Shown one piece after another: positions 1 to 64,000 of a stretch of DNA of 64,000 nucleotides. Source of the stretch: Opitutales bacterium (GTDB lineage: Bacteria > Verrucomicrobiota > Verrucomicrobiia > Opitutales > Intestinicryptomonadaceae); NCBI GenBank assembly GCA_015061945.1, contig SUVP01000001.1, positions 62,001-126,000 of the forward strand, in the 5' to 3' direction. The notes beneath the pieces were generated by a model. It had not been told where the DNA came from, searched no databases, and saw nothing but the letters and a program-made list of their open reading frames with translations. How positions within the stretch are numbered: position 1 is the stretch's first letter; each line of letters starts with the position of its first letter. The translations under genes and the position numbers were made by a program.

Positions 1-116
1 GTGCTACAATCAATGATAGTAAGCATATATATGTTCGTTTCATAATAGGAAATTATCTTCCAAATACAAAACGTACTCAACAAAAAAATCACATAAAAAA
101 TTAAACTGTTTACCAA
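1..116. other. Intergenic edge, no gene seen
   Basis: This AT-rich stretch lies before the stop codon of the minus-strand ThuA-like gene. All frames are broken by stops and I see no hairpin followed by a T-run. A short open stretch at the very left edge could be the tail of a gene outside the window, but it is too short to support. Confidence 0.4.
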
Positions 117-1052
117 TTATTTTTCAGCTCGACACTTTGTATCAAAATCACGCCAATCTTTGATATAATATTCATAATCGCCTCGTTTATCTTTTGTAAT
201 TTTTGAAGCGATAGAATCAAAATCAGCAAAACTTGCATCGAGTCCATTTGGCGAAATATCGAGTTTTGCAAGCCATGCAATCATATTCAAAACAAGTTTG
301 CGATAGTCTTTGTGTGCGAGAGTCCAAACGACATGCCCGCCCATTATGCCAAAACCACGAGTCCCATTTTGGTTTTCGACAAGCCATGCGATAGTTTCCA
401 ACTTATCTTTGCCGAACTCGGCTCTCACACTTTCGGGAGCACTTCTACGGCGACGGATTTTGTCGGGCACTTTTGTTTTAATCAGTGGAATAAATTTTTT
501 ATTTTTGTCGTCAGAAAATGCGATGTTAAAGTGCCACTCATCATAGTAGCCAAAACTCTTTACGCCATTGAGGACTTCGTGATTATTTTCAATCTCAAAT
601 TTTGCCTCATAAAACGGATTGTACGAAAAACCTTTTTGATAGTGCCCACCGATAAGGTCGTCGAGAGCCTTGTTATCTTCGGGTTTATTGAACATTAACG
701 CATAGTGAAATGCTCCGATATTTACGCCCTTCGCATTAAGTTTACGAAGGACATTTGTCTTGGAATCGAGTGGATGATTATTTTCACCTTCGCTGATTAA
801 GATGACAGCGTCGGCATCGTCGAGTGTCGACCAATCCGATGTTTTCTGCGTATCCAAATGTACTGCATACGCCTTGCCTTTCATAGATTCGCCTACCATT
901 TTGACAAGCTCATCGCACATAATAACGTGTTCGTGATCGCCCCAAAGGTGTACGGAATTACCCGACACAAAAACAATCTTTTTCTGTTTACCACAGCCCG
1001 ACATCAACATCCCGACTGCCAACAAAAACGCAAATAAAATTCGATTCAACAT
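117..1052 (-). CDS. ThuA-like domain lipoprotein
   Basis: The protein is 311 residues and starts with a lipoprotein signal: a hydrophobic stretch at residues 4-18 ending in LMSGC, so Cys20 would be the lipidated residue. The rest fits the ThuA-like fold (PF06283, glutamine-amidotransferase-like): a beta strand IVFVSG near residue 26, the DADAVILISEGE segment near 80, and a C-terminal block GIMGGHVVWTLAHKDYRK typical of ThuA proteins. ThuA-like proteins are common in Verrucomicrobia-type genomes next to glycan genes, but their reaction is mostly unproven. It is divergent from the exported DUF4838 protein, so the two may share control. A trehalose role cannot be assumed. Confidence 0.75.
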   Translation of the reverse strand: MLNRILFAFLLAVGMLMSGCGKQKKIVFVSGNSVHLWGDHEHVIMCDELVKMVGESMKGKAYAVHLDTQKTSDWSTLDDADAVILISEGENNHPLDSKTNVLRKLNAKGVNIGAFHYALMFNKPEDNKALDDLIGGHYQKGFSYNPFYEAKFEIENNHEVLNGVKSFGYYDEWHFNIAFSDDKNKKFIPLIKTKVPDKIRRRRSAPESVRAEFGKDKLETIAWLVENQNGTRGFGIMGGHVVWTLAHKDYRKLVLNMIAWLAKLDISPNGLDASFADFDSIASKITKDKRGDYEYYIKDWRDFDTKCRAEK

Positions 1053-1099
1053 AATTTTTATTTTTCATTTACACTCTATCGGGTCAACAGAAATTTGTC

Positions 1100-1128
1100 T
1101 TGTTTTATTTTAATAGTGTTAATAATAT
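1100..1128 (+). promoter_or_regulatory. Possible sigma70 promoter for DUF4838 gene
   Basis: TTGTTT and TAATAT are separated by 17 bases. The -10 box ends only 6 bases before the ATG at 1135, so the transcript would be leaderless or nearly so. The match is 3/6 and 4/6 in AT-rich DNA, so chance is a real alternative. Confidence 0.3.
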
Positions 1129-1134
1129 TTGCTT

Positions 1135-3549
1135 ATGAAAAGGAAATTTGCTGTTTTATTCTTATCGCTATTAACATTTACGTTCGCACACGCAATAGAA
1201 ATTGCAAAAGACGGCGTTGCAATCACACCTATTGTGATAGCAGACAACGCTCCTGAAATAGATACAATTTCTGCAAATGAATTGAAGTATCACCTCGACA
1301 AAATTACAGGTGGACAATTTGAAATCAAAAAAGAGTCGGAAATATCGTCAACGCAAAGTACCATACACATCGGCAACACAAAACAATCTAAAAAAGATTT
1401 AAAAAATTTTGACGACAAAAAAGCACCTTACGACTCTCTTGTCATCAAAACAATCGGAAAAAATCTTTACTTAAACGGACACTACAAACGTGGTTCTTAC
1501 TATGCTGTATGCGAGTTTCTCGAACGCAATCTCGGCGTAAGGTGGTGGACAGATACTGAATCGTACATCCCAAACTTGCCAACTATCAACGTAGAAAACA
1601 TCGACTACACGTTTGCACCAAAATTTATTTCAAGAACATCGACATACATCAATGTTCGCTCTACCGCATTCAGTGCGAGACAAAAAAATAGCGTGTTTGC
1701 ACCACGTCTTTACGATTTTAAACATGGCGATATGTATTCGATTGGGTGCCACTCATATTATAAATTATTACCGCCTGAAAAATATTTTAAAGAGCATCCT
1801 GAATGGTACTCGTATTCAATCAAAAGAAAAAAACGTTTTCACGAGCATGGACAACTCTGTCTTTCAAATGATGAAATGGCAAAAGAATATCTGAAGAATG
1901 CAATCGAACATATAAATAAAAAACCATATGCAAAATATGTTCACGTTTCGCAAAACGATTGGGGTGGCGATTGCGAGTGCGAAAAGTGTCTTAAAATAAA
2001 GAATAAATTTGGTGGTGTTCAATCGGGCATTAACGTGTGGTTCGCAAATAAAATTGCTAAAGAGCTGGAAAAGAAATTCCCAGAAATATGTGTTGTTACA
2101 TTTGCTTATCAACAGACACGACAAGCTCCGCAAGGGATAAAACCAGCGGAAAATGTCTACATTCAACTCTGTTCTATCGAGTGCGATTTTGCCCATCCAT
2201 TAGAAAATGATACCGAATTTGGCTTCACAAAGGATTTAAAAGAATGGGGAAAAATCACAAAAAATCTTTTCATCTGGAACTATGTCGCTCTATTCTGGAA
2301 TTACGCAATTCCGCACCCAAATATGAACTCACTTGCAAAAGATTTGCGTTTCTTTGCAAACAATGGCGGAGCTGGTATATTTGAACAAGGAGACAGTCAA
2401 TGTAATGTGGGCAATTTCTGCGATATGCGTGCTTACCTAATCCACAAATTGATGTGGAACCCCGATCTCAACCAAAAAGAAATTGAGAAAGAATTTTTGT
2501 ACGGCTACTACGGCAAAGAAGTCGGAAGTCTTTTGGCAAAATATCTCAAGATTATAAACGATTCTGCCGAAAACACGAACTACGCACAGCACTGTTATTA
2601 TATGGACACTCTCACTTGGCTCGATGTCCGCGAGTTTGACAGATGTTTAGGCATAATGCAAAACGCACTCAAAACAGCAAAACGTCTCGAAAAAGAAGAT
2701 GCCAAAAATGTTGGACTCGTCAAAAAAGTCGAACGTGTAAAAATATCGATAGACCTTGCATCTGCTATAAATTATCTCGAAATAAAAGAGCTTGCAAAAC
2801 GTCAAAAATACAAGATGAAAAATCTTAAAGACCCTGTATCTACGACAGATAATTTGCTTACACTTTTCAAAAAATTTAAGACAAAAACAATCCGTGAAAA
2901 CGCTACCCCGATGTTTGAAAATCAAAAAGAACTTTTGAAAAAATCGGCAGAACTTCAACTTAATTACGAAAAGAATTCGCCAAAACAATCGACTCGCACT
3001 GCCGATTACCAAAATGCTTTTGGACACGATAATTTTGTCGAGTACGAAGAACTATTTTTCAATTATATCAACGCCACAAGAGAAGTTCGGCTATACCCGA
3101 TAACTGCCAATATTTTTGCGGATGAAAAAGCATCAAACGGATATGCTGTCAACACGCCGATATGTGAAATCAAACCTCATACTCTCAGTGTTCCATTGCG
3201 TTTTGATCTCGCAAAACTCTACAAAAAGAGTGGGTTAAAAACACAACAAGCAACATTTGTCTTATATGGTTTTATGCGTTTAAAATCGCCACAAAATAAA
3301 GCACCATACATCGTTTCGCTCTTAGCAAATCGCTCGGCAAGAAATCTGTTTGCCTATACAATGAATATTGATAAAAAAATAGGAACTGAAGAATATCAGT
3401 TAGTAGAGCTTGGCAAATTTACGATTAACAATATCGACAAAAATTTAAAAAGTTTGTCAACTTACGAGCTGAATATTATGCCTCGCAAAATGCCTGTCGA
3501 TAACCTATTGATAGACAGTGTCGCAATTGGTATAACACAGGCAAACTAA
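1135..3549 (+). CDS. Exported DUF4838 (GH163-like) protein
   Basis: The protein is 804 residues from the ATG at 1135; a TTG two codons earlier is less likely. A signal peptide occupies residues 1-20 and ends in FAHA. An N-terminal alpha-glucuronidase-like domain (YHLDKITGGQ, ERNLGVRWW) is followed by the DUF4838 core (PF16126) with HPEWYS, GQLCLSN, and N274-D275-W-G-G-D-C-E-C-E-K-C. Members of this family were shown to be endo-beta-N-acetylglucosaminidases acting on complex N-glycans (GH163), so a host-glycan role is plausible, though many DUF4838 proteins are untested. The C-terminal 250 residues look like a beta-rich accessory domain after a helical linker. The exact substrate is inference. 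Confidence 0.8.
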   Translation: MKRKFAVLFLSLLTFTFAHAIEIAKDGVAITPIVIADNAPEIDTISANELKYHLDKITGGQFEIKKESEISSTQSTIHIGNTKQSKKDLKNFDDKKAPYDSLVIKTIGKNLYLNGHYKRGSYYAVCEFLERNLGVRWWTDTESYIPNLPTINVENIDYTFAPKFISRTSTYINVRSTAFSARQKNSVFAPRLYDFKHGDMYSIGCHSYYKLLPPEKYFKEHPEWYSYSIKRKKRFHEHGQLCLSNDEMAKEYLKNAIEHINKKPYAKYVHVSQNDWGGDCECEKCLKIKNKFGGVQSGINVWFANKIAKELEKKFPEICVVTFAYQQTRQAPQGIKPAENVYIQLCSIECDFAHPLENDTEFGFTKDLKEWGKITKNLFIWNYVALFWNYAIPHPNMNSLAKDLRFFANNGGAGIFEQGDSQCNVGNFCDMRAYLIHKLMWNPDLNQKEIEKEFLYGYYGKEVGSLLAKYLKIINDSAENTNYAQHCYYMDTLTWLDVREFDRCLGIMQNALKTAKRLEKEDAKNVGLVKKVERVKISIDLASAINYLEIKELAKRQKYKMKNLKDPVSTTDNLLTLFKKFKTKTIRENATPMFENQKELLKKSAELQLNYEKNSPKQSTRTADYQNAFGHDNFVEYEELFFNYINATREVRLYPITANIFADEKASNGYAVNTPICEIKPHTLSVPLRFDLAKLYKKSGLKTQQATFVLYGFMRLKSPQNKAPYIVSLLANRSARNLFAYTMNIDKKIGTEEYQLVELGKFTINNIDKNLKSLSTYELNIMPRKMPVDNLLIDSVAIGITQAN

Positions 3550-3563
3550 ATGTTTTTTGAAAA

Positions 3564-3591
3564 TTGACATTTTTTGTCGAAATGCCAAAAT
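3564..3591 (+). promoter_or_regulatory. Candidate promoter of glnN
   Basis: A perfect TTGACA is followed after 16 bases by CAAAAT, with the ATG about 28 bases further on. GACA and TGTC flanking five T's form a small inverted repeat just after the -35. I see no NtrC-type site. Confidence 0.35.
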
Positions 3592-3618
3592 TGCCAACTT
3601 TATTATTCAAGAGAAGAT

Positions 3619-5760
3619 ATGAATACACGCAAAAAAGTGTTATCGAAAATCGTCGAAGAAAAACATAGTTTCGACAAAATGGACGAGCCATACAACATCG
3701 AAAAAGAATATGGCATTGATACTTTCGGGCTGAAAACAATGGAACAATACTTGTCGAAGCCCATCTATAAAAGACTCCGTAGCACAATCGAAAACGGTGT
3801 AGCTCTCGACGAAACAGTCGCCGATGATGTCGCACACGCAATGAAAATTTGGGCGATGAGTCGTGGTGCGACACACTACACACACTGGTTTTTGCCACTA
3901 ACTGGCTCAAGTGCAGAAAAGCACGACTCTTTTATCGAACCGACACAAGACGGCGGTGCTATCACAAGATTTTCTGGGAAGAATCTTATTCTTGGCGAAC
4001 CAGACGCATCAAGTTTCCCGTCGGGAGGATTGCGTTCAACCTTTGAAGCTCGTGGATACACTGCGTGGGACCCAGCAAGCCCTGCATTTATCAAGCGTGT
4101 CGGTGGCGTTGCAACACTTTGCATTCCCACGATGTTCTGCTCGTACACAGGCGAAGTGCTCGATAAAAAAACTCCGCTTTTGCGTTCCATTCAAGTACTC
4201 GGAATGCAAGTCAAAAAGTTGATGAAAGTTTTTGGCGTTGAAGACAACAACAAGCATCCGACAGTTACACTCGGCGCAGAACAAGAATATTTTCTTGTCG
4301 ATAAATCGCTTTATATTCAACGTCCCGACTTGATGCAAACAGGCAGAACGTTATTCGGAGCTCCACCACAAAAGCACCAACAACTTGACGACCACTACTT
4401 TGGTGCAATCAAGCCGAGAATCCTTAATTTTATGCACGATGTCGAACGTGAATTGTGGCGAATTGGAATCCCAGCAAAGACTCGCCATAACGAAGTTGCC
4501 CCTGCCCAATTTGAAATTGCACCTGTGTTTGAAGAAATGAATTTGGCGAACGACCACAACGTTATGGTTATGGAAATTCTTCGCACGACAGCCGAAAAAC
4601 ACGGGCTTGTTTGCCTCTTGCACGAAAAACCATTCTCGAGAATAAATGGTTCGGGCAAACACAATAATTGGTCGGTTTCGTATGGCGAAAAAAATCTGCT
4701 CAACCCAGGGTCAAGCCCACACGAAAACGCAATATTTTTGACGACTCTTTGTGCTGTGATTAAAGCAGTCGACACTCACGCTGACCTCTTGCGTGCCTCG
4801 ACAGCTGGTGCTGGCAACGACCACCGACTTGGTGCAAGCGAAGCCCCGCCCGCAATTATCTCGATATATCTTGGCGAACAACTCGCCGATATTATCGACC
4901 AAATTGAAATGGGCGAACCAAAGACTTCAAAAAATCGCAAAGTTCTGAAAATTGGCGTCGACACGCTCCCACCATTGCCAACCGATGCGACCGACCGCAA
5001 CAGAACAAGTCCGTTCGCATTTACTGGTAATAAGTTTGAGTTCCGTGCACCAGGAGCATCGCAATCTTGCTCGAGCCCGAATATCGTCTTGAACACGATT
5101 GTCGCTGAAGCTATCGATGAAATAGCGGAACACCTCGCAAAACTTCCAAAAAAAGATTTCCAAAAAGGTCTGCAAAAGCTGTTGCAATCAATCGTAAAAA
5201 AGCACAAGCGTATTATATTTAATGGCGACGGCTACACAGACAAATGGAAGCGAGAAGCACAAAAGCTCGGCTTGCCAAATTTGCCAAACACACCATCGGC
5301 ACTAAAGCCATATATCGCACCTAAAAACATTGCTTTATTTGAAAAATACGGGGTTTTCACCGCAAGCGAACTCCATTCTCGATACGAAGTTTTTGAAGAA
5401 GAATACTCGAAAAAAATCCATATCGAAACAGCAGTCGCTTTAAATATGTCGAAAACGATAATTATGCCTGCGTGCCTAAAATATCTTTCTCGACTCGCAG
5501 AAACATCGAAAGCAATTGCCGATGTCAAGTGGGGTAAAAATTCTGAAATTGACAGCAAAGGAAAATTGATTTCTTCGCTGATTGAAGATTTAGGTAAGGC
5601 AAATAACGATCTCGAAAAGCTCGTTGTTGAAAATGCAGACTCGCGTAGCAAACTCGCAATGCTTGGCGATATGCGAACAATCGTCGACCAACTCGAACTC
5701 GAAATTGATGACGACCTTTGGCAATTGCCAAAATATTCAGAAATGTTATTTGTTTACTAA
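3619..5760 (+). CDS. glnN: Glutamine synthetase type III
   Basis: This makes glutamine from glutamate, ammonia and ATP in the cytoplasm. The 713-residue length is that of the GSIII family (about 700-730), far longer than GSI or GSII. Catalytic-domain motifs are clear: GAEQEYFLVD with Glu221 and Glu223 for metal/ATP binding, RHNEVAPAQFEIAP, NGSGKHNNWSV, and EFRAPGAS with the conserved arginine. The open frame reaches upstream to a TTG, but the ATG at 3619, preceded by AAGAGAAG, is the better start. No PII or adenylyltransferase gene is nearby, and GSIII enzymes usually lack adenylylation control. A terminator follows directly. Confidence 0.95.
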   Translation: MNTRKKVLSKIVEEKHSFDKMDEPYNIEKEYGIDTFGLKTMEQYLSKPIYKRLRSTIENGVALDETVADDVAHAMKIWAMSRGATHYTHWFLPLTGSSAEKHDSFIEPTQDGGAITRFSGKNLILGEPDASSFPSGGLRSTFEARGYTAWDPASPAFIKRVGGVATLCIPTMFCSYTGEVLDKKTPLLRSIQVLGMQVKKLMKVFGVEDNNKHPTVTLGAEQEYFLVDKSLYIQRPDLMQTGRTLFGAPPQKHQQLDDHYFGAIKPRILNFMHDVERELWRIGIPAKTRHNEVAPAQFEIAPVFEEMNLANDHNVMVMEILRTTAEKHGLVCLLHEKPFSRINGSGKHNNWSVSYGEKNLLNPGSSPHENAIFLTTLCAVIKAVDTHADLLRASTAGAGNDHRLGASEAPPAIISIYLGEQLADIIDQIEMGEPKTSKNRKVLKIGVDTLPPLPTDATDRNRTSPFAFTGNKFEFRAPGASQSCSSPNIVLNTIVAEAIDEIAEHLAKLPKKDFQKGLQKLLQSIVKKHKRIIFNGDGYTDKWKREAQKLGLPNLPNTPSALKPYIAPKNIALFEKYGVFTASELHSRYEVFEEEYSKKIHIETAVALNMSKTIIMPACLKYLSRLAETSKAIADVKWGKNSEIDSKGKLISSLIEDLGKANNDLEKLVVENADSRSKLAMLGDMRTIVDQLELEIDDDLWQLPKYSEMLFVY

Positions 5761-5772
5761 AATAAAACAAAA

Positions 5773-5797
5773 GACGCTCGAATTCGGGCGTCTTTTT
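5773..5797. terminator. Bidirectional terminator between glnN and the exonuclease
   Basis: GACGCTCG and CGGGCGTC form an 8-bp stem with an AATT loop and T-runs on both strands. It overlaps the stop codon of the converging minus-strand gene. Confidence 0.85.
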
Positions 5798-6698
5798 ATT
5801 TGCGTTGACGTTTTTTTGTCGGATTTTTTTTAACGACTTTTTGCTTTTGTTGGAGAGTTTCTTCTTCGACTTTTTTCTTTCGCACTGGAACTGACTTCTT
5901 TTTCTTCTTTGAGATTTTTGTCGATATTTTAGTAATTATACCCGACACAAAAGACTTTAAATTAAAAGGTTTCTTTTCTTCTGGCTCAATCCCGATATTC
6001 GTAGTTTCGACATATTTTTTTACGCAAATGTACAATCGACGGCTAATCCACGCATCAGTTGCAGCGTATTCGATTTGTTTTTTTGTAAGGTTATCGCTCG
6101 CCCAATTTGTAAGTTGTGCGGCTTTTGAAACACGTTCGCCCAAAATCAGAGCAGAAAGATTTTTCATACCAGTGTTTATAACACCAATGCCCCGTGTATA
6201 TTTTGCGATATCCTCAAAACCAGCTGGCATAAAATCATAACGTTCTTTTAGCGACAAAATATCGCCATGAACGGCAACACCAACCTTTTTGATTGCGGGA
6301 TTTTCGAGAACTTCGTAAATATCTGCAAGGCGATGTTTGAGTGGCTCAAGGCGTATAACCCAAACTTTATCACGTCCACCGAGCTGAAGAATCGACACAA
6401 GATAATGTTTTTCCTTAGAAAAATTCGGGCGAGTTTCGGTATCGAAGCCGAGAATAGTCTCTTGCATAATTTCGGGAAGTGCTACATCCAAATGGGCGTC
6501 GTCTTCAATCAATTCAATAGGTCCGGTATAAGAAGTAATCGGGAGCATATTGACGATATCTGAATTAACCTTACGGGGATACATACACTTGATATCAAGC
6601 TTTACACGTTTTTTCGACTTTGGGGTAGACGAAGCCACAGCGGACGCATTTTTGCGTTTGCGTTCGCCCGACTTACCCGATTTTGAAAAGGAATCCAT
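5796..6698 (-). CDS. RNase D-like DEDDy 3'-5' exonuclease with basic tails
   Basis: The core of this 300-residue protein (about 55-230) is a DnaQ-fold 3'-5' exonuclease. Exo I is LGFDTETRP (Asp86, Glu88), Exo II is VGVAVHGDILSL (Asp146), and Exo III is Y211-A-A-T-D215, the tyrosine type found in RNase D and WRN-like enzymes. There is no HRDC domain. The first 45 and last 55 residues are rich in lysine and arginine and look disordered, with runs such as SKKKKKS; such tails suit nonspecific RNA or DNA binding. It is a lone gene, convergent with glnN and divergent from phosphofructokinase. A role in RNA 3'-end trimming or DNA repair is inference. Confidence 0.85.
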   Translation of the reverse strand: MDSFSKSGKSGERKRKNASAVASSTPKSKKRVKLDIKCMYPRKVNSDIVNMLPITSYTGPIELIEDDAHLDVALPEIMQETILGFDTETRPNFSKEKHYLVSILQLGGRDKVWVIRLEPLKHRLADIYEVLENPAIKKVGVAVHGDILSLKERYDFMPAGFEDIAKYTRGIGVINTGMKNLSALILGERVSKAAQLTNWASDNLTKKQIEYAATDAWISRRLYICVKKYVETTNIGIEPEEKKPFNLKSFVSGIITKISTKISKKKKKSVPVRKKKVEEETLQQKQKVVKKNPTKKRQRK

Positions 6699-6821
6699 TT
6701 TTCAGTGTTTCCTCTCTTCAATCACATATCGGCAAAAAAAGCGAACTTTTTGTTTCGAGAAAAAATTTTTTAGCAAAAAATTGGTTTTTTATTTATAAAA
6801 TGTTTGCCAAACGTGGAAAAA

Positions 6822-6850
6822 TTGACAAACTTGTTTATCAAATTTATCCA
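6822..6850 (+). promoter_or_regulatory. Candidate promoter of phosphofructokinase
   Basis: Perfect TTGACA, 17-base spacer, then TATCCA, a weak -10. The expected start is about 15 bases before the ATG at 6872. The rest of the 173-base gap from 6699 holds AT-rich DNA with no gene. Confidence 0.4.
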
Positions 6851-6871
6851 AAATTTTTTAGAAAGACATAT

Positions 6872-8116
6872 ATGGAAGAATTAATAGGTAATGTATTGGT
6901 AGCACAATCAGGCGGTCCAACAGCCGTCATCAACGCAAGCTTGGCTGGCGTCATCGACGAAGCCCTCAATCACGACTGTATTGAAGAAATTTACGGTGGT
7001 TTGAATGGTATCGAAGGTATTTTGAATGAACAAATTATTGATTTGGCTTCAGAATCGCAACAAACAGTACGTGGTCTTCGCTATACTCCAGGGTCGGCAC
7101 TCGGAACATGCCGTTATAAGCTCAAGAGCGAACAAGACTACGCAAAATTGCTCGAAGTATTCAAAAAATACAACGTACGCTTCTTCTTCTATATCGGCGG
7201 AAATGACTCGCAAGACACAACAAATAAGATTGCAAAGTACGCTGAAGATAAGGGCTATGCTCTCCGTGCAATAGGTATTCCAAAGACAGTAGATAATGAC
7301 CTTCCTATGACAGACCACTGCCCAGGATATGGTAGTGTTGTAAAATATCTTTGTGCAACAATCCGTCAATTAGCACTCGACCACGAATCAATGGGAAATC
7401 ATGACTTGGTTTCTATCGTCGAAGTTATGGGACGCGACGCTGGTTGGATTGCAGCAGGCACAAGCATCGCAAAACGTCGTGGCGAACTTCAAGATCCCCC
7501 ACACATCATTCTTTTGCCTGAAGTAGCATTTAATGCAGAATATTTCATCGCACAAGTACAAGAATGCCTCAAGAAGAACAAGTACTGCCTCGTTGTAGCA
7601 AGCGAAGGTTTGTCAGATGCAAACGGCAACTACGTTGCAGCTGGCGAAAATGTACAAGACTCTTTCGGACACTCAAAACTCGGTGGTGTTGGCGAATACT
7701 TGGAAGACCTCGTATCAAAGAGCTTGGCTGGCGTAAAAGCACGCTCGTCAAAGATTGGACACGTTCAAAGAGCTGGAGCAATCTGTGCATCGCAAACAGA
7801 TTCAAACGAAGCTTATATGTGCGGTCAAGTTGCAGTTAGAGCAGCAGTTGAAGGTAATTCTGGAAAGATGGTTGCACTCGTTCGTGGCGACACAGACAAG
7901 TACTCATGCGAAACAGTCCTTACAGATCTCGACCAAGTTGCAAATGGCGTAAAACACTTCCCTGAAGCTTGGATTGGTGAAGATAAAATTTCAATCAATT
8001 ATCAATTCAACAAATACATCTTGCCATTGATGCAAGGCGAAGTTCAAGTTCCTTACGAAAACGGAATGCCAGCATTTGTTCGCTTAGCAAAAGTTAAGGC
8101 TGAACCACAAGCATAA
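6872..8116 (+). CDS. pfp: 6-phosphofructokinase, PPi-dependent type by signature
   Basis: This phosphorylates fructose 6-phosphate to fructose 1,6-bisphosphate in glycolysis. At 414 residues it belongs to the PFK family: QSGGPTAVIN at the N-terminus, GGND at 109-112, PKTVDND at 137-143 and MGRDAGWIA. ATP-dependent enzymes carry Gly at the positions equivalent to Asp112 and Lys138; Asp plus Lys is the known mark of pyrophosphate-dependent enzymes. Asn111 in place of the usual Asp gives GGND instead of GGDD. I chose the ATG at 6872 because the family N-terminus starts there; the open frame reaches back to 6683 through unrelated sequence. A strong terminator follows. Confidence 0.88.
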   Translation: MEELIGNVLVAQSGGPTAVINASLAGVIDEALNHDCIEEIYGGLNGIEGILNEQIIDLASESQQTVRGLRYTPGSALGTCRYKLKSEQDYAKLLEVFKKYNVRFFFYIGGNDSQDTTNKIAKYAEDKGYALRAIGIPKTVDNDLPMTDHCPGYGSVVKYLCATIRQLALDHESMGNHDLVSIVEVMGRDAGWIAAGTSIAKRRGELQDPPHIILLPEVAFNAEYFIAQVQECLKKNKYCLVVASEGLSDANGNYVAAGENVQDSFGHSKLGGVGEYLEDLVSKSLAGVKARSSKIGHVQRAGAICASQTDSNEAYMCGQVAVRAAVEGNSGKMVALVRGDTDKYSCETVLTDLDQVANGVKHFPEAWIGEDKISINYQFNKYILPLMQGEVQVPYENGMPAFVRLAKVKAEPQA

Positions 8117-8134
8117 TTTTATAATACTTGCAAG

Positions 8135-8165
8135 ACGCCGATTCTATAAGAGTCGGCGTTTTTTG
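8135..8165 (+). terminator. Terminator after phosphofructokinase
   Basis: ACGCCGA pairs with TCGGCGT around an 11-base loop, followed by six T's. Confidence 0.85.
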
Positions 8166-8213
8166 TTTGTGGATATTTATAAAAAGATGCTTGTTTTTCA
8201 AAAAATCGTAAAA

Positions 8214-8242
8214 TTGGGATAGTTAATTTTTTATTTTACAAT
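8214..8242 (+). promoter_or_regulatory. Promoter of the HIT-phoH-pgpH-lpxD operon
   Basis: TTGGGA, 17-base spacer, TACAAT (5/6 at -10). The start would fall near 8249, some 27 bases before the ATG at 8276. It is the only good match between the upstream terminator and the first gene. Confidence 0.5.
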
Positions 8243-8275
8243 ATCTGTGTATTTGTTTGAATAGTGTATGTAAAA

Positions 8276-8773
8276 ATGGAAAGACTACACGCATATTGGA
8301 GAATGCCATATATCGAAGACCCAAAACCACGCGATGACAGTGGTAAAAAAGGAGGCAACCCTTTTATCGAGATGGCAAAATCAGACGACTTTCAAAAGTA
8401 CCATATTCTCTGGAAAGGTAAATACTCGTTTATAGTGATGAACAAGTTTCCATATAATTGTGGACACTTGCTCGTTCTGCCTTTGCGAGAAGTTGGCGAT
8501 ATCGAAGCACTCGAAGGCGAAGAAAAATTAGAATTTTTTGACGCAATAATTAAGGCGAAAAAAATCTTACGCGAAGCGATGTCGCCCGACGCATTTAATG
8601 TGGGCTTTAATTTGGGTGCGAAAGCTGGTGCGGGAATCCCACAACACTTGCACTGCCATATCGTACCACGTTGGGACGGCGATACAAACTTTATGCCTGT
8701 AATTTCCGATACACGAGTTCTTCCACAAGCAATGGATTCACTTTGGAAGAAGTTGATGGAATATGTAAAATAA
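8276..8773 (+). CDS. HIT family hydrolase (Ap4A phosphorylase/FHIT-like branch)
   Basis: The protein is 165 residues from the ATG at 8276 (a GTG lies four codons upstream). It starts with MERLHAYWRMPYIE, close to the family opening seen in FHIT/Ap4A-phosphorylase-like bacterial HIT proteins. It contains GHLLVLPLREV and the catalytic triad motif HLHCHIVPRW, where the middle histidine acts on the alpha-phosphate of a nucleotide. Likely substrates are dinucleoside polyphosphates or adenylylated intermediates; the sequence cannot decide. It is first in an operon and ends 4 bases before phoH. A second, shorter HIT protein is encoded at 27892. Confidence 0.85.
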   Translation: MERLHAYWRMPYIEDPKPRDDSGKKGGNPFIEMAKSDDFQKYHILWKGKYSFIVMNKFPYNCGHLLVLPLREVGDIEALEGEEKLEFFDAIIKAKKILREAMSPDAFNVGFNLGAKAGAGIPQHLHCHIVPRWDGDTNFMPVISDTRVLPQAMDSLWKKLMEYVK

Positions 8774-8777
8774 AGAA

Positions 8778-9737
8778 ATGGAACGCACACTTACATTCGA
8801 TACAGCAGTCCAACTGGCTGAAACATACGGAAATAAGCCCGAAAATATCGAGCTTGCCGAATCGAAGTTTGGCGTAAAAATCATTGCTCGCGACGGCTGG
8901 TTGACAATAGAAGGCGACGAAAATAAAGTCGAACTTGCCGAAAAATTTTTCGATACAATGCGGGGTGCTCGCAAACAAGGTATGCGTATCAGTAATGGCG
9001 ATTTCCGCAATATGCTCGACAGAGCCTCGAACGGAAAAATCGACGAAATCATACAAGTGTTCGACTCGCCCATAGTGATAAATTTAAAGCGAAAAAGTGT
9101 TGTTCCCAAAAATATAAATCAGAAAAAATATCTGAAATTTATAAATAAAAACGATATCGTTTTTGGTGTTGGTCCGGCGGGAACAGGTAAGACTTATTTG
9201 GCAGTCGCATCAGCTTTAAAATGTCTCCAAGAAAAGACTGTTGAAAAGGTGATTTTGACACGTCCAGCAGTTGAAGCTGGCGAAGCATTGGGCTTTCTAC
9301 CAGGGGATTTACAGGAAAAGCTCCTCCCCTATTTGCGTCCACTCTACGACGCAATGAACGATATGCTCGGGGCAGAAGAAACACAAAAGTTGATGGAACG
9401 TCAAGTGATTGAAATTGCACCGCTGGCATATATGCGTGGACGCACACTCACTAACGCTTACATTATTCTCGACGAAGCTCAAAACACCACAATGGAACAA
9501 ATGATGATGTTCCTTACCCGACTTGGCGAAAATTCTAAAATGATTATCACAGGCGATATCACACAAATAGACTTGCCCAAACAGAAAAAATCGGGACTAA
9601 AAGGTGCGTTAGAAATACTCGGAGATATTGAAGGTATAAAATTATTTCATTTTGATGCGGGCGATGTCGTCCGCCACAGACTCGTTACAAAAATCGTAAC
9701 GGCATACGAAAACAGTATATATAAAGATGTTAAGTAG
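8778..9737 (+). CDS. phoH: PhoH-like P-loop ATPase
   Basis: This 319-residue protein has an N-terminal KH-like region (residues about 1-80) and a PhoH ATPase domain with Walker A GPAGTGKT at 132-139, TRPAVEAGE, and Walker B ILDEAQNTT. PhoH/PhoL proteins act in RNA metabolism and often sit beside ybeY and pgpH. Here the pgpH-type gene follows with an 11-base overlap, but ybeY is not found between it and lpxD. Confidence 0.93.
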   Translation: MERTLTFDTAVQLAETYGNKPENIELAESKFGVKIIARDGWLTIEGDENKVELAEKFFDTMRGARKQGMRISNGDFRNMLDRASNGKIDEIIQVFDSPIVINLKRKSVVPKNINQKKYLKFINKNDIVFGVGPAGTGKTYLAVASALKCLQEKTVEKVILTRPAVEAGEALGFLPGDLQEKLLPYLRPLYDAMNDMLGAEETQKLMERQVIEIAPLAYMRGRTLTNAYIILDEAQNTTMEQMMMFLTRLGENSKMIITGDITQIDLPKQKKSGLKGALEILGDIEGIKLFHFDAGDVVRHRLVTKIVTAYENSIYKDVK

Positions 9738-12069
9738 CATAAAAAATTATCGAGCAGAACATGCCAGACGCAAAATGCTCTCGCAAGAGATGAAGAAATC
9801 GAAATTCCGAAAATGGCGTTTTTTAGCGGTTTCGACAGTCGTTATAACATTGTCGATTCTCGTGTATTCGATTTGCTTTATAGGCAGACCTCCGGTTGTC
9901 CCACATATTGTGTCGAAGAATAAAAGTGCACAAGTTCAAATTGTATCGCCATTCGACTTCACATATATTAGCGAAATACAAACCCAAGCAAACCGAGACA
10001 GAAACGCCGAAAGAATAGCACCACAATATAAAATCAATGAGAGTGCAATCGCAAATGGTGCTGAAAATATCAAAAAAATTGTTTCTATTTTCGACAATAA
10101 TCAACAGAAATATTCTGAACTGCCAAGCGAAAACAAAAACAATAATCCGTTTTTTGAAGATATTTCGGCAGAAATCCGCAAAGCTACTCTAATCGACGTT
10201 AGCCCCGAAGACGCTGAGATAATTTACGAAAAAACAGACAACGCAAACCGCAATCGAGCCTTTAACCAAGTGTTCTTCCACGCTGGAAATATCTTGCGAG
10301 ACGGTGTATACCCTGACGGCGACAGCGTGTTTTCGTCAATGACAACATCGTCGTCGCCGAACGTAGATATATCGGGCGGATTCTCGGGTGGGATTGGTGC
10401 ATTGCACTTGAGAGCAATTAGCGAAACCGACGCAAGACGTGAGTTGCTTGAGAAAGTAAAAAACCTCGGTATGAATGATGTTCTCGCAAAAGCGTTGTAC
10501 AGAATTGTCAAAGAAACGCTCGTGCCAAACACTGAATTTGACGAAGAAAAAACAAAGGCATTGCGAGACGAAGCACGTGAAAAAGTAAAAGATGTTGTCG
10601 TTAAAATTCGACGTGGTGAAACGTTGGTCGATTCAGAAACAGCACCATCGCCGATAGTCTCTGAAAAAATCAAAGCATACAAAGTTGAATTAGAAAAACG
10701 CAATCAATCGTACGGTTTTACATCGAGTACAATCGAGTACCTTTTCAGTTTGTTAGTCGTCATAAGCGGAACATTTTTTATTGCGATTAGCCGACAACAG
10801 AAAAATCGTCAACCACGCACAATCGCAATATTCTGCACACTTCTAATAATAAACCTAATCCTCGAACGTGGATTTATAGAATTTAGCTCGACAGAATATT
10901 TCGACACAAACACACCACTCTTACAAATTTTAGCATACGTTGCACCAATTATGCTCGGACCGATGATTATGGTGCTTATCTTCGGTTCGTACACTGGCTT
11001 TATTATGGCGATTATGGTGTCGGCACTAACGACATTGATGCTTGGCGAAGGTATTGTATATTTTATAATATTCCTCGCTTGCACATTGATTGCAATCTTC
11101 TTTACTGGCAGTGCGACCTCACGACCTCGCGTAATTATAGGCGGTTTGATTTATGGCCTGTGCATATCGTTAATATCGCTGATAATGGGCTATTGCAACG
11201 AACTGCCAATGGCTATTGTGTGGCGTCAATCCCTACTGGCGATTGGCTCTGGAGTGATGACATCATTTGTCGCAATCGGCGTATTGCCTTTGTTTGAATT
11301 GATTTTCAACAGATACTCGAACATCACATTGCTCGACTATACAGATTTCAATAATCCCCTACTCCGTAAGATGCAAATAGAAGCTCCAGGGACATATCAC
11401 CACAGCGTTATGGTATCGTACTTGGCAGAAGCGGCAGCAGTTGCAGTTGGAGCAAACCCGATGGTATGCCGAGTTGGAGCACTTTTCCACGACATCGGAA
11501 AAATCCAAAAGCCCGAATTTTTCACAGAAAATCAACAAGACGGCAAGAACGCACACGACGATCAAAATCCGTCGATGAGTGCCTTGATAATAAAAAATCA
11601 TATCCGAGAAGGAGTGGAAATAGCAAAGCTTGCAAAATTGCCACGTCAAGTAATAGAAGCAATCGAGCAACACCACGGTACTTCGGTCATTATGTATTTT
11701 TATAACAAGGCGATGAAAATGGCAGAATCGGCTGGTGATAAACGCGACCCAATACAAGCTCTGCGAGACGCTGGAATCGAAGAAAGCACATATCGCCACG
11801 AAGGCACAAAACCACAAACAGTAGAGAACGCAATCATTATGATTGCCGATTCTTGTGAGGCTGCGTCGAGATCGCTCAAACGCATAACAAAACACGGAAT
11901 CGAAGATTTGGTAAACGCAATTGTTCGTGGAAAGATGAACGACGGTCAGCTTGATGAATGCCCGATTACCGTAAAACAAATTTCCAAACTCAAAGAAAGC
12001 ATCGCATTTACTATGCTAAATATGCTTCACTCGAGAGTATCTTATAACAACGAAAACGAAAAGAAATGA
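9727..12069 (+). CDS. pgpH: 7TM-HD membrane protein, c-di-AMP phosphodiesterase PgpH type
   Basis: The protein is 780 residues. A first membrane segment lies at about 32-50, an extracytoplasmic 7TMR-HDED region follows to about 330, then seven membrane segments run to about 520, and an HD hydrolase domain finishes the chain. The HD motif is seen as H558-H559-S and FHDIGK with His588-Asp589. PgpH proteins of this architecture hydrolyse c-di-AMP at the inner membrane. The gene starts inside phoH (11-base overlap) and ends in an ATGA overlap with lpxD, so translation is coupled. A c-di-AMP cyclase would be expected elsewhere in the genome. Confidence 0.9.
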
Positions 12070-13130
12070 ACGTAAAATTCCCATTAAAAGAGATTGTAAA
12101 ATTATTTGAAAACCCAGAAATATCGGGCGATGACAGTGTCGAGCTTTCGGCAATAGCAAGCCTTACCAAAGCTACACCGACAGACCTTTCGTTTTTGGGC
12201 AACAAAAAATATTCGCCTGAAGTACCCGAAACAAAAGCAGGGGCTGTACTTCTCCCCCGCAATTATAAAGGCGAACTCCCCCAGAATTCGACTATCGTAC
12301 GTGTCGATGATCCCTCGAGAGAACTCGCAAAACTCGGAGAGATAATTGAAAAAGCACTTTGGCCAAAACCAGTTGCATCAATCCATCCAACTGCTGTTAT
12401 CGACCCCAAAGCAAAAGTTGGCGAAAACGTTGTAATTGGTGCAAATGTGATAATCAGCGAAGGTGCTGAAATTGGCGATGGCACAGTTTTGCAAGGCAAT
12501 AATTATGTCGGCAGATTTGCGAAGTTAGGTGCCGATTGCTTTATTTTCCCGAACGCTGTAATTATGGATTATTGCGAGTTGGGCAACCGTGTACGCTTGC
12601 AACCAGGGGCAGTTATCGGTTCAGACGGCTACGGATATGTATTTGTCGACGGCAAGCACGTCAAAGTTCCACAAGTTGGAAAAGTTGTCCTTGAAGATGA
12701 TGTGGAAATTGGTGCAAATACGACAATCGACAGAGCACGTTTCGACACTACAAGAGTCGGAGCTGGCTCAAAAGTGGATAATCTTGTTCAGATTGCACAC
12801 AATGTACAAGTAGGCAAAGGTGCGTTGCTCGTATCACAAGTGGGTATTTCAGGTAGTACAGAAATTGGCGATTACGCTGTGCTTGGCGGTCAAGTTGGCG
12901 TTGCAGGACACCTAAAAATTGGTGCCGGTGCAATGATTGGCGGACAAAGTGGAATCAATGGCGATATCGAACCAAAGGCATATATGCGTGGAACACCACC
13001 ACGTCCATATATGAAAGCACACAAAATTGATGTAATGATTGGGCACTTGCCTGAATTGTTCGACAGAGTAAAAGATGTCGAACAAAAGCTTGGTATAGAA
13101 AAAAAGACATTTGGCAAACAAGCGAAGTAA
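12066..13130 (+). CDS. lpxD: UDP-3-O-acylglucosamine N-acyltransferase
   Basis: LpxD adds the second acyl chain in lipid A synthesis. The 354-residue protein has the N-terminal uridine-binding domain (about 1-100) and a left-handed beta-helix built from hexapeptide repeats (about 105-320). GSDGYGY and [12 protein letters not shown] carry the family signature, with His245 matching the catalytic histidine (His239 in E. coli). It is evidence for an LPS-type outer membrane. It overlaps pgpH by ATGA and ends the operon before a terminator; lpxA, lpxC and fabZ are not next to it. Confidence 0.95.
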
Positions 13131-13146
13131 AAAATCGCAAAAGAGC

Positions 13147-13174
13147 AATCCCGATGAAAAATCGGGATTTTTTT
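13147..13174 (+). terminator. Terminator after lpxD
   Basis: AATCCCGAT and ATCGGGATT form a 9-bp stem with a 5-base loop, followed by a T-run. Confidence 0.9.
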
Positions 13175-13283
13175 GTGCTAAAATGTACGAAAATGCTTGC
13201 GTATTTTGTCGGGTAAAATTGACTTATATCTTTTAATATTACAGCAAAAACGCCAATTAGGTGGAATGTAAAAAAAATTTATT

Positions 13284-14330
13284 ATGGAAAACAAAATCAA
13301 CGAAATTTTGGCAAAAGCGAAAGCATCTTTGCCGACAGCAAAAACAAAAACCGAAGTTGCGAACTTGGGTGCATCAATCACAGGTCCAAATGGCGAACTT
13401 ACTGCATTGATGAAGATTATCCCAACGCTCGATAAGGCAGAACGTCCATCAGCTGGTAAGCTCATCAATATGGCGAAAAAGGAAATTGAGCCACTCATCG
13501 CCGAAGCATACGCAAGAATTGAAAGCGAAGAAATGGCATCTGCACTTGGCGAAAAGCCAGACATCTCGATGCCAAATATCGACATCCAACGAGGAACAAT
13601 CCACCCACTCACACTTACAATCCGCAAAATTTGCGACATCTTTAAGCGTGCAGGTTTCACAGTTGCAGAAGCGACAAACCTCGAGACAGAATGGTTCTGC
13701 TTTGATGCACTCAATACTCCAGCCGACCACCCTGCTCGCGACGCACAAGATACCCTCTTTATGCCACGCAATACAGTTGCAACAAACGTGCCAAAGCACG
13801 CTGACGAACTTTATCTTTTGCGTAGCCATACATCGTCGGTACAAATCCGTGCGATGCTAAAAGAAGGTGCACCAATCCGCATTTTAGCACCAGGACGTGC
13901 ATTCCGTAGAGATACAGTCGATGCGACACACTCGGCAAACTTCCACCAAATTGAAGGCTTGTATGTAGATAAAAATGTTCGTTTGACAGACCTCAAAGGA
14001 GCACTCGATTACCTTTTCAAAAACTTGTTTGGTGCTTCAGCAAAAACTCGCTTGCGTCCAAGCTTCTTCCCATTCACCGAACCAAGCTTTGAAGTAGACT
14101 TTATGAGTGCAGACCTCGGTAAGCTCAGCAATAAGTGGATTGAAATTCTCGGTTGCGGAATGGTTGATCCAAACGTAATTCGCAATGTGGGTCTCGATCC
14201 TGAAGTTTACACTGGCTATGCGTTCGGTTTGGGCGTAGAAAGAATCGCAATGCTTATGCACTCAATCGACGACATCCGCCATTTCTATGCAAACGATACC
14301 CGATTCCTCAAACAATTCGGAACGAAATAA
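13284..14330 (+). CDS. pheS: Phenylalanyl-tRNA synthetase alpha subunit
   Basis: The 348-residue chain has an N-terminal coiled-coil tRNA-binding arm (about 1-95) and a class II catalytic core. Motif 2 is seen around GRAFRRDTVDATHSANFHQIEG and motif 3 as GLGVERIAML. It works with PheT as an alpha2-beta2 enzyme charging tRNA-Phe. pheT follows after 21 bases, the usual arrangement. This is the first gene of a long operon running to priA; no phe leader peptide or T-box is visible in the 109 bases after the lpxD terminator. Confidence 0.96.
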   Translation: MENKINEILAKAKASLPTAKTKTEVANLGASITGPNGELTALMKIIPTLDKAERPSAGKLINMAKKEIEPLIAEAYARIESEEMASALGEKPDISMPNIDIQRGTIHPLTLTIRKICDIFKRAGFTVAEATNLETEWFCFDALNTPADHPARDAQDTLFMPRNTVATNVPKHADELYLLRSHTSSVQIRAMLKEGAPIRILAPGRAFRRDTVDATHSANFHQIEGLYVDKNVRLTDLKGALDYLFKNLFGASAKTRLRPSFFPFTEPSFEVDFMSADLGKLSNKWIEILGCGMVDPNVIRNVGLDPEVYTGYAFGLGVERIAMLMHSIDDIRHFYANDTRFLKQFGTK

Positions 14331-14351
14331 AACAGAAGGGAATTTTTCAAA

Positions 14352-16799
14352 ATGAAAGTCAGTTTAAAATGGTTAAATAAATACGTCGACCTCTCTGATG
14401 TTTCTGTAGAACAAATTGCAGACGCATTGCCAATGTTGGGTCTTGAAGTTGAAAGCGTTGAAACAACAGGAATGAAACAACTCAACAATGTTGTAGTTGG
14501 CGAAATTCTTTCGAGAGATCCTCACCCAAATGCAGATAAACTCGGCGTATGTATGGTAAAAGTAAATCCAGATGCCGACCCTGTTCAGATTGTCTGCGGT
14601 GCAAAAAATTATAAAGTAGGCGACCGTGTTCCAGTTGCTCTCGACGGTGCAAAGCTCCCAACTGCAGATGGTGGAATTTTTGAAATTAAAGTTTCGCAAC
14701 TTCGTGGTGTTACAAGCAATGGTATGATGTGCTCGGCTCGTGAACTCGGTATGGGGACAGACCACAGCGGTTTGCTCATTCTCGAAATGCGTCCAGAAAT
14801 TGGCACGCCAATCAACGATGTTTTCACAGAATCGGATACTGTTTTTGAAATCGAATTGACAGCAAACCGTGGCGATTGCCTCAGCCATATCGGCGTTGCA
14901 CGTGAACTCGCAGCAAAATTTGGTAAAAAATTAAAAAAGCCAGAATTAAAATATAACCCAATTTATACGGATAAGCCAACTGGCAATCTCGTTGAATCAA
15001 TCGAATCGCAAACATCAAACTGCCCACTCTACACAGCAGTTTCAATCAAAGGTGTGAAGATTGCCCCAAGTCCAGAATGGTTGCGTAGAGATATTGAATC
15101 GGTCGGCTTGCGTTCAATCAACAATGTTGTCGACGTTACAAACTATGTTCTTATGGAATATGGTCAACCATTGCACTCTTTTGACGCATCAAAAATTCGT
15201 GGTAAAAAGATTGTCGTTCGCCAAGCACAAGACGGTGAAGAAATCCAGACTCTCGACGAAAAGAAATATACACTCACATCAGAAGCGACGCTCATTTGCG
15301 ACGGCGAAGGTGCAGTTGCGTTGGCTGGTGTAATGGGTGGTTTAAATTCTGAAGTGTCTGCCGATACAACCGATGTCGTGCTTGAATCTGCATGGTTTAA
15401 CCCAGGAAATGTTCGTGCAACAAGTCGCAAATACGCAATCAACACAGACTCGTCTTACAGATTCGCACGCGATGTCGACCCACAAGGAACACTCGAAGCT
15501 TCAAGACGTGCAGTAGACCTGATTCTCGAAACTGCAGGTGGCGAAGTTGTAGCCGAAACTTGCAAGATTGGAGACCTTCCTCGTGGAGATAGAGATATAG
15601 ATATTTCGCTTTCGTATATTATCGACCGACTCGGTTTCGATGTCTCGCAGGAAGATGTTGTGAACGCATTTGAAGCACTCGGATTCCCTGTATCCGATAT
15701 GGGCAACGGTAATATGAAAGTAAAAGTTCCGTCGTTCAGAAGTGAAGTCGATAGACCAATAGATTTGGTCGAAGAATTCGTAAGAATTTTCGGAACAGAC
15801 AAAATTCCTGAAACAGATATTACAGGCACTGCTCTCTTGCGAGATGACGACGCAATGTTCAGATATAATCGCACTGTTGCCGATTTCCTCGCATCACGTG
15901 GTTTGAATGAATGCCAAAATTACTCGCTCAAAGATAGTGCTGAACTCGAAAAAGTTCACGAAAATATCGAAGCACTTAAGCTCGATAACCCACTAACATC
16001 CGACCAAAACTGCTTGCGTCCATCATTGCTCGACAGTTTGCTTGATGTCGTTCGCTTGAACATTTCAAATGGCAACGATTTCTTCGGATTCTTTGAAAAC
16101 GGAAAAATCTTCCGTGCCGATAATAAGGGAGAAATTTGCGAGCTGGCATCAACAGCATTTGTAATCGCCCCCGACCCTGCAAAACGCTCGTGGAAAAAAC
16201 GCGAAGGCGTAGACTTCTTCACAGCAAAAGAAATGGCGTTTGATATTTTGTCGATTCTCGGAGTCGATGCATCGAGACTGAATTTCACACCAGCACAAGA
16301 AGCCTTGTGGCAAGCCGATTTCTCGGCAGGTTGTGGCTCTGAAAAACGTGAAGGTTTTGTAATTCGTTTTGGTGCAATCAGCGTTGCACACTTGCGTGAA
16401 CGTGGTATTGAACGTGTAGTTTACGCTGGCGAAATTATGTTTAAGCCAGAAGTTTCAGCACGCAAAAAGACTGTCGAAAAATTTAAGCCTTTCAGCTCAT
16501 TCCCAACAGCATCGCGTGATATCGCAGTGATTGCAAAGCTCGACGAAAAAGCTTCTGACGTCGCATTTGAAATCCAAAAAGCTTCAAAACAAAAGCTCAA
16601 GGGCGCAGACTTTGATGTTGAATCGGTTGAACTTTTCGACTCGTACAGCGGAAAAGGTGTCGATGAAGGTTGCAAGAGCTTGGCGTTTGAATTGAAATTC
16701 CGTTCAAACGAAAGAACTCTTCAAACAGAAGAAGTCAATAATGTCTTTGACGCAATTTGCCAAGAACTCGGCAAAAAACGCAAATTGAGAATCTCATAA
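14352..16799 (+). CDS. pheT: Phenylalanyl-tRNA synthetase beta subunit
   Basis: The 815-residue length fits the bacterial long form. In order: a tRNA-binding EMAP-like domain (about 40-150, HPNADKLGVCMV), the B3/B4 editing domain (about 210-385), B5 (about 405-475), the catalytic-like core, and a C-terminal FDX-ACB anticodon domain (about 720-815, PTASRDIAV). A ribosome site AGAAGGGA lies 10-17 bases before the ATG. It ends one base before tatC. Confidence 0.96.
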   Translation: MKVSLKWLNKYVDLSDVSVEQIADALPMLGLEVESVETTGMKQLNNVVVGEILSRDPHPNADKLGVCMVKVNPDADPVQIVCGAKNYKVGDRVPVALDGAKLPTADGGIFEIKVSQLRGVTSNGMMCSARELGMGTDHSGLLILEMRPEIGTPINDVFTESDTVFEIELTANRGDCLSHIGVARELAAKFGKKLKKPELKYNPIYTDKPTGNLVESIESQTSNCPLYTAVSIKGVKIAPSPEWLRRDIESVGLRSINNVVDVTNYVLMEYGQPLHSFDASKIRGKKIVVRQAQDGEEIQTLDEKKYTLTSEATLICDGEGAVALAGVMGGLNSEVSADTTDVVLESAWFNPGNVRATSRKYAINTDSSYRFARDVDPQGTLEASRRAVDLILETAGGEVVAETCKIGDLPRGDRDIDISLSYIIDRLGFDVSQEDVVNAFEALGFPVSDMGNGNMKVKVPSFRSEVDRPIDLVEEFVRIFGTDKIPETDITGTALLRDDDAMFRYNRTVADFLASRGLNECQNYSLKDSAELEKVHENIEALKLDNPLTSDQNCLRPSLLDSLLDVVRLNISNGNDFFGFFENGKIFRADNKGEICELASTAFVIAPDPAKRSWKKREGVDFFTAKEMAFDILSILGVDASRLNFTPAQEALWQADFSAGCGSEKREGFVIRFGAISVAHLRERGIERVVYAGEIMFKPEVSARKKTVEKFKPFSSFPTASRDIAVIAKLDEKASDVAFEIQKASKQKLKGADFDVESVELFDSYSGKGVDEGCKSLAFELKFRSNERTLQTEEVNNVFDAICQELGKKRKLRIS

Positions 16800-16800
16800 T

Positions 16801-18228
16801 ATGGCAAAAGACAACGCAAATAGCGAAGGCGAAATGACGTTTCTCGAGCATCTCGAAGAAATGCGTGGAGTCATTTTGCGTTCGTTGCTCGTTTTCACAA
16901 TAGCACTCGTAAGTGTCGGTGCTGGCTTTAGCTACTTCAATTCGATTATGCTTTATCCGTTAAATACGGCGAAAAAGCTAATCGAAGAATATCCGTTTTT
17001 CCACTACATAAGTGGAGCCGATAAAAAAATTGAAGAAGCCAAAAAAGACGACATCAAAAAGCTCGGACCAGTTTATCTTGTGCCTGAAAATGGCGACAAG
17101 ACAAAACAAACAGGTCCGTTCTATATCGTATCGAAAGACGAAAACACCGTACTGCTCGAAACTAATTCAAAGAAAGATTGGTATGCCGATATTAAGTTGC
17201 GTTCGATGACTTTCGCAACGCCAATTATCGTATGGTTTTACGTCAGCTTCTTGGGAGCATTGTGCATATCGCTACCGATTATCGCATACTTTGTGATTCA
17301 GTTTGTGATGCCTGGGTTGACGAAAGAAGAAAAAAAACTCCTGCGTCCAGGGATGCTCGCGGCGGTGTTGCTCTTCTGTGCTGGAGCGACCTTTGCGTTC
17401 ACATTTATGCTACCTATGGGGATTGCATTTATGGCGAGTATGTCGGAATCGATGCAAATGGAAATGTTCCCAGATGCACAGTCATATTATAGTATGGTGC
17501 TTTTCCTAACGCTTGCAGTAGGTGTCGTTTTTGAAGTTCCGTTGATTCAAGTGATACTCATATATCTTGGGATACTCAATCCAGACTGGCTCAGAAAAAA
17601 TCGAAGAATCGTATTTTTAGTATTGCTGATTTTCGCAACAGTAATTACTCCGCCAGACTTTATTACTCAAATTTCACTGACACTTCCACTCTACATGCTT
17701 TACGAAGTCGCATTGAGAGTCGGAGAATATCTGCGTAAACGCAAGCTCAGACGTGAAGCCGAACTCGAAAAGCTCGAAGAAGAGCAAGACGAAAAAGAAC
17801 GTAAAGAGTACGCAAAGCTTGTCGCAAAAGAGCGTATTGCCGAACAAGAAGCCGAAAAAACTGAAGGTGGATTAGAGATTGATAAATCGCACTACGGCGA
17901 TGACGAATTGCCCGACGATTACGACCCTAATAAAATCGATGAGTACGATGACTATGACGAGTACTACGGATACGGCGACGGCGATGACGATTTCAACGAA
18001 GACGATTATGGACTTGAGCCATATATCGATTACGGAAAACTCACAAAAACTGCCCCAGACTTCAGTCCAAATTGGGACTTAAATCGAGTTGACACAAGCT
18101 TTATGACACCCGATTGGTCGATGAATGCACCAACGCAAACCCCAACGGAGTCGAGCGAAAATATCGTTGAAAACGTGGTTGAAAACCTCGATGAAACAAA
18201 ATCGAAAACTGACGATATAAAAGAATAA
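16801..18228 (+). CDS. tatC: TatC with periplasmic insertion and long acidic tail
   Basis: TatC is the core receptor of the twin-arginine export pathway. Family marks are present: FLEHLEEMR at 14-22, the KEEKK loop at 175-179, FEVP with Glu245, and ITPPD at 282-286. At 475 residues it is almost twice the usual 250. About 75 extra residues sit in the first periplasmic loop (roughly 58-134). A C-terminal extension of about 165 residues follows the sixth membrane segment: a charged helical part (312-355), a tract of Asp/Tyr/Gly around 365-410, and a polar tail. No tatA or tatB lies in the window. The gene ends in a TAATG overlap with the next one. Confidence 0.93.
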   Translation: MAKDNANSEGEMTFLEHLEEMRGVILRSLLVFTIALVSVGAGFSYFNSIMLYPLNTAKKLIEEYPFFHYISGADKKIEEAKKDDIKKLGPVYLVPENGDKTKQTGPFYIVSKDENTVLLETNSKKDWYADIKLRSMTFATPIIVWFYVSFLGALCISLPIIAYFVIQFVMPGLTKEEKKLLRPGMLAAVLLFCAGATFAFTFMLPMGIAFMASMSESMQMEMFPDAQSYYSMVLFLTLAVGVVFEVPLIQVILIYLGILNPDWLRKNRRIVFLVLLIFATVITPPDFITQISLTLPLYMLYEVALRVGEYLRKRKLRREAELEKLEEEQDEKERKEYAKLVAKERIAEQEAEKTEGGLEIDKSHYGDDELPDDYDPNKIDEYDDYDEYYGYGDGDDDFNEDDYGLEPYIDYGKLTKTAPDFSPNWDLNRVDTSFMTPDWSMNAPTQTPTESSENIVENVVENLDETKSKTDDIKE

Positions 18229-20069
18229 TGGTTGTTTCTACAATTTTTCGACACATAGCAAACGCACTATTATGTGCGTTTGTATTGTCGATATGTGCTT
18301 GCACAAAACCACCAAAAATCGAACGTGGAAATTTTCCATTGCCCAAAGGAGTAGAAACTGCAAATTGCCAAGTGGGCAAGTACGGCGGAATTTTTGTTTT
18401 GGCAGCCTCGCAAGAACCAAAAACATTCAACCCGTTAGTCGCAACCGACACATATTCGGCACAAGCAATCTCGCTTATTCTCTCGCCTTTAGTTACGCTC
18501 GACCCAATCAAAGACGAGATAATCCCTGCCCTCGCTGAATCGTGGAAAATTCAAGACGGAGGGAAAACTTATATATTTAAACTCCGTGAAGGTATAAAAT
18601 TTTCAGATGGAGTTGAAATCACTGCCGATGACGTCATTTTTACGTTTGAAACAATTTTCAAGCCTGTTCTCGACGAAAAAGGAAATCCGAAAATTGATAA
18701 ATCCACTAAACGCCCAATGTTGCGTTATCCATCCCGTTATGCCGGACAATACACGATAGGTGGCGACCCAATTAAGTTCAGAAAAGTCGATAAATACAGA
18801 GTTGAATTTAAGACAAAAAAAGTCTACGCACCATTTTTGCACGACATCGGATATATCGAAATTTTGCCAAAACATAAGTTGCAAAAATCAGTCGAAGATG
18901 GGACTTTCCAACAGACGTGGTCAACCGAAACTGCGATAAATTCGCCCGAAGAAATTGTCTCGAGCGGAGCATTCAAAATTTTCTCATATAAACCGGGTGA
19001 ACGCCTCGTGCTATCGCCCAATCCACACTACTGGCGAGCAGATAAAAATGGGCAACGCCTGCCCTATCTCGATTTCTTAATCTATAAATTTGTAGCCGAT
19101 ATAAATACATCGACAATCCTTTTTGCGACAGGACAATGCGACGCATCAGCAGTTAGTGCAAACGATTTTGCATGGGTTTCAAAATATCAAAAAACGTACG
19201 ACTTTAAAATCTACGAACGTGGTCCAGATACGGGGATTTATTTTATTTGGTTCAACCAAAACCCTCGCAAAAGTGCCAACGGCAAGCCATTCGTAAAACC
19301 GTATAAATTAAAATGGTTCACAAACCCACAATTCCGTCGTGCAATAATGAGTGCTATCGATAGAAATGGTTTGATTAAAAGCGTATGGTTTTCAAGAGCT
19401 GAAAAACTCAATTCGATAATCAGCCCAGCAAATAAAAAATGGTATAATCCGAACACGATAAAACACGACTATTCGCCCGAAAAAGCTCGCAAAATTCTTC
19501 TCGAAGAAGGTTTCAAATATTCCGACACAGGCAAGCTTGTCGACAAAGACGGCAATGCGGTTGAGTTCGATTTTATCGTCGCCGACGGCTCGCAAAATTC
19601 TACATCAATCGCAACGACATTCGTCGCAAATATGAAGGCAATCGGGATAACCGTAAACTTAAAGTTTATGGACTTCGGCACGATGATTTCAAAAATCGAC
19701 AATACCTTTGAATACGAAACTGCACTTATGGGCTTCACAGGCGGGGGCGACCCATCGGGCGGAAAAGCGATTTATCGTTCCGACGGCTTTTTGCACGTTT
19801 GGAATCCACGCCAAAGCTCGCCTGCGACAGATTGGGAAAAACGTATTGATGAAATTATGGATTTGCAAGAAGTTGAAATGAACCCGACAAAACGTCGTGA
19901 GTTGATTTTTGAAATGCAAAATATTTTTGCAGAAAAATTGCCACTGCTCTATCTAATCACACCGATGAGTTATTCGGGCATTTCAAATAAATGGCAAAAT
20001 GTAAAAGTGCCACCGATTGGCTCGATAATTTGGAACATCGACGAACTCTATCAAGAAAATAAAGACTAA
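18228..20069 (+). CDS. Peptide ABC transporter substrate-binding lipoprotein (family 5)
   Basis: The 613-residue protein starts with a signal peptide ending in ICAC, a plausible lipobox with the second Cys as the lipid site. The body is an SBP_bac_5 domain: FKLREGIKFSDGVEITADDVIFTF is the classic signature region, and RAIMSAIDR lies later. Its length is closer to YejA-like than to DppA-like binding proteins (about 530). It should deliver peptides or related ligands to the fused permease encoded next. The genes overlap as TAATG at both ends. No ATPase gene is adjacent, so the ATPase must come from another locus. Confidence 0.9.
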   Translation: MVVSTIFRHIANALLCAFVLSICACTKPPKIERGNFPLPKGVETANCQVGKYGGIFVLAASQEPKTFNPLVATDTYSAQAISLILSPLVTLDPIKDEIIPALAESWKIQDGGKTYIFKLREGIKFSDGVEITADDVIFTFETIFKPVLDEKGNPKIDKSTKRPMLRYPSRYAGQYTIGGDPIKFRKVDKYRVEFKTKKVYAPFLHDIGYIEILPKHKLQKSVEDGTFQQTWSTETAINSPEEIVSSGAFKIFSYKPGERLVLSPNPHYWRADKNGQRLPYLDFLIYKFVADINTSTILFATGQCDASAVSANDFAWVSKYQKTYDFKIYERGPDTGIYFIWFNQNPRKSANGKPFVKPYKLKWFTNPQFRRAIMSAIDRNGLIKSVWFSRAEKLNSIISPANKKWYNPNTIKHDYSPEKARKILLEEGFKYSDTGKLVDKDGNAVEFDFIVADGSQNSTSIATTFVANMKAIGITVNLKFMDFGTMISKIDNTFEYETALMGFTGGGDPSGGKAIYRSDGFLHVWNPRQSSPATDWEKRIDEIMDLQEVEMNPTKRRELIFEMQNIFAEKLPLLYLITPMSYSGISNKWQNVKVPPIGSIIWNIDELYQENKD

Positions 20070-22357
20070 TGTTTAAATTCATTTTCAGACGTTTGCTTTC
20101 ATTGATTCCACTTATGCTTGGAATCAGCTTGATGGTATTTTTGTTGATGTACCTCGCTCCAGGGGATTTTCTTTCAGAAGCGAGAAACTCAAAAGACATC
20201 AGTCCTGAAATTGTAAAGCAAGAAGAGATACGTTTAGGGCTTGATAAACCTTGGTATATTCAGTACGGACGCTGGCTCAATGGCGTATCACCTATCAAAA
20301 CATCGCTACTTCTTCCCGAAAAGGATAGTGCGAAAAAATCAATCATATACTTTGGCAAGCCAGATTTCGGATACTCGTGGAGCTACAAAATTCCAGTGCT
20401 ATCGCTAATCGGGCAACGCCTCCTCCCGACTTTTTGGCTCGCCTTGACAAGCACACTTTTGATTTACGCCGTATCAATCCCACTCGGTGTGTTGTCGGCA
20501 GTAAAGCGAGATTCAATCTTCGATAGGCTCGCCTCATTCTTGGCGTATGCGTCGTTGAGCATACCATACTTTTTCCTCGCATTGTTAGCTGTTTTATTCG
20601 CAGCTACAACAGGACTTTTCCCTACTGGCGGACAAGTTTCAATTATGCACGATTTTATGTCGCCACCACTACAATTTTGCGACTATATCAAGCACCTAAT
20701 TCTCCCGACACTCGTGCTATCTGTCGGTGGAATAGCGTCGATGATGCGTGTAATGCGTGGGAATTTTCTCGACTACTCAAAAGCTGAATTTGTAACGACA
20801 GCAAGAGCAAAAGGTCTTTCCGAAAACGTCGTTATGTTTAAGCACGTTTTGAGAAATGCAATCAATCCGATTGTTACATCATTCGGCTTTGCTTTTGCTG
20901 GACTTCTCTCGGGTGCGTTGCTCGTAGAAAATGTGATGAATTATCCAGGGTTAGGTCAGTTGATTTATGGGGCAATAATAAAACAAGATCAATATGTTGT
21001 TATGGCTGGCGTGATAATGGGATGTGCAATGCTTGTCGTTGGTCAGCTTTTTGCCGATATCCTCCTTGCGTTAACCGACCCAAGAATACGTCTCGAAAAC
21101 GAACGCATACCATATAAAAAGTTGGGGATATTTTTTAGTATTGTAATCTCGATAATCATTCTCTTAACGTGGATAAGCCAAACGTTCCCGACATTCTTCG
21201 ACACGTTAAAATCGATATCAATTTATACATTGTGCGTGTTGGGAATTATTCTTGTAATTCTTTTAATTGCTGGACTTGTATGGGCGGGGATATTCTTTAA
21301 GAAAAATCTTTTGCCGTTGGCATTAAAAAATAAAATCGGGTGCATAGCACTATTTTCACTTGCATTTATGTACTTGGTTGCAATCTTTGCACCATTCATC
21401 GCACCATACGACCCCACGTTACAATGCTTGGATAAATCGTTCCATCCACCTTGTGCAATCGTCTGGCACGACGGCAGTCTGTGTGCAAAAGTTTACGAAA
21501 ATGTAGACCCGACAGAAGCAAAATACGAACCAGTTAAAAATCAATTTTTGAAGATTAAATTTTTCTCGGCGGACGAAAATTCTGATTACAAAATTTTCGG
21601 AATAGTACCTTTTAAATACAAACTTTTCACTGCCGATTCTACGCAAGCCGACGCAAGAATATTTTTGCTCGGTTCCGACGCAACTGGTCGCGACGTGTTC
21701 TCACGTTTGCTCTATGGGGCAAGAATATCGCTTAGTATCGGCTTTGTCGGAATTGCGATAACAATGGTGATTGGCTTTATTGTCGGCGGACTCTCCGGAT
21801 ACTTCGGCGGAACGTTCGATTTTATCACGATGCGTTTTGTCGAGTTCTTGATGGCTGTACCAGGGCTGTACTTGTTGCTCGCAATGCGTTCGGCACTCGC
21901 TCCGCATTTTGACAGTGCTCAAATGTATATGATGATTGTGATAATACTTTCATTCTTTGGTTGGGCAGGAACAGCACGAGTGATTCGTGGGATGTCGCTT
22001 TCGCTCGCAAAAAGTCAGTATGTACAAGCGTCAAAAGCGATGGGACAATCGCCACTGAAAATAATCCTGAAACACTTTTTGCCAAATGTATTGAGCTATT
22101 TGATTGTCGGAGCAACACTGTCAATACCAGCTTATATCTTGGGCGAAGCGGCGTTGTCGTTTCTCGGGCTTGGCATACAAGAACCATCGGCATCGTGGGG
22201 ACTAATGCTCGCACAAGCACAAAACGATACAAAGGTTTTGATGCTCGGGTTTTGGTGGCTCCTCAGCCCAGGGGTCGCAATCTTTGCGACAGTTTTGGCA
22301 TTCAATATGCTCGGCGATATTTTACGCGATATTGCAGATCCTAAAAAAGAAAAATGA
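20069..22357 (+). CDS. Fused OppB-OppC (YejB-YejE-like) ABC permease
   Basis: This 762-residue protein holds two complete inner-membrane permease units. Residues 1-345 are OppB/YejB-like, beginning MFKFIFRRLLSLIPLMLGI, with the ATPase-contact EAA loop FVTTARAKGLSE near 230-245. Residues 345-440 hold extra hydrophobic segments that join the halves. Residues 440-762 are OppC/YejE-like, with GSDATGRDVFSRLLYGARIS and a second EAA loop YVQASKAMGQSP near 650. Such permeases are normally two separate proteins of about 300-350 residues. The joining segments would need to put the second half in the right orientation. No frameshift or stop separates the halves. Confidence 0.92.
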   Translation: MFKFIFRRLLSLIPLMLGISLMVFLLMYLAPGDFLSEARNSKDISPEIVKQEEIRLGLDKPWYIQYGRWLNGVSPIKTSLLLPEKDSAKKSIIYFGKPDFGYSWSYKIPVLSLIGQRLLPTFWLALTSTLLIYAVSIPLGVLSAVKRDSIFDRLASFLAYASLSIPYFFLALLAVLFAATTGLFPTGGQVSIMHDFMSPPLQFCDYIKHLILPTLVLSVGGIASMMRVMRGNFLDYSKAEFVTTARAKGLSENVVMFKHVLRNAINPIVTSFGFAFAGLLSGALLVENVMNYPGLGQLIYGAIIKQDQYVVMAGVIMGCAMLVVGQLFADILLALTDPRIRLENERIPYKKLGIFFSIVISIIILLTWISQTFPTFFDTLKSISIYTLCVLGIILVILLIAGLVWAGIFFKKNLLPLALKNKIGCIALFSLAFMYLVAIFAPFIAPYDPTLQCLDKSFHPPCAIVWHDGSLCAKVYENVDPTEAKYEPVKNQFLKIKFFSADENSDYKIFGIVPFKYKLFTADSTQADARIFLLGSDATGRDVFSRLLYGARISLSIGFVGIAITMVIGFIVGGLSGYFGGTFDFITMRFVEFLMAVPGLYLLLAMRSALAPHFDSAQMYMMIVIILSFFGWAGTARVIRGMSLSLAKSQYVQASKAMGQSPLKIILKHFLPNVLSYLIVGATLSIPAYILGEAALSFLGLGIQEPSASWGLMLAQAQNDTKVLMLGFWWLLSPGVAIFATVLAFNMLGDILRDIADPKKEK

Positions 22358-23706
22358 GAAAACTTACTTGCATATTTGCGAGTATAATTTTCTCGCTACA
22401 ACTTTTTGGTGAATGTGTGCCAAATATCGAAGCACACATACAATCGCCACGTCGATTCTTCTATAAACTTTTTAATATCGCACAATCGATTTATCCCGAC
22501 CCAAAAATGCAAATGCAAATATCGTTTGCACTCATTCCGTTTGGATACCCCTGTTTCAACGGAATATCGCAAACCGAAAACGCACTAATTTGCGTATATG
22601 ATATTGAAGAAAACCCGACAATAACTGTCGCATTAAAAATAGAAGGCAACGCAAAACCACGCATTGAACAAGCCTTGCAAGGCGTTTGCACTTTCCAAAA
22701 AGAAAATGGATATTTGATAATCGCCTACTCGCCCAAAGGCGACGCAAACAGATATATCGAGAGTACAAAAAAATTTATTGCCGACAAAAAAATATCAAAC
22801 TTTGCAAAAATAAAATTTGATAAAGTTGCGACAAAATTTCTTTTCAAAAATAATCAAAGCAAAATTTTTGACGACATTGAATCGGGCATATTGAAAATCG
22901 ATAACGACCTTACGAGAATAAAATTATCGCTCGATTTTTATTTCAAAAAAAATTCGCCAACAGAAAAACTTGTGAACGCTGTCAAGCGTGATAGTTGTGC
23001 AGAAGAATCGGCTTTTATCCCACAAGATTGCGAGGTTTCGGCAATATCAAAAATAATACTCCCAAGCAATTTTCCCGACTTGAGAAAAAATGTGATAGAC
23101 GGAATATTCGCACAAGATAATGCCGAAAAAATCAAAAATATGTATCTTAAAAACAAAGGTACTTTTGCAATGGGAATAAATTTGGGCAAAAATTTGCAAA
23201 TAACAAGTGTCGGCGAAACGACAATGACTCAACAAGAATTTATCGAGATTGCAAAAAATAATTCACAAATAAATTATGGACCAAACAACTCGCTCACAAT
23301 AATCAACAACATAAAAAATATCGAAAACAACGCTTGTGTTGAATCTTACTTTTCAGCAATACCTACGCAAAAAACGTATTCGTCGATAGCAAGTAAATAC
23401 GCTGTCAGTTCAACAAATATTGACGATTGGAAAGAATCGATAAAAAAGATAAACGCATACGACAATCAGAAAAATTTTTCACTTCAAAAATACGCATCAG
23501 ATGATTCAGATTTTATCCTTGTGCTAAACAATAAATCTACTTTAAAAAGATTGCTCGCTGAACTCGGAACGAAAATCAAAGAAGACATCAATATAGACAA
23601 CACTGTTGTTTCGGTGGACATCGGGTTGGGTAAAATAAGATTATATACTTCAATCGATTTGCAAATTCTAAAATATTATTGCGACATTTACGGAAACACA
23701 AAGTGA
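22354..23706 (+). CDS. Unknown exported protein in the tatC-priA operon
   Basis: I do not recognise this 450-residue protein. It has a signal peptide (residues 1-19, hydrophobic core FASIIFSLQLFG) and no later membrane segment, so it is probably periplasmic. The sequence is rich in Lys, Asn and Ile, with two Cys near residues 21 and 49. It overlaps the permease gene by ATGA and priA by GTGA. Its place behind a binding protein and permease could mean an accessory role in uptake, but the operon also holds unrelated housekeeping genes. Confidence 0.75.
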   Translation: MRKLTCIFASIIFSLQLFGECVPNIEAHIQSPRRFFYKLFNIAQSIYPDPKMQMQISFALIPFGYPCFNGISQTENALICVYDIEENPTITVALKIEGNAKPRIEQALQGVCTFQKENGYLIIAYSPKGDANRYIESTKKFIADKKISNFAKIKFDKVATKFLFKNNQSKIFDDIESGILKIDNDLTRIKLSLDFYFKKNSPTEKLVNAVKRDSCAEESAFIPQDCEVSAISKIILPSNFPDLRKNVIDGIFAQDNAEKIKNMYLKNKGTFAMGINLGKNLQITSVGETTMTQQEFIEIAKNNSQINYGPNNSLTIINNIKNIENNACVESYFSAIPTQKTYSSIASKYAVSSTNIDDWKESIKKINAYDNQKNFSLQKYASDDSDFILVLNNKSTLKRLLAELGTKIKEDINIDNTVVSVDIGLGKIRLYTSIDLQILKYYCDIYGNTK

Positions 23707-25940
23707 GCAAAACTACAAACAGAATAGCAGTTGAAATAGCACTCTTTAGCGGATTCTCAAAAGAGCTCACTTATGTTGTACCCGAACATATCAAAAATGT
23801 TCAGGTTGGTTCAATGGTACGCATGCCGTTGCGAACAGGAGCTTCGCAAGGTGTTGTTTTGCGTATTATGAATGAATCAGATTTGCCACAAGGTAAATTT
23901 AAATACAAACCAATTTATTCAAAAGTTCAAGATGAGCCAGTACTCACGCCCGATTTAATCGAGCTGGCATACTGGATTCGAGACTACTATGGATGCAGTT
24001 TGCAATCTGTTTTTGAAACGATGATTCCCGCCGGTGTGCGTGCTGGCAAGACAGCACTCGAAGCACAAGAAGTTGTTTTGAGAAAAATCCTCGACGCCGA
24101 TGAGTTGCAAAAATTGAAACGCAAAGCACCGCAACAAGCCTCGCTTTGCGATTATCTGATTGCAAACCCAGAACCGATTTTGAAGTCGGCTCTATTGAAG
24201 ATTACAGGTACGACATCGCAATCTGTCGAAGCACTTGCAAAAAAAGGAATTTTAGAAATACGCAAGAAAGTAATTCAACGTTCCGCTTACGACGACGAAC
24301 TTTCGAGTGCCGAAGCAGTATCGACAACTCCGCACAAACTCAATGCCGAACAACAATCTGCGTTAGACGCAATACTCAACGACACAAAATCGGGAACATT
24401 TAAGACACGACTGCTCTATGGTGTTACTGGTTCAGGCAAAACAGAAGTTTATATGCAAGCTATGCGAGAAGTTCTCGACAGTGGCGGTGCGTGTATTTTT
24501 CTCGTTCCAGAAATTGCGTTGACACCTCAAACGGTCGGGCGATTGCGAAGCAGACTCGGCGATTACGAACTTGTTGTGTGGCATAGCAACCTCACCGACG
24601 GACAACGTCTCGACGCATGGCGGAGTTTAGCAAGCGGAAAAGCTCGTGTTGTTGTCGGAGCGAGAAGTTGTATATTTGCTCCACTAAAAAACATCAAGCT
24701 AATCATAGTCGACGAAGAACACGACACTGCATACAAGCAAGACAAAACACCACGCTACAATGGTCGGGATGCGTCTGTGATGCGTGCAAAAATTTGCGAA
24801 GCCGTTTGCGTATTAGGCTCTGCAACGCCCTCGTTGGAAACACTCAACAATGCACAACTTGGCAAATACGAACTTTCGAGAATCGCAAACAGAATAGATG
24901 GTTGCAAACTTCCGCTCGTGCATATCGCCGATATGAAGCGAGAAAAACCAGGTGCAATACTTTCGAGAATTTTGTGCGAAAAGCTTGCAAAGCGTCTCGA
25001 CAATGGCGAGCAAACAATTCTGTTTTTAAACCGTCGTGGATACTCGAAAATTTTTGAGTGTCCAGCTTGTGGCGAAGTTGAACAATGTCCGCACTGCTCC
25101 GTTTCGATGACGTGGCACAAGCGTGAAAATATCATCAAATGCCATTTGTGTGGGTACACTACAAAAGCTCCCTCGGCTTGCAAACACTGCGGTTCACCAA
25201 AAGCAAAATGGCGTGGACACGGAACACAACGCCTCGAAGACGCTGTATCGGCAATGTTCCCGACTGCGAGAATCGGACGTATGGATAGAGATGCTATGAA
25301 ACGTCGTGATAACTATCGCAAAGTTCTCGGAGATTTTCGCACAGGCAAATTAGATATTCTTATCGGCACTCAAATGATTGCAAAAGGTCTGGATTTCCCA
25401 CGTGTTACGCTCGTTGGGATTGTCGATGCCGACATCAGTTTGCATATGCCTGATTTCCGTGCATCAGAAAAGACTTATCAACTAATCGTGCAAGTGGCAG
25501 GTCGTGCTGGGCGGGGGGATGGCGAAGGCGAAGTTGTCATACAAACCTTCCAACCCGAAGCTCCGCCAATCCAATATGCGAAGCGAGACGATATGGAATC
25601 GTTCCTCGAAGAAGAGTTAGAAAATAGACGTGAGTATTCGTACCCACCTACTATGCGACTCATTCGCCATATTTTCCGTTCTCGCAACGAACTCAAGCTC
25701 GAGTTCTATACGGAAGAGTGGGCGAAAAAGGCTGTCGAAAAGTTTGGAGACATCTGTCAAATTCGAGGTCCTGCACCTGCACCGCTCGAACGTAGCGAAG
25801 ATTTCTATCGTTGGCATATTTGGTACTTTTGCAAAAATGTAAAGTCCACAATCCGCGAGATTATGGACTTGAAAGAGTCGTTCAAATTTGACGAAGATAT
25901 CGAAGACGTAATCGATACCGACCCATTGTCGTTAATGTAA
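23703..25940 (+). CDS. priA: Primosomal replication restart helicase PriA
   Basis: PriA reloads the replisome at collapsed forks. The 745-residue protein, from a GTG start that overlaps the upstream stop as GTGA, has the 3'-DNA-end-binding domain (1-110), Walker A GVTGSGKT at 240-247, the DEEHD box at 337-341, and an eight-cysteine zinc insert starting C453-P-A-C456 and C462-P-H-C465, with further CHLC and CKHC pairs. The C-terminal helicase motifs include GTQMIAKGLDFPRVTLVG and QVAGRAGR. It is convergent with the next gene, with only two bases between stop codons. Confidence 0.95.
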   Translation: MSKTTNRIAVEIALFSGFSKELTYVVPEHIKNVQVGSMVRMPLRTGASQGVVLRIMNESDLPQGKFKYKPIYSKVQDEPVLTPDLIELAYWIRDYYGCSLQSVFETMIPAGVRAGKTALEAQEVVLRKILDADELQKLKRKAPQQASLCDYLIANPEPILKSALLKITGTTSQSVEALAKKGILEIRKKVIQRSAYDDELSSAEAVSTTPHKLNAEQQSALDAILNDTKSGTFKTRLLYGVTGSGKTEVYMQAMREVLDSGGACIFLVPEIALTPQTVGRLRSRLGDYELVVWHSNLTDGQRLDAWRSLASGKARVVVGARSCIFAPLKNIKLIIVDEEHDTAYKQDKTPRYNGRDASVMRAKICEAVCVLGSATPSLETLNNAQLGKYELSRIANRIDGCKLPLVHIADMKREKPGAILSRILCEKLAKRLDNGEQTILFLNRRGYSKIFECPACGEVEQCPHCSVSMTWHKRENIIKCHLCGYTTKAPSACKHCGSPKAKWRGHGTQRLEDAVSAMFPTARIGRMDRDAMKRRDNYRKVLGDFRTGKLDILIGTQMIAKGLDFPRVTLVGIVDADISLHMPDFRASEKTYQLIVQVAGRAGRGDGEGEVVIQTFQPEAPPIQYAKRDDMESFLEEELENRREYSYPPTMRLIRHIFRSRNELKLEFYTEEWAKKAVEKFGDICQIRGPAPAPLERSEDFYRWHIWYFCKNVKSTIREIMDLKESFKFDEDIEDVIDTDPLSLM

Positions 25941-25942
25941 AT

Positions 25943-26713
25943 TTATTCTTGTGGATTTAAAATCTGCAAAACGTTTTTGTGCATAGTCGCATTGCATGAC
26001 GCAACCAAACCATTCTTGCCGATATTCTCGCCACCACTCCAATCGCTGAATGACGCTCCGCAACCTTTGAGTGCTGGCAAGAGTGCAGTTAAATCCCAAA
26101 CTTCCAAAATAGCGTCGCACATAACGTGAGCCAAACCTCTGCACAAAAGCATATATCCGTAGCAGTCGCCCCAAGTGCGAGAAATAGACGCCTCGTTTTC
26201 AAGCTTACGCCAACCAGCTTCGGAGTGCAGATTTGCACAGTAGCGAGAATCCGATGTTAAAAGTGTGATTCCCTTCGTATCGGTTTTGGTCGACGGCGAA
26301 ACTTGTTGCCCATTGTACAAACAAGATTTGCAATCGCCATAGATACGTTCTTTGAGAATCGGCTGATCGATAAGCCCAACGATTGGTTCGCCTTGATAGC
26401 GAAGTCCGATAAGAGTCCCAAAAAGTGGTACGCCCGATATAAAAGATTTCGTGCCATCGATAGGATCAATCACCCATTGAAATTCAGAGTTTTCGTTTAC
26501 GTTGCCAAATTCTTCGCCGATAATCCCATGAGTTGGGAATTTTTTTGTGATAGCTTCGCGTATCATAATCTCGGTATTGCGGTCGATTTCCGTAACGGGC
26601 GACGAGTCTTTTTTCAAGTCAACACTCAACTTGTGTCCGAAATTTTTTGCGATATATTCGCCACTCATATCGGCAAGTTCATTGACAAAAATCTTAAAAC
26701 ATTCAGTATCCAT
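25943..26713 (-). CDS. Inositol monophosphatase-family phosphatase, HisN-like
   Basis: The protein is 256 residues from the ATG at 26713; a TTG at 26749 is unlikely because it would reach almost to the divergent start. The metal-binding motifs are GEEFG near 70, WVIDPIDGTKSF near 85 and WDLTALLPALKGCGA near 205. The family acts on histidinol phosphate, inositol phosphates or PAP. The overall shape and length resemble HisN histidinol-phosphatases, but substrate cannot be read from sequence alone and no his genes are near. Confidence 0.82.
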   Translation of the reverse strand: MDTECFKIFVNELADMSGEYIAKNFGHKLSVDLKKDSSPVTEIDRNTEIMIREAITKKFPTHGIIGEEFGNVNENSEFQWVIDPIDGTKSFISGVPLFGTLIGLRYQGEPIVGLIDQPILKERIYGDCKSCLYNGQQVSPSTKTDTKGITLLTSDSRYCANLHSEAGWRKLENEASISRTWGDCYGYMLLCRGLAHVMCDAILEVWDLTALLPALKGCGASFSDWSGGENIGKNGLVASCNATMHKNVLQILNPQE

Positions 26714-26750
26714 ATTTGTAATATTCGCAAACGATGTGAATTTTCGCAAG

Positions 26751-27398
26751 ATGAAAAAAATAAATATTCCAATATATGCAATCGACTTTGAAGGCTCTCG
26801 GAAAATCGGAGTAGTTGAATATGGGATTGCAAAAATTGTCGGTGGGGAAATAGTTTCTGCCGAAACATCGTTATGCGCACCGAAGATGAAGATACCCCAA
26901 CGCGATGCCGATTTTTTTGGAATTGATAATGACCAAGCATCAAAATTCCCTCCATTTTCAGAATCTGTAAAAAGATTTCAAACTATGCGCAAAGACGGAA
27001 TATTTTTGGCTCATAATGCGATTGTAGAAGATGGTCTTTTGCGAGACGCTATGCCCTCGCCTGCAATTGTACCAAACTTTGCCGACGGCACGACAACTTC
27101 AACTTGGTCGCCATGGATTGATTCTTGCGTGCTTTTAAAACGTTTATACCCGACTCTCGAAACTGCAAAACTTTCTTCTGCGATAGAAGTTTTTGGCTTG
27201 AAAGAAAAGCTCGATAATCTCGCTGAAAAATATTGTCCGACAAAACGACGCAAATGGCACTGCGCACTCTACGACGCACTCGCATGCGCGCTTCTTATAA
27301 TTCACATTTGCCAACAAGACGGCTTTGAAGATGTCTCGCTTGAATGGTTGGCAAAATATTCGGGATTAGACACAGACAACCAGCAATCGCTTTTCTAA
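26751..27398 (+). CDS. DnaQ-like DEDDh 3'-5' exonuclease
   Basis: The 215-residue protein has a single exonuclease domain: AIDFEG (Asp12, Glu14), AHNAIVED (Asp94) and H170-C-A-L-Y-D175, the histidine type seen in DnaQ/epsilon and RNase T. There is no polymerase or UvrC domain. The ATG at 26751 is taken as start because the motif begins 11 residues later. It is followed by a TAATG overlap with a small unknown gene, so the two are likely made together. Proofreading or single-strand DNA trimming are both possible. Confidence 0.88.
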   Translation: MKKINIPIYAIDFEGSRKIGVVEYGIAKIVGGEIVSAETSLCAPKMKIPQRDADFFGIDNDQASKFPPFSESVKRFQTMRKDGIFLAHNAIVEDGLLRDAMPSPAIVPNFADGTTTSTWSPWIDSCVLLKRLYPTLETAKLSSAIEVFGLKEKLDNLAEKYCPTKRRKWHCALYDALACALLIIHICQQDGFEDVSLEWLAKYSGLDTDNQQSLF

Positions 27399-27838
27399 TG
27401 GATAAAAACGCAAAGTTTAGATTTCTAAATGCTATGCTTGCATCGGGTTCGCCATTCGCAAACGACATCTGTGCCGACGCATCGCAAGGGATTGAACTTG
27501 CAATAAAAATGGGAGACGCAAATTCGTCATTAGAAAATTTTGCAAAAAAAATGCTCCGTTTGTACGACAGCCAAGCACATATCGAAGTGATAGATTTTCA
27601 AGGAGAATTTTTTGATCCATTGTTTGTGTTCGCAAGAATATCAGAAATAGCAAAGCGTCTGTCTGGCTATGAGCGGGCAATATTAGTGATAACATCGTTG
27701 GAACGTGCGGGAATATCTGAAAACGGCAGGTTGTCGAAAAAGAGGAAATTACAATCCGAAGAAAATATGGAATTATTAGAATCTATCTTGCTCCGATATC
27801 AAACAGCCTTTGAAAATCTCGAAATTATTTTTGTTTAG
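27398..27838 (+). CDS. Unknown 146-residue protein coupled to the exonuclease
   Basis: I do not recognise this protein. Its ATG overlaps the stop of the exonuclease gene (TAATG), which strongly supports it being real. There is no signal peptide or membrane segment. Predicted alternation of helices and strands, with hydrophobic strands IEVIDFQG and AILVITSLER, resembles an incomplete Rossmann or P-loop-like fold, but no Walker A is seen. A partner role for the exonuclease is inference from coupling only. Confidence 0.7.
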   Translation: MDKNAKFRFLNAMLASGSPFANDICADASQGIELAIKMGDANSSLENFAKKMLRLYDSQAHIEVIDFQGEFFDPLFVFARISEIAKRLSGYERAILVITSLERAGISENGRLSKKRKLQSEENMELLESILLRYQTAFENLEIIFV

Positions 27839-27853
27839 AAACAATTTTTCGGA

Positions 27854-27881
27854 TTGAAATCTGAAATAAAAAACATAGGAT
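27854..27881 (+). promoter_or_regulatory. Possible promoter of hinT
   Basis: TTGAAA, 16-base spacer, TAGGAT, ending 10 bases before the ATG at 27892. A transcript from here would have almost no leader. The match is modest. Confidence 0.3.
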
Positions 27882-27891
27882 ATTTCTTTGT

Positions 27892-28230
27892 ATGAAGACA
27901 ATCTTCCAAAAAATCGCTGATGGTGAAATTCCAGCAAAAATCGTCTATCAAGATGATACTTGCGTAGCCATTCACGATATCAACCCACAAGCACCAACAC
28001 ACGTCCTGTTGTTCCCGACAAAACCGATTCCAAGAATCGCTGAAGCCGAAGATGCCGATGCTCAGATTCTCTCGCATCTGATGTTGACAGCACCGAAAGT
28101 CGCAAAATTATGCGGACTTGACGACGGATTCAGAATTGTCATCAATAACGGACTTATCGCTGGCGAAACTGTCCCACACTTGCATATTCATATTTTGGGC
28201 GGACGCCAACTGCACTGGCCTCCAGGTTGA
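27892..28230 (+). CDS. hinT: HIT family purine nucleoside phosphoramidase, HinT type
   Basis: This is a compact 112-residue HinT-like protein: IFQKIADGEIPAKIVYQDD at the N-terminus is the branch signature, and HLHIHILGGRQL holds the histidine triad. HinT hydrolyses AMP-lysine and other nucleoside phosphoramidates. It is a separate gene with its own terminator. Confidence 0.93.
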   Translation: MKTIFQKIADGEIPAKIVYQDDTCVAIHDINPQAPTHVLLFPTKPIPRIAEAEDADAQILSHLMLTAPKVAKLCGLDDGFRIVINNGLIAGETVPHLHIHILGGRQLHWPPG

Positions 28231-28249
28231 TATTTCTACCTTTTGCAAA

Positions 28250-28276
28250 GTCTCCGAAAATTCGGAGGCTTTTTTT
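28250..28276 (+). terminator. Terminator after hinT
   Basis: An 8-bp stem built on CTCCGA/TCGGAG with a four-base loop is followed by seven T's. Confidence 0.88.
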
Positions 28277-28352
28277 GTAAAATTGATGAAAAAAGGTGAT
28301 AAAAAAACTAAAAAAAGCTTGAAATAAAGAGGGATTTTTGAGGAAATAGAAG

Positions 28353-28458
28353 AAGGTCGGGCCCCATGCAATCTGTTGTTCGCCAACCCCGCCAGATTCG
28401 GAAGAAAGCAACGGTAACGATTCACCTGATGTGCAGTGGGTAACCTGACCCCTTTTTT
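28353..28458 (+). ncRNA. ffs: Signal recognition particle RNA, small (4.5S) bacterial type
   Basis: The closing helix pairs GGTCGGG (28355-28361) with CCTGACC (28444-28450). Inside, CCC...TGCA pairs with TGCA...GGG, and the tip carries the conserved helix-8 core: TTCGGAAGAA, a GGAA tetraloop on a UUC/GAA stem, with AGA opposite AGCA forming the asymmetric loop bound by Ffh. The RNA is about 100 bases with no Alu domain. CCCC followed by T-runs ends it and acts as terminator. It lies directly before uppS, whose ATG is at 28469. Confidence 0.9.
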
Positions 28459-28468
28459 ATTTTTTGTT

Positions 28469-29221
28469 ATGCCCAACACCACTAATATAGATACCACACC
28501 CGATAAGATTCCACAACATGTGGCAATCATAATGGACGGCAACGGGAGATGGGCTAAAGAACGCAATAAACCACGCGTTGAAGGACACTATCAAGGTGCA
28601 AAACAAATCGAAAAAGTTTTGCAATCGGCAAAAGATTGCGGGGTAAAATATATAACACTTTATGCGTTCTCATCTGAAAATTGGAATCGTCCAAAGGATG
28701 AAGTCGATGCGTTGATGTCGCTTTTGTTGGCATCAATCCAAGAAAATAGAAAACTTATTATCGAAAATAAAATTAGATTCCGCACAATCGGGAACATAGA
28801 AGAACTCCCACAAAATTGCGTCGAAGAAATACGCAAACTCGAAAACGATTCAAAAAATTTCACAGAACAAACTCTCGTATTGGCACTCAATTATGGTTCA
28901 CGAGACGAACTGGCAAGAGCCGTTTCAAAACTCGCAACAGATGTCGCTGACGGAAAAATTAAAGCGTCAGAAATAACGTACGAAAAAATCGCTGAAAATT
29001 TTGACACTGCCGATATTCCTGATCCCGACCTTATGATTCGTACATCGGGAGAAATGCGTTTGAGCAATTACCTAATGCTTCAATCAGCATACGCCGAACT
29101 TTATTTCACAAAAACATATTGGCCCGACTTCGGACACAAAGAATTTCTCGAAGCAATCCAAGAATACCAAAGGCGTGAACGCCGATACGGATTGACGGGT
29201 GAACAAATTAACGTCAAATAG
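28469..29221 (+). CDS. uppS: Undecaprenyl diphosphate synthase
   Basis: UppS makes the C55 lipid carrier for peptidoglycan and other envelope polymers. The 250-residue protein carries IIMDGNGRWA with catalytic Asp23 and, near the C-terminus, DLMIRTSGEMRLSNYLMLQSAYAE. An in-frame GTG at 28436 lies inside the SRP RNA and would add unconserved residues, so ATG 28469 is chosen. No ribosome site is visible; the leader is mostly the T-rich end of the SRP RNA terminator. First gene of the uppS-cdsA-dxr-rseP-ispG group. Confidence 0.94.
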   Translation: MPNTTNIDTTPDKIPQHVAIIMDGNGRWAKERNKPRVEGHYQGAKQIEKVLQSAKDCGVKYITLYAFSSENWNRPKDEVDALMSLLLASIQENRKLIIENKIRFRTIGNIEELPQNCVEEIRKLENDSKNFTEQTLVLALNYGSRDELARAVSKLATDVADGKIKASEITYEKIAENFDTADIPDPDLMIRTSGEMRLSNYLMLQSAYAELYFTKTYWPDFGHKEFLEAIQEYQRRERRYGLTGEQINVK

Positions 29222-29222
29222 T

Positions 29223-30065
29223 ATGGGCAAAAGAATATTCAGCACACTTCTACTTTGGGCAATCACTGCAATAACAATCATCTACGGAAAATCTTTTGGT
29301 TGGGCGATTTTAATCGCAATCCTCTCGGCAGGTACAATTAGCGAAGTCTGTGCGTTGCTCGAAAGAATCGGTTGCAAGCCGATGAGAAAAACTCTGCAAA
29401 TTTCAAATATTTTGATTTTTACAGGTGCAATCCTCAATGTGTTAAATGGCTCAATTATAGTTGGCGGAGTCTTTGCATTTGCAATCTGTGCAATAGCAAT
29501 AGCAATCTCAATTTTAAAAGATCCGTATGGGGACTATCCTAAAAAAACTGCCCTGCCCACAATTCTAACTCTGTTGGCAGTGCCATTTACACTCCACTGG
29601 CTTGTGCTTATGGGAACTTGCTTTGCAAACTTGAGTGCATACACAGGAGTAATTATCGCAATATGGATTGTCGCAACGGCAAAATTTTCTGACGTGGGAG
29701 CATACGTTATCGGAGCATCATTTGGTAGACATAAGATGTCGCCAACAATCAGCCCAAATAAAACGTGGGAAGGTGCTGTTGGCGGACTAATCTCATCGGC
29801 GTTGATGTCGGGAATTATTTTCGGATTTGCGACAGAAATTCTCCCGAAAGAAATCACACTTGCAGAAGCAATGTTTGCTGGTGTCGTGATTGGTGCTGTT
29901 GCAATCGTCTCAGACTTGCTTGAATCTGTTTTAAAACGCAAAGCCGATATAAAAGATTCTGGCAAATTCATACCCGGAATCGGCGGTGCACTCGACTTGG
30001 CAGACTCACTTTTACTCGCAAGCCCAACAGGCTTTATTCTAATCTGGATAATGTTATCGTTATGA
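29223..30065 (+). CDS. cdsA: Phosphatidate cytidylyltransferase
   Basis: CdsA makes CDP-diacylglycerol, the precursor of membrane phospholipids. The 280-residue protein is almost entirely membrane-spanning with about eight segments. The family signature is clear: KFSDVGAYVIGASFGRHK, then SPNKTWEGAVGG, and SDLLESVLKRKADIKDSGKF with the metal-binding SD. The ATG at 29223 lies one base after the uppS stop; the end overlaps dxr by ATGA. Confidence 0.94.
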   Translation: MGKRIFSTLLLWAITAITIIYGKSFGWAILIAILSAGTISEVCALLERIGCKPMRKTLQISNILIFTGAILNVLNGSIIVGGVFAFAICAIAIAISILKDPYGDYPKKTALPTILTLLAVPFTLHWLVLMGTCFANLSAYTGVIIAIWIVATAKFSDVGAYVIGASFGRHKMSPTISPNKTWEGAVGGLISSALMSGIIFGFATEILPKEITLAEAMFAGVVIGAVAIVSDLLESVLKRKADIKDSGKFIPGIGGALDLADSLLLASPTGFILIWIMLSL

Positions 30066-31225
30066 AAACAAAAAATTTGACTATACTCGGAGCTACCGGC
30101 TCTATCGGTGATAACACACTTGAAGTTGTGCGTGGGAATCGCGATAGACTCAATGTTGTCGGAATAGCTGGCAATAAAAATTATCAAAAGCTCGCAAAAA
30201 TTGCCGATGAATTTGACGTGAAAAATGTCGGCATTTACGATGAGAAAACTTTTAACGAAGCAAAAGAATCAGGCTTGTTTAAAGGTCGCAATCTCGTATT
30301 GGGTGCCGAAGGATTGACAGAAATTGCGTGTCTGCCCGAAGCCGATACGACAGTCGCAGCAGTAGTCGGTACGACGGCTCTCAAGCCGACCTTGTCTGCA
30401 ATCGAAGCTGGTAAAGATATTGCACTTGCCAACAAAGAACTTCTCGTTATGGCTGGAAAATTCGTTATGGGTAGTGCAAAACGTAAAGGCGTAAAAATGC
30501 TCCCGCTCGATTCCGAACACAACGCAATTTTCCAATGTCTACAAGGCGAAAGAAAAGAAGATATCGCAAAACTTTTGATTACCGCATCAGGTGGAATGTT
30601 CCGAGATTATACGCCTGAACAAATGCTTACAATCACTCCCGAACAGGCACTCAAACATCCAAATTGGAATATGGGTCCAAAGGTTACGATTGACTCGTCA
30701 ACGCTTGCAAATAAAGGCTTGGAAGTTATCGAAGCTCGCTGGCTTTTTGATGTAGATGCTGATAAAATCCAAGTAGTAGTTCAAAAAGATAGCCTTGTAC
30801 ACTCGATGGTTCAATTTGTCGATGGTTCGGTTGTTGCACATCTTTCTCCGCCATCAATGACCTTTGCAATTTCGCATAGTTTGCTTTGCCCTGAACGTGG
30901 TAAAAATGTTCGCGAACCAATCGATTTCACAAAACCATTCGCAATAGATTTCCGTCCACCAAATACGGAATTGTTCCCTTGCTTAAAACACGCCTTTTCG
31001 GCACTTCGTGCAGGCGGTACGGCAACAACAGTGTTCAATGCATCAAACGAAGTTGCAGTGGATTACTTCATCAAAGGAAAATTGCCTTGGATAAAAATTG
31101 CGACAGTCGTCGGCAAAACACTCGAAGCGACACAAGCAATAGATCCACAAAATCTCGACGAAGTTCTCGACGCCGACGCAGAAGCTCGTGTAAAGGCGTC
31201 AGAAATAGCACAGGCTATCGCATAA
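30062..31225 (+). CDS. dxr: 1-deoxy-D-xylulose 5-phosphate reductoisomerase
   Basis: Dxr performs the first committed step of the MEP isoprenoid pathway, making MEP with NADPH. The 387-residue protein has the nucleotide-binding GATGSIGDNT at 10-19, ANKELLV, LPLDSEHNAIFQ with the metal-binding acidic residues, ASGGMFRD and a C-terminal helical domain. The dxr-rseP-ispG order brings two MEP enzymes together, and UppS uses the product line. Confidence 0.95.
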   Translation: MKTKNLTILGATGSIGDNTLEVVRGNRDRLNVVGIAGNKNYQKLAKIADEFDVKNVGIYDEKTFNEAKESGLFKGRNLVLGAEGLTEIACLPEADTTVAAVVGTTALKPTLSAIEAGKDIALANKELLVMAGKFVMGSAKRKGVKMLPLDSEHNAIFQCLQGERKEDIAKLLITASGGMFRDYTPEQMLTITPEQALKHPNWNMGPKVTIDSSTLANKGLEVIEARWLFDVDADKIQVVVQKDSLVHSMVQFVDGSVVAHLSPPSMTFAISHSLLCPERGKNVREPIDFTKPFAIDFRPPNTELFPCLKHAFSALRAGGTATTVFNASNEVAVDYFIKGKLPWIKIATVVGKTLEATQAIDPQNLDEVLDADAEARVKASEIAQAIA

Positions 31226-31226
31226 G

Positions 31227-33005
31227 ATGGGTGATTTTGGCAACATATTTTCAAACACTTGGGCATTCATTTTAGTGATGCTGTTTTTCGGTGGCTCGAT
31301 TTTCGTACACGAGTTCGGACACTATCTTGCAGCGAGAATGCGTGGTCTTAAAGTCTTGCGATTTTCAATCGGCTTCGGTCCGAGAATCTTCCAATGGACT
31401 GGCAAGGACGGTTGTGTTTATATAATATCATTGCTCCCATTTGGCGGATACGTCGCCCTTCCCCAGCTCGCAGATATGGGAGCTCTTGAAGGTGGGAATG
31501 ACGAGGAACACAAAAAACTTAGAGACTTACCCAAAGCATCGTGTGCCGATAAAATCATAGTAAGCGTTGCTGGAGCATTTTTTAATGTCTTGTTTGCAAT
31601 CGTCTTGGCTACGATAGTTTGGATAGTCGGAATCCCGAAAAATTCAGCATACGAAACAAATGTTGTCGGGTTTGTACCTGAAACAATTTCAAATATAGAC
31701 GGTACAAAAATCGCATGCCCTGCAAAACAAGCTGGTATAAAAGTTGGCGACAAAATTCTTTCTATCGACGGACACGATGTAAAAGATTTTTCAGAAGTTA
31801 TCGAGCTTGTCGCAATCGGTGCGGGTCGCACAAAAGACGGCAAACCATCGAGCATTTTTAAAATCGAAAGAGACGGAAAAATTTTTGATATAGAAGTTTT
31901 GCCACAACTGATAAAAACAAATTTATCAACTGGCGATGAAATCCGTATGGTAGGCATCACACCTGCGTTGACAATGCAAGTTGCCCAAGTTATGCAAAAT
32001 TCGCCAGCAGAAAAATTCGGCATAAAAAAAGGCGATATCGTTGTAGAATTTAACGGACTCAAACTTTACTCGAACGCACATTTGGGAGAATGCTTGAATA
32101 ATCTTAAATCCGAAGAAAAAGCAAAGATATCGGTCTTGCGAGACGGCAAAAAAGTCGTACTTGAAATATTGCCAAAGAAAATTCAAATCACAAAGGCACT
32201 CGCAACAATCGCAACAAAATCGGGAGATACTTTAGAGCTTTTTATATCCAACAAAAACAATCAAAAATCAGAGATAGGAATCCCCAAAATTTATACCGCA
32301 ACAAAGTCTGATTCCCTCGCAAAAATAAAAGTAGGCGACGTTGTCTGCGATGTAAATGGAAAACAAATCGACTCGCTTGAAGCACTTAAAAACGTTATCG
32401 AAAAATCGAAAAATTCAGCGATAAAATTTTCAATGGCACACCCTGATGGCGAGATTTTCGACCTAATTTTAAGCTCTCCACTTTCGGTAAAAATAAATCC
32501 ACCTACTACAAAAACTATGCTCGGCTATTCGATTATCCCACAAAAAATAATTTCGCATCCGTCGATAATCGAACAATTCTCCGATAGCATAGAACGCACA
32601 ATCAACGCACTTTCAAGTTTGATAAATCCTAAAAGCGATGTCGGCATAAAAAGTTTGGCTGGTCCAGTAGATATTGGTCGAGTAATTTATCAACTCTCGC
32701 TTACCGATTTTATGTTGGTAATTTCGTTTGCAGTACTGCTGAATGTCAATTTGGCGTTTTTGAATTTGTTGCCAATTCCAGTGCTTGATGGCGGACACAT
32801 ACTTTTTGCAATCATAGAAAAATTGCGTGGCAAACCACTTCCACCAAACTTTTTTGCAACAATACAAGTAGGCTTTACAATTTTGTTTATATCGTTAATG
32901 TTTTACATAGTCTTTTACGGATTTATGCGTTGGGACGGCGACGCTCAACTCGAAAACGAAGAAGATGTAAATGCTGAATATTACATAAAAGATTTATCGT
33001 TTTAA
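31227..33005 (+). CDS. rseP: Site-2 protease RseP with three PDZ-like domains
   Basis: RseP cleaves membrane-embedded anti-sigma factors and signal peptides. The zinc motif HEFGH is at 28-32 in the first membrane segment, and the third ligand is in LLPIPVLDGGH with Asp521. At 592 residues the protein is longer than E. coli RseP (450). The extra length is a third periplasmic PDZ-like unit: one around 150-215 (AGIKVGDKILSIDG), one around 235-320 (FGIKKGDIVVEFNG), and one around 345-415 (AKIKVGDVVCDVNG). A short gap separates it from dxr. Confidence 0.93.
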   Translation: MGDFGNIFSNTWAFILVMLFFGGSIFVHEFGHYLAARMRGLKVLRFSIGFGPRIFQWTGKDGCVYIISLLPFGGYVALPQLADMGALEGGNDEEHKKLRDLPKASCADKIIVSVAGAFFNVLFAIVLATIVWIVGIPKNSAYETNVVGFVPETISNIDGTKIACPAKQAGIKVGDKILSIDGHDVKDFSEVIELVAIGAGRTKDGKPSSIFKIERDGKIFDIEVLPQLIKTNLSTGDEIRMVGITPALTMQVAQVMQNSPAEKFGIKKGDIVVEFNGLKLYSNAHLGECLNNLKSEEKAKISVLRDGKKVVLEILPKKIQITKALATIATKSGDTLELFISNKNNQKSEIGIPKIYTATKSDSLAKIKVGDVVCDVNGKQIDSLEALKNVIEKSKNSAIKFSMAHPDGEIFDLILSSPLSVKINPPTTKTMLGYSIIPQKIISHPSIIEQFSDSIERTINALSSLINPKSDVGIKSLAGPVDIGRVIYQLSLTDFMLVISFAVLLNVNLAFLNLLPIPVLDGGHILFAIIEKLRGKPLPPNFFATIQVGFTILFISLMFYIVFYGFMRWDGDAQLENEEDVNAEYYIKDLSF

Positions 33006-33008
33006 ATT

Positions 33009-34820
33009 ATGGACAATTACTGCATATCAAGATTCAACACAGTTAGAACTCCTACAACCGAAGTACAAGTAGGCAATGTCAAGATTGGCGGAAACAATCC
33101 GATTGTCGTGCAATCGATGACAAACACCAAAACACAAGATGTTGAAGGTTCAGTGAAACAGTGCATACAGCTCGCTGAGGCTGGTTGCCAAATTATTCGT
33201 CTGACAGCACAAAATCTCGAAGCTGCGAGAGCGTTGGGCGATATCTCAAAAAAATTCCGAGCATCAGGCTTTGAAACACCACTCGTTGCCGATATTCACT
33301 TTCTCCCGCAGACAGCAATGGAAGCAGTTGAACACGTCGAAAAAATCCGTGTCAACCCAGGGAATTTCACAGATAAAAGACTCGACGGCAAGTTGGAATA
33401 TACCGACGCTGAATACGAAGCAGAACTCGATAAAGTTCGCGAAAAATTCACACCACTTGTCTTGCGTTGCAAAGAGCTTGGCAGAGCACTTCGCATAGGT
33501 ACAAACCACGGCTCGCTTTCAGACAGAATCCGTTTGCGTTATGGCGACACATCGTTTGGTATGGTCGAGGCAGCGTTTGAGTTTGCACGCATTTGTCGTG
33601 ATTTAAATTTCCACAACTTTGTGTTCTCATTTAAAGCGAGCAACACACGTATTATGACACAAACATATCGCCTTGCTTCAAAAATGATGAAAGAAGAAGG
33701 TTTCTCATATCCACTGCACCTCGGTGTTACAGAAGCTGGGTTCGGCACAGAAGCACGCATAAAAAGTGCAATGGGTATTGGTGGTCTGCTCTTTGACGGC
33801 TTGGGCGACACAATCCGTGTATCGCTGACAGAAGATCCAGTTGAAGAAGTTCCAGTCGGCTTGGATATCGCTCGTTTGGTCGATAAAATTAGAGCTGAAA
33901 AAGCAGTAGAATCGAAAGACGAAGGAATAGATTTTTACACATATTCACGTCGAGAAACAATCTCGCTTGCAGACGGAAAAATCGGCGGGAACGCAGTTCC
34001 TGCAGTCGCATCATTTGGCGATTCAGCTGAAGCCGATTTCAAATTTGAAAATGGCGAAGCACAAATCAATGGTGACAAAAAAATCGCAATCAAAGAATAC
34101 ACATCGCCAGAAGAACTCGAAAAAGATTTTGAAAAATACGATACAATCGCAGTAAAAATCGCAGTTGCAAACATCGCAAAATTTGCCGATGTAGCGAAGT
34201 CGAAGAACGTAGTATTTGTCGTTCCTCAACCAGTAGGTAATCGCAATTTTGTGGGCGAAGCACGTATGCTTGTTGCAACACTCAAAGAACTCGGATTAAA
34301 CAATCCAGTCTGGTTGAAGTTCGACTCCGATATGCTCATTAACAAAGATGTCGATGAACTTTCAAAACTCAACGAAGCATCAATATTTATCGGTTCGTTG
34401 ATGGCAGACGGAATCGGCGACATCGTTTCAGTAGAAATTTGCGACGACGCAAAGAAGAACGCAGAATATGCCCTTGCAATCTTGCAAGGTGCCCGTGCAA
34501 GACGTTCTCGTGCAGAATATATCGCTTGCCCAAGTTGTGGCAGAACACTCTATAACATCCAAGAAGCAGCGTCAAAGATTCAAGAAGCCACACAACACCT
34601 CAAAGACGTTACAATCGCCGTTATGGGCTGTATCGTAAATGGTCCTGGTGAAATGGCAGATGCTGACTTTGGATATGTCGGTGGAGCTCCAGGGAAAATC
34701 AACCTTTATAAAGGCAAAAAATGCCTCGAAGTGAACATTCCGCAAGAAGAATCAATCCAACGTTTGATAGAGCTGATAAAAGCGGAAGGAAGATGGATTG
34801 ACCCACCCTCAAAAAGTTAA
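33009..34820 (+). CDS. ispG: 4-hydroxy-3-methylbut-2-enyl diphosphate synthase, long form
   Basis: IspG (GcpE) reduces MEcPP to HMBPP using a [4Fe-4S] cluster, the sixth step of the MEP pathway. The 603-residue chain is the three-domain form known from plants, Chlamydiae and Bacteroidetes: TIM barrel (about 1-290, VQSMTNTKTQDVEGSVKQC), an inserted domain (about 300-480), and the cluster domain. Cluster ligands are Cys507, Cys510, Cys541 and Glu548 in ACPSCGRT and GCIVNGPGE. The insert is rich in Ala/Lys/Glu and less conserved. It ends the operon before a terminator. Confidence 0.95.
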   Translation: MDNYCISRFNTVRTPTTEVQVGNVKIGGNNPIVVQSMTNTKTQDVEGSVKQCIQLAEAGCQIIRLTAQNLEAARALGDISKKFRASGFETPLVADIHFLPQTAMEAVEHVEKIRVNPGNFTDKRLDGKLEYTDAEYEAELDKVREKFTPLVLRCKELGRALRIGTNHGSLSDRIRLRYGDTSFGMVEAAFEFARICRDLNFHNFVFSFKASNTRIMTQTYRLASKMMKEEGFSYPLHLGVTEAGFGTEARIKSAMGIGGLLFDGLGDTIRVSLTEDPVEEVPVGLDIARLVDKIRAEKAVESKDEGIDFYTYSRRETISLADGKIGGNAVPAVASFGDSAEADFKFENGEAQINGDKKIAIKEYTSPEELEKDFEKYDTIAVKIAVANIAKFADVAKSKNVVFVVPQPVGNRNFVGEARMLVATLKELGLNNPVWLKFDSDMLINKDVDELSKLNEASIFIGSLMADGIGDIVSVEICDDAKKNAEYALAILQGARARRSRAEYIACPSCGRTLYNIQEAASKIQEATQHLKDVTIAVMGCIVNGPGEMADADFGYVGGAPGKINLYKGKKCLEVNIPQEESIQRLIELIKAEGRWIDPPSKS

Positions 34821-34838
34821 GATTTAAGCACACAAAAA

Positions 34839-34875
34839 ACGTCGATTTTCAAGCGAAAAAATCGGCGTTTTTTTT
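34839..34875 (+). terminator. Terminator after ispG
   Basis: An 11-bp stem (ACGTCGATTTT with AAAATCGGCGT, one G-T pair) with an 8-base loop and an eight-T run. Confidence 0.9.
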
Positions 34876-34896
34876 GCATTTTTTTAACTAAAAGTA

Positions 34897-34925
34897 TTGC
34901 ATAAAAGGAGGCGTCGGTTTATATT
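34897..34925 (+). promoter_or_regulatory. Strong sigma70 promoter for gyrB-gyrA
   Basis: TTGCAT and TATATT are exactly 17 bases apart, 5/6 and 4/6 matches, lying between the ispG terminator and gyrB. The start would be about 34932, giving a leader of about 210 bases. Confidence 0.55.
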
Positions 34926-37632
<2,707 letters not shown>

Positions 37633-37650
37633 TAGAAAGGGATTTTTAAA

Positions 37651-40140
37651 ATGTATACAGAAAACGAAAAAATTATTGAATCGAGCATTACGCAAATTAT
37701 GCAAAGTGCGTATATCGACTACTCGATGTCGGTTATTATCTCACGTGCTTTGCCCGATGCAAGAGACGGCTTGAAACCAGTGCAACGCCGAGTTCTCTAC
37801 GCTATGCTTCGCGAAGGTTTGCTCCACAACAGAGCATTCGACAAGTGTGCTGGTGTTGTAGGCGAAGTTCTTAAAAACTACCACCCACACGGCGACTCGT
37901 CAGTTTACGATACGCTCACACGCTTGGCTCAAGACTGGGTGATGCGTTATCCGCTCGTTATGCCACAAGGCAACTTCGGTTCAATCGAAGGCGACTCTCC
38001 CGCTGCATATCGTTATACAGAATGTAAACTCGCAGAACTTGCTGAAGACCTTATGGACGATATCGATAGCGACACTGTCGACTTTGTCCCAAATTATAAG
38101 GAAACAACAACAGAACCATCTGTTCTCCCATCGGCACTCCCTGCTCTCTTGATGAATGGGTCAACAGGTATTGCTGTCGGTATGACAACAAATATTCCGC
38201 CACACAACTTGAACGAACTCATCGACGGAATTTGTATGCTCATCGATAATCCAGCAACTCCGATTACCGACTTGATGAATGTAATTAAAGGTCCAGACTT
38301 CCCAACAGGTGGCGTCATCGTTGGCAAGAACGGAATCGAAAGTTATATGAAGACAGGTCGTGGAATCGTAAAAGTTCGTGGCGTTGCAACTGTCGAAGAA
38401 TTGAAAAATGGCAAGGAACAAATTGTCATCACAGAAATTCCATACAATGTAAATCGCAACACTTTGGTTGAAAATATCGCAAATTTGGTGAGTGAAAAAG
38501 TCCTCACAGAAGTTAGCGATATTCGCAATGAGTCCGACGAAAACACACGAGTTGTAATAGAACTCAAACGTGGCGAAGCACCTCGTGTTGTGCTGAATAA
38601 ACTCTTCAAACATACACAACTCGAAGCATCGTTCGGTGTGATTATGCTTGCACTCGACAAACGCAAGCCAAAGCAAATGAACATCAAAGAAATGCTCGAA
38701 TGCTACATCGAACACCGACGTGAAGTTATCTACCGTCGCACTGCATTCTTGCTCCGCAAGGCAGAAGATAGAGCTCACATCTTGGAAGGCTACAAGATTG
38801 CACTCAATAATCTTGACGACTTCATTAAGATTATTCGTGCATCGAAAGACCGTGAAGAAGCTCGCAATTCTTTGATGGCAAAATATCCACTTTCGGAACG
38901 CCAAGCTAACGCAATTCTCGATTTGCGACTCCACCAATTAACAGGTCTCGAACGAGAAAAAATCGAGCAAGAATATATGGAATTGATGCGACTCATCGAA
39001 GAGTATCGCTCAATTCTCGCAAACGAAAAGAAACTCCTTGCTGTAATCAAAAAAGAACTTATGGCAATGAGTGAAAAATACCATTCAGAACGTCGCACGC
39101 AACTCATCGCAGCAGAAGGCGAATTCAGAATGGAAGACGTTATCGCAAACGAAGGTTGCATTATTAGCGTGTCTCACAACGGCTTTATCAAACGCACTGG
39201 CGTAAGTGCATATCGCTCGCAAAAGCGTGGTGGTAAGGGTGTAATTGGCAGTGGTCAATACGATGAAGACTTTATCGAACACATCTTCACTGCGTCAACT
39301 CACGACTCCATTATGTTCTGTATGAACGACGGCAGAGTCTATGTTGAAAAGGTTTACGAAATCCCAGAAGGTTCACGCACATCAAAGGGTCGTTCAATAA
39401 AGAACGTTCTCGATTTGAAAGCAGACGAAAAAGTAGCTGCAATGATTTGCGTAAAGAGTCTCGACGACGACAAGCACGCACTCATTATGGCAACAAAAAA
39501 TGGTGTTGTTAAGAAGACCGTTCTTTCTGAATATAAAAATTGCCGTAAGGGTGGAATCATCGGTATTAACCTTGACGAAGGCGATGACCTCATCGGCGTA
39601 GTTCTCGTCGAACAAGACGCTGAAGTTGTCCTTATAACACACGCTGGTATGTCGATTAGATTCAATGAGTCCGACTTGAGAGCTCAAGGCAGAAGTACAC
39701 GCGGTGTTCGTGGTGTAACACTCAAGAAAGATAACGACTGCGTAAAAGCTATCGTTGTTGTCGACCCATCGGCAACATTGCTTATCGCTGGCGAACTCGG
39801 ACAAGGTAAACGCTCGAGCTACGATGAATATCGTGTACAAAACCGTGGTGGTTCAGGTGTGATTGCAATCAAAACCCATGGCGTTGCCGGTGCTTTGTCT
39901 GTTCACGAAGACGACGAAATTATGATGTTCACACATGGCGGACAAGCAGTTCGCTCGCCTGTCAAGGATGTCCGTGTTATCGGCAGAACAACACAAGGGG
40001 TAAGACTTATCAACCTCGCTGAAGGCGATAAGCTCATCGGAATCTGCCGTATCGTAGATATCAAAGATAGCGACACCAACGCTTCTGTTGATACATCAAA
40101 CGATGCTCCAGACGGTGCTGACGCTCAAATTCAAGAATAA
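37651..40140 (+). CDS. gyrA: DNA gyrase subunit A
   Basis: The 829-residue subunit aligns with E. coli numbering at its start: Ser83 and Asp87 in HGDSSVYD, the usual quinolone-sensitive residues, and catalytic Tyr122 in YRYTE. The GyrA-box QKRGGKG opens the C-terminal DNA-wrapping propeller, so this is gyrase and not topoisomerase IV ParC. A ribosome site AGAAAGGGA precedes the ATG. A strong terminator follows. Confidence 0.97.
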   Translation: MYTENEKIIESSITQIMQSAYIDYSMSVIISRALPDARDGLKPVQRRVLYAMLREGLLHNRAFDKCAGVVGEVLKNYHPHGDSSVYDTLTRLAQDWVMRYPLVMPQGNFGSIEGDSPAAYRYTECKLAELAEDLMDDIDSDTVDFVPNYKETTTEPSVLPSALPALLMNGSTGIAVGMTTNIPPHNLNELIDGICMLIDNPATPITDLMNVIKGPDFPTGGVIVGKNGIESYMKTGRGIVKVRGVATVEELKNGKEQIVITEIPYNVNRNTLVENIANLVSEKVLTEVSDIRNESDENTRVVIELKRGEAPRVVLNKLFKHTQLEASFGVIMLALDKRKPKQMNIKEMLECYIEHRREVIYRRTAFLLRKAEDRAHILEGYKIALNNLDDFIKIIRASKDREEARNSLMAKYPLSERQANAILDLRLHQLTGLEREKIEQEYMELMRLIEEYRSILANEKKLLAVIKKELMAMSEKYHSERRTQLIAAEGEFRMEDVIANEGCIISVSHNGFIKRTGVSAYRSQKRGGKGVIGSGQYDEDFIEHIFTASTHDSIMFCMNDGRVYVEKVYEIPEGSRTSKGRSIKNVLDLKADEKVAAMICVKSLDDDKHALIMATKNGVVKKTVLSEYKNCRKGGIIGINLDEGDDLIGVVLVEQDAEVVLITHAGMSIRFNESDLRAQGRSTRGVRGVTLKKDNDCVKAIVVVDPSATLLIAGELGQGKRSSYDEYRVQNRGGSGVIAIKTHGVAGALSVHEDDEIMMFTHGGQAVRSPVKDVRVIGRTTQGVRLINLAEGDKLIGICRIVDIKDSDTNASVDTSNDAPDGADAQIQE

Positions 40141-40160
40141 AAACTTGCAAAAAAATCAAA

Positions 40161-40191
40161 AGCGGAGAACGTAAAATTCTCCGCTTTTTTT
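40161..40191 (+). terminator. Terminator after gyrA
   Basis: AGCGGAGAA and TTCTCCGCT form a 9-bp stem with a 7-base loop, then seven T's. The next ATG is five bases beyond. Confidence 0.92.
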
Positions 40192-40195
40192 ATAG

Positions 40196-41179
40196 ATGAA
40201 AAACGACTACTTCATATCAATTTCATATAATGACGACCTCAGCCAAGAGAAGTCGGAATTCCTTGCGACACTCTCGCCTCGCCGAAGTGATATTCTCTGC
40301 AAAGCCATAACCGACGCTATGCAAGGCAAAACACGCTTTCTCGAAATCGCACGCAAACAAAGAATGGTGAAAATTGAAATACCCGACGGCATAAAAGTTT
40401 CCGACATCGTAATACACGCATACAAAAAAGATATTTCTGCCCGACTTTATCTTCCCCAAAAAACAACGCCAACATCAGCACTACTCTATCTACACGGCGG
40501 TGGTTGGGTGATTGGCTCGCCTGACTCGTGCGGACGTATATGTGTTGATATTTGCAAGAATCTCAACTGCGTTGTACTCGCCCCCGATTATAGCCTCGCT
40601 CCTGAAATAAAATTTCCGGCACAAGTTTTTGAAAGCGTTGATACATTTTTATGGATGGCTGAAAACGCTGAAAAATTCGGCTATCCAAAGGATAAGATTT
40701 TTATTTGCGGAGACAGTGCTGGCGGAAACCTCGCAATAAGTGCGACAATAAAATTGCTCGATGAGAAACAAAATTTGCCTTGTGGTATCGCTCTTTTTTA
40801 TCCTGTTGTGGATAACTCAAATTGTAGCAACGACATATCTTGGCAGAAATTTGGCAAAGGATTTGCTCTCGATTCACACCTAATGGATGCATTCACAAAC
40901 GCATATATAGAAAATCCAAACGACAAAAATCATTTGCTTGCATCGCCCATTTTTAGAAATACATTTGCCGATTTTCCGCCGACACTCATAGTGGCATCAG
41001 GTTGCGATATTCTGCACGACCAAGTTGAACGCTTCGCAAAAAAAATGATGCTAACAAACGCACAAACTCGATTTGTAGACATCGAACAAGCAATGCACAT
41101 CTATATGACGATGGACGGAATGGAAAAATCTTACTCGATAGGTTTTGCTGAATTAAAAAATTTCCTAAATCATATATAA
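40196..41179 (+). CDS. Alpha/beta hydrolase, hormone-sensitive lipase-like esterase
   Basis: The 327-residue protein has the HGGGW oxyanion motif at 100-104, nucleophile Ser174 in GDSAGG, and probable Asp271 (ASGCDILHDQ) and His301 (QAMHIY) completing the triad. This is the HSL/bHSL (family IV) esterase pattern. No signal peptide is seen, so it is cytoplasmic and likely acts on small acylated compounds, perhaps acetyl groups from imported sugars. The ATG lies five bases after the gyrA terminator, leaving no space for a normal leader; Met42 or Met57 are alternative starts. Confidence 0.82.
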   Translation: MKNDYFISISYNDDLSQEKSEFLATLSPRRSDILCKAITDAMQGKTRFLEIARKQRMVKIEIPDGIKVSDIVIHAYKKDISARLYLPQKTTPTSALLYLHGGGWVIGSPDSCGRICVDICKNLNCVVLAPDYSLAPEIKFPAQVFESVDTFLWMAENAEKFGYPKDKIFICGDSAGGNLAISATIKLLDEKQNLPCGIALFYPVVDNSNCSNDISWQKFGKGFALDSHLMDAFTNAYIENPNDKNHLLASPIFRNTFADFPPTLIVASGCDILHDQVERFAKKMMLTNAQTRFVDIEQAMHIYMTMDGMEKSYSIGFAELKNFLNHI

Positions 41180-41182
41180 AAA

Positions 41183-41204
41183 AAGCGTGGGCTTACCCAC
41201 GCTT
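41183..41204. terminator. Bidirectional terminator between esterase and nucleoside hydrolase
   Basis: AAGCGTGGG and CCCACGCTT form a 9-bp stem with loop CTTA. The T-run is strong on the minus strand and weaker on the plus strand. Confidence 0.88.
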
Positions 41205-41211
41205 AAAATTT

Positions 41212-42234
41212 TTATTTTTCTGCCTTTGGTTTCAAAATCGAACGAGCAACAAGCTCATCAATAATCTTTTGTTTGCCATTTTGCGGAATCTTCAAATAGC
41301 GATGTTTACTCGAAACACCTGTTGTAAAACTGACAAAACCTTTTTCGCCAACTTCAACTTTTACAGGTTCTGAAAGTTCCCAAAGTTCTGGCGAGAAAAC
41401 ATAGAGAACGCTTGTCAAGTCCCACGTTGGACGGTCGTGGCGTCTCGACTTCATTCTGTTCACATAGTAAACATAATTTTCGTAAGCCAATCTAATCGGA
41501 TTTTTCTCCGACATATATTTGTCGAGTGCTACTTGTGGGTATGGGAGAGAAATACCAATTTCAAATCCACTGAAAATAATCGGGACAGGTGAATTTTCGA
41601 AAAACTTTTTCGCAGCAGGAACATCATTAAAGACATTATATTCTGGTCTCAACTGGATAGCTTTTTCAACTGATGCAAATTGTGCTGCCATTATAGAAAA
41701 GAACTTCACTTTTTTTGCAACCAACTCTCTACCCGAAAGCGAAGAATACTCGTCTGCAGGCGATTCCAAGAGTCTTGCAACGTTTGTTGAGAATCCGACA
41801 GAAATGTAAACAACTTCGCCATCTCCACTTTCTGCGAGAACTTTGCGTGCGAGTTTTACAGCGTCTATCACTTCCGATTTTTCGTCAATCTTGCGAGGGA
41901 ACTTGTACGAGCCATCTGCATTTGTCATTTTCGAGACATATCCAGTGAAGCGACCTTCAGCTTTTGTCATACCATTTTTAACCGCACCGATTGGGCAATT
42001 AACGCCATAGTATTCATTCAACACACTGAGATAAATTGCCGAAAATGGATTATCTTTATTCGAAAGAATCGCCAACAAATCGCCCTTCCCCGACAAATGA
42101 TAGTCGTAAAGCATCGCCAACGCAAGCCCGTCGTCGATATCGTTACCCATATCAGTATCAAATATTACTTTTTGTGGTTTTGCGAAAGCAAAAGTTGTCG
42201 CCAACGCAAAAATCAAAACAAACATTTTTTTCAT
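41212..42234 (-). CDS. Exported nucleoside hydrolase-family protein
   Basis: The 340-residue protein has a signal peptide (1-18, cleavage after FAFA) and the calcium-binding motif DTDMGNDIDD at 26-35 of the inosine-uridine preferring nucleoside hydrolase fold. The family cleaves the N-glycosidic bond of ribonucleosides; exported members in gut-type bacteria are less well studied and some relatives have other roles. VYISVGFSTNVARLL follows the usual core. It is a single gene with a strong ribosome site. Confidence 0.82.
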   Translation of the reverse strand: MKKMFVLIFALATTFAFAKPQKVIFDTDMGNDIDDGLALAMLYDYHLSGKGDLLAILSNKDNPFSAIYLSVLNEYYGVNCPIGAVKNGMTKAEGRFTGYVSKMTNADGSYKFPRKIDEKSEVIDAVKLARKVLAESGDGEVVYISVGFSTNVARLLESPADEYSSLSGRELVAKKVKFFSIMAAQFASVEKAIQLRPEYNVFNDVPAAKKFFENSPVPIIFSGFEIGISLPYPQVALDKYMSEKNPIRLAYENYVYYVNRMKSRRHDRPTWDLTSVLYVFSPELWELSEPVKVEVGEKGFVSFTTGVSSKHRYLKIPQNGKQKIIDELVARSILKPKAEK

Positions 42235-42240
42235 TAGTGT

Positions 42241-42246
42241 CCTCCG
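42241..42246 (-). promoter_or_regulatory. Strong ribosome binding site of the nucleoside hydrolase
   Basis: CGGAGG on the minus strand, six bases before the ATG at 42234. It fixes the start codon and shows that this organism uses Shine-Dalgarno initiation for at least some genes. Confidence 0.8.
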
Positions 42247-42323
42247 TTGAATTTATAGTTATTGCTTGCAGAAAAAATTTCCCGATTGATTTTCTAAAAG
42301 TCAATAGCAAAACGAACAATTTT

Positions 42324-43187
42324 TCATTTTGATGAAAGAATTAGCCCATACCTGATATTGCAAAATGTATGAACTAACTCTTTCATTTGCAGAAAATCCA
42401 TTAGCTCGATAATCGACGCAAACGCCGACACAATGATGTCGGCACGGTTTCGTGTTATCGCAAACTTTTCAACTCTTTGCTCGACCGATAGCCCACAAAC
42501 TGCGTCATAGCAAGCGTGCATATCGTCGATAGAAATAATATTTTCAGCTCCGTCAAGACCGAGTTTTTGTTTCATAAATCTCGCCGCAACAACCGACCCA
42601 CCAGCCCCGATTAACTGCTCGCACTTTGGGAAACTGCTCAACGCTTGACCTATCGCCTTGCGTGATGTTTCAAAATATTCTTCATTGCATTTGCAAGTGC
42701 GAGTCAAACGAACTGCACCTATTGGGATACTGCACGCAAAATCAACATCGCAATTTTGCCCTGCGACAATTTCAAGACTCCCGCCTCCTAAATCAAAATA
42801 CGCTGAACGCTTCGATGAATCGACCAACACATCGCTCATTGCACCGCAAAACGAAAGCCTCGCCTCCTCGTCGCCAGACAAAATTTTTATTTGGCAACCA
42901 GTTTCGTGCAAGACATTTTCAAGAATTTTGTTGCGACAATTTGAATCTCGCAAAGCCGATGTAGCAACCACTTTCACCTTAAAATCGTCAGAAAATTTTT
43001 TAGCTGAAGTAATGAAAGTTTTGATAGACTCTGCAATCATCGAGTCCGCATTTTGCACAAGAACTCCGCCATTATCGAGTATTCGATTATCGAGCGATTT
43101 CTCGTACACACGCACAACAGAGCCACTTTCAGAGTGTCCGAGCAAACACTTTATCGTGTTAGAGCCAATGTCTATCGCTAAAATCAT
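42324..43187 (-). CDS. Ppx/GppA phosphatase-family protein, short form
   Basis: The 287-residue protein begins AIDIGSNTIKCLL, the phosphate-1 loop of the actin-like ATPase fold, and contains FDLGGGSLEI and GAGGS. It lacks the C-terminal HD-like domains of E. coli Ppx/GppA (about 500 residues). Members hydrolyse polyphosphate or pppGpp. The start at 43187 overlaps the rsmI stop as ATGA. The open frame extends upstream, but those residues are not family-like. Confidence 0.85.
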   Translation of the reverse strand: MILAIDIGSNTIKCLLGHSESGSVVRVYEKSLDNRILDNGGVLVQNADSMIAESIKTFITSAKKFSDDFKVKVVATSALRDSNCRNKILENVLHETGCQIKILSGDEEARLSFCGAMSDVLVDSSKRSAYFDLGGGSLEIVAGQNCDVDFACSIPIGAVRLTRTCKCNEEYFETSRKAIGQALSSFPKCEQLIGAGGSVVAARFMKQKLGLDGAENIISIDDMHACYDAVCGLSVEQRVEKFAITRNRADIIVSAFASIIELMDFLQMKELVHTFCNIRYGLILSSK

Positions 43188-43885
43188 TGTGTAATTTTGT
43201 ATCCGTCGGGTGCGATTATTACTACAAATTCGCCCTTTGTAGATGACGACTTCAACTCTTTTGCTACTTGAGAAAGTTCGCCAACAAAAAAGCGTTCGTA
43301 CATTTTTGAAATTTCTTTTGCCACGCAAACGACACGCTCGCCACCTAAAACTTCAAGTGCGTCATCTACAAATTTTTCAATTCTATATGGCGACTCGTAA
43401 AAAATCAAAGTGTGAGCAAAGTCCTTATACTTTTCAAAAAAGTTTTTGCGTGCCGATGTTTTTGCGGGAAGGAAACCTGCAAACAAGAATGAATCGCTCG
43501 GTAGCCCTGACGCACTCAAGGCTGTGGCAAACGCACACGCCCCTGCTATCGGCACAACTTTCAGCCCTTCTGCACGACAAGCCCTGACTATCCTAAAGCC
43601 TGGGTCGCTTATGCACGGTGTACCAGCATCGCTAACAAGTGCAATATTCTTCCCCGATTTCAACATTGCAAGAAGTGTTGGTGCAACTGCTCTTTCACGA
43701 GAATCCTCGTTGACAAACATTTCTTTCGAGATGTCAAATTTGCGTAAAAGATTTCCCGTTATCCGAGTGTCTTCACATGCGACAACATCGCAATTACGCA
43801 ACGTTTCAATCGCACGTTCGGAGATATCAGCAAGGTTACCGATTGGCGTTGCAACAACATATAAAGTTCCGTATTCGTCTGCCAT
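43184..43885 (-). CDS. rsmI: 16S rRNA (cytidine-1402 2'-O)-methyltransferase
   Basis: The 233-residue protein opens with LYVVATPIGNLADIS and has CEDTRITGNLL, VSDAGTPCISDPG and FYESPYRIEKFVDD, all typical of RsmI, a tetrapyrrole-methylase-fold enzyme that modifies the ribosomal P site. It lies between folK and ppx in the long minus-strand operon. Confidence 0.95.
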   Translation of the reverse strand: MADEYGTLYVVATPIGNLADISERAIETLRNCDVVACEDTRITGNLLRKFDISKEMFVNEDSRERAVAPTLLAMLKSGKNIALVSDAGTPCISDPGFRIVRACRAEGLKVVPIAGACAFATALSASGLPSDSFLFAGFLPAKTSARKNFFEKYKDFAHTLIFYESPYRIEKFVDDALEVLGGERVVCVAKEISKMYERFFVGELSQVAKELKSSSTKGEFVVIIAPDGYKITQ

Positions 43886-43887
43886 AA

Positions 43888-44376
43888 TTATAAATTTGAA
43901 ATTGGATTATATTTTTTCTGATAGCTTGAAATGATTTTTAAATCGCACCTAAAATCTATGGTCTGAATTGTGCCGTCAAAAATGTCGGACAGTGGCGACA
44001 ACACAAAGTCGCGTTCGCTCCAACGCGGATGTGGAATCTGCAAAACTTCGGTATTGATAGATTCGCCTTCATAAAAAATTATATCTATATCAATCGGTCG
44101 AGGAGCATTGCGAAAAGATTTCACACGTCCCATTTGCGATTCAATCTCTTTGCATTTTTTCAAAAGTTGTAAAGGTTCGAGATGCGTTTCGCAAAGAATT
44201 GTAGCGTTAAAAAAATCGTCTTGGTCGAGGTACCCGACAGGCTCAGTTTTGTAAATTTGCGAACGCTTCAAAACTGTCGCAAACGTCGATATTTCTGCGA
44301 CAGCCGAACGCAAATTTTCAATCGGTTCACCCATATTTGAACCGAGTGCAAGTACAACTTTTTTTAAATTTTGCAT
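43888..44376 (-). CDS. folK: Hydroxymethyldihydropterin pyrophosphokinase
   Basis: The 162-residue HPPK activates the pterin for FolP in folate synthesis. ALGSNMGEPIENL at the N-terminus and the signature RNAPRPIDIDIIFYE, with its two metal-binding aspartates, are complete, as is HPRWSERDFVLSPL. It abuts folB (shared base at 44376). Confidence 0.95.
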   Translation of the reverse strand: MQNLKKVVLALGSNMGEPIENLRSAVAEISTFATVLKRSQIYKTEPVGYLDQDDFFNATILCETHLEPLQLLKKCKEIESQMGRVKSFRNAPRPIDIDIIFYEGESINTEVLQIPHPRWSERDFVLSPLSDIFDGTIQTIDFRCDLKIISSYQKKYNPISNL

Positions 44377-44750
44377 TACTTTATATAGTATGCACGTTCC
44401 CTAAATATGCGAGCAGATATTCTCTCGAACTCGTATCCGACATCAACACCCAACTTTGCTACTTCAACTTCAACTGCACACAAATTTCCGAAACGCACAA
44501 ACAAACGTTCTGCAATCATATCGGCGAGTTTTTCGATTAAGCGGACACTTTCGCCCATCAAAACGCCCTCTGCAATCGCCATTGCCGACGGATAGTCGAT
44601 AGTATCTTCAAGCTCATCTGTTTTGCACGCTTTATCAAATGGAAGCAACAAACGCAACGAAACTTCAAAGTCTCTGAACTCATTGCGTTCTTCAGCGAAA
44701 CACCCGTGCTTACCTTTTAGTTTGATATTTTTTATAATTATTTCGTCCAT
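44376..44750 (-). CDS. folB: Dihydroneopterin aldolase
   Basis: The 124-residue protein has the KGKHGCFAEERNEFRDFEV opening of FolB, in which the glutamate binds pterin, and a DTIDYPSAMAIAEGVL segment. It overlaps folP by 13 bases. With folP and folK it gives three consecutive folate steps in one transcript. Confidence 0.92.
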   Translation of the reverse strand: MDEIIIKNIKLKGKHGCFAEERNEFRDFEVSLRLLLPFDKACKTDELEDTIDYPSAMAIAEGVLMGESVRLIEKLADMIAERLFVRFGNLCAVEVEVAKLGVDVGYEFERISARIFRERAYYIK

Positions 44751-45604
44751 TTTAAAATTTCATTTGTAGTTTTAATTGATGCGATTGTTGCGTCTACATT
44801 ATGCACACGTAAAATGTCTGCCGACCTCGATAGAGTTGCGATTGACGATATTGTTGCAGTTGCAAAATCTCTCAACAACATATTATCGCCAGTAAAATCT
44901 GCGAACATAGATTTGCGAGAAACCCCCAATAAAATGGGCAATTCCAAGCATCGCAATTCATGTAGCCTTGCTACTATTTCAAAATTTTCATCTCGAGTTT
45001 TTCCGAACCCAACCCCAGCATCAACGACAATTTGATTCTCCGAAAGCCCTGAATTTTTCAGGCATTGTACACGTTTGCAAATACCATCTTTTAGATTTTC
45101 AAAAAAGTCGCCCACAAAATTTTCATTGCGAGAATTGTGCGTTGCAATCATCGGACAACCTAATGTTGATGCAAGTTTCGCCATTTTGCAAATTCCATCT
45201 TCGCATTTTGTTTGAACATCGTTGATAATATCAGCACCATTTTCAATCGCAATGCGTGCAACTTCGGGCTTGTATGAATCGATAGAAATTGCGATGTCTG
45301 GGAACGCATTACGGATTTCCTTCAAGCGTGGCAACAAAAGAGAAAGTTCATCTTCGGCTGAAATTGGCGTTGCAGTGGGCTTTGTAGACTCTGCCCCGAT
45401 GTCGATAATTTCGGCTCCGCCGAGAATCATCTGCTGGCAATGTGCGAGTGCCGACTCAATCTCAAGATATTTTCCGCCATCTGAAAATGAATCGAGCGAA
45501 ACATTCAACACGCCCATAACAATGGGTGTATCGGTAGATGTTGGGAGTTTTCGCGAGTGCGGACTACTCCATTTCAGAGCAATGTTTTTCGAGCAGTTTT
45601 GCAT
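44738..45604 (-). CDS. folP: Dihydropteroate synthase
   Basis: FolP joins pterin pyrophosphate and p-aminobenzoate and is the sulfonamide target. Signatures are VMGVLNVSLDSFSDGG, GAEIIDIGAESTKP and a later GVGFGKTRDEN. The usual NVTPDSFSDGG has Ser-Leu in place of Thr-Pro. The 288-residue frame starts 41 bases inside the upstream TPR gene; a later start would cut into the conserved core, so the overlap is probably real. Confidence 0.93.
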   Translation of the reverse strand: MQNCSKNIALKWSSPHSRKLPTSTDTPIVMGVLNVSLDSFSDGGKYLEIESALAHCQQMILGGAEIIDIGAESTKPTATPISAEDELSLLLPRLKEIRNAFPDIAISIDSYKPEVARIAIENGADIINDVQTKCEDGICKMAKLASTLGCPMIATHNSRNENFVGDFFENLKDGICKRVQCLKNSGLSENQIVVDAGVGFGKTRDENFEIVARLHELRCLELPILLGVSRKSMFADFTGDNMLLRDFATATISSIATLSRSADILRVHNVDATIASIKTTNEILKWTK

Positions 45605-46805
45605 AATTAGAAATTTCGGATGTTGGATTTATTTTTTCAATCCGTTTTGCAAGTCGCAACGCCTGACGATAATTTAACTTCGCTATTTCAACTTTCATCT
45701 CGCCATAAAGTGCCGACAACATCATTTTTGAATCTGACTGACATTGAACATACAACGCTTGCGATTTTGAATATTGCCCTTCAGCGAAGTAAATATCAGC
45801 CAAACGCAACGCTACATATAAATCATCTGCACGTATAGTCAGATATTCTTCGAGATTTTTTTTCGCTTCAATATTTTTTGAAAGATTGGCATTCGCAAGC
45901 CCTACAAGCTTTAATTTTGCTGGCTTTGCGAGCTTATCAGATAATTTTAACGCACCGAGAGCATCGCCAGAATAGAGCATCGCAAACGCCACTTTTTCGA
46001 GCGATTCTTGCTTATCGGCTTTCAAATAATTTTCTGCCGAGCGTTGATAAAGTTTTTCGCGAGCGAGTAAATCGCCAAGAAAAACTATGTCGGGAACTTT
46101 CGCCTTGCCCGATTTTTTCAAAATCTCAAAAGCCGAAATTGCCGATTTATAGTCGCCTCGCATCGCACGAGACTTCCCGATAAGACGCAATGCCTCAATG
46201 TGATTTTCATCTTGCGACAATATCAATGTACAGATTTTTTCGCACTCTGCAAACATCCCGAGTTCAAAAAGAAAAATTGCTTTTGCAAAATACATTTCTT
46301 TATTTGAAGAATCATACATCAATGCTTGGTTACAAAAATTCAGTGCCGAAGAAAAATCGCCTTTGCGAGCCGAACGCAATGCGAGCCTCGAAAGAATCGA
46401 GCAATCGGAGCCACCTGAAAGTGCGAGTGCTTTCTTCATCTCGACAAATGCTTCATCTTCTCGACCAACTTTTTCGAGAGCAAATGCAAGATTTTTTTGT
46501 GCCATAAAAAACGACGGCATAAGTTTTATAGATTGCCTATAACTTTCAATTGCCGACGCAGTGTCGTCGCACGACATCTGTACATTTGCGAGATTGAACC
46601 AAATTGCAGAGCCTGCCCATTTTTTTGACGACGCCTCTTTTAAAATCTCAAGTGCCTTCGACACATCGTTAGCTTCCGATGCTTCTTTTATTGCCGACGC
46701 TTCTTTAGGCGACATCGTTGGAACACGTCCGAACGCTGAATCGAACGGACTTGAATAAGCGAACAACGCATAAATAAAAATCAAAAATGTTAATAAAGTT
46801 TTCAT
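45564..46805 (-). CDS. Exported TPR-repeat protein of the TonB operon
   Basis: The 413-residue protein has a signal peptide (1-18) and about ten helical pairs of tetratricopeptide type, for example WFNLANVQMSCDDTASAIESY. TPR proteins are the usual last member of TonB2-like clusters and are thought to help the transducer on the periplasmic side; the exact partner is unknown. It overlaps tonB by ATGA and folP by 41 bases. Confidence 0.85.
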   Translation of the reverse strand: MKTLLTFLIFIYALFAYSSPFDSAFGRVPTMSPKEASAIKEASEANDVSKALEILKEASSKKWAGSAIWFNLANVQMSCDDTASAIESYRQSIKLMPSFFMAQKNLAFALEKVGREDEAFVEMKKALALSGGSDCSILSRLALRSARKGDFSSALNFCNQALMYDSSNKEMYFAKAIFLFELGMFAECEKICTLILSQDENHIEALRLIGKSRAMRGDYKSAISAFEILKKSGKAKVPDIVFLGDLLAREKLYQRSAENYLKADKQESLEKVAFAMLYSGDALGALKLSDKLAKPAKLKLVGLANANLSKNIEAKKNLEEYLTIRADDLYVALRLADIYFAEGQYSKSQALYVQCQSDSKMMLSALYGEMKVEIAKLNYRQALRLAKRIEKINPTSEISNYAKLLEKHCSEME

Positions 46806-47473
46806 TTCAAAATTTTAAATGGAATTGGTAAAACAAATCTCGCACGAACAGGTTTGCCCGCACGCATAGGAATTTCGTACTTAAATTTTGATGCCGATTT
46901 TATCGCCGATTCCTCAAAACGTGCATTCGTTGAACTCGCAACCGACTCCACTTCGAGATTGCCGAGCTCATCTATTATTACATTCAAACGGACCTCTCCT
47001 TCAATACCACGTCGCAACATATCGGCTGGATATTTCACATGTACGTTATTTAAGCGTCTTGGAATTTTATCAAGCCCCGACAATTCAAACACGACAATAT
47101 CACCATTGCCAAAGTCCCCAGCATCAAGTCCAAAAGAAGTGATTTCAAAATTTGTTCCCGATTTCAAATTGGGTAAGCCGACCTTAACCGACGAAAAATC
47201 TGGCGATGCAACATCGACCGACGGAACGGCAGTTGCACGAGTTTCCATTGCAAAATTCGCATTTGGCAAACTCGCTGAATTTTGCTTTTTAGCCGTTTGT
47301 TCTTTTTGAAAATCGTCTCGTGAAAAAACTCGTACAAGCTCAACGGGCGATTCCTTTTCGACTTCCACAATCGCCACCGACAACGGAAGAATCGAAAACG
47401 ACGCAAACATTAAAAGCAACGCACACACGATGCTCTCAACTGAATAAGATTTTATCTCGAAATTTGCGTTCAT
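46802..47473 (-). CDS. tonB: TonB-family energy transducer
   Basis: The 223-residue protein has one N-terminal membrane segment (about 13-35), a fairly short periplasmic linker without the usual Pro-Glu/Pro-Lys repeats, and a C-terminal TonB domain (YPADMLRRGIEGEVRLNVIIDELG onward). It would carry proton-motive energy from ExbB/ExbD to outer-membrane receptors; none is encoded in the window. Overlaps at both ends show tight coupling. Confidence 0.88.
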   Translation of the reverse strand: MNANFEIKSYSVESIVCALLLMFASFSILPLSVAIVEVEKESPVELVRVFSRDDFQKEQTAKKQNSASLPNANFAMETRATAVPSVDVASPDFSSVKVGLPNLKSGTNFEITSFGLDAGDFGNGDIVVFELSGLDKIPRRLNNVHVKYPADMLRRGIEGEVRLNVIIDELGNLEVESVASSTNARFEESAIKSASKFKYEIPMRAGKPVRARFVLPIPFKILK

Positions 47474-47874
47474 TTTTTATCAGCAGAAACGTATATTTCC
47501 TTTGCTCCGCACATTTTTGCACAATCCATAACCGACACGAGTGCACTCACCGAAGCATCACTATCTCCACGAAGAATCACAGCTGGATTTTTTTTCAGAT
47601 GCTCGCGTATTCGCAATTCAAGCGTATGCATCGATACAATTTTGCCTTCAACTAAAATTGTTGAATCGGCACGGATAACAACAGTTAGCGGTCCAGACTC
47701 AACAGCTTGCACAGTATTTGCTTTTGGCACGTTAATCTTAATTGCACTGCCGTCGGCAAAGACCATAGTTACAATGAAAAATATAAGAAGAATAAAAATC
47801 ACGTCGATAAGCGGAGATATATTTATCGACTCGGCGGGCAACTCTTCTTGAAATCTTGGGCGTCTCAAACTCAT
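47470..47874 (-). CDS. exbD: ExbD/TolR family protein
   Basis: The 134-residue protein has the single N-terminal membrane segment NISPLIDVIFILLIFFIVT with Asp24, equal to the proton-carrying Asp25 of E. coli ExbD, and a periplasmic domain. It overlaps exbB by ATGA. Confidence 0.93.
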   Translation of the reverse strand: MSLRRPRFQEELPAESINISPLIDVIFILLIFFIVTMVFADGSAIKINVPKANTVQAVESGPLTVVIRADSTILVEGKIVSMHTLELRIREHLKKNPAVILRGDSDASVSALVSVMDCAKMCGAKEIYVSADKK

Positions 47875-48410
47875 TGCACACCTCCTTTAATCATTGCAGT
47901 TTCACGTTGGGCAATTTTTATCAGAAGTGTCTGCATTTGCGATGTTGCAACCATTGCGATAATCCACGAAGGAATTGCTATTACAAGCCCCGCTTGCGTC
48001 GTGATAAGTGCTTTTGAAATACCGTCGGCAACGCCACTCGTATTCCCTGCGGCAGATGATATCGAAAGCATCATCCCCGATACCGTCCCCAAAAGTCCAA
48101 TCAATGGAGCAACGCTTGAGAGGATTTTCAACATCAATAATCGTCTTTCAATGCCTGCGAGAAGTTCTAATCTGAGTCTGCCGAAAATAGACTTTATGTC
48201 GCCTGACGCATTGTCAAATTCTGTCTCGACAAATTTTGTATATGCCGAGTTAAAAAGAGAATCGTTTGAACAAATCTTATTTATCGCTCGCAACCTAAAA
48301 AAAGTTTTGAAGCCCGTATAATACAAGTACGATGCAAGAATCGCAAGCGGATACATCAGCACTCCGCCCGATTCAAACATATCCACAAATATTCTTACAA
48401 AACCTTCCAT
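47871..48410 (-). CDS. exbB: ExbB/TolQ family proton channel, short form
   Basis: The 179-residue protein has three membrane segments. LSSVAPLIGLLGTVSGMM and the later GISKALITTQAGLVIAIPSW are the MotA/TolQ/ExbB signature. It is probably the partner of ExbD and TonB in the same operon. Its start shares one base with the stop of the longer ExbB-like gene. Confidence 0.93.
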   Translation of the reverse strand: MEGFVRIFVDMFESGGVLMYPLAILASYLYYTGFKTFFRLRAINKICSNDSLFNSAYTKFVETEFDNASGDIKSIFGRLRLELLAGIERRLLMLKILSSVAPLIGLLGTVSGMMLSISSAAGNTSGVADGISKALITTQAGLVIAIPSWIIAMVATSQMQTLLIKIAQRETAMIKGGVQ

Positions 48411-49654
48411 TACTTTCTGTTTGTCGCCAAAAACGACGATGCCAACTTTTCCATATCCGACAAAATACCTTTTGCTCTACGCGACAAAATCGCATGCACA
48501 ACAAACGCTGGTATTGCAACAATCAAGCCGTATTCGGTTGTAATCAAAGCTTCGCTAATACCAGCACTGATGAATTGTGCTTGCTCTGCACTTCTCGTTG
48601 AGAGATCGCCAAAAGTTTTGATGATACCTGTTACTGTACCGAGCAAACCAAAAAGTGGAGCAACAGCTGACGTAACCGACAATACAGAAAGCCCACCAAA
48701 AAGTTTTTCACCAGCCGAAAGCATATGCTCATATGATATTTCTTCCAAAAGCGATGTTTGCAAGTTGCACGATTGCACAAGTTCCTCCAATAAATTCGAG
48801 TATGGATACCCTGTTGCTGACGCAATTTTCTTCGCCTTTTCAACATCGCCTTCTGACAATGCCATTGTGATTTTCTTTACTGCATCTTTTGGAGCCCGAC
48901 GTATAAAAATAAATGAGAAAATTTTTAGAACGCAAACGACTGCCGATATCAAGCCAAAGAAAAGAATCGGATACATCCAAATTCCGCCCAAAACAATTTC
49001 TTCTGATAGCGTACGTGATTTTTCAAAATCTCCCAAAATTTCTCCACCTGAAATATCGGCAATAATTTCATTAGATTGCCCGTTGAAAAACTTGCTGATA
49101 ACATCCGCTTTTTCTTCGAGATACAGTGTGCCATTTTCAGAAACTACCCCAGCTGTTGCCGAGCCTACAAAATATTTAAACTTACCTACTCTAAATATTT
49201 TTCCTTCGAGTAATTCACCTGTTTTAGCCCTTTTTACCGACGCTAACTGCGGTTCTATTGGCGAAAATAATTCTGTTTCAATTTTCTTTAGCTGTGCATC
49301 AATCGCATTTTTTGAATCAGCTAACGACACCACGTTTTGAAAATCTCTGCCAAAATTTCTCGATGCCACAGACAACACGCTATCCAAAATTGAATCGTTA
49401 AATTTCGATTTTTCCGAGAGCGACAACAAATCGGTTTTATGCGATTTTAATTTTTCAATCTCTTTTTCTATTGCGGAAATATCTTTTGATAGAGAATCGA
49501 TTTTTGCGATGATTTCGCTTCGCTCTTTTGCGATATTTGCCGACGTAATCGCATCTGCTTTTCGTGCATCGTCAAGTTGCTTTTCTGCCCAATCTGCACC
49601 GACACAAATTGAAAACATCGCAAATGAGAACATTAAAATTGAAAGCTTTTTCAT
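48410..49654 (-). CDS. Long ExbB/TolQ family protein, TtpC-like
   Basis: The 414-residue protein has a signal peptide (1-19), a periplasmic region with an N-terminal coiled coil (about 20-100: IAKIDSLSKDISAIEKEIEK), then three membrane segments with the TolQ/ExbB channel signature VAPLFGLLGTVTGIIKTF and GISEALITTEYGLIVAIP. The same layout is that of TtpC in Vibrio TonB2 systems, where it works beside the normal ExbB2. It overlaps its neighbours by 4 and 1 bases. Confidence 0.9.
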   Translation of the reverse strand: MKKLSILMFSFAMFSICVGADWAEKQLDDARKADAITSANIAKERSEIIAKIDSLSKDISAIEKEIEKLKSHKTDLLSLSEKSKFNDSILDSVLSVASRNFGRDFQNVVSLADSKNAIDAQLKKIETELFSPIEPQLASVKRAKTGELLEGKIFRVGKFKYFVGSATAGVVSENGTLYLEEKADVISKFFNGQSNEIIADISGGEILGDFEKSRTLSEEIVLGGIWMYPILFFGLISAVVCVLKIFSFIFIRRAPKDAVKKITMALSEGDVEKAKKIASATGYPYSNLLEELVQSCNLQTSLLEEISYEHMLSAGEKLFGGLSVLSVTSAVAPLFGLLGTVTGIIKTFGDLSTRSAEQAQFISAGISEALITTEYGLIVAIPAFVVHAILSRRAKGILSDMEKLASSFLATNRK

Positions 49655-50232
49655 TTGCGTTCTCCTTTCAATTTTAGAATTGCAATATCGCCGTCGGCTT
49701 TGCCCGATGCAACAGTAAATACGCCTGTCGAAACATTCGCACCGTCCTTGTCAATGCTCGTATCGGCTTCCAAAAGTTTTGCGTATGCTCTGCCCAAGAA
49801 AGAAAGTTTTTCGGCAATACTTTTCGACGCAAAATCATCAAGTTGAAATGAATTTTCTTTCAGAATTTTTACAGCAATTTTATTTTGCATTAACTTTGCA
49901 AAATATGAATCTAAACATTTTGAAATATCGGCGATTGCCAATTCATCTTTTGCGATTTTCTCGGAAATGGTTTTTACTTTTTCTTCGATTTTTGAATTTT
50001 CATTTTGCAAATTTTTTAAGGCACTACGCTTCGACTTCAATATCGCCTCATACGAGCTGACAAGCGATAGCAATCGAGATTTTTCTTCGAGCCACGATGT
50101 TTTCTTTTCTGCAGTGTCTGACATAATTTGCGTTGCTTGCGTCAAGACAGAATCGGCACGCTCGAACGCTGTCGCCCACGACATCAACGAAAAGCAACAC
50201 AAGATAAACGGTGTATATAAAAACTTTTTCAT
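49651..50232 (-). CDS. DUF3450-like exported coiled-coil protein
   Basis: The 193-residue protein has a signal peptide (about 1-22) and a long coiled coil (about 40-115), then a globular end. DUF3450 (PF11932) proteins stand at this place in TonB2-like operons of many Gram-negative bacteria; the function is unknown. The match is by layout and context as much as by motif. Confidence 0.72.
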   Translation of the reverse strand: MKKFLYTPFILCCFSLMSWATAFERADSVLTQATQIMSDTAEKKTSWLEEKSRLLSLVSSYEAILKSKRSALKNLQNENSKIEEKVKTISEKIAKDELAIADISKCLDSYFAKLMQNKIAVKILKENSFQLDDFASKSIAEKLSFLGRAYAKLLEADTSIDKDGANVSTGVFTVASGKADGDIAILKLKGERK

Positions 50233-51629
50233 TAGTCTAACTTTATGCGTATAACTTTAGTTTCTTTGAAATCTTCTGCAAGAATAACGAGCGATTTTAC
50301 CGACGCATCGTCATTTATTTTTTTCAATTCTTCAACAGCTTGTGCGTAATTTTTAATCGGCTTTGAATTTATTTCTTTGATAATATCGCCAACTGCGAGC
50401 TTGCTTGGCATAGCCGATTGTGCGGGGCTATTTGGCTTTACATATTTCACAACTGGTTGCTCGATTTTTTTCGATATCGCCTTGAGTTCGATAGCATCGT
50501 CTAACAAAAATTCTCGAATAGAAAAACCTATACGCTTAAAATATTTGGTCTGCGATTGTCTGATAGTTTTAGGCGATTCGCCAAGCGTGATTTCAAAATC
50601 CTTCGGAGCGTCTGCACCACGGATGACCGACAACTTAATTTTATCGCCTTTTTTCAGACGCACATATTGTTTCGAGAAATTATAAAGTGCATAATCTCCG
50701 CCAGCAATGAGTTCAAAATTTTTTCCATTTATACCAACGATAATATCGCCTTTTTTCAGACCTCCTTTATCGGCTGGAGAATCTTTTATAATGTCGCTAA
50801 TCAAGAATGCTTGATGATTTTCGATACCCATCATTTTTGCGACATCTCTTTTCAATACGCTCATATTTATAATACCAAGCCACGCATGATTATCGCCAGC
50901 CGGATTTGACGGCACATACTTCAAAATGTCATTTATCTCGTTTGGCAAAACAATTTTGTCGGATGAATTTGGAAGAGCTAACGACACCGGCAAACCCTTT
51001 ATATCAGCAGCATACAAGTTGTATTGGGCAACGTATACCCCATATCCCCAACCGACAAAATCTCCGTTTTGATTAAACACAACTCCGCCCGACGCACTAA
51101 CAGCTTCGGCTGTTGACGCCATATCGAGCGGACGTTTCCCGATATCTTGAACGTATGAACGCATAAGAATTGGCTCAAAAAGCATTTCGTCTGAGTAAAA
51201 GCCGACACCCCAAACGCAATCTCCACGAGAAAGTTTTGCCGTCTTAAATTTCGAGATAGGAATTCTATCTTTGGGCAGACCGTTTTTTATTCTGATAAAA
51301 TTTATTTTTGATACTGAATCTGCCCCAAGGTATTCTGCGGGGTACCCGTCGACATCTCCGCCATAAAAGAACACTTTAAAATCTTTTAATTCGTCGTGGC
51401 GAAAAGAATTGAGCATTACAGATGGCGAAAGCATCACAAGCCCGTTATCGTCGACAATAGTTCCAACAACGTACTCTTGCTTTCTGTCTTCCTCAAGTTC
51501 GATAGTATATTTGACAACAACCGAACACTTCACACGTTCTTGAAAAATCTGCTCAAAATTTTGTTGTTGTGCCTTTGCAAACAACCCTACACTCGCAAAA
51601 AAAACAATAAATAATAAACGATTAAACAT
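50232..51629 (-). CDS. HtrA-like pseudo-protease with two PDZ domains
   Basis: The 465-residue protein, from ATG 51629, has a signal peptide (1-20), a trypsin-like domain (about 30-230) and PDZ domains at about 255-365 and 395-460. The usual NNHVV catalytic-histidine motif is replaced by SPSVM (68-72), and the DLAVL aspartate position reads INFIR (109-113, Asn110). Ser180 in SASGGV remains. So it keeps the fold but probably cannot cut. As first gene of the TonB-ExbB operon, with overlaps downstream, it may act as a periplasmic scaffold or sensor. An open frame upstream of 51629 adds no plausible residues. Confidence 0.8.
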   Translation of the reverse strand: MFNRLLFIVFFASVGLFAKAQQQNFEQIFQERVKCSVVVKYTIELEEDRKQEYVVGTIVDDNGLVMLSPSVMLNSFRHDELKDFKVFFYGGDVDGYPAEYLGADSVSKINFIRIKNGLPKDRIPISKFKTAKLSRGDCVWGVGFYSDEMLFEPILMRSYVQDIGKRPLDMASTAEAVSASGGVVFNQNGDFVGWGYGVYVAQYNLYAADIKGLPVSLALPNSSDKIVLPNEINDILKYVPSNPAGDNHAWLGIINMSVLKRDVAKMMGIENHQAFLISDIIKDSPADKGGLKKGDIIVGINGKNFELIAGGDYALYNFSKQYVRLKKGDKIKLSVIRGADAPKDFEITLGESPKTIRQSQTKYFKRIGFSIREFLLDDAIELKAISKKIEQPVVKYVKPNSPAQSAMPSKLAVGDIIKEINSKPIKNYAQAVEELKKINDDASVKSLVILAEDFKETKVIRIKLD

Positions 51630-51686
51630 AGCAAAAATTTTCTCAAAACATAAAAATTTAGCAAACATTTTTGATACAAAATATTC

Positions 51687-52805
51687 TCATTTTATCACCC
51701 AATTATAATGATATTTTGAAAGTTTACGCATACCATTTTTTTCGACAGCAACAGTATCTTCAATTCGGCAACCACCGATTCCCCGATAGTACAAACCAGG
51801 CTCGACTGTAATTACATTGCCAGTTTTAAGAATGCACTTACGCGGGCTTATCGAAACTTTCTCATGAATATCCAACCCGACTCCGTGTCCGGTAGAATGG
51901 AAGAATCCTCCCCACGCCCCTTTTTTAAATTCTGTAAAATAGCCATTTTTGGCAAAAAAATCGTCAACTGCATTGTGAATTACCGAACCATCCACACCAT
52001 CTTTAACTTTTGAAAGTGCGAGCTTCTGTGCCTTTATGACGGTTTCTACGAGACTCGATTGTGCGGAAGTCGGTTCGCCTTTCAGAAAAGTACGAGTCAT
52101 ATCGCCGAAGTATCCAGTTGAACGCAAGCGTGGGAAAATATCGGCAACAATCAACGAGTTTGGCAGAATAGCCCCATGCCCCACTTCGTGAGGATTACAC
52201 GCTTGGTTGCCACCAGCTACAATCGTGTAAAGTGCATCAGCACCTTTTGAAAGCGATGTTTTTTCAACTTCGTATCGCAAAATTTCGCTGGTGAGAATAT
52301 TATCGTGCCAGATAATTTTGCGACCGGAAATTTTCGATTCTCGCAAGATATTTTCTATCCGTTCAAAGCCGAGCGACGCAATCGCATTTGCCTTTGCAAT
52401 TTCTCGCATCTCAAAATTATCCTTAATATCTCGCTCTGGGAACAATGGCTTTTCAGACACTGCGACATCGAAACCTGCCCCACGCAATTTTTCGAGTTGC
52501 AATGCGGGGAAATCAGCCGAAACAACAATCGCTTTAATCTTCGATTTTTTCAGCAGATGAATTAAAACGCCAGTGTCATCAAGACGTATTCCTTTGCCAA
52601 ATTTTTCAGATAGCAACGATAAATCGAAAACCTCATCGAGTCTGCCAGCATTGCGGAGACGTCCAAGTTCGAGTGCTCCGACTAACGCACATTTTTTCCC
52701 ACGGAGAGTAAAGGCGTAAAAAGGGTCAGGCACAGCGACGCCTGTAAAATAAAAAATATCAGAATTAGTTTGGCACGAGCCACGCAAAACAATTTCTCTT
52801 TTCAT
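51687..52805 (-). CDS. M24 family Xaa-Pro aminopeptidase-like metallopeptidase
   Basis: The 372-residue protein has an N-terminal creatinase-like domain (about 1-130) and the pita-bread peptidase domain. All five metal ligands are seen: Asp in VADIFPR and FGDMTRTF, His in STGHGVGLDIHE, Glu in VITVEPGLYY and Glu in CRIEDTVAV. It likely removes N-terminal residues before proline. The start is ATG 52805; a GTG at 52823 is possible. It lies upstream of the TonB operon with 57 bases between. Confidence 0.88.
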   Translation of the reverse strand: MKREIVLRGSCQTNSDIFYFTGVAVPDPFYAFTLRGKKCALVGALELGRLRNAGRLDEVFDLSLLSEKFGKGIRLDDTGVLIHLLKKSKIKAIVVSADFPALQLEKLRGAGFDVAVSEKPLFPERDIKDNFEMREIAKANAIASLGFERIENILRESKISGRKIIWHDNILTSEILRYEVEKTSLSKGADALYTIVAGGNQACNPHEVGHGAILPNSLIVADIFPRLRSTGYFGDMTRTFLKGEPTSAQSSLVETVIKAQKLALSKVKDGVDGSVIHNAVDDFFAKNGYFTEFKKGAWGGFFHSTGHGVGLDIHEKVSISPRKCILKTGNVITVEPGLYYRGIGGCRIEDTVAVEKNGMRKLSKYHYNWVIK

Positions 52806-52832
52806 TTTTTTATTATTGCTCACTACGCCTAA

Positions 52833-53336
52833 ATGTACAGACTAAAAAATATGTTTAACTTTCTAAAAATTGCATTACTCGCCATCTGCTCCGTTGCCAT
52901 TTTCACAGGATGCGATGACAAAAATGAAAAGCAAACGACAATCGATACACTTTTCGATTTGTCGATTAACAACGTTCCATTCAAAGCACAAATTGCAGTG
53001 TTCGATTCTGAAAAGATGCGTGGGCTTATGTTCAGAGAATCGCTCCCCGAAAATAATGGGATGGTCTTTGTTTACGACACCCCGACACAAGCGTCATTTT
53101 GGATGAAAAACACACTCATTCCGCTCGACATCGGATTTTTCGACAAGAACGGAATTCTTACCGAAGTGAAAAAACTTTATCCACAAAACCTCGACGCTGT
53201 AAAATCATCTCGAAACGATATTTTATTTTGTATTGAAATGAACGCTGGTTGGTTCGATAAAAATAATGTGAAATCGTCAGCTAAACTCGATATGAAAAAA
53301 CTTTCCGACGCAATATCTGCTCGAAAAGCAAAATGA
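52833..53336 (+). CDS. DUF192 lipoprotein
   Basis: The 167-residue protein has a lipoprotein signal ending IFTGC (Cys27) and a DUF192 domain (PF02643) with EKMRGLMFRESLPENNGMVF and FWMKNTLIPLDIGFFD. The function of DUF192 is unknown. An alternative ATG at 52851 would also keep the signal. It is divergent from the M24 peptidase with only 27 bases between, and overlaps the next gene by ATGA. Confidence 0.88.
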   Translation: MYRLKNMFNFLKIALLAICSVAIFTGCDDKNEKQTTIDTLFDLSINNVPFKAQIAVFDSEKMRGLMFRESLPENNGMVFVYDTPTQASFWMKNTLIPLDIGFFDKNGILTEVKKLYPQNLDAVKSSRNDILFCIEMNAGWFDKNNVKSSAKLDMKKLSDAISARKAK

Positions 53337-53593
53337 AAAAATACTCAAAAAAACAAAAAATTTTATTGATGAGCATATCGCTTGTAATTGCGATATGTGC
53401 CTATTTTACGGCTTATTCAGCATTCACTGCCGATATGACCGATTGGCAGAAAAAACAAAAAATAGATTTTCAAGCTAATACCGGTGCGACAAAATTTAAG
53501 GCTCGCATAGACTCGCTGTCAATTGCGGGACTTGCGTTTTGCGTATCGGCAATAACTATAATCGCAATTAAAAAAATTACTGAAAAGAAATGA
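53333..53593 (+). CDS. Small two-segment membrane protein
   Basis: The 86-residue protein has hydrophobic segments at about 8-31 and 61-79 and a basic C-terminus, with a soluble loop between. I recognise no family. ATGA overlaps with both DUF192 upstream and mnmE downstream support translation. Confidence 0.7.
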   Translation: MKKYSKKQKILLMSISLVIAICAYFTAYSAFTADMTDWQKKQKIDFQANTGATKFKARIDSLSIAGLAFCVSAITIIAIKKITEKK

Positions 53594-54945
53594 ACGATAC
53601 CATTGCGGCACTTTCCACCCCACAAGGCGAATCGGCAATAGCTCTCGTACGTTTGAGCGGAGCTGATTGCGAAAAAATCGCACAAGAAATATTTTCAAAA
53701 AAATCAATCACGCCTCGACAAGCAAATTTTGGAGCTTACAAAAACCTTGCCGACGAAAAAATCGACGAGTGCGTTTTTACACTTTTTAAAGGACCTGCAT
53801 CGTACACAGGTGAAGATATGTTGGAAATATCTTGCCATGGCAATCCGTTTATTGTGCAGAAAATCCTCGAAGACCTTTTTGCAAGAGGTGTTCGTGGCGC
53901 ACACGCTGGCGAGTTCACACGCCGTGCATTTATCAACGATAAACTCGACCTTTCACAAGCCGAAGCTGTCGCACTTGTGATTGGTGCAAGAAGCCAACGA
54001 TCTTTACAAGCCGCACAAAAGCAGTTGTCGGGCGAACTCGGCAAACGCATCGCCGAATTTTCCGACAGACTTATGGATATGACAGCTCTCGTGGAGGCGT
54101 ATATCGATTTCCCCGAAGACGACCTCCCCGACGAAGACAAGCAAGCTTTGTTTAAATCGGCAGATGAGCTTGCGTCAGATTTTTCACGTCTTATTGAGAC
54201 CTCGAAGTATACGCACTTGGTTCACAACGGCATAAATGCAGTGATTGCAGGAGCCCCAAACGCAGGGAAATCGTCGCTATTAAATCGCCTTGTTGGCGAC
54301 GAACGAGCAATCGTAAGCTCGTCAGCTGGCACAACACGAGACTTCATCAGCGAAAAAATTATCCTTGGCAAATACTCGCTAAACATCGTCGATACCGCTG
54401 GATTGCGTACACCCGACGGAGAAATAGAAGCACGTGGAATAGGTATGGCAATAGATAAACTAAAGCTCTCGGATATCCGTTTGCTCGTGTTCGATTCAGC
54501 AGACGAACCACCCGAACTTCCCGAAGAAGTCATTGCAACACTTTCGCCTGACAACACTATCGCAATCATAAATAAGTGCGATTTGCCCGACGCAAAAATT
54601 GCATTGTTCAAAGAAAAATTTAAGGATTTCAACCCTGTCGAAATATCGTGCGAAAAATCGCAAGGTATTGAAAATTTACGCAACGCAATTATCAATTTGA
54701 TTGAAACAAAACATATCACCGCAAGTGCCGACGACATTCTTGTCAGTGCTCGCCACGCTTCAGCTCTCGAACGTGCAAAAGATGCACTAAAGTCGGCTTC
54801 AATGAAAATCGAAGCAAACGAAGCAAGCGAACTGCCCGCATCCGATTTGCGTGAAGCACTCAATGCTCTCGGAGAAATTGTCGGCAAAACCGACCACGAA
54901 CAAATTCTCGACCGCATATTCTCAAAATTCTGCATCGGCAAATAA
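53590..54945 (+). CDS. mnmE: tRNA modification GTPase MnmE
   Basis: MnmE with MnmG places the cm5/cmnm5 group on U34 of several tRNAs. The 451-residue protein begins DTIAALSTPQGESAIALVRLSG, has ASYTGEDMLEISCHG, the G domain with GAPNAGKSS, DTAG and NKCD, and the C-terminal catalytic motif FCIGK with Cys448. mnmG is not adjacent. Confidence 0.96.
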   Translation: MNDTIAALSTPQGESAIALVRLSGADCEKIAQEIFSKKSITPRQANFGAYKNLADEKIDECVFTLFKGPASYTGEDMLEISCHGNPFIVQKILEDLFARGVRGAHAGEFTRRAFINDKLDLSQAEAVALVIGARSQRSLQAAQKQLSGELGKRIAEFSDRLMDMTALVEAYIDFPEDDLPDEDKQALFKSADELASDFSRLIETSKYTHLVHNGINAVIAGAPNAGKSSLLNRLVGDERAIVSSSAGTTRDFISEKIILGKYSLNIVDTAGLRTPDGEIEARGIGMAIDKLKLSDIRLLVFDSADEPPELPEEVIATLSPDNTIAIINKCDLPDAKIALFKEKFKDFNPVEISCEKSQGIENLRNAIINLIETKHITASADDILVSARHASALERAKDALKSASMKIEANEASELPASDLREALNALGEIVGKTDHEQILDRIFSKFCIGK

Positions 54946-55006
54946 AGTGTATTTACTTGCAAATAAACCCGACTTTTTACACTCTAAAATACTTAACTAA
55001 ATAAAT

Positions 55007-56245
55007 ATGATGAAAAAAATATCTATACTACTTGGGATTATATTATCAAACACCTTATTGTTGTTAGCAATACTTTGCAACGATAGCAGAAAAGCCGAAT
55101 TTAATGGGCTTGATATGAATTTGGGAACGCTCTCAAAAATATCAAACGCACAAACACGTTCAATTTCAGCCGAAAATATGACGGGCGAAAAAAGTGGCGG
55201 AGCAAAAGCAGTACCGTCCTCGCCAAAGGTCAGAAACGTATCAAACGCATCGCACCCTGCAAAAGAGCTTGGCAAGGGTTGGAAAGTAAATCCATACTTG
55301 CACATTGCTCCAAACGAAGTTATTACAATCGCCGACATCAAAGGTTCGGGAGCAATCCAACATATTTGGATGACACCAACAGGCAACTGGCGTAACCTCA
55401 TCATCAGAATGTATTGGGACGGCGAAGAAAATCCATCTGTCGAAGTTCCGATGGGAGACTTCTTCTGTATGGGATATAATCAATTCGCCCAAGTTTCCTC
55501 ATTGCCTGTTTGTGTAAACCCAGGGCAAGCGTTTAACTGCTACTGGAAAATGCCTTTCAGAAAATCAGCAAAAATAACAGTTGAAAATCGTGGACCAAAA
55601 GAAAGAAACCTCTATTTCCAAGTTGATTATGTTTTGACTGAAATCGACGACAACGAAGCATACTTCCACGCACAATATCGTCAATCTTTCCCGACTAACA
55701 ACGCAATCCATACGATTCTCGATGGCGTCAAAGGGAAAGGTCAATACGTTGGTGCATACTTTGCTTGGCGTGTAAATAACACAGGTTGGTGGGGCGAAGG
55801 CGAAGTAAAATTCTATATCGACGGCGATACAGAATACCCGACAATCTGCGGAACTGGCTTTGAAGATTATATCTGCGGTTCGTACAATTTCGACGTCGGC
55901 AAAAAGTATGTTCCATTTACAACTCCATACGCGGGAATGCCTCAAGTAATTGCACCAAACGGAGCATACAAGCCTGCAGATTTTGGGCTTTACCGTTGGC
56001 ACATCGTTGATCCAATCCGCTTCAATTCAGATTTACGCATTACTGTTCAAGACTTGGGCTGGAAAAAAGGTTGGATTTATCTCCAACAAAAATCGGATAT
56101 TTCATCAGTCGCATTCTGGTATCAAACAGAACCACACGCAAAATTCCCGCCATTGCCATCTAAAGACGAGCTTTTCAAAAGAACAAAACCAGCAACTCAA
56201 GACGCAACAAAAGGTATCGGTTCAACACCAAACTTAAGCGAATAA
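55007..56245 (+). CDS. DUF2961/GH172-like protein
   Basis: The 412-residue protein has an N-terminal hydrophobic export segment (about 5-24), then a DUF2961 core (PF09998): KGSGAIQHIWMT, EVPMGDFF, WKMPFRKSAKI and GTGFEDYICGSYNF with Glu286. The family is now GH172, whose studied members act on difructose dianhydride I or D-arabinan; E in the GTGxEDY motif is among the catalytic acids there. The double jelly-roll core appears complete. Substrate here is unknown. No neighbours give a pathway. Confidence 0.85.
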   Translation: MMKKISILLGIILSNTLLLLAILCNDSRKAEFNGLDMNLGTLSKISNAQTRSISAENMTGEKSGGAKAVPSSPKVRNVSNASHPAKELGKGWKVNPYLHIAPNEVITIADIKGSGAIQHIWMTPTGNWRNLIIRMYWDGEENPSVEVPMGDFFCMGYNQFAQVSSLPVCVNPGQAFNCYWKMPFRKSAKITVENRGPKERNLYFQVDYVLTEIDDNEAYFHAQYRQSFPTNNAIHTILDGVKGKGQYVGAYFAWRVNNTGWWGEGEVKFYIDGDTEYPTICGTGFEDYICGSYNFDVGKKYVPFTTPYAGMPQVIAPNGAYKPADFGLYRWHIVDPIRFNSDLRITVQDLGWKKGWIYLQQKSDISSVAFWYQTEPHAKFPPLPSKDELFKRTKPATQDATKGIGSTPNLSE

Positions 56246-56290
56246 CATTTTCTGCAACACAGATTGTTTTTGTTTATTGTTGACTTAATG

Positions 56291-56319
56291 TTGGCTAAAT
56301 ATACACATATCTATATTAT
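56291..56319 (+). promoter_or_regulatory. Probable promoter of the GYF_2 membrane protein gene
   Basis: TTGGCT, 17-base spacer, TATTAT (5/6 at -10). The -10 ends 8 bases before the ATG at 56328, predicting a leaderless or nearly leaderless message. No ribosome site is visible. Confidence 0.45.
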
Positions 56320-56327
56320 TTTTTAGT

Positions 56328-57167
56328 ATGTGGTACTATTCAAGAGACGGTAAAGAGAAGCAGGGTCCGATATCGGACGCTGCCGTAGCCGTCTATTATA
56401 GACGCAGACAGATAGACAGAACTACTCAGATGTGGTCTCCAAAACAAAAGAAATGGTTGCCATTAGAACAAACTTCTATCTACAAAAAAATACGCAAAGG
56501 CAGAACAAGCCAACATTTTGTCGACTTACAATATAACACACGTTTTCTCAGAGCTTTTTTGACATCACTATTAATTTGTGTGTTTGCCACAATTTATTAT
56601 AGATACAATAATATCTTAGAATATATCAACTTTATCGATAATGGAGGCGTTATGGATAAAGTCGATATGATGATTAAATCTACCGAAAATGCCCTCACGC
56701 AAAAATTGATATCGGCAGTACTTTTGATATTATTTGTATTTTCGGCATACTTCTTGTTCAAGTGGGTCAAATGTTCGGTATCAAACGCAAAATTATTTGT
56801 AAAACGCTTTTCGTTCCCACCAAATTTTTCTGCGTTAAGTTTTATAATTCCATTTTTAAATATATTTATCCCGCACAAAATTTTGTCGGAAACATTTCGT
56901 TCAACGCTGAAATCGCTGAAGATGCGAGTTAAGGTAAGATATATTCTCTTGCTATTGACTTGGCAAATTTATTGGTCGATATCATTTTTTATGTTGGTGA
57001 TTGCTCAATTTATTTTGCCAACCACTGGACAGACCGATTTGTTTATGCCACTTTTTGTGATAAGAATTTTCTTCAATATTACTTACGCAATAACGATAAT
57101 TCTTACATTGATGTTGATAACAATCCTCTATAATTTGCAACGCAAACGCCTTGCACTTTATAAGTAA
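56328..57167 (+). CDS. GYF_2 (DUF4339) plus DUF4328 membrane protein
   Basis: The 279-residue protein begins with a GYF_2 domain (2-50: WYYSRDGKEKQGPISDAAV and the later MWSPKQKKWLPL), thought to bind proline-rich or other protein segments. A DUF4328-type membrane region follows, with about four membrane segments and FSALSFIIPFLNIFIPHKIL. The role is unknown. It is convergent with the next gene with no base between the two stop codons. Confidence 0.85.
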   Translation: MWYYSRDGKEKQGPISDAAVAVYYRRRQIDRTTQMWSPKQKKWLPLEQTSIYKKIRKGRTSQHFVDLQYNTRFLRAFLTSLLICVFATIYYRYNNILEYINFIDNGGVMDKVDMMIKSTENALTQKLISAVLLILFVFSAYFLFKWVKCSVSNAKLFVKRFSFPPNFSALSFIIPFLNIFIPHKILSETFRSTLKSLKMRVKVRYILLLLTWQIYWSISFFMLVIAQFILPTTGQTDLFMPLFVIRIFFNITYAITIILTLMLITILYNLQRKRLALYK

Positions 57168-58151
57168 TTAATTTTGCGTTTTTTTGCGAAAGTCTAAATC
57201 TACATAGATTGGGCGATGATCACTGGCGATAAATCCAGCATCGAAAATTGTGGCTTTATTTGAAATGTAATTTTGCATTTTGTCGGAAACCAAAAAGAAG
57301 TCGTACATAAAATATACATTCTTTTTAGACCAAAAATATGAGTGCGATTTTCCCCATTTATCAGATTGCTCTAAGAGTTGAAGTTTCAACCTTTTCAAAT
57401 TTTTAAGGAGTTGCGAATTTGGCTCTTGATTAAAATCGCCTCCCATAATTATCGGATTATCCTTCCCGATTTCCTTAACAATGCGAGCATCGATAGCTTT
57501 CATTTCAGCAAAACGGAACGGAGCAAAGTTTTCGTCCGACTTCCTCGCTCCTTGTGCACTTTTCAAGTGAGTGGCAAAAGAATACCAACGCACACCATTT
57601 GAATCGAACGCCATACCGAGCGTCCCACGTGGAGAAAAACGATTGTCGCCTCTGAACTTAAACTTGATATCGCAACAATCAAAAATTTGCACTGGCTTTA
57701 TTTTAGAAAGAATAGCAAGCCTCGACGGTGCGTCATAGCGAGTTAACGCAATAAACGGATACTTCAAATTTTCGCGAGCCAAGTCTGCTTGCAACTCACG
57801 CAGGAATTCGATATCGCCCATTTCTTGAATCATCAAGACATCGGGATTTATTTTTTTTAGGACATTGCGAAGATGTTTTTTCTCCACCTCTGGCTTTGGT
57901 GCTTGCACATACTTGCCGTTTATCCGACGCCCTGCGACAGAATAATTGCGGACATTCCAAGTGCAAACACGTACAACTTCGGAAGATATTTTCTCGGTCG
58001 CATTTACTAATTCTAAATCTTCTGTCGACTGCGATTGTTTATATATTTCCGACGGAAATACCGACCACAACGCCCACAACACTAAAACAATCAGCCCTTG
58101 TAAAAAGCGTTTTTTGGATAAGCGATTAGATTTACCTCTACGCACAAACAC
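57168..58151 (-). CDS. Membrane-anchored or exported endonuclease/exonuclease/phosphatase protein
   Basis: The 327-residue protein, from a GTG start, has a basic N-terminus and a membrane segment at about 15-33, then an EEP domain: TWNVRN, MIQEMGD, THLKSAQG, GGDFNQEP and SDHRPIYVD. All catalytic acid, His and Asn positions are present. The domain would face the periplasm, so a nuclease or phosphodiesterase for external nucleic acid or lipids is possible. It is eight bases after ribE in the same direction. Confidence 0.85.
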   Translation of the reverse strand: MFVRRGKSNRLSKKRFLQGLIVLVLWALWSVFPSEIYKQSQSTEDLELVNATEKISSEVVRVCTWNVRNYSVAGRRINGKYVQAPKPEVEKKHLRNVLKKINPDVLMIQEMGDIEFLRELQADLARENLKYPFIALTRYDAPSRLAILSKIKPVQIFDCCDIKFKFRGDNRFSPRGTLGMAFDSNGVRWYSFATHLKSAQGARKSDENFAPFRFAEMKAIDARIVKEIGKDNPIIMGGDFNQEPNSQLLKNLKRLKLQLLEQSDKWGKSHSYFWSKKNVYFMYDFFLVSDKMQNYISNKATIFDAGFIASDHRPIYVDLDFRKKTQN

Positions 58152-58159
58152 GATTTTTC

Positions 58160-58777
58160 TTATGGTTGATAAGGTGATTTTTCGCGATTACCTGTTGCGA
58201 TTTTTTCGACGTATTTTGCGAGAATATCAAATTCCAAATTTACAAACTTGCCGACTTTGCATTCTGCCAAATTTGTTACTTCGAGCGTATGCGGAATCAA
58301 CCAAACTGCGAGAGAATCGGCGTGTGCTTCGGCAATAGTAAGCGATATTCCGTCAATTGCCGCACTGCCCTTGTATACAACATAATTTGAAAATTCTTGT
58401 GGAACGGCTACACGCAAATAGAAATTTTTTCCACGTTGTTCAAAGTCTAAAACAGTACTGCGAACATCGACATGCCCTGTTACAAAGTGTCCGCCAAGAC
58501 GTGCATTTGCCGCGAGTGAACGTTCAAGATTGACAAGCGAACCTTTTTGCAAACCTTCAAAACTCGTCAATCGGATAGTTTCTTCGAGAAGTTCAAATCC
58601 GACAACATTGCCATTTTTCGAGATAAGAGTTAAGCAACAACCATTGCACGCCAAAGAATCGCCATCTGCGAGCGAATCGGCAATGAACTGTGGAACTTCG
58701 AGTTCCAAGAGCCAAGCAGATTGTCTTTCTTCAAATTTTACGACCTTCCCAGTTGCTTCAACAATACCTGTAAACAT
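58160..58777 (-). CDS. ribE: Riboflavin synthase alpha chain
   Basis: The 205-residue protein has two lumazine-binding halves: MFTGIVEATGKV and DSLACNGCCLTL in the first, GGHFVTGHVDV and SAAIDGISLTIAE in the second. It makes riboflavin from two lumazine molecules. Other rib genes are not in the window. Its ribosome site AAAAAGGAGA lies in the 3' arm of a 13-bp inverted repeat. Confidence 0.95.
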   Translation of the reverse strand: MFTGIVEATGKVVKFEERQSAWLLELEVPQFIADSLADGDSLACNGCCLTLISKNGNVVGFELLEETIRLTSFEGLQKGSLVNLERSLAANARLGGHFVTGHVDVRSTVLDFEQRGKNFYLRVAVPQEFSNYVVYKGSAAIDGISLTIAEAHADSLAVWLIPHTLEVTNLAECKVGKFVNLEFDILAKYVEKIATGNREKSPYQP

Positions 58778-58779
58778 AA

Positions 58780-58838
58780 AAATCTCCTTTTTAATTAGCT
58801 TTAAATTTTCGTTTTCAAGACTAACAAAAAGGAGATTT
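58780..58838 (-). promoter_or_regulatory. Inverted repeat covering the ribE ribosome site
   Basis: AAATCTCCTTTTT (58780-58792) and AAAAAGGAGATTT (58826-58838) are perfect 13-base complements with 33 bases between. On the minus strand the later arm holds GGAG just before the ATG, so folding would hide the ribosome site. No FMN riboswitch core is seen. The repeat could also act as a weak terminator for the gene upstream. Confidence 0.55.
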
Positions 58839-58857
58839 CAGTCAAGATTGTAAAGTG

Positions 58858-61800
58858 TTAATTACCCAAAATAACAAATGGGAATTTGTCGGGGTACACC
58901 TCGAGTTTGTCAGTTGATGTTGAATTTGTCAGGCGTGCTTTTGCTTCTGGCGATTGTGAATCGTCAAAATCGTTGACAATTACCCCAAAACCGAGCGACG
59001 CATTTTGCGTTGGTTTGAAAGGCAACATCGATGTCCCCTTAAAGCAAATTTCAAAAACATATCCGCCTTCGATTTTTTTGAAAACTGCGTCGACATCATT
59101 TGCCAACGTGTGCTGTTTAGCTCCCAAAATTCCCAAAGTTAGCTGTGCGTCGGGGACAAACTGCCGATACACTTTTATTGTTCCGTCCTTCGATTTCCAA
59201 ATTCGATAATGCCAATCGTTTGAATTTAAACCGATAGTAGAGCTATCGTCTGATGCATCGCACAACGTATCAAAAATAAATTCAACGCTATCGCATTTGG
59301 AATCGTTATCAACTGCTCCGCCCTTTCCAGTCAGAATTGTGGAATCTCGGACGATAACTGCGACGTACAAATTGTTATCTTTCCACGCTGTCTTGTATTC
59401 TGCCGAAAAATCGTCTTTTGTCGGGGTAATTCCTTTTTTCCAAAGTTTAGATGCACGTCGCATATTATCTAATTTTATCGACGGCACGCCACTCCAATCG
59501 GAAATATCGCCATCAAGATTTATCGATGCGAGCTTGGCTTGATACGCACGATAACTTTTATCAAAACTCATCGACTTCTTCTCGGGAAAATCGACATTAA
59601 GCGAGAGTTTAAGCGGAATAGTTGATATGCCATCGCTCGTAATTTTTTCAAAAGAGCTAAACGAAAACTTAGAGACTTTGCCAGCTTGAATATCAAATTT
59701 CTTTGAATCTGCACGCACTGCGACCTCACCCGACATCGTCGATACATAAGGATTTTCCACTTCAACTATGTTTGAATTTATCGATTCTATTCGTGTGCGA
59801 ACAATCGGATTTATCGGGATATTCGATTTCCCTTTTGACAATTTCAACATCGCCTTTACATCGTCCATCGTTCCTTCTTCGCCGACCAAGAACACAGGGA
59901 AAATCGAAAGTGGAAGATTAAAGTTGCCGTTAAAATCGGTTTCGATTTTTTTCTCCGCCTGCATTAAATCGAACAAGCGTAAATTTTTTATCGGCTTAAA
60001 GGATAACTCTGGAGCCTTTTGAAAACCTCTATCAAATTCTTTTTTGCATGCCCAAATTGCGACAACTGGTCGATTCTTTTCATCTTTGAAAATATAACAA
60101 CGAGTATCGGGAAAAAGGTTTAATTCCTCCTCAAACGTTGAATTGCCGAGCAACACGCCGAGCGTGTTTGGAACTTTGTCGTATGCAAATGGCGTCAACA
60201 TTGCGTCCATTTGCGATACCCCATAATTAGACGCATTCATACATTTAATACGTTCGTGTTTCAAACCTAACAACCACGTTCTCGCACGTAGAGCCGTTGC
60301 CAAACGCTCACCGTGTCCGATGTCGTAGGTGTAAGGCAACACTCCGAACAACGCATTTTTCCGACGTGAATAGTCGTCTATAAAACAGACATCATAGCAA
60401 TGAATCGGCAACCAGTGCAAACCTTCGGGCGAGTAAATAGGTACATTTTCATAGCCGTGTTTTTTCAGAATTTCAAATAACGATTGATAATTCTCCTCGA
60501 GTGTCGGACGTGGATATTCGGGAGCTCCACGATATATATGAACTCCAATTGCATCGTATTTAACGCCACGTTTTGCAGTTTCGCCCAAGAGATTATCAAA
60601 ATAATTTAATCTATCTTTTCTCGCCAATGTTGATGTTACGCTTGTCGAGAGAATCGCATTTGGATTACCTTTGCGGACTCCACGAGCGATTGCACATTCA
60701 ATCTCGATATACATCAGAAAGTCTTCACGCTTTGCAAAATCTGGATTTGCGAAGTAAGTCATCGAGCCTTCTGGCTCTCCAAAACCGCCCCAAATTTTTA
60801 TCCACGGGTTTTCTCTCGCCTTTTGTTCTGCGACTGCTTCAACCTTTTCGAGATACTTTGGTGTGATTTCTTTTTCGGGCAAATTCTGCCAATAGTCGAG
60901 CATCGTGGCTTTCTTTTTCGTCAATTTTGGAAATGAAAACCAATTCACATTACTCAAAAATAGCATTTCTCGTCCATGTTTATTTTTAGGAGTTCTTTGA
61001 ATTCTCCCGATATAAGTTATGAGCGAGTCTACGCCGTATTTTTGTGCTGTTTCAGCGATGAGCTTGTCATTGTTCATATATCCAGCACGAGCACCGTATC
61101 CCAATGCTTTGTAGCGAGCCAATAACTCTGGGAAAAACTGTTGGGTCGAAAGTGGGTCGACGTATGTATCTACAAACAAATTCTTATGTTTGTGTTCATT
61201 CTTCAAGAAGTCGGCTATTGTGAAACGCTGAATATTGTAGTGTTCTCGGTCGCCTTGCTTATATTTTGTCTTGAGCAAAAATATGCCTCTATCGAATTTT
61301 TCAAAGTCGAGCGGAATAGTTGCAACTCCTGACGAATCGGCTTTAAATGATTCATTTTTTGAAAAAATGTTTTCGCCAAAAAAGTCCTCGACATCTATTT
61401 CGACACTGCCCTCACCATTTGCAATCGTCGATATTTCGAGCTTTGCATCGACTTTCTTCCCGTACTCAATGAAGTTTTCGGGCGACGATGTTATAAGCAT
61501 ACCTTCGGCACACGGAGGCTCATAATCTGTTGCGATTTTTCCTCTTTCGAGTTGCATTGCGTCGATATAACAAGTTGCAGGAGAATCCGATTCAGCCAAA
61601 AATACAAATGGCACAACTTGTGCAGTTGCGATAGAGAACGTTAACTCGTACCTTTTCCACTCGTTTGTCAAATCGACTTTTTTAGCAATCCACTCGCTCT
61701 TATTGTACAATTTATGTGGATTTGCCAGCATCAAAGTAAGAGACTGTTTTTTTGCGTCGGTCTTTGCCCAAACGCTGAAAACATAATCACCTTTTTCAAT

Positions 61801-62796
61801 CGCAACACTTGCCGTTGATATTTGTTGTCGCAATGCTTTCTCGTTAGAATCTGAAAATATCGACAAGCACTTGCGACCATATAGTGCAGTATTGTCGCAA
61901 ATTTTTACAGGCTTAATTTTCCATAATTCTTCATTTTGCAATGGGCTTAAAAAGTGTCGGAACGAAAGATACTGAAAGCCCATTTCAAAAGAAGAATTTT
62001 GCATCAGATTTTTTTCGCGAGTATCGGGCAGAATCATTCTTTCTTCAGCCCAAAAGTTTATATCGCCAATTTTGTGAACAGCGTCGAACGGGACAGGTGG
62101 AGTCTTTGCAATGCGGACACTCCCCATATCGAGCCTAAACGAAAACTCCGACGCAAAAGTCAACTCAACTTCACATCTCGATTTTTGCACTCTCAACAAT
62201 AATTTCGGCTTATCTTTTGTCATTATTGAAAATGACGATTCTTTTGAATCTGCCGAAAAAGTAATCTTTTTAACGTTTTCAAAAGTTTGCGTTGAACCAG
62301 CTTTTGTATTCGTAGAAATGAGAAAAGATTTTCCGTCCACATCGATAGTTGAGTCAGCAAAAAAAGTGTACGGCAAAATAAAACGCATCTTCATTTCTTG
62401 TGCTTCAAATTTGCCTGAAAACGACAATCGCTTCTTCTTATTTAAACTTACTTTTACTTCGCCACCATTTGAGAATTTCAAAATTTTTTTATTCTTTTCT
62501 TTTGATGTTTCCGACACCTTTAATTTCATTTGGTCGGCAAAAAAATCTATTTCAGTAAAAGCTCTGCCAGTATCGACAAAAAAGAATCTCAAGATATTTT
62601 TAATTTCAGAAAATCCGATTGTCCCACCACGTGCATAATAATATTTTGCGTCGTCAATATCAACATTTCGGACCCATTCATATCCTTTTTCTTCAAAGGT
62701 TGGAGGCGGATTATACAACGACGGCAAATCTTTTGCTACCACCACCGTATATGCTGACAAAAACACACATAACAAGCCAAAATAAAATCGTTTCAT
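58858..62796 (-). CDS. Large exported modular glycosidase-like protein
   Basis: The 1312-residue protein has a signal peptide (1-21), an N-terminal beta-rich region (to about 260), a CBM4/9-type carbohydrate-binding domain (about 263-425: NSSFEMG, YIDAMQLERG), and a TIM-barrel-like region (about 540-900). In the last, Glu674 in GGFGEPEG and Glu791 in IYSPEGLHW sit where clan GH-A enzymes hold acid/base and nucleophile, with GEP instead of NEP. The C-terminus (about 1090-1312: LDGDISDWSG, YKTAWKDNNLYVAVIVRD) is CBM9-like. I cannot place the barrel in a named GH family. It is likely an enzyme on the surface or outside the cell for a complex glycan. Confidence 0.8.
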   Translation of the reverse strand: MKRFYFGLLCVFLSAYTVVVAKDLPSLYNPPPTFEEKGYEWVRNVDIDDAKYYYARGGTIGFSEIKNILRFFFVDTGRAFTEIDFFADQMKLKVSETSKEKNKKILKFSNGGEVKVSLNKKKRLSFSGKFEAQEMKMRFILPYTFFADSTIDVDGKSFLISTNTKAGSTQTFENVKKITFSADSKESSFSIMTKDKPKLLLRVQKSRCEVELTFASEFSFRLDMGSVRIAKTPPVPFDAVHKIGDINFWAEERMILPDTREKNLMQNSSFEMGFQYLSFRHFLSPLQNEELWKIKPVKICDNTALYGRKCLSIFSDSNEKALRQQISTASVAIEKGDYVFSVWAKTDAKKQSLTLMLANPHKLYNKSEWIAKKVDLTNEWKRYELTFSIATAQVVPFVFLAESDSPATCYIDAMQLERGKIATDYEPPCAEGMLITSSPENFIEYGKKVDAKLEISTIANGEGSVEIDVEDFFGENIFSKNESFKADSSGVATIPLDFEKFDRGIFLLKTKYKQGDREHYNIQRFTIADFLKNEHKHKNLFVDTYVDPLSTQQFFPELLARYKALGYGARAGYMNNDKLIAETAQKYGVDSLITYIGRIQRTPKNKHGREMLFLSNVNWFSFPKLTKKKATMLDYWQNLPEKEITPKYLEKVEAVAEQKARENPWIKIWGGFGEPEGSMTYFANPDFAKREDFLMYIEIECAIARGVRKGNPNAILSTSVTSTLARKDRLNYFDNLLGETAKRGVKYDAIGVHIYRGAPEYPRPTLEENYQSLFEILKKHGYENVPIYSPEGLHWLPIHCYDVCFIDDYSRRKNALFGVLPYTYDIGHGERLATALRARTWLLGLKHERIKCMNASNYGVSQMDAMLTPFAYDKVPNTLGVLLGNSTFEEELNLFPDTRCYIFKDEKNRPVVAIWACKKEFDRGFQKAPELSFKPIKNLRLFDLMQAEKKIETDFNGNFNLPLSIFPVFLVGEEGTMDDVKAMLKLSKGKSNIPINPIVRTRIESINSNIVEVENPYVSTMSGEVAVRADSKKFDIQAGKVSKFSFSSFEKITSDGISTIPLKLSLNVDFPEKKSMSFDKSYRAYQAKLASINLDGDISDWSGVPSIKLDNMRRASKLWKKGITPTKDDFSAEYKTAWKDNNLYVAVIVRDSTILTGKGGAVDNDSKCDSVEFIFDTLCDASDDSSTIGLNSNDWHYRIWKSKDGTIKVYRQFVPDAQLTLGILGAKQHTLANDVDAVFKKIEGGYVFEICFKGTSMLPFKPTQNASLGFGVIVNDFDDSQSPEAKARLTNSTSTDKLEVYPDKFPFVILGN

Positions 62797-62854
62797 ACTT
62801 TTTCATTACAATAAAAATCCAACACAATTCAAGAATAATAAAAGTATATACAAA

Positions 62855-62886
62855 TAAAAAAGACTCGCCAGATTTCCCAGCGAGCC
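62855..62886 (-). terminator. Terminator after groL
   Basis: On the minus strand GGCTCGC pairs with GCGAGTC around an 11-base loop, followed by six T's. Confidence 0.85.
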
Positions 62887-62912
62887 TCGTTTAAATTTGG
62901 ATTTTGCGACGA

Positions 62913-64000
62913 TTACATCATACCGCCCATTCCGCCGTCCATACCTGGTTGTGGCATAGCTGGCTTTTCTTCAGGCTTGTCTGTAATCATACATTCAGTT
63001 GTCAAGAGCAGACCAGCAACGCTTGCTGCGTTTTGGAGAGCTGAACGTGTAACTTTAGTTGGGTCGATAACGCCAGCTTTGATGAGGTCTTCAAATTTGC
63101 CAGTTGCTACGTTGTAGCCCCAGCCACCCTTGCCAGCGAGAACTTCCTTAACAACGAGAGCACCTTCTTCGCCTGCGTTTTCACAGAGCTGACGGAGCGG
63201 AGCTTCGATTGCACGACGTACGATTTGTGCGCCGATTGCTTCGTCGCCTTCGAGCTTGAGAGCGTCGATAGCCTTTGCTGTACGGAGGAGAGCAACAGAA
63301 CCACCTGCACTGATACCTTCTTCAACAGCTGCACGAGTTGCGTGGAGAGCGTCGTCAACACGAGCTTTCTTTTCCTTCATTTCTGGTTCAGTAGCTGCAC
63401 CAATGTTGATAACTGCTACGCCACCAGCGAGCTTTGCGAGACGTTCTTGCAACTTTTCACGATCGTAATCTGAAGATGTTTCTTCGATTGCCTTGCGGAG
63501 TTGTTTTACTCTGCCTTGGATGTCTGCCGACTTGCCAGCACCTTCAACGATTGTTGTGTTTTCCTTAGAAACTGTGATACGTTTTGCTTTACCGAGGTCT
63601 GCAACTTGCAAGTTTTCAAGCTTCAAGCCGAGATCTTCAGTGATGCAACGTGCATTTGTGAGGATTGCAATATCTTCGAGCATTGCCTTGCGACGATCGC
63701 CAAAACCTGGAGCTTTAACTGCACAAACGTTGAGCATACCACGGAGCTTGTTAACTACCAATGCTGCAAGTGCTTCGCCTTCGATGTCTTCAGCGATAAT
63801 CATCAATGGCTTACCTGTCTTTGCAACTGCTTGGAGAATTGGGAGGAGTTCCGAGAGATTCGAGATTTTCTTTTCGTGAACAAGGATATATGCGTTGTCG
63901 AGAACACATTCCATTGTTTCAGTATTTGTTACGAAGTATGGCGAGAGATAGCCCTTATCGAACTGCATACCTTCAACAACGTCGAGAGTTGTGTCGATTG
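62913..64000 (-). CDS. groL: Chaperonin GroEL, 3' part (gene runs off the window)
   Basis: About 362 C-terminal residues are present; the frame is open to the window edge, where [18 protein letters not shown] matches GroEL near residue 190. The apical domain, [13 protein letters not shown], the intermediate hinge with [13 protein letters not shown] and the GGMGGMM tail are seen. The tail is the normal Gly-Met type. The missing 5' part and any groS lie outside. Confidence 0.97.

Follow-up and report, generated by a model that had tools for sequence, protein, structure and literature searches.

The gene at 58858..62796 (minus strand) of the 64,000-nucleotide stretch of Opitutales DNA analysed here, which comes from a gut bacterium of the Verrucomicrobiota and is hereafter the window, raises the question of whether the large protein that it encodes is a glycosidase and, if so, where its catalytic barrel belongs among the known families. 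The evidence presented below indicates that the protein is very probably an exported multidomain glycoside hydrolase of an uncharacterised family in clan GH-A, either sister to GH39 or a remote branch of it.

Domain organization of the protein

The reading frame starts with an ATG at 62796 and runs for 1312 codons with zero internal stops. The open frame and the existence of full-length relatives identify its product as a multidomain putative secreted glycosidase. The coordinates and length given in an earlier note on this DNA were confirmed by re-reading, and the strand, absent from that note, is minus, as it is for all parts of the gene described below. Residues 1–21 (62734..62796) have the sequence pattern of a putative Sec signal peptide. 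From the N-terminus, MKRFYFGLLCVFLSAYTVVVA, we infer a Sec-type leader that would direct the protein to an extracellular location.

Behind the leader, residues ~35–228 (62113..62694) are predicted by AlphaFold2 (AF2) and VIA-align to form a β-supersandwich like that of galactose mutarotase and of domain 5 of β-galactosidase. The AF2 model of residues 22–262 is of moderate quality (pLDDT 72.5), and the best VIA-align match of the supersandwich is the galactose-mutarotase-like structure 3mwx (Z 14.5, 184 aligned residues, 3.0 Å). The following β-sandwich, at residues ~260–425 (61522..62019), has a profile match to CBM4-type xylanase modules and belongs to CBM_4_9 (PF02018), which matches residues 331–397 with an E-value of 6e-6 and 27 bits, above the curated cut-off of 25.9. 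The C-terminal domain, at residues ~1086–1310 (58867..59541), is CBM9-like: PF06452 (CBM9_1) matches residues 1116–1293 (E 5e-13, 49.8 bits, above the curated cut-off of 23.4), and the profile matches the CBM9 structure 1i82 (E 2e-13). It is preceded by a probable second Ig-like spacer (residues ~984–1086, 59539..59847), where the profile weakly matches designed chains of the Ig-like type. CBM_4_9 and CBM9_1 are the only Pfam matches of the protein, and they lie, as the earlier note had described for CBM4/9-like and CBM9-like domains, on either side of a Pfam-blank region that contains the barrel. A phmmer search against the PDB returned only a weak CBM9 match, and the sole NCBIfam match, to a spike-fibre domain in the CBM region, was marginal.

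Predicted structure of the catalytic module

Enzymes of clan GH-A contain a (β/α)8 barrel with an acid/base Glu ending strand β4 and a nucleophile Glu ending strand β7, and they hydrolyse their substrates with retention. We ran AF2 on residues 238–990 with an alignment of 31 sequences, and the resulting model has a mean pLDDT of 86.5 and a pTM of 0.91. The CBM sandwich is followed in the model by an Ig-like β-sandwich at residues ~431–528 (61213..61506; strands at 194–291 in model numbering), the predicted catalytic (β/α)8 barrel at residues ~535–883 (60148..61194), and the C-terminal β-sandwich of the catalytic module at residues ~887–973 (59878..60138). The barrel consists of eight strand-helix repeats, with pLDDT values mostly at or above 90 outside the loops. 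The motifs GEPEG (residues 673–677) and SPEG (789–792) were re-read from the DNA, and the spacing of 117 residues between Glu674 and Glu791 is the one reported previously. Glu674 (60775..60777), the predicted acid/base, is model residue 437 and follows strand β4 (431–433), whereas Glu791 (60424..60426), the predicted nucleophile, is model residue 554 inside strand β7 (550–557). The structure prediction that the earlier note had proposed thus yields a barrel with both glutamates on the expected strands, and its proposal of a clan GH-A-type barrel is upheld by the model and by the alignment of the two residues with those of GH39. The predicted orientation of Glu674 and Glu791 towards the pocket rests on strand position and alignment.

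Raw Foldseek E-values placed multidomain GH2 enzymes first, with TM-scores of 0.2–0.3 and rmsd above 20 Å. These matches were taken as domain-order artefacts, and VIA-align rows were therefore used instead. The top fold matches among those listed are clan GH-A type enzymes, the best of them being GH39wh2 from Bacteroides cellulosilyticus WH2 (5JVK), with a Z-score of 23.2 over 436 residues and an rmsd of 3.9 Å. The alignment starts at model residue 194 and includes the Ig-like sandwich, so that the two proteins share an N-terminal β-sandwich, the (β/α)8 barrel, and a C-terminal β-sandwich. However, they are only 16% identical, and GH39wh2 is without the mutarotase-like, CBM4/9, and CBM9 modules within the aligned range. 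The next match is PslG, a GH39 endo-glycosidase of Pseudomonas aeruginosa (5BX9, 4ZN2, 9G17; best Z 20.4), which shares the barrel and the C-terminal sandwich over ~355 residues at a Z-score of 20. PslG differs in its sequence (13% identity), in acting on the self-produced Psl, and in that its solved chain is without CBMs. Both PslG and GH39wh2 were described as groove-type endo-enzymes (PMC6933502). Behind PslG, GH79, GH44, GH39, GH51, and GH30 enzymes form a tied group with Z-scores of 16–18 among the matches listed.

Of the families that the earlier note had named for comparison, GH39 supplies the top fold match (5JVK) among those listed. GH30 is represented within the best 50 fold matches by the chain of Xyn30D (4QAW), whose Z-score of 16.5 is at most 1 from those of the GH39 xylosidases. 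GH5 and GH42 were not prominent within these 50 matches, and kinship to either may still exist. A Pfam search of the window protein at E<=1 gave no GH5, GH30, or GH42 match.

Kinship to GH39

The barrel profile, searched against the PDB, matched GH39 xylosidases with an E-value of 7e-7, and Glu674 was aligned with Glu160 of XynB1. The classical GH39 β-xylosidases (1PX8, 2BS9, 6YYH) have E-values of 7e-7 to 2.5e-5 and aligned catalytic glutamates, but they are ~12% identical to the window protein and have an exo pocket, an NEP motif, and no CBMs. Profile matches to designed PPR and alpha-solenoid proteins were discarded as repeat artefacts, each stretch scoring below 10 bits.

The profile of 31 barrels was compared by hhalign with a profile of 20 GH39 sequences from the same phylum, and the match reached 97.3% (E 2.5e-11, score 91). 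In this alignment, Glu674 falls on the acid/base residue (the Glu of NEP) and Glu791 on the nucleophile (TE). The match is partial, extending over ~125 columns from the acid/base through the nucleophile. Shuffled and reversed GH39 controls scored 12–19, and GH39, GH51, GH44, and GH128 compared pairwise with each other scored at most 70, under the 91 of this family against GH39. The same barrels gave 89.3% with GH128, 37.6% with GH44, and 11% with GH51, all below the value for GH39. GH51, GH44, GH79, and GH128 have the same barrel type with Glu on β4 and β7, but the first three, found by fold, are weaker matches there (Z 16–18), and GH128, found by the profile search, is the weaker profile match. 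The subclade of the window protein alone was less decisive, with 67% for GH39 and 80% for GH128. Identity to the nearest known GH39 relatives is at most 16%. Kinship to GH39 is well supported by these comparisons of profiles and predicted folds. The barrel, which the earlier note had called unplaced, is indeed claimed by no Pfam glycoside hydrolase family, but it can be placed beside GH39 by fold (5JVK, PslG) and by profile.

The family could be a remote branch of GH39 for which the Pfam model is too narrow, as it is for PslG-like and GH39wh2-like members, and we give this reading a little less than an even chance. The nearest fold is that of a GH39 structure, 5JVK, with the same order of Ig-like domain, barrel, and sandwich; GH39 is the best match by profile; and accepted GH39 members are themselves only 13–17% identical to one another (PMC6933502). 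Against it stands the behaviour of the GH39 model PF01229, which has no match to the window protein even at E<=1 and matches one of the 31 relatives (E 2.5e-5), yet it has matches in 110 of the 240 genomes searched from the phylum. That the protein founds a new CAZy family within clan GH-A is similarly close to, though short of, evenly balanced. At least 30 diverse full-length members form a coherent group with invariant residues of its own and no Pfam glycoside hydrolase assignment. However, two independent methods find GH39 closest, and the group is set apart by Pfam models, so that a CAZy family for which Pfam has no model may already cover it. CAZy practice asks for the biochemical characterisation of a member before a new family is recognised.

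The position of the barrel between carbohydrate-binding modules would also suit a protein in which the barrel is dead and which, instead of catalysing a reaction, binds glycans or acts as a scaffold. This is highly improbable, since even very divergent members all retain both glutamates and the His-x-Tyr motif, which is unexpected in a dead barrel.

Conserved residues and distribution of the family

Glu674, Glu791, His753, Tyr755, Asp825, and Arg839 are invariant in 31 of 31 sequences, comprising the window protein and 30 relatives with barrels ~22–50% identical to it. The motif His753-x-Tyr755 (60532..60540) is located at the end of β6. In an overlapping wider set, Glu674 is kept in 26 of 27 sequences and Glu791 in all 27. 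Given the invariance across such divergent relatives, the predicted catalytic pair is not due to chance. The column of the Asn of NEP contains N, G, T, S, Y, and others across the family, and the Glu alone is fixed. The replacement of NEP by GEP, to which the earlier note had drawn attention, is true of the window protein but unremarkable because this Asn varies, and relatives have NEA, NEP, GEV, TEP, or NEE.

Within the phylum, 33 of 387 genomes contain a relative, in many cases full length. Scanning named genomes identified 36 loci, mostly in Lentisphaeria, the other hosts being Spartobacteria, Opitutales, Kiritimatiellae, one member of Planctomycetota, and the Bacteroidota isolate Marinoscillum furvescens DSM 4134. 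One copy (CAIVGC010000242.1) is on a 3-kb contig labelled Methylococcaceae and groups with a Kiritimatiellae sequence; the copy was probably mis-binned, and the bin may be contaminated. No description of this glycosidase family turned up in searches of the literature.

Proposed mechanism

The predicted protein would leave the cytoplasm by its Sec leader, and the CBM4/9-like and CBM9-like modules would keep the enzyme on a polysaccharide. The barrel would act as a retaining enzyme of the Koshland type: to cut the glycosidic bond, Glu674 would protonate the leaving group, Glu791 would form the glycosyl-enzyme, and water would resolve this intermediate with retention. By analogy with clan GH-A enzymes, the most likely chemistry is hydrolysis with retention, in which Glu674 serves as the acid/base and Glu791 as the nucleophile, and kinship to PslG and GH39wh2 suggests endo-action. 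The fold is familiar and the chemistry probably is too, so that the enzyme is probably of an ordinary kind, whereas the family is worth assaying. With its recognition, "hypothetical, carbohydrate-binding" proteins of Lentisphaeria and Verrucomicrobiota from gut and marine habitats become a coherent glycosidase family with named predicted catalytic residues, which is useful for annotation. If the substrate is new, CAZy would gain a family; if not, GH39 would be widened.

Genomic surroundings

Neighbours of the relatives encode Gfo/Idh/MocA, GH36, GH29, GH42-like, GH141, GH130, and rhamnosidase-like proteins and an MFS sugar-type transporter, with LacI and GntR regulators beside them. These genes point to fucose-, rhamnose-, or galactose-bearing glycans of plants or hosts as possible substrates. 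Of 24 testable Lentisphaeria loci, 14 have a pseudopilin gene (motif FTLIELL, SBP_bac_10/DUF1559) as the immediate upstream neighbour, as do L031 and L042, with the motif ~0.4–0.85 kb upstream of the glycosidase frame (loci L031, L033, L034, L036, L038, L040–L044, L047–L049, L051, L053, and L054). The background frequency of the motif is 0.037 per kb. The upstream pseudopilin gene is absent from the window and from genome G403. The pseudopilin is possibly an export or surface-assembly partner in Lentisphaeria. We speculate, while considering it rather unlikely, that the proteins form a new clan GH-A family of Lentisphaeria and other gut and marine PVC bacteria with a specificity other than that of GH39, for example for a fucose- or rhamnose-bearing glycan, and that export in Lentisphaeria is aided by this dedicated upstream pseudopilin.

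The window copy lies between groEL and ribE, and no sugar genes are adjacent. Among the 13 other genomes in the genus, only 1 has an orthologue, which is 50% identical and at a different place; ribE is found in 12 of the 13. In a quick tree, the window copy and the genus orthologue nest among Lentisphaerota sequences (SH-aLRT 99–100). Transfer from Lentisphaeria is suggested as the simplest reading.

Elsewhere in the window, a DUF2961 protein of 412 residues (Pfam, E 3e-91) is encoded at 55007-56245 on the plus strand, and the DUF2961 family corresponds to GH172 (PMC8605356, PMC10115798). This gene was left out as a partner because it is 2.6 kb away on the opposite strand, with three unrelated genes between. 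The gene at 56328-57167, also on the plus strand, encodes a membrane protein in which Pfam identifies GYF_2 and DUF4328 domains. The orthologue in G403 is convergent with a frame for a 1122-residue protein (L090:948-4316) that matches GH42 and CBM_4_9 marginally. A related 300-residue frame (L090:18-920) is also present, and the two frames are possibly tandem paralogues.
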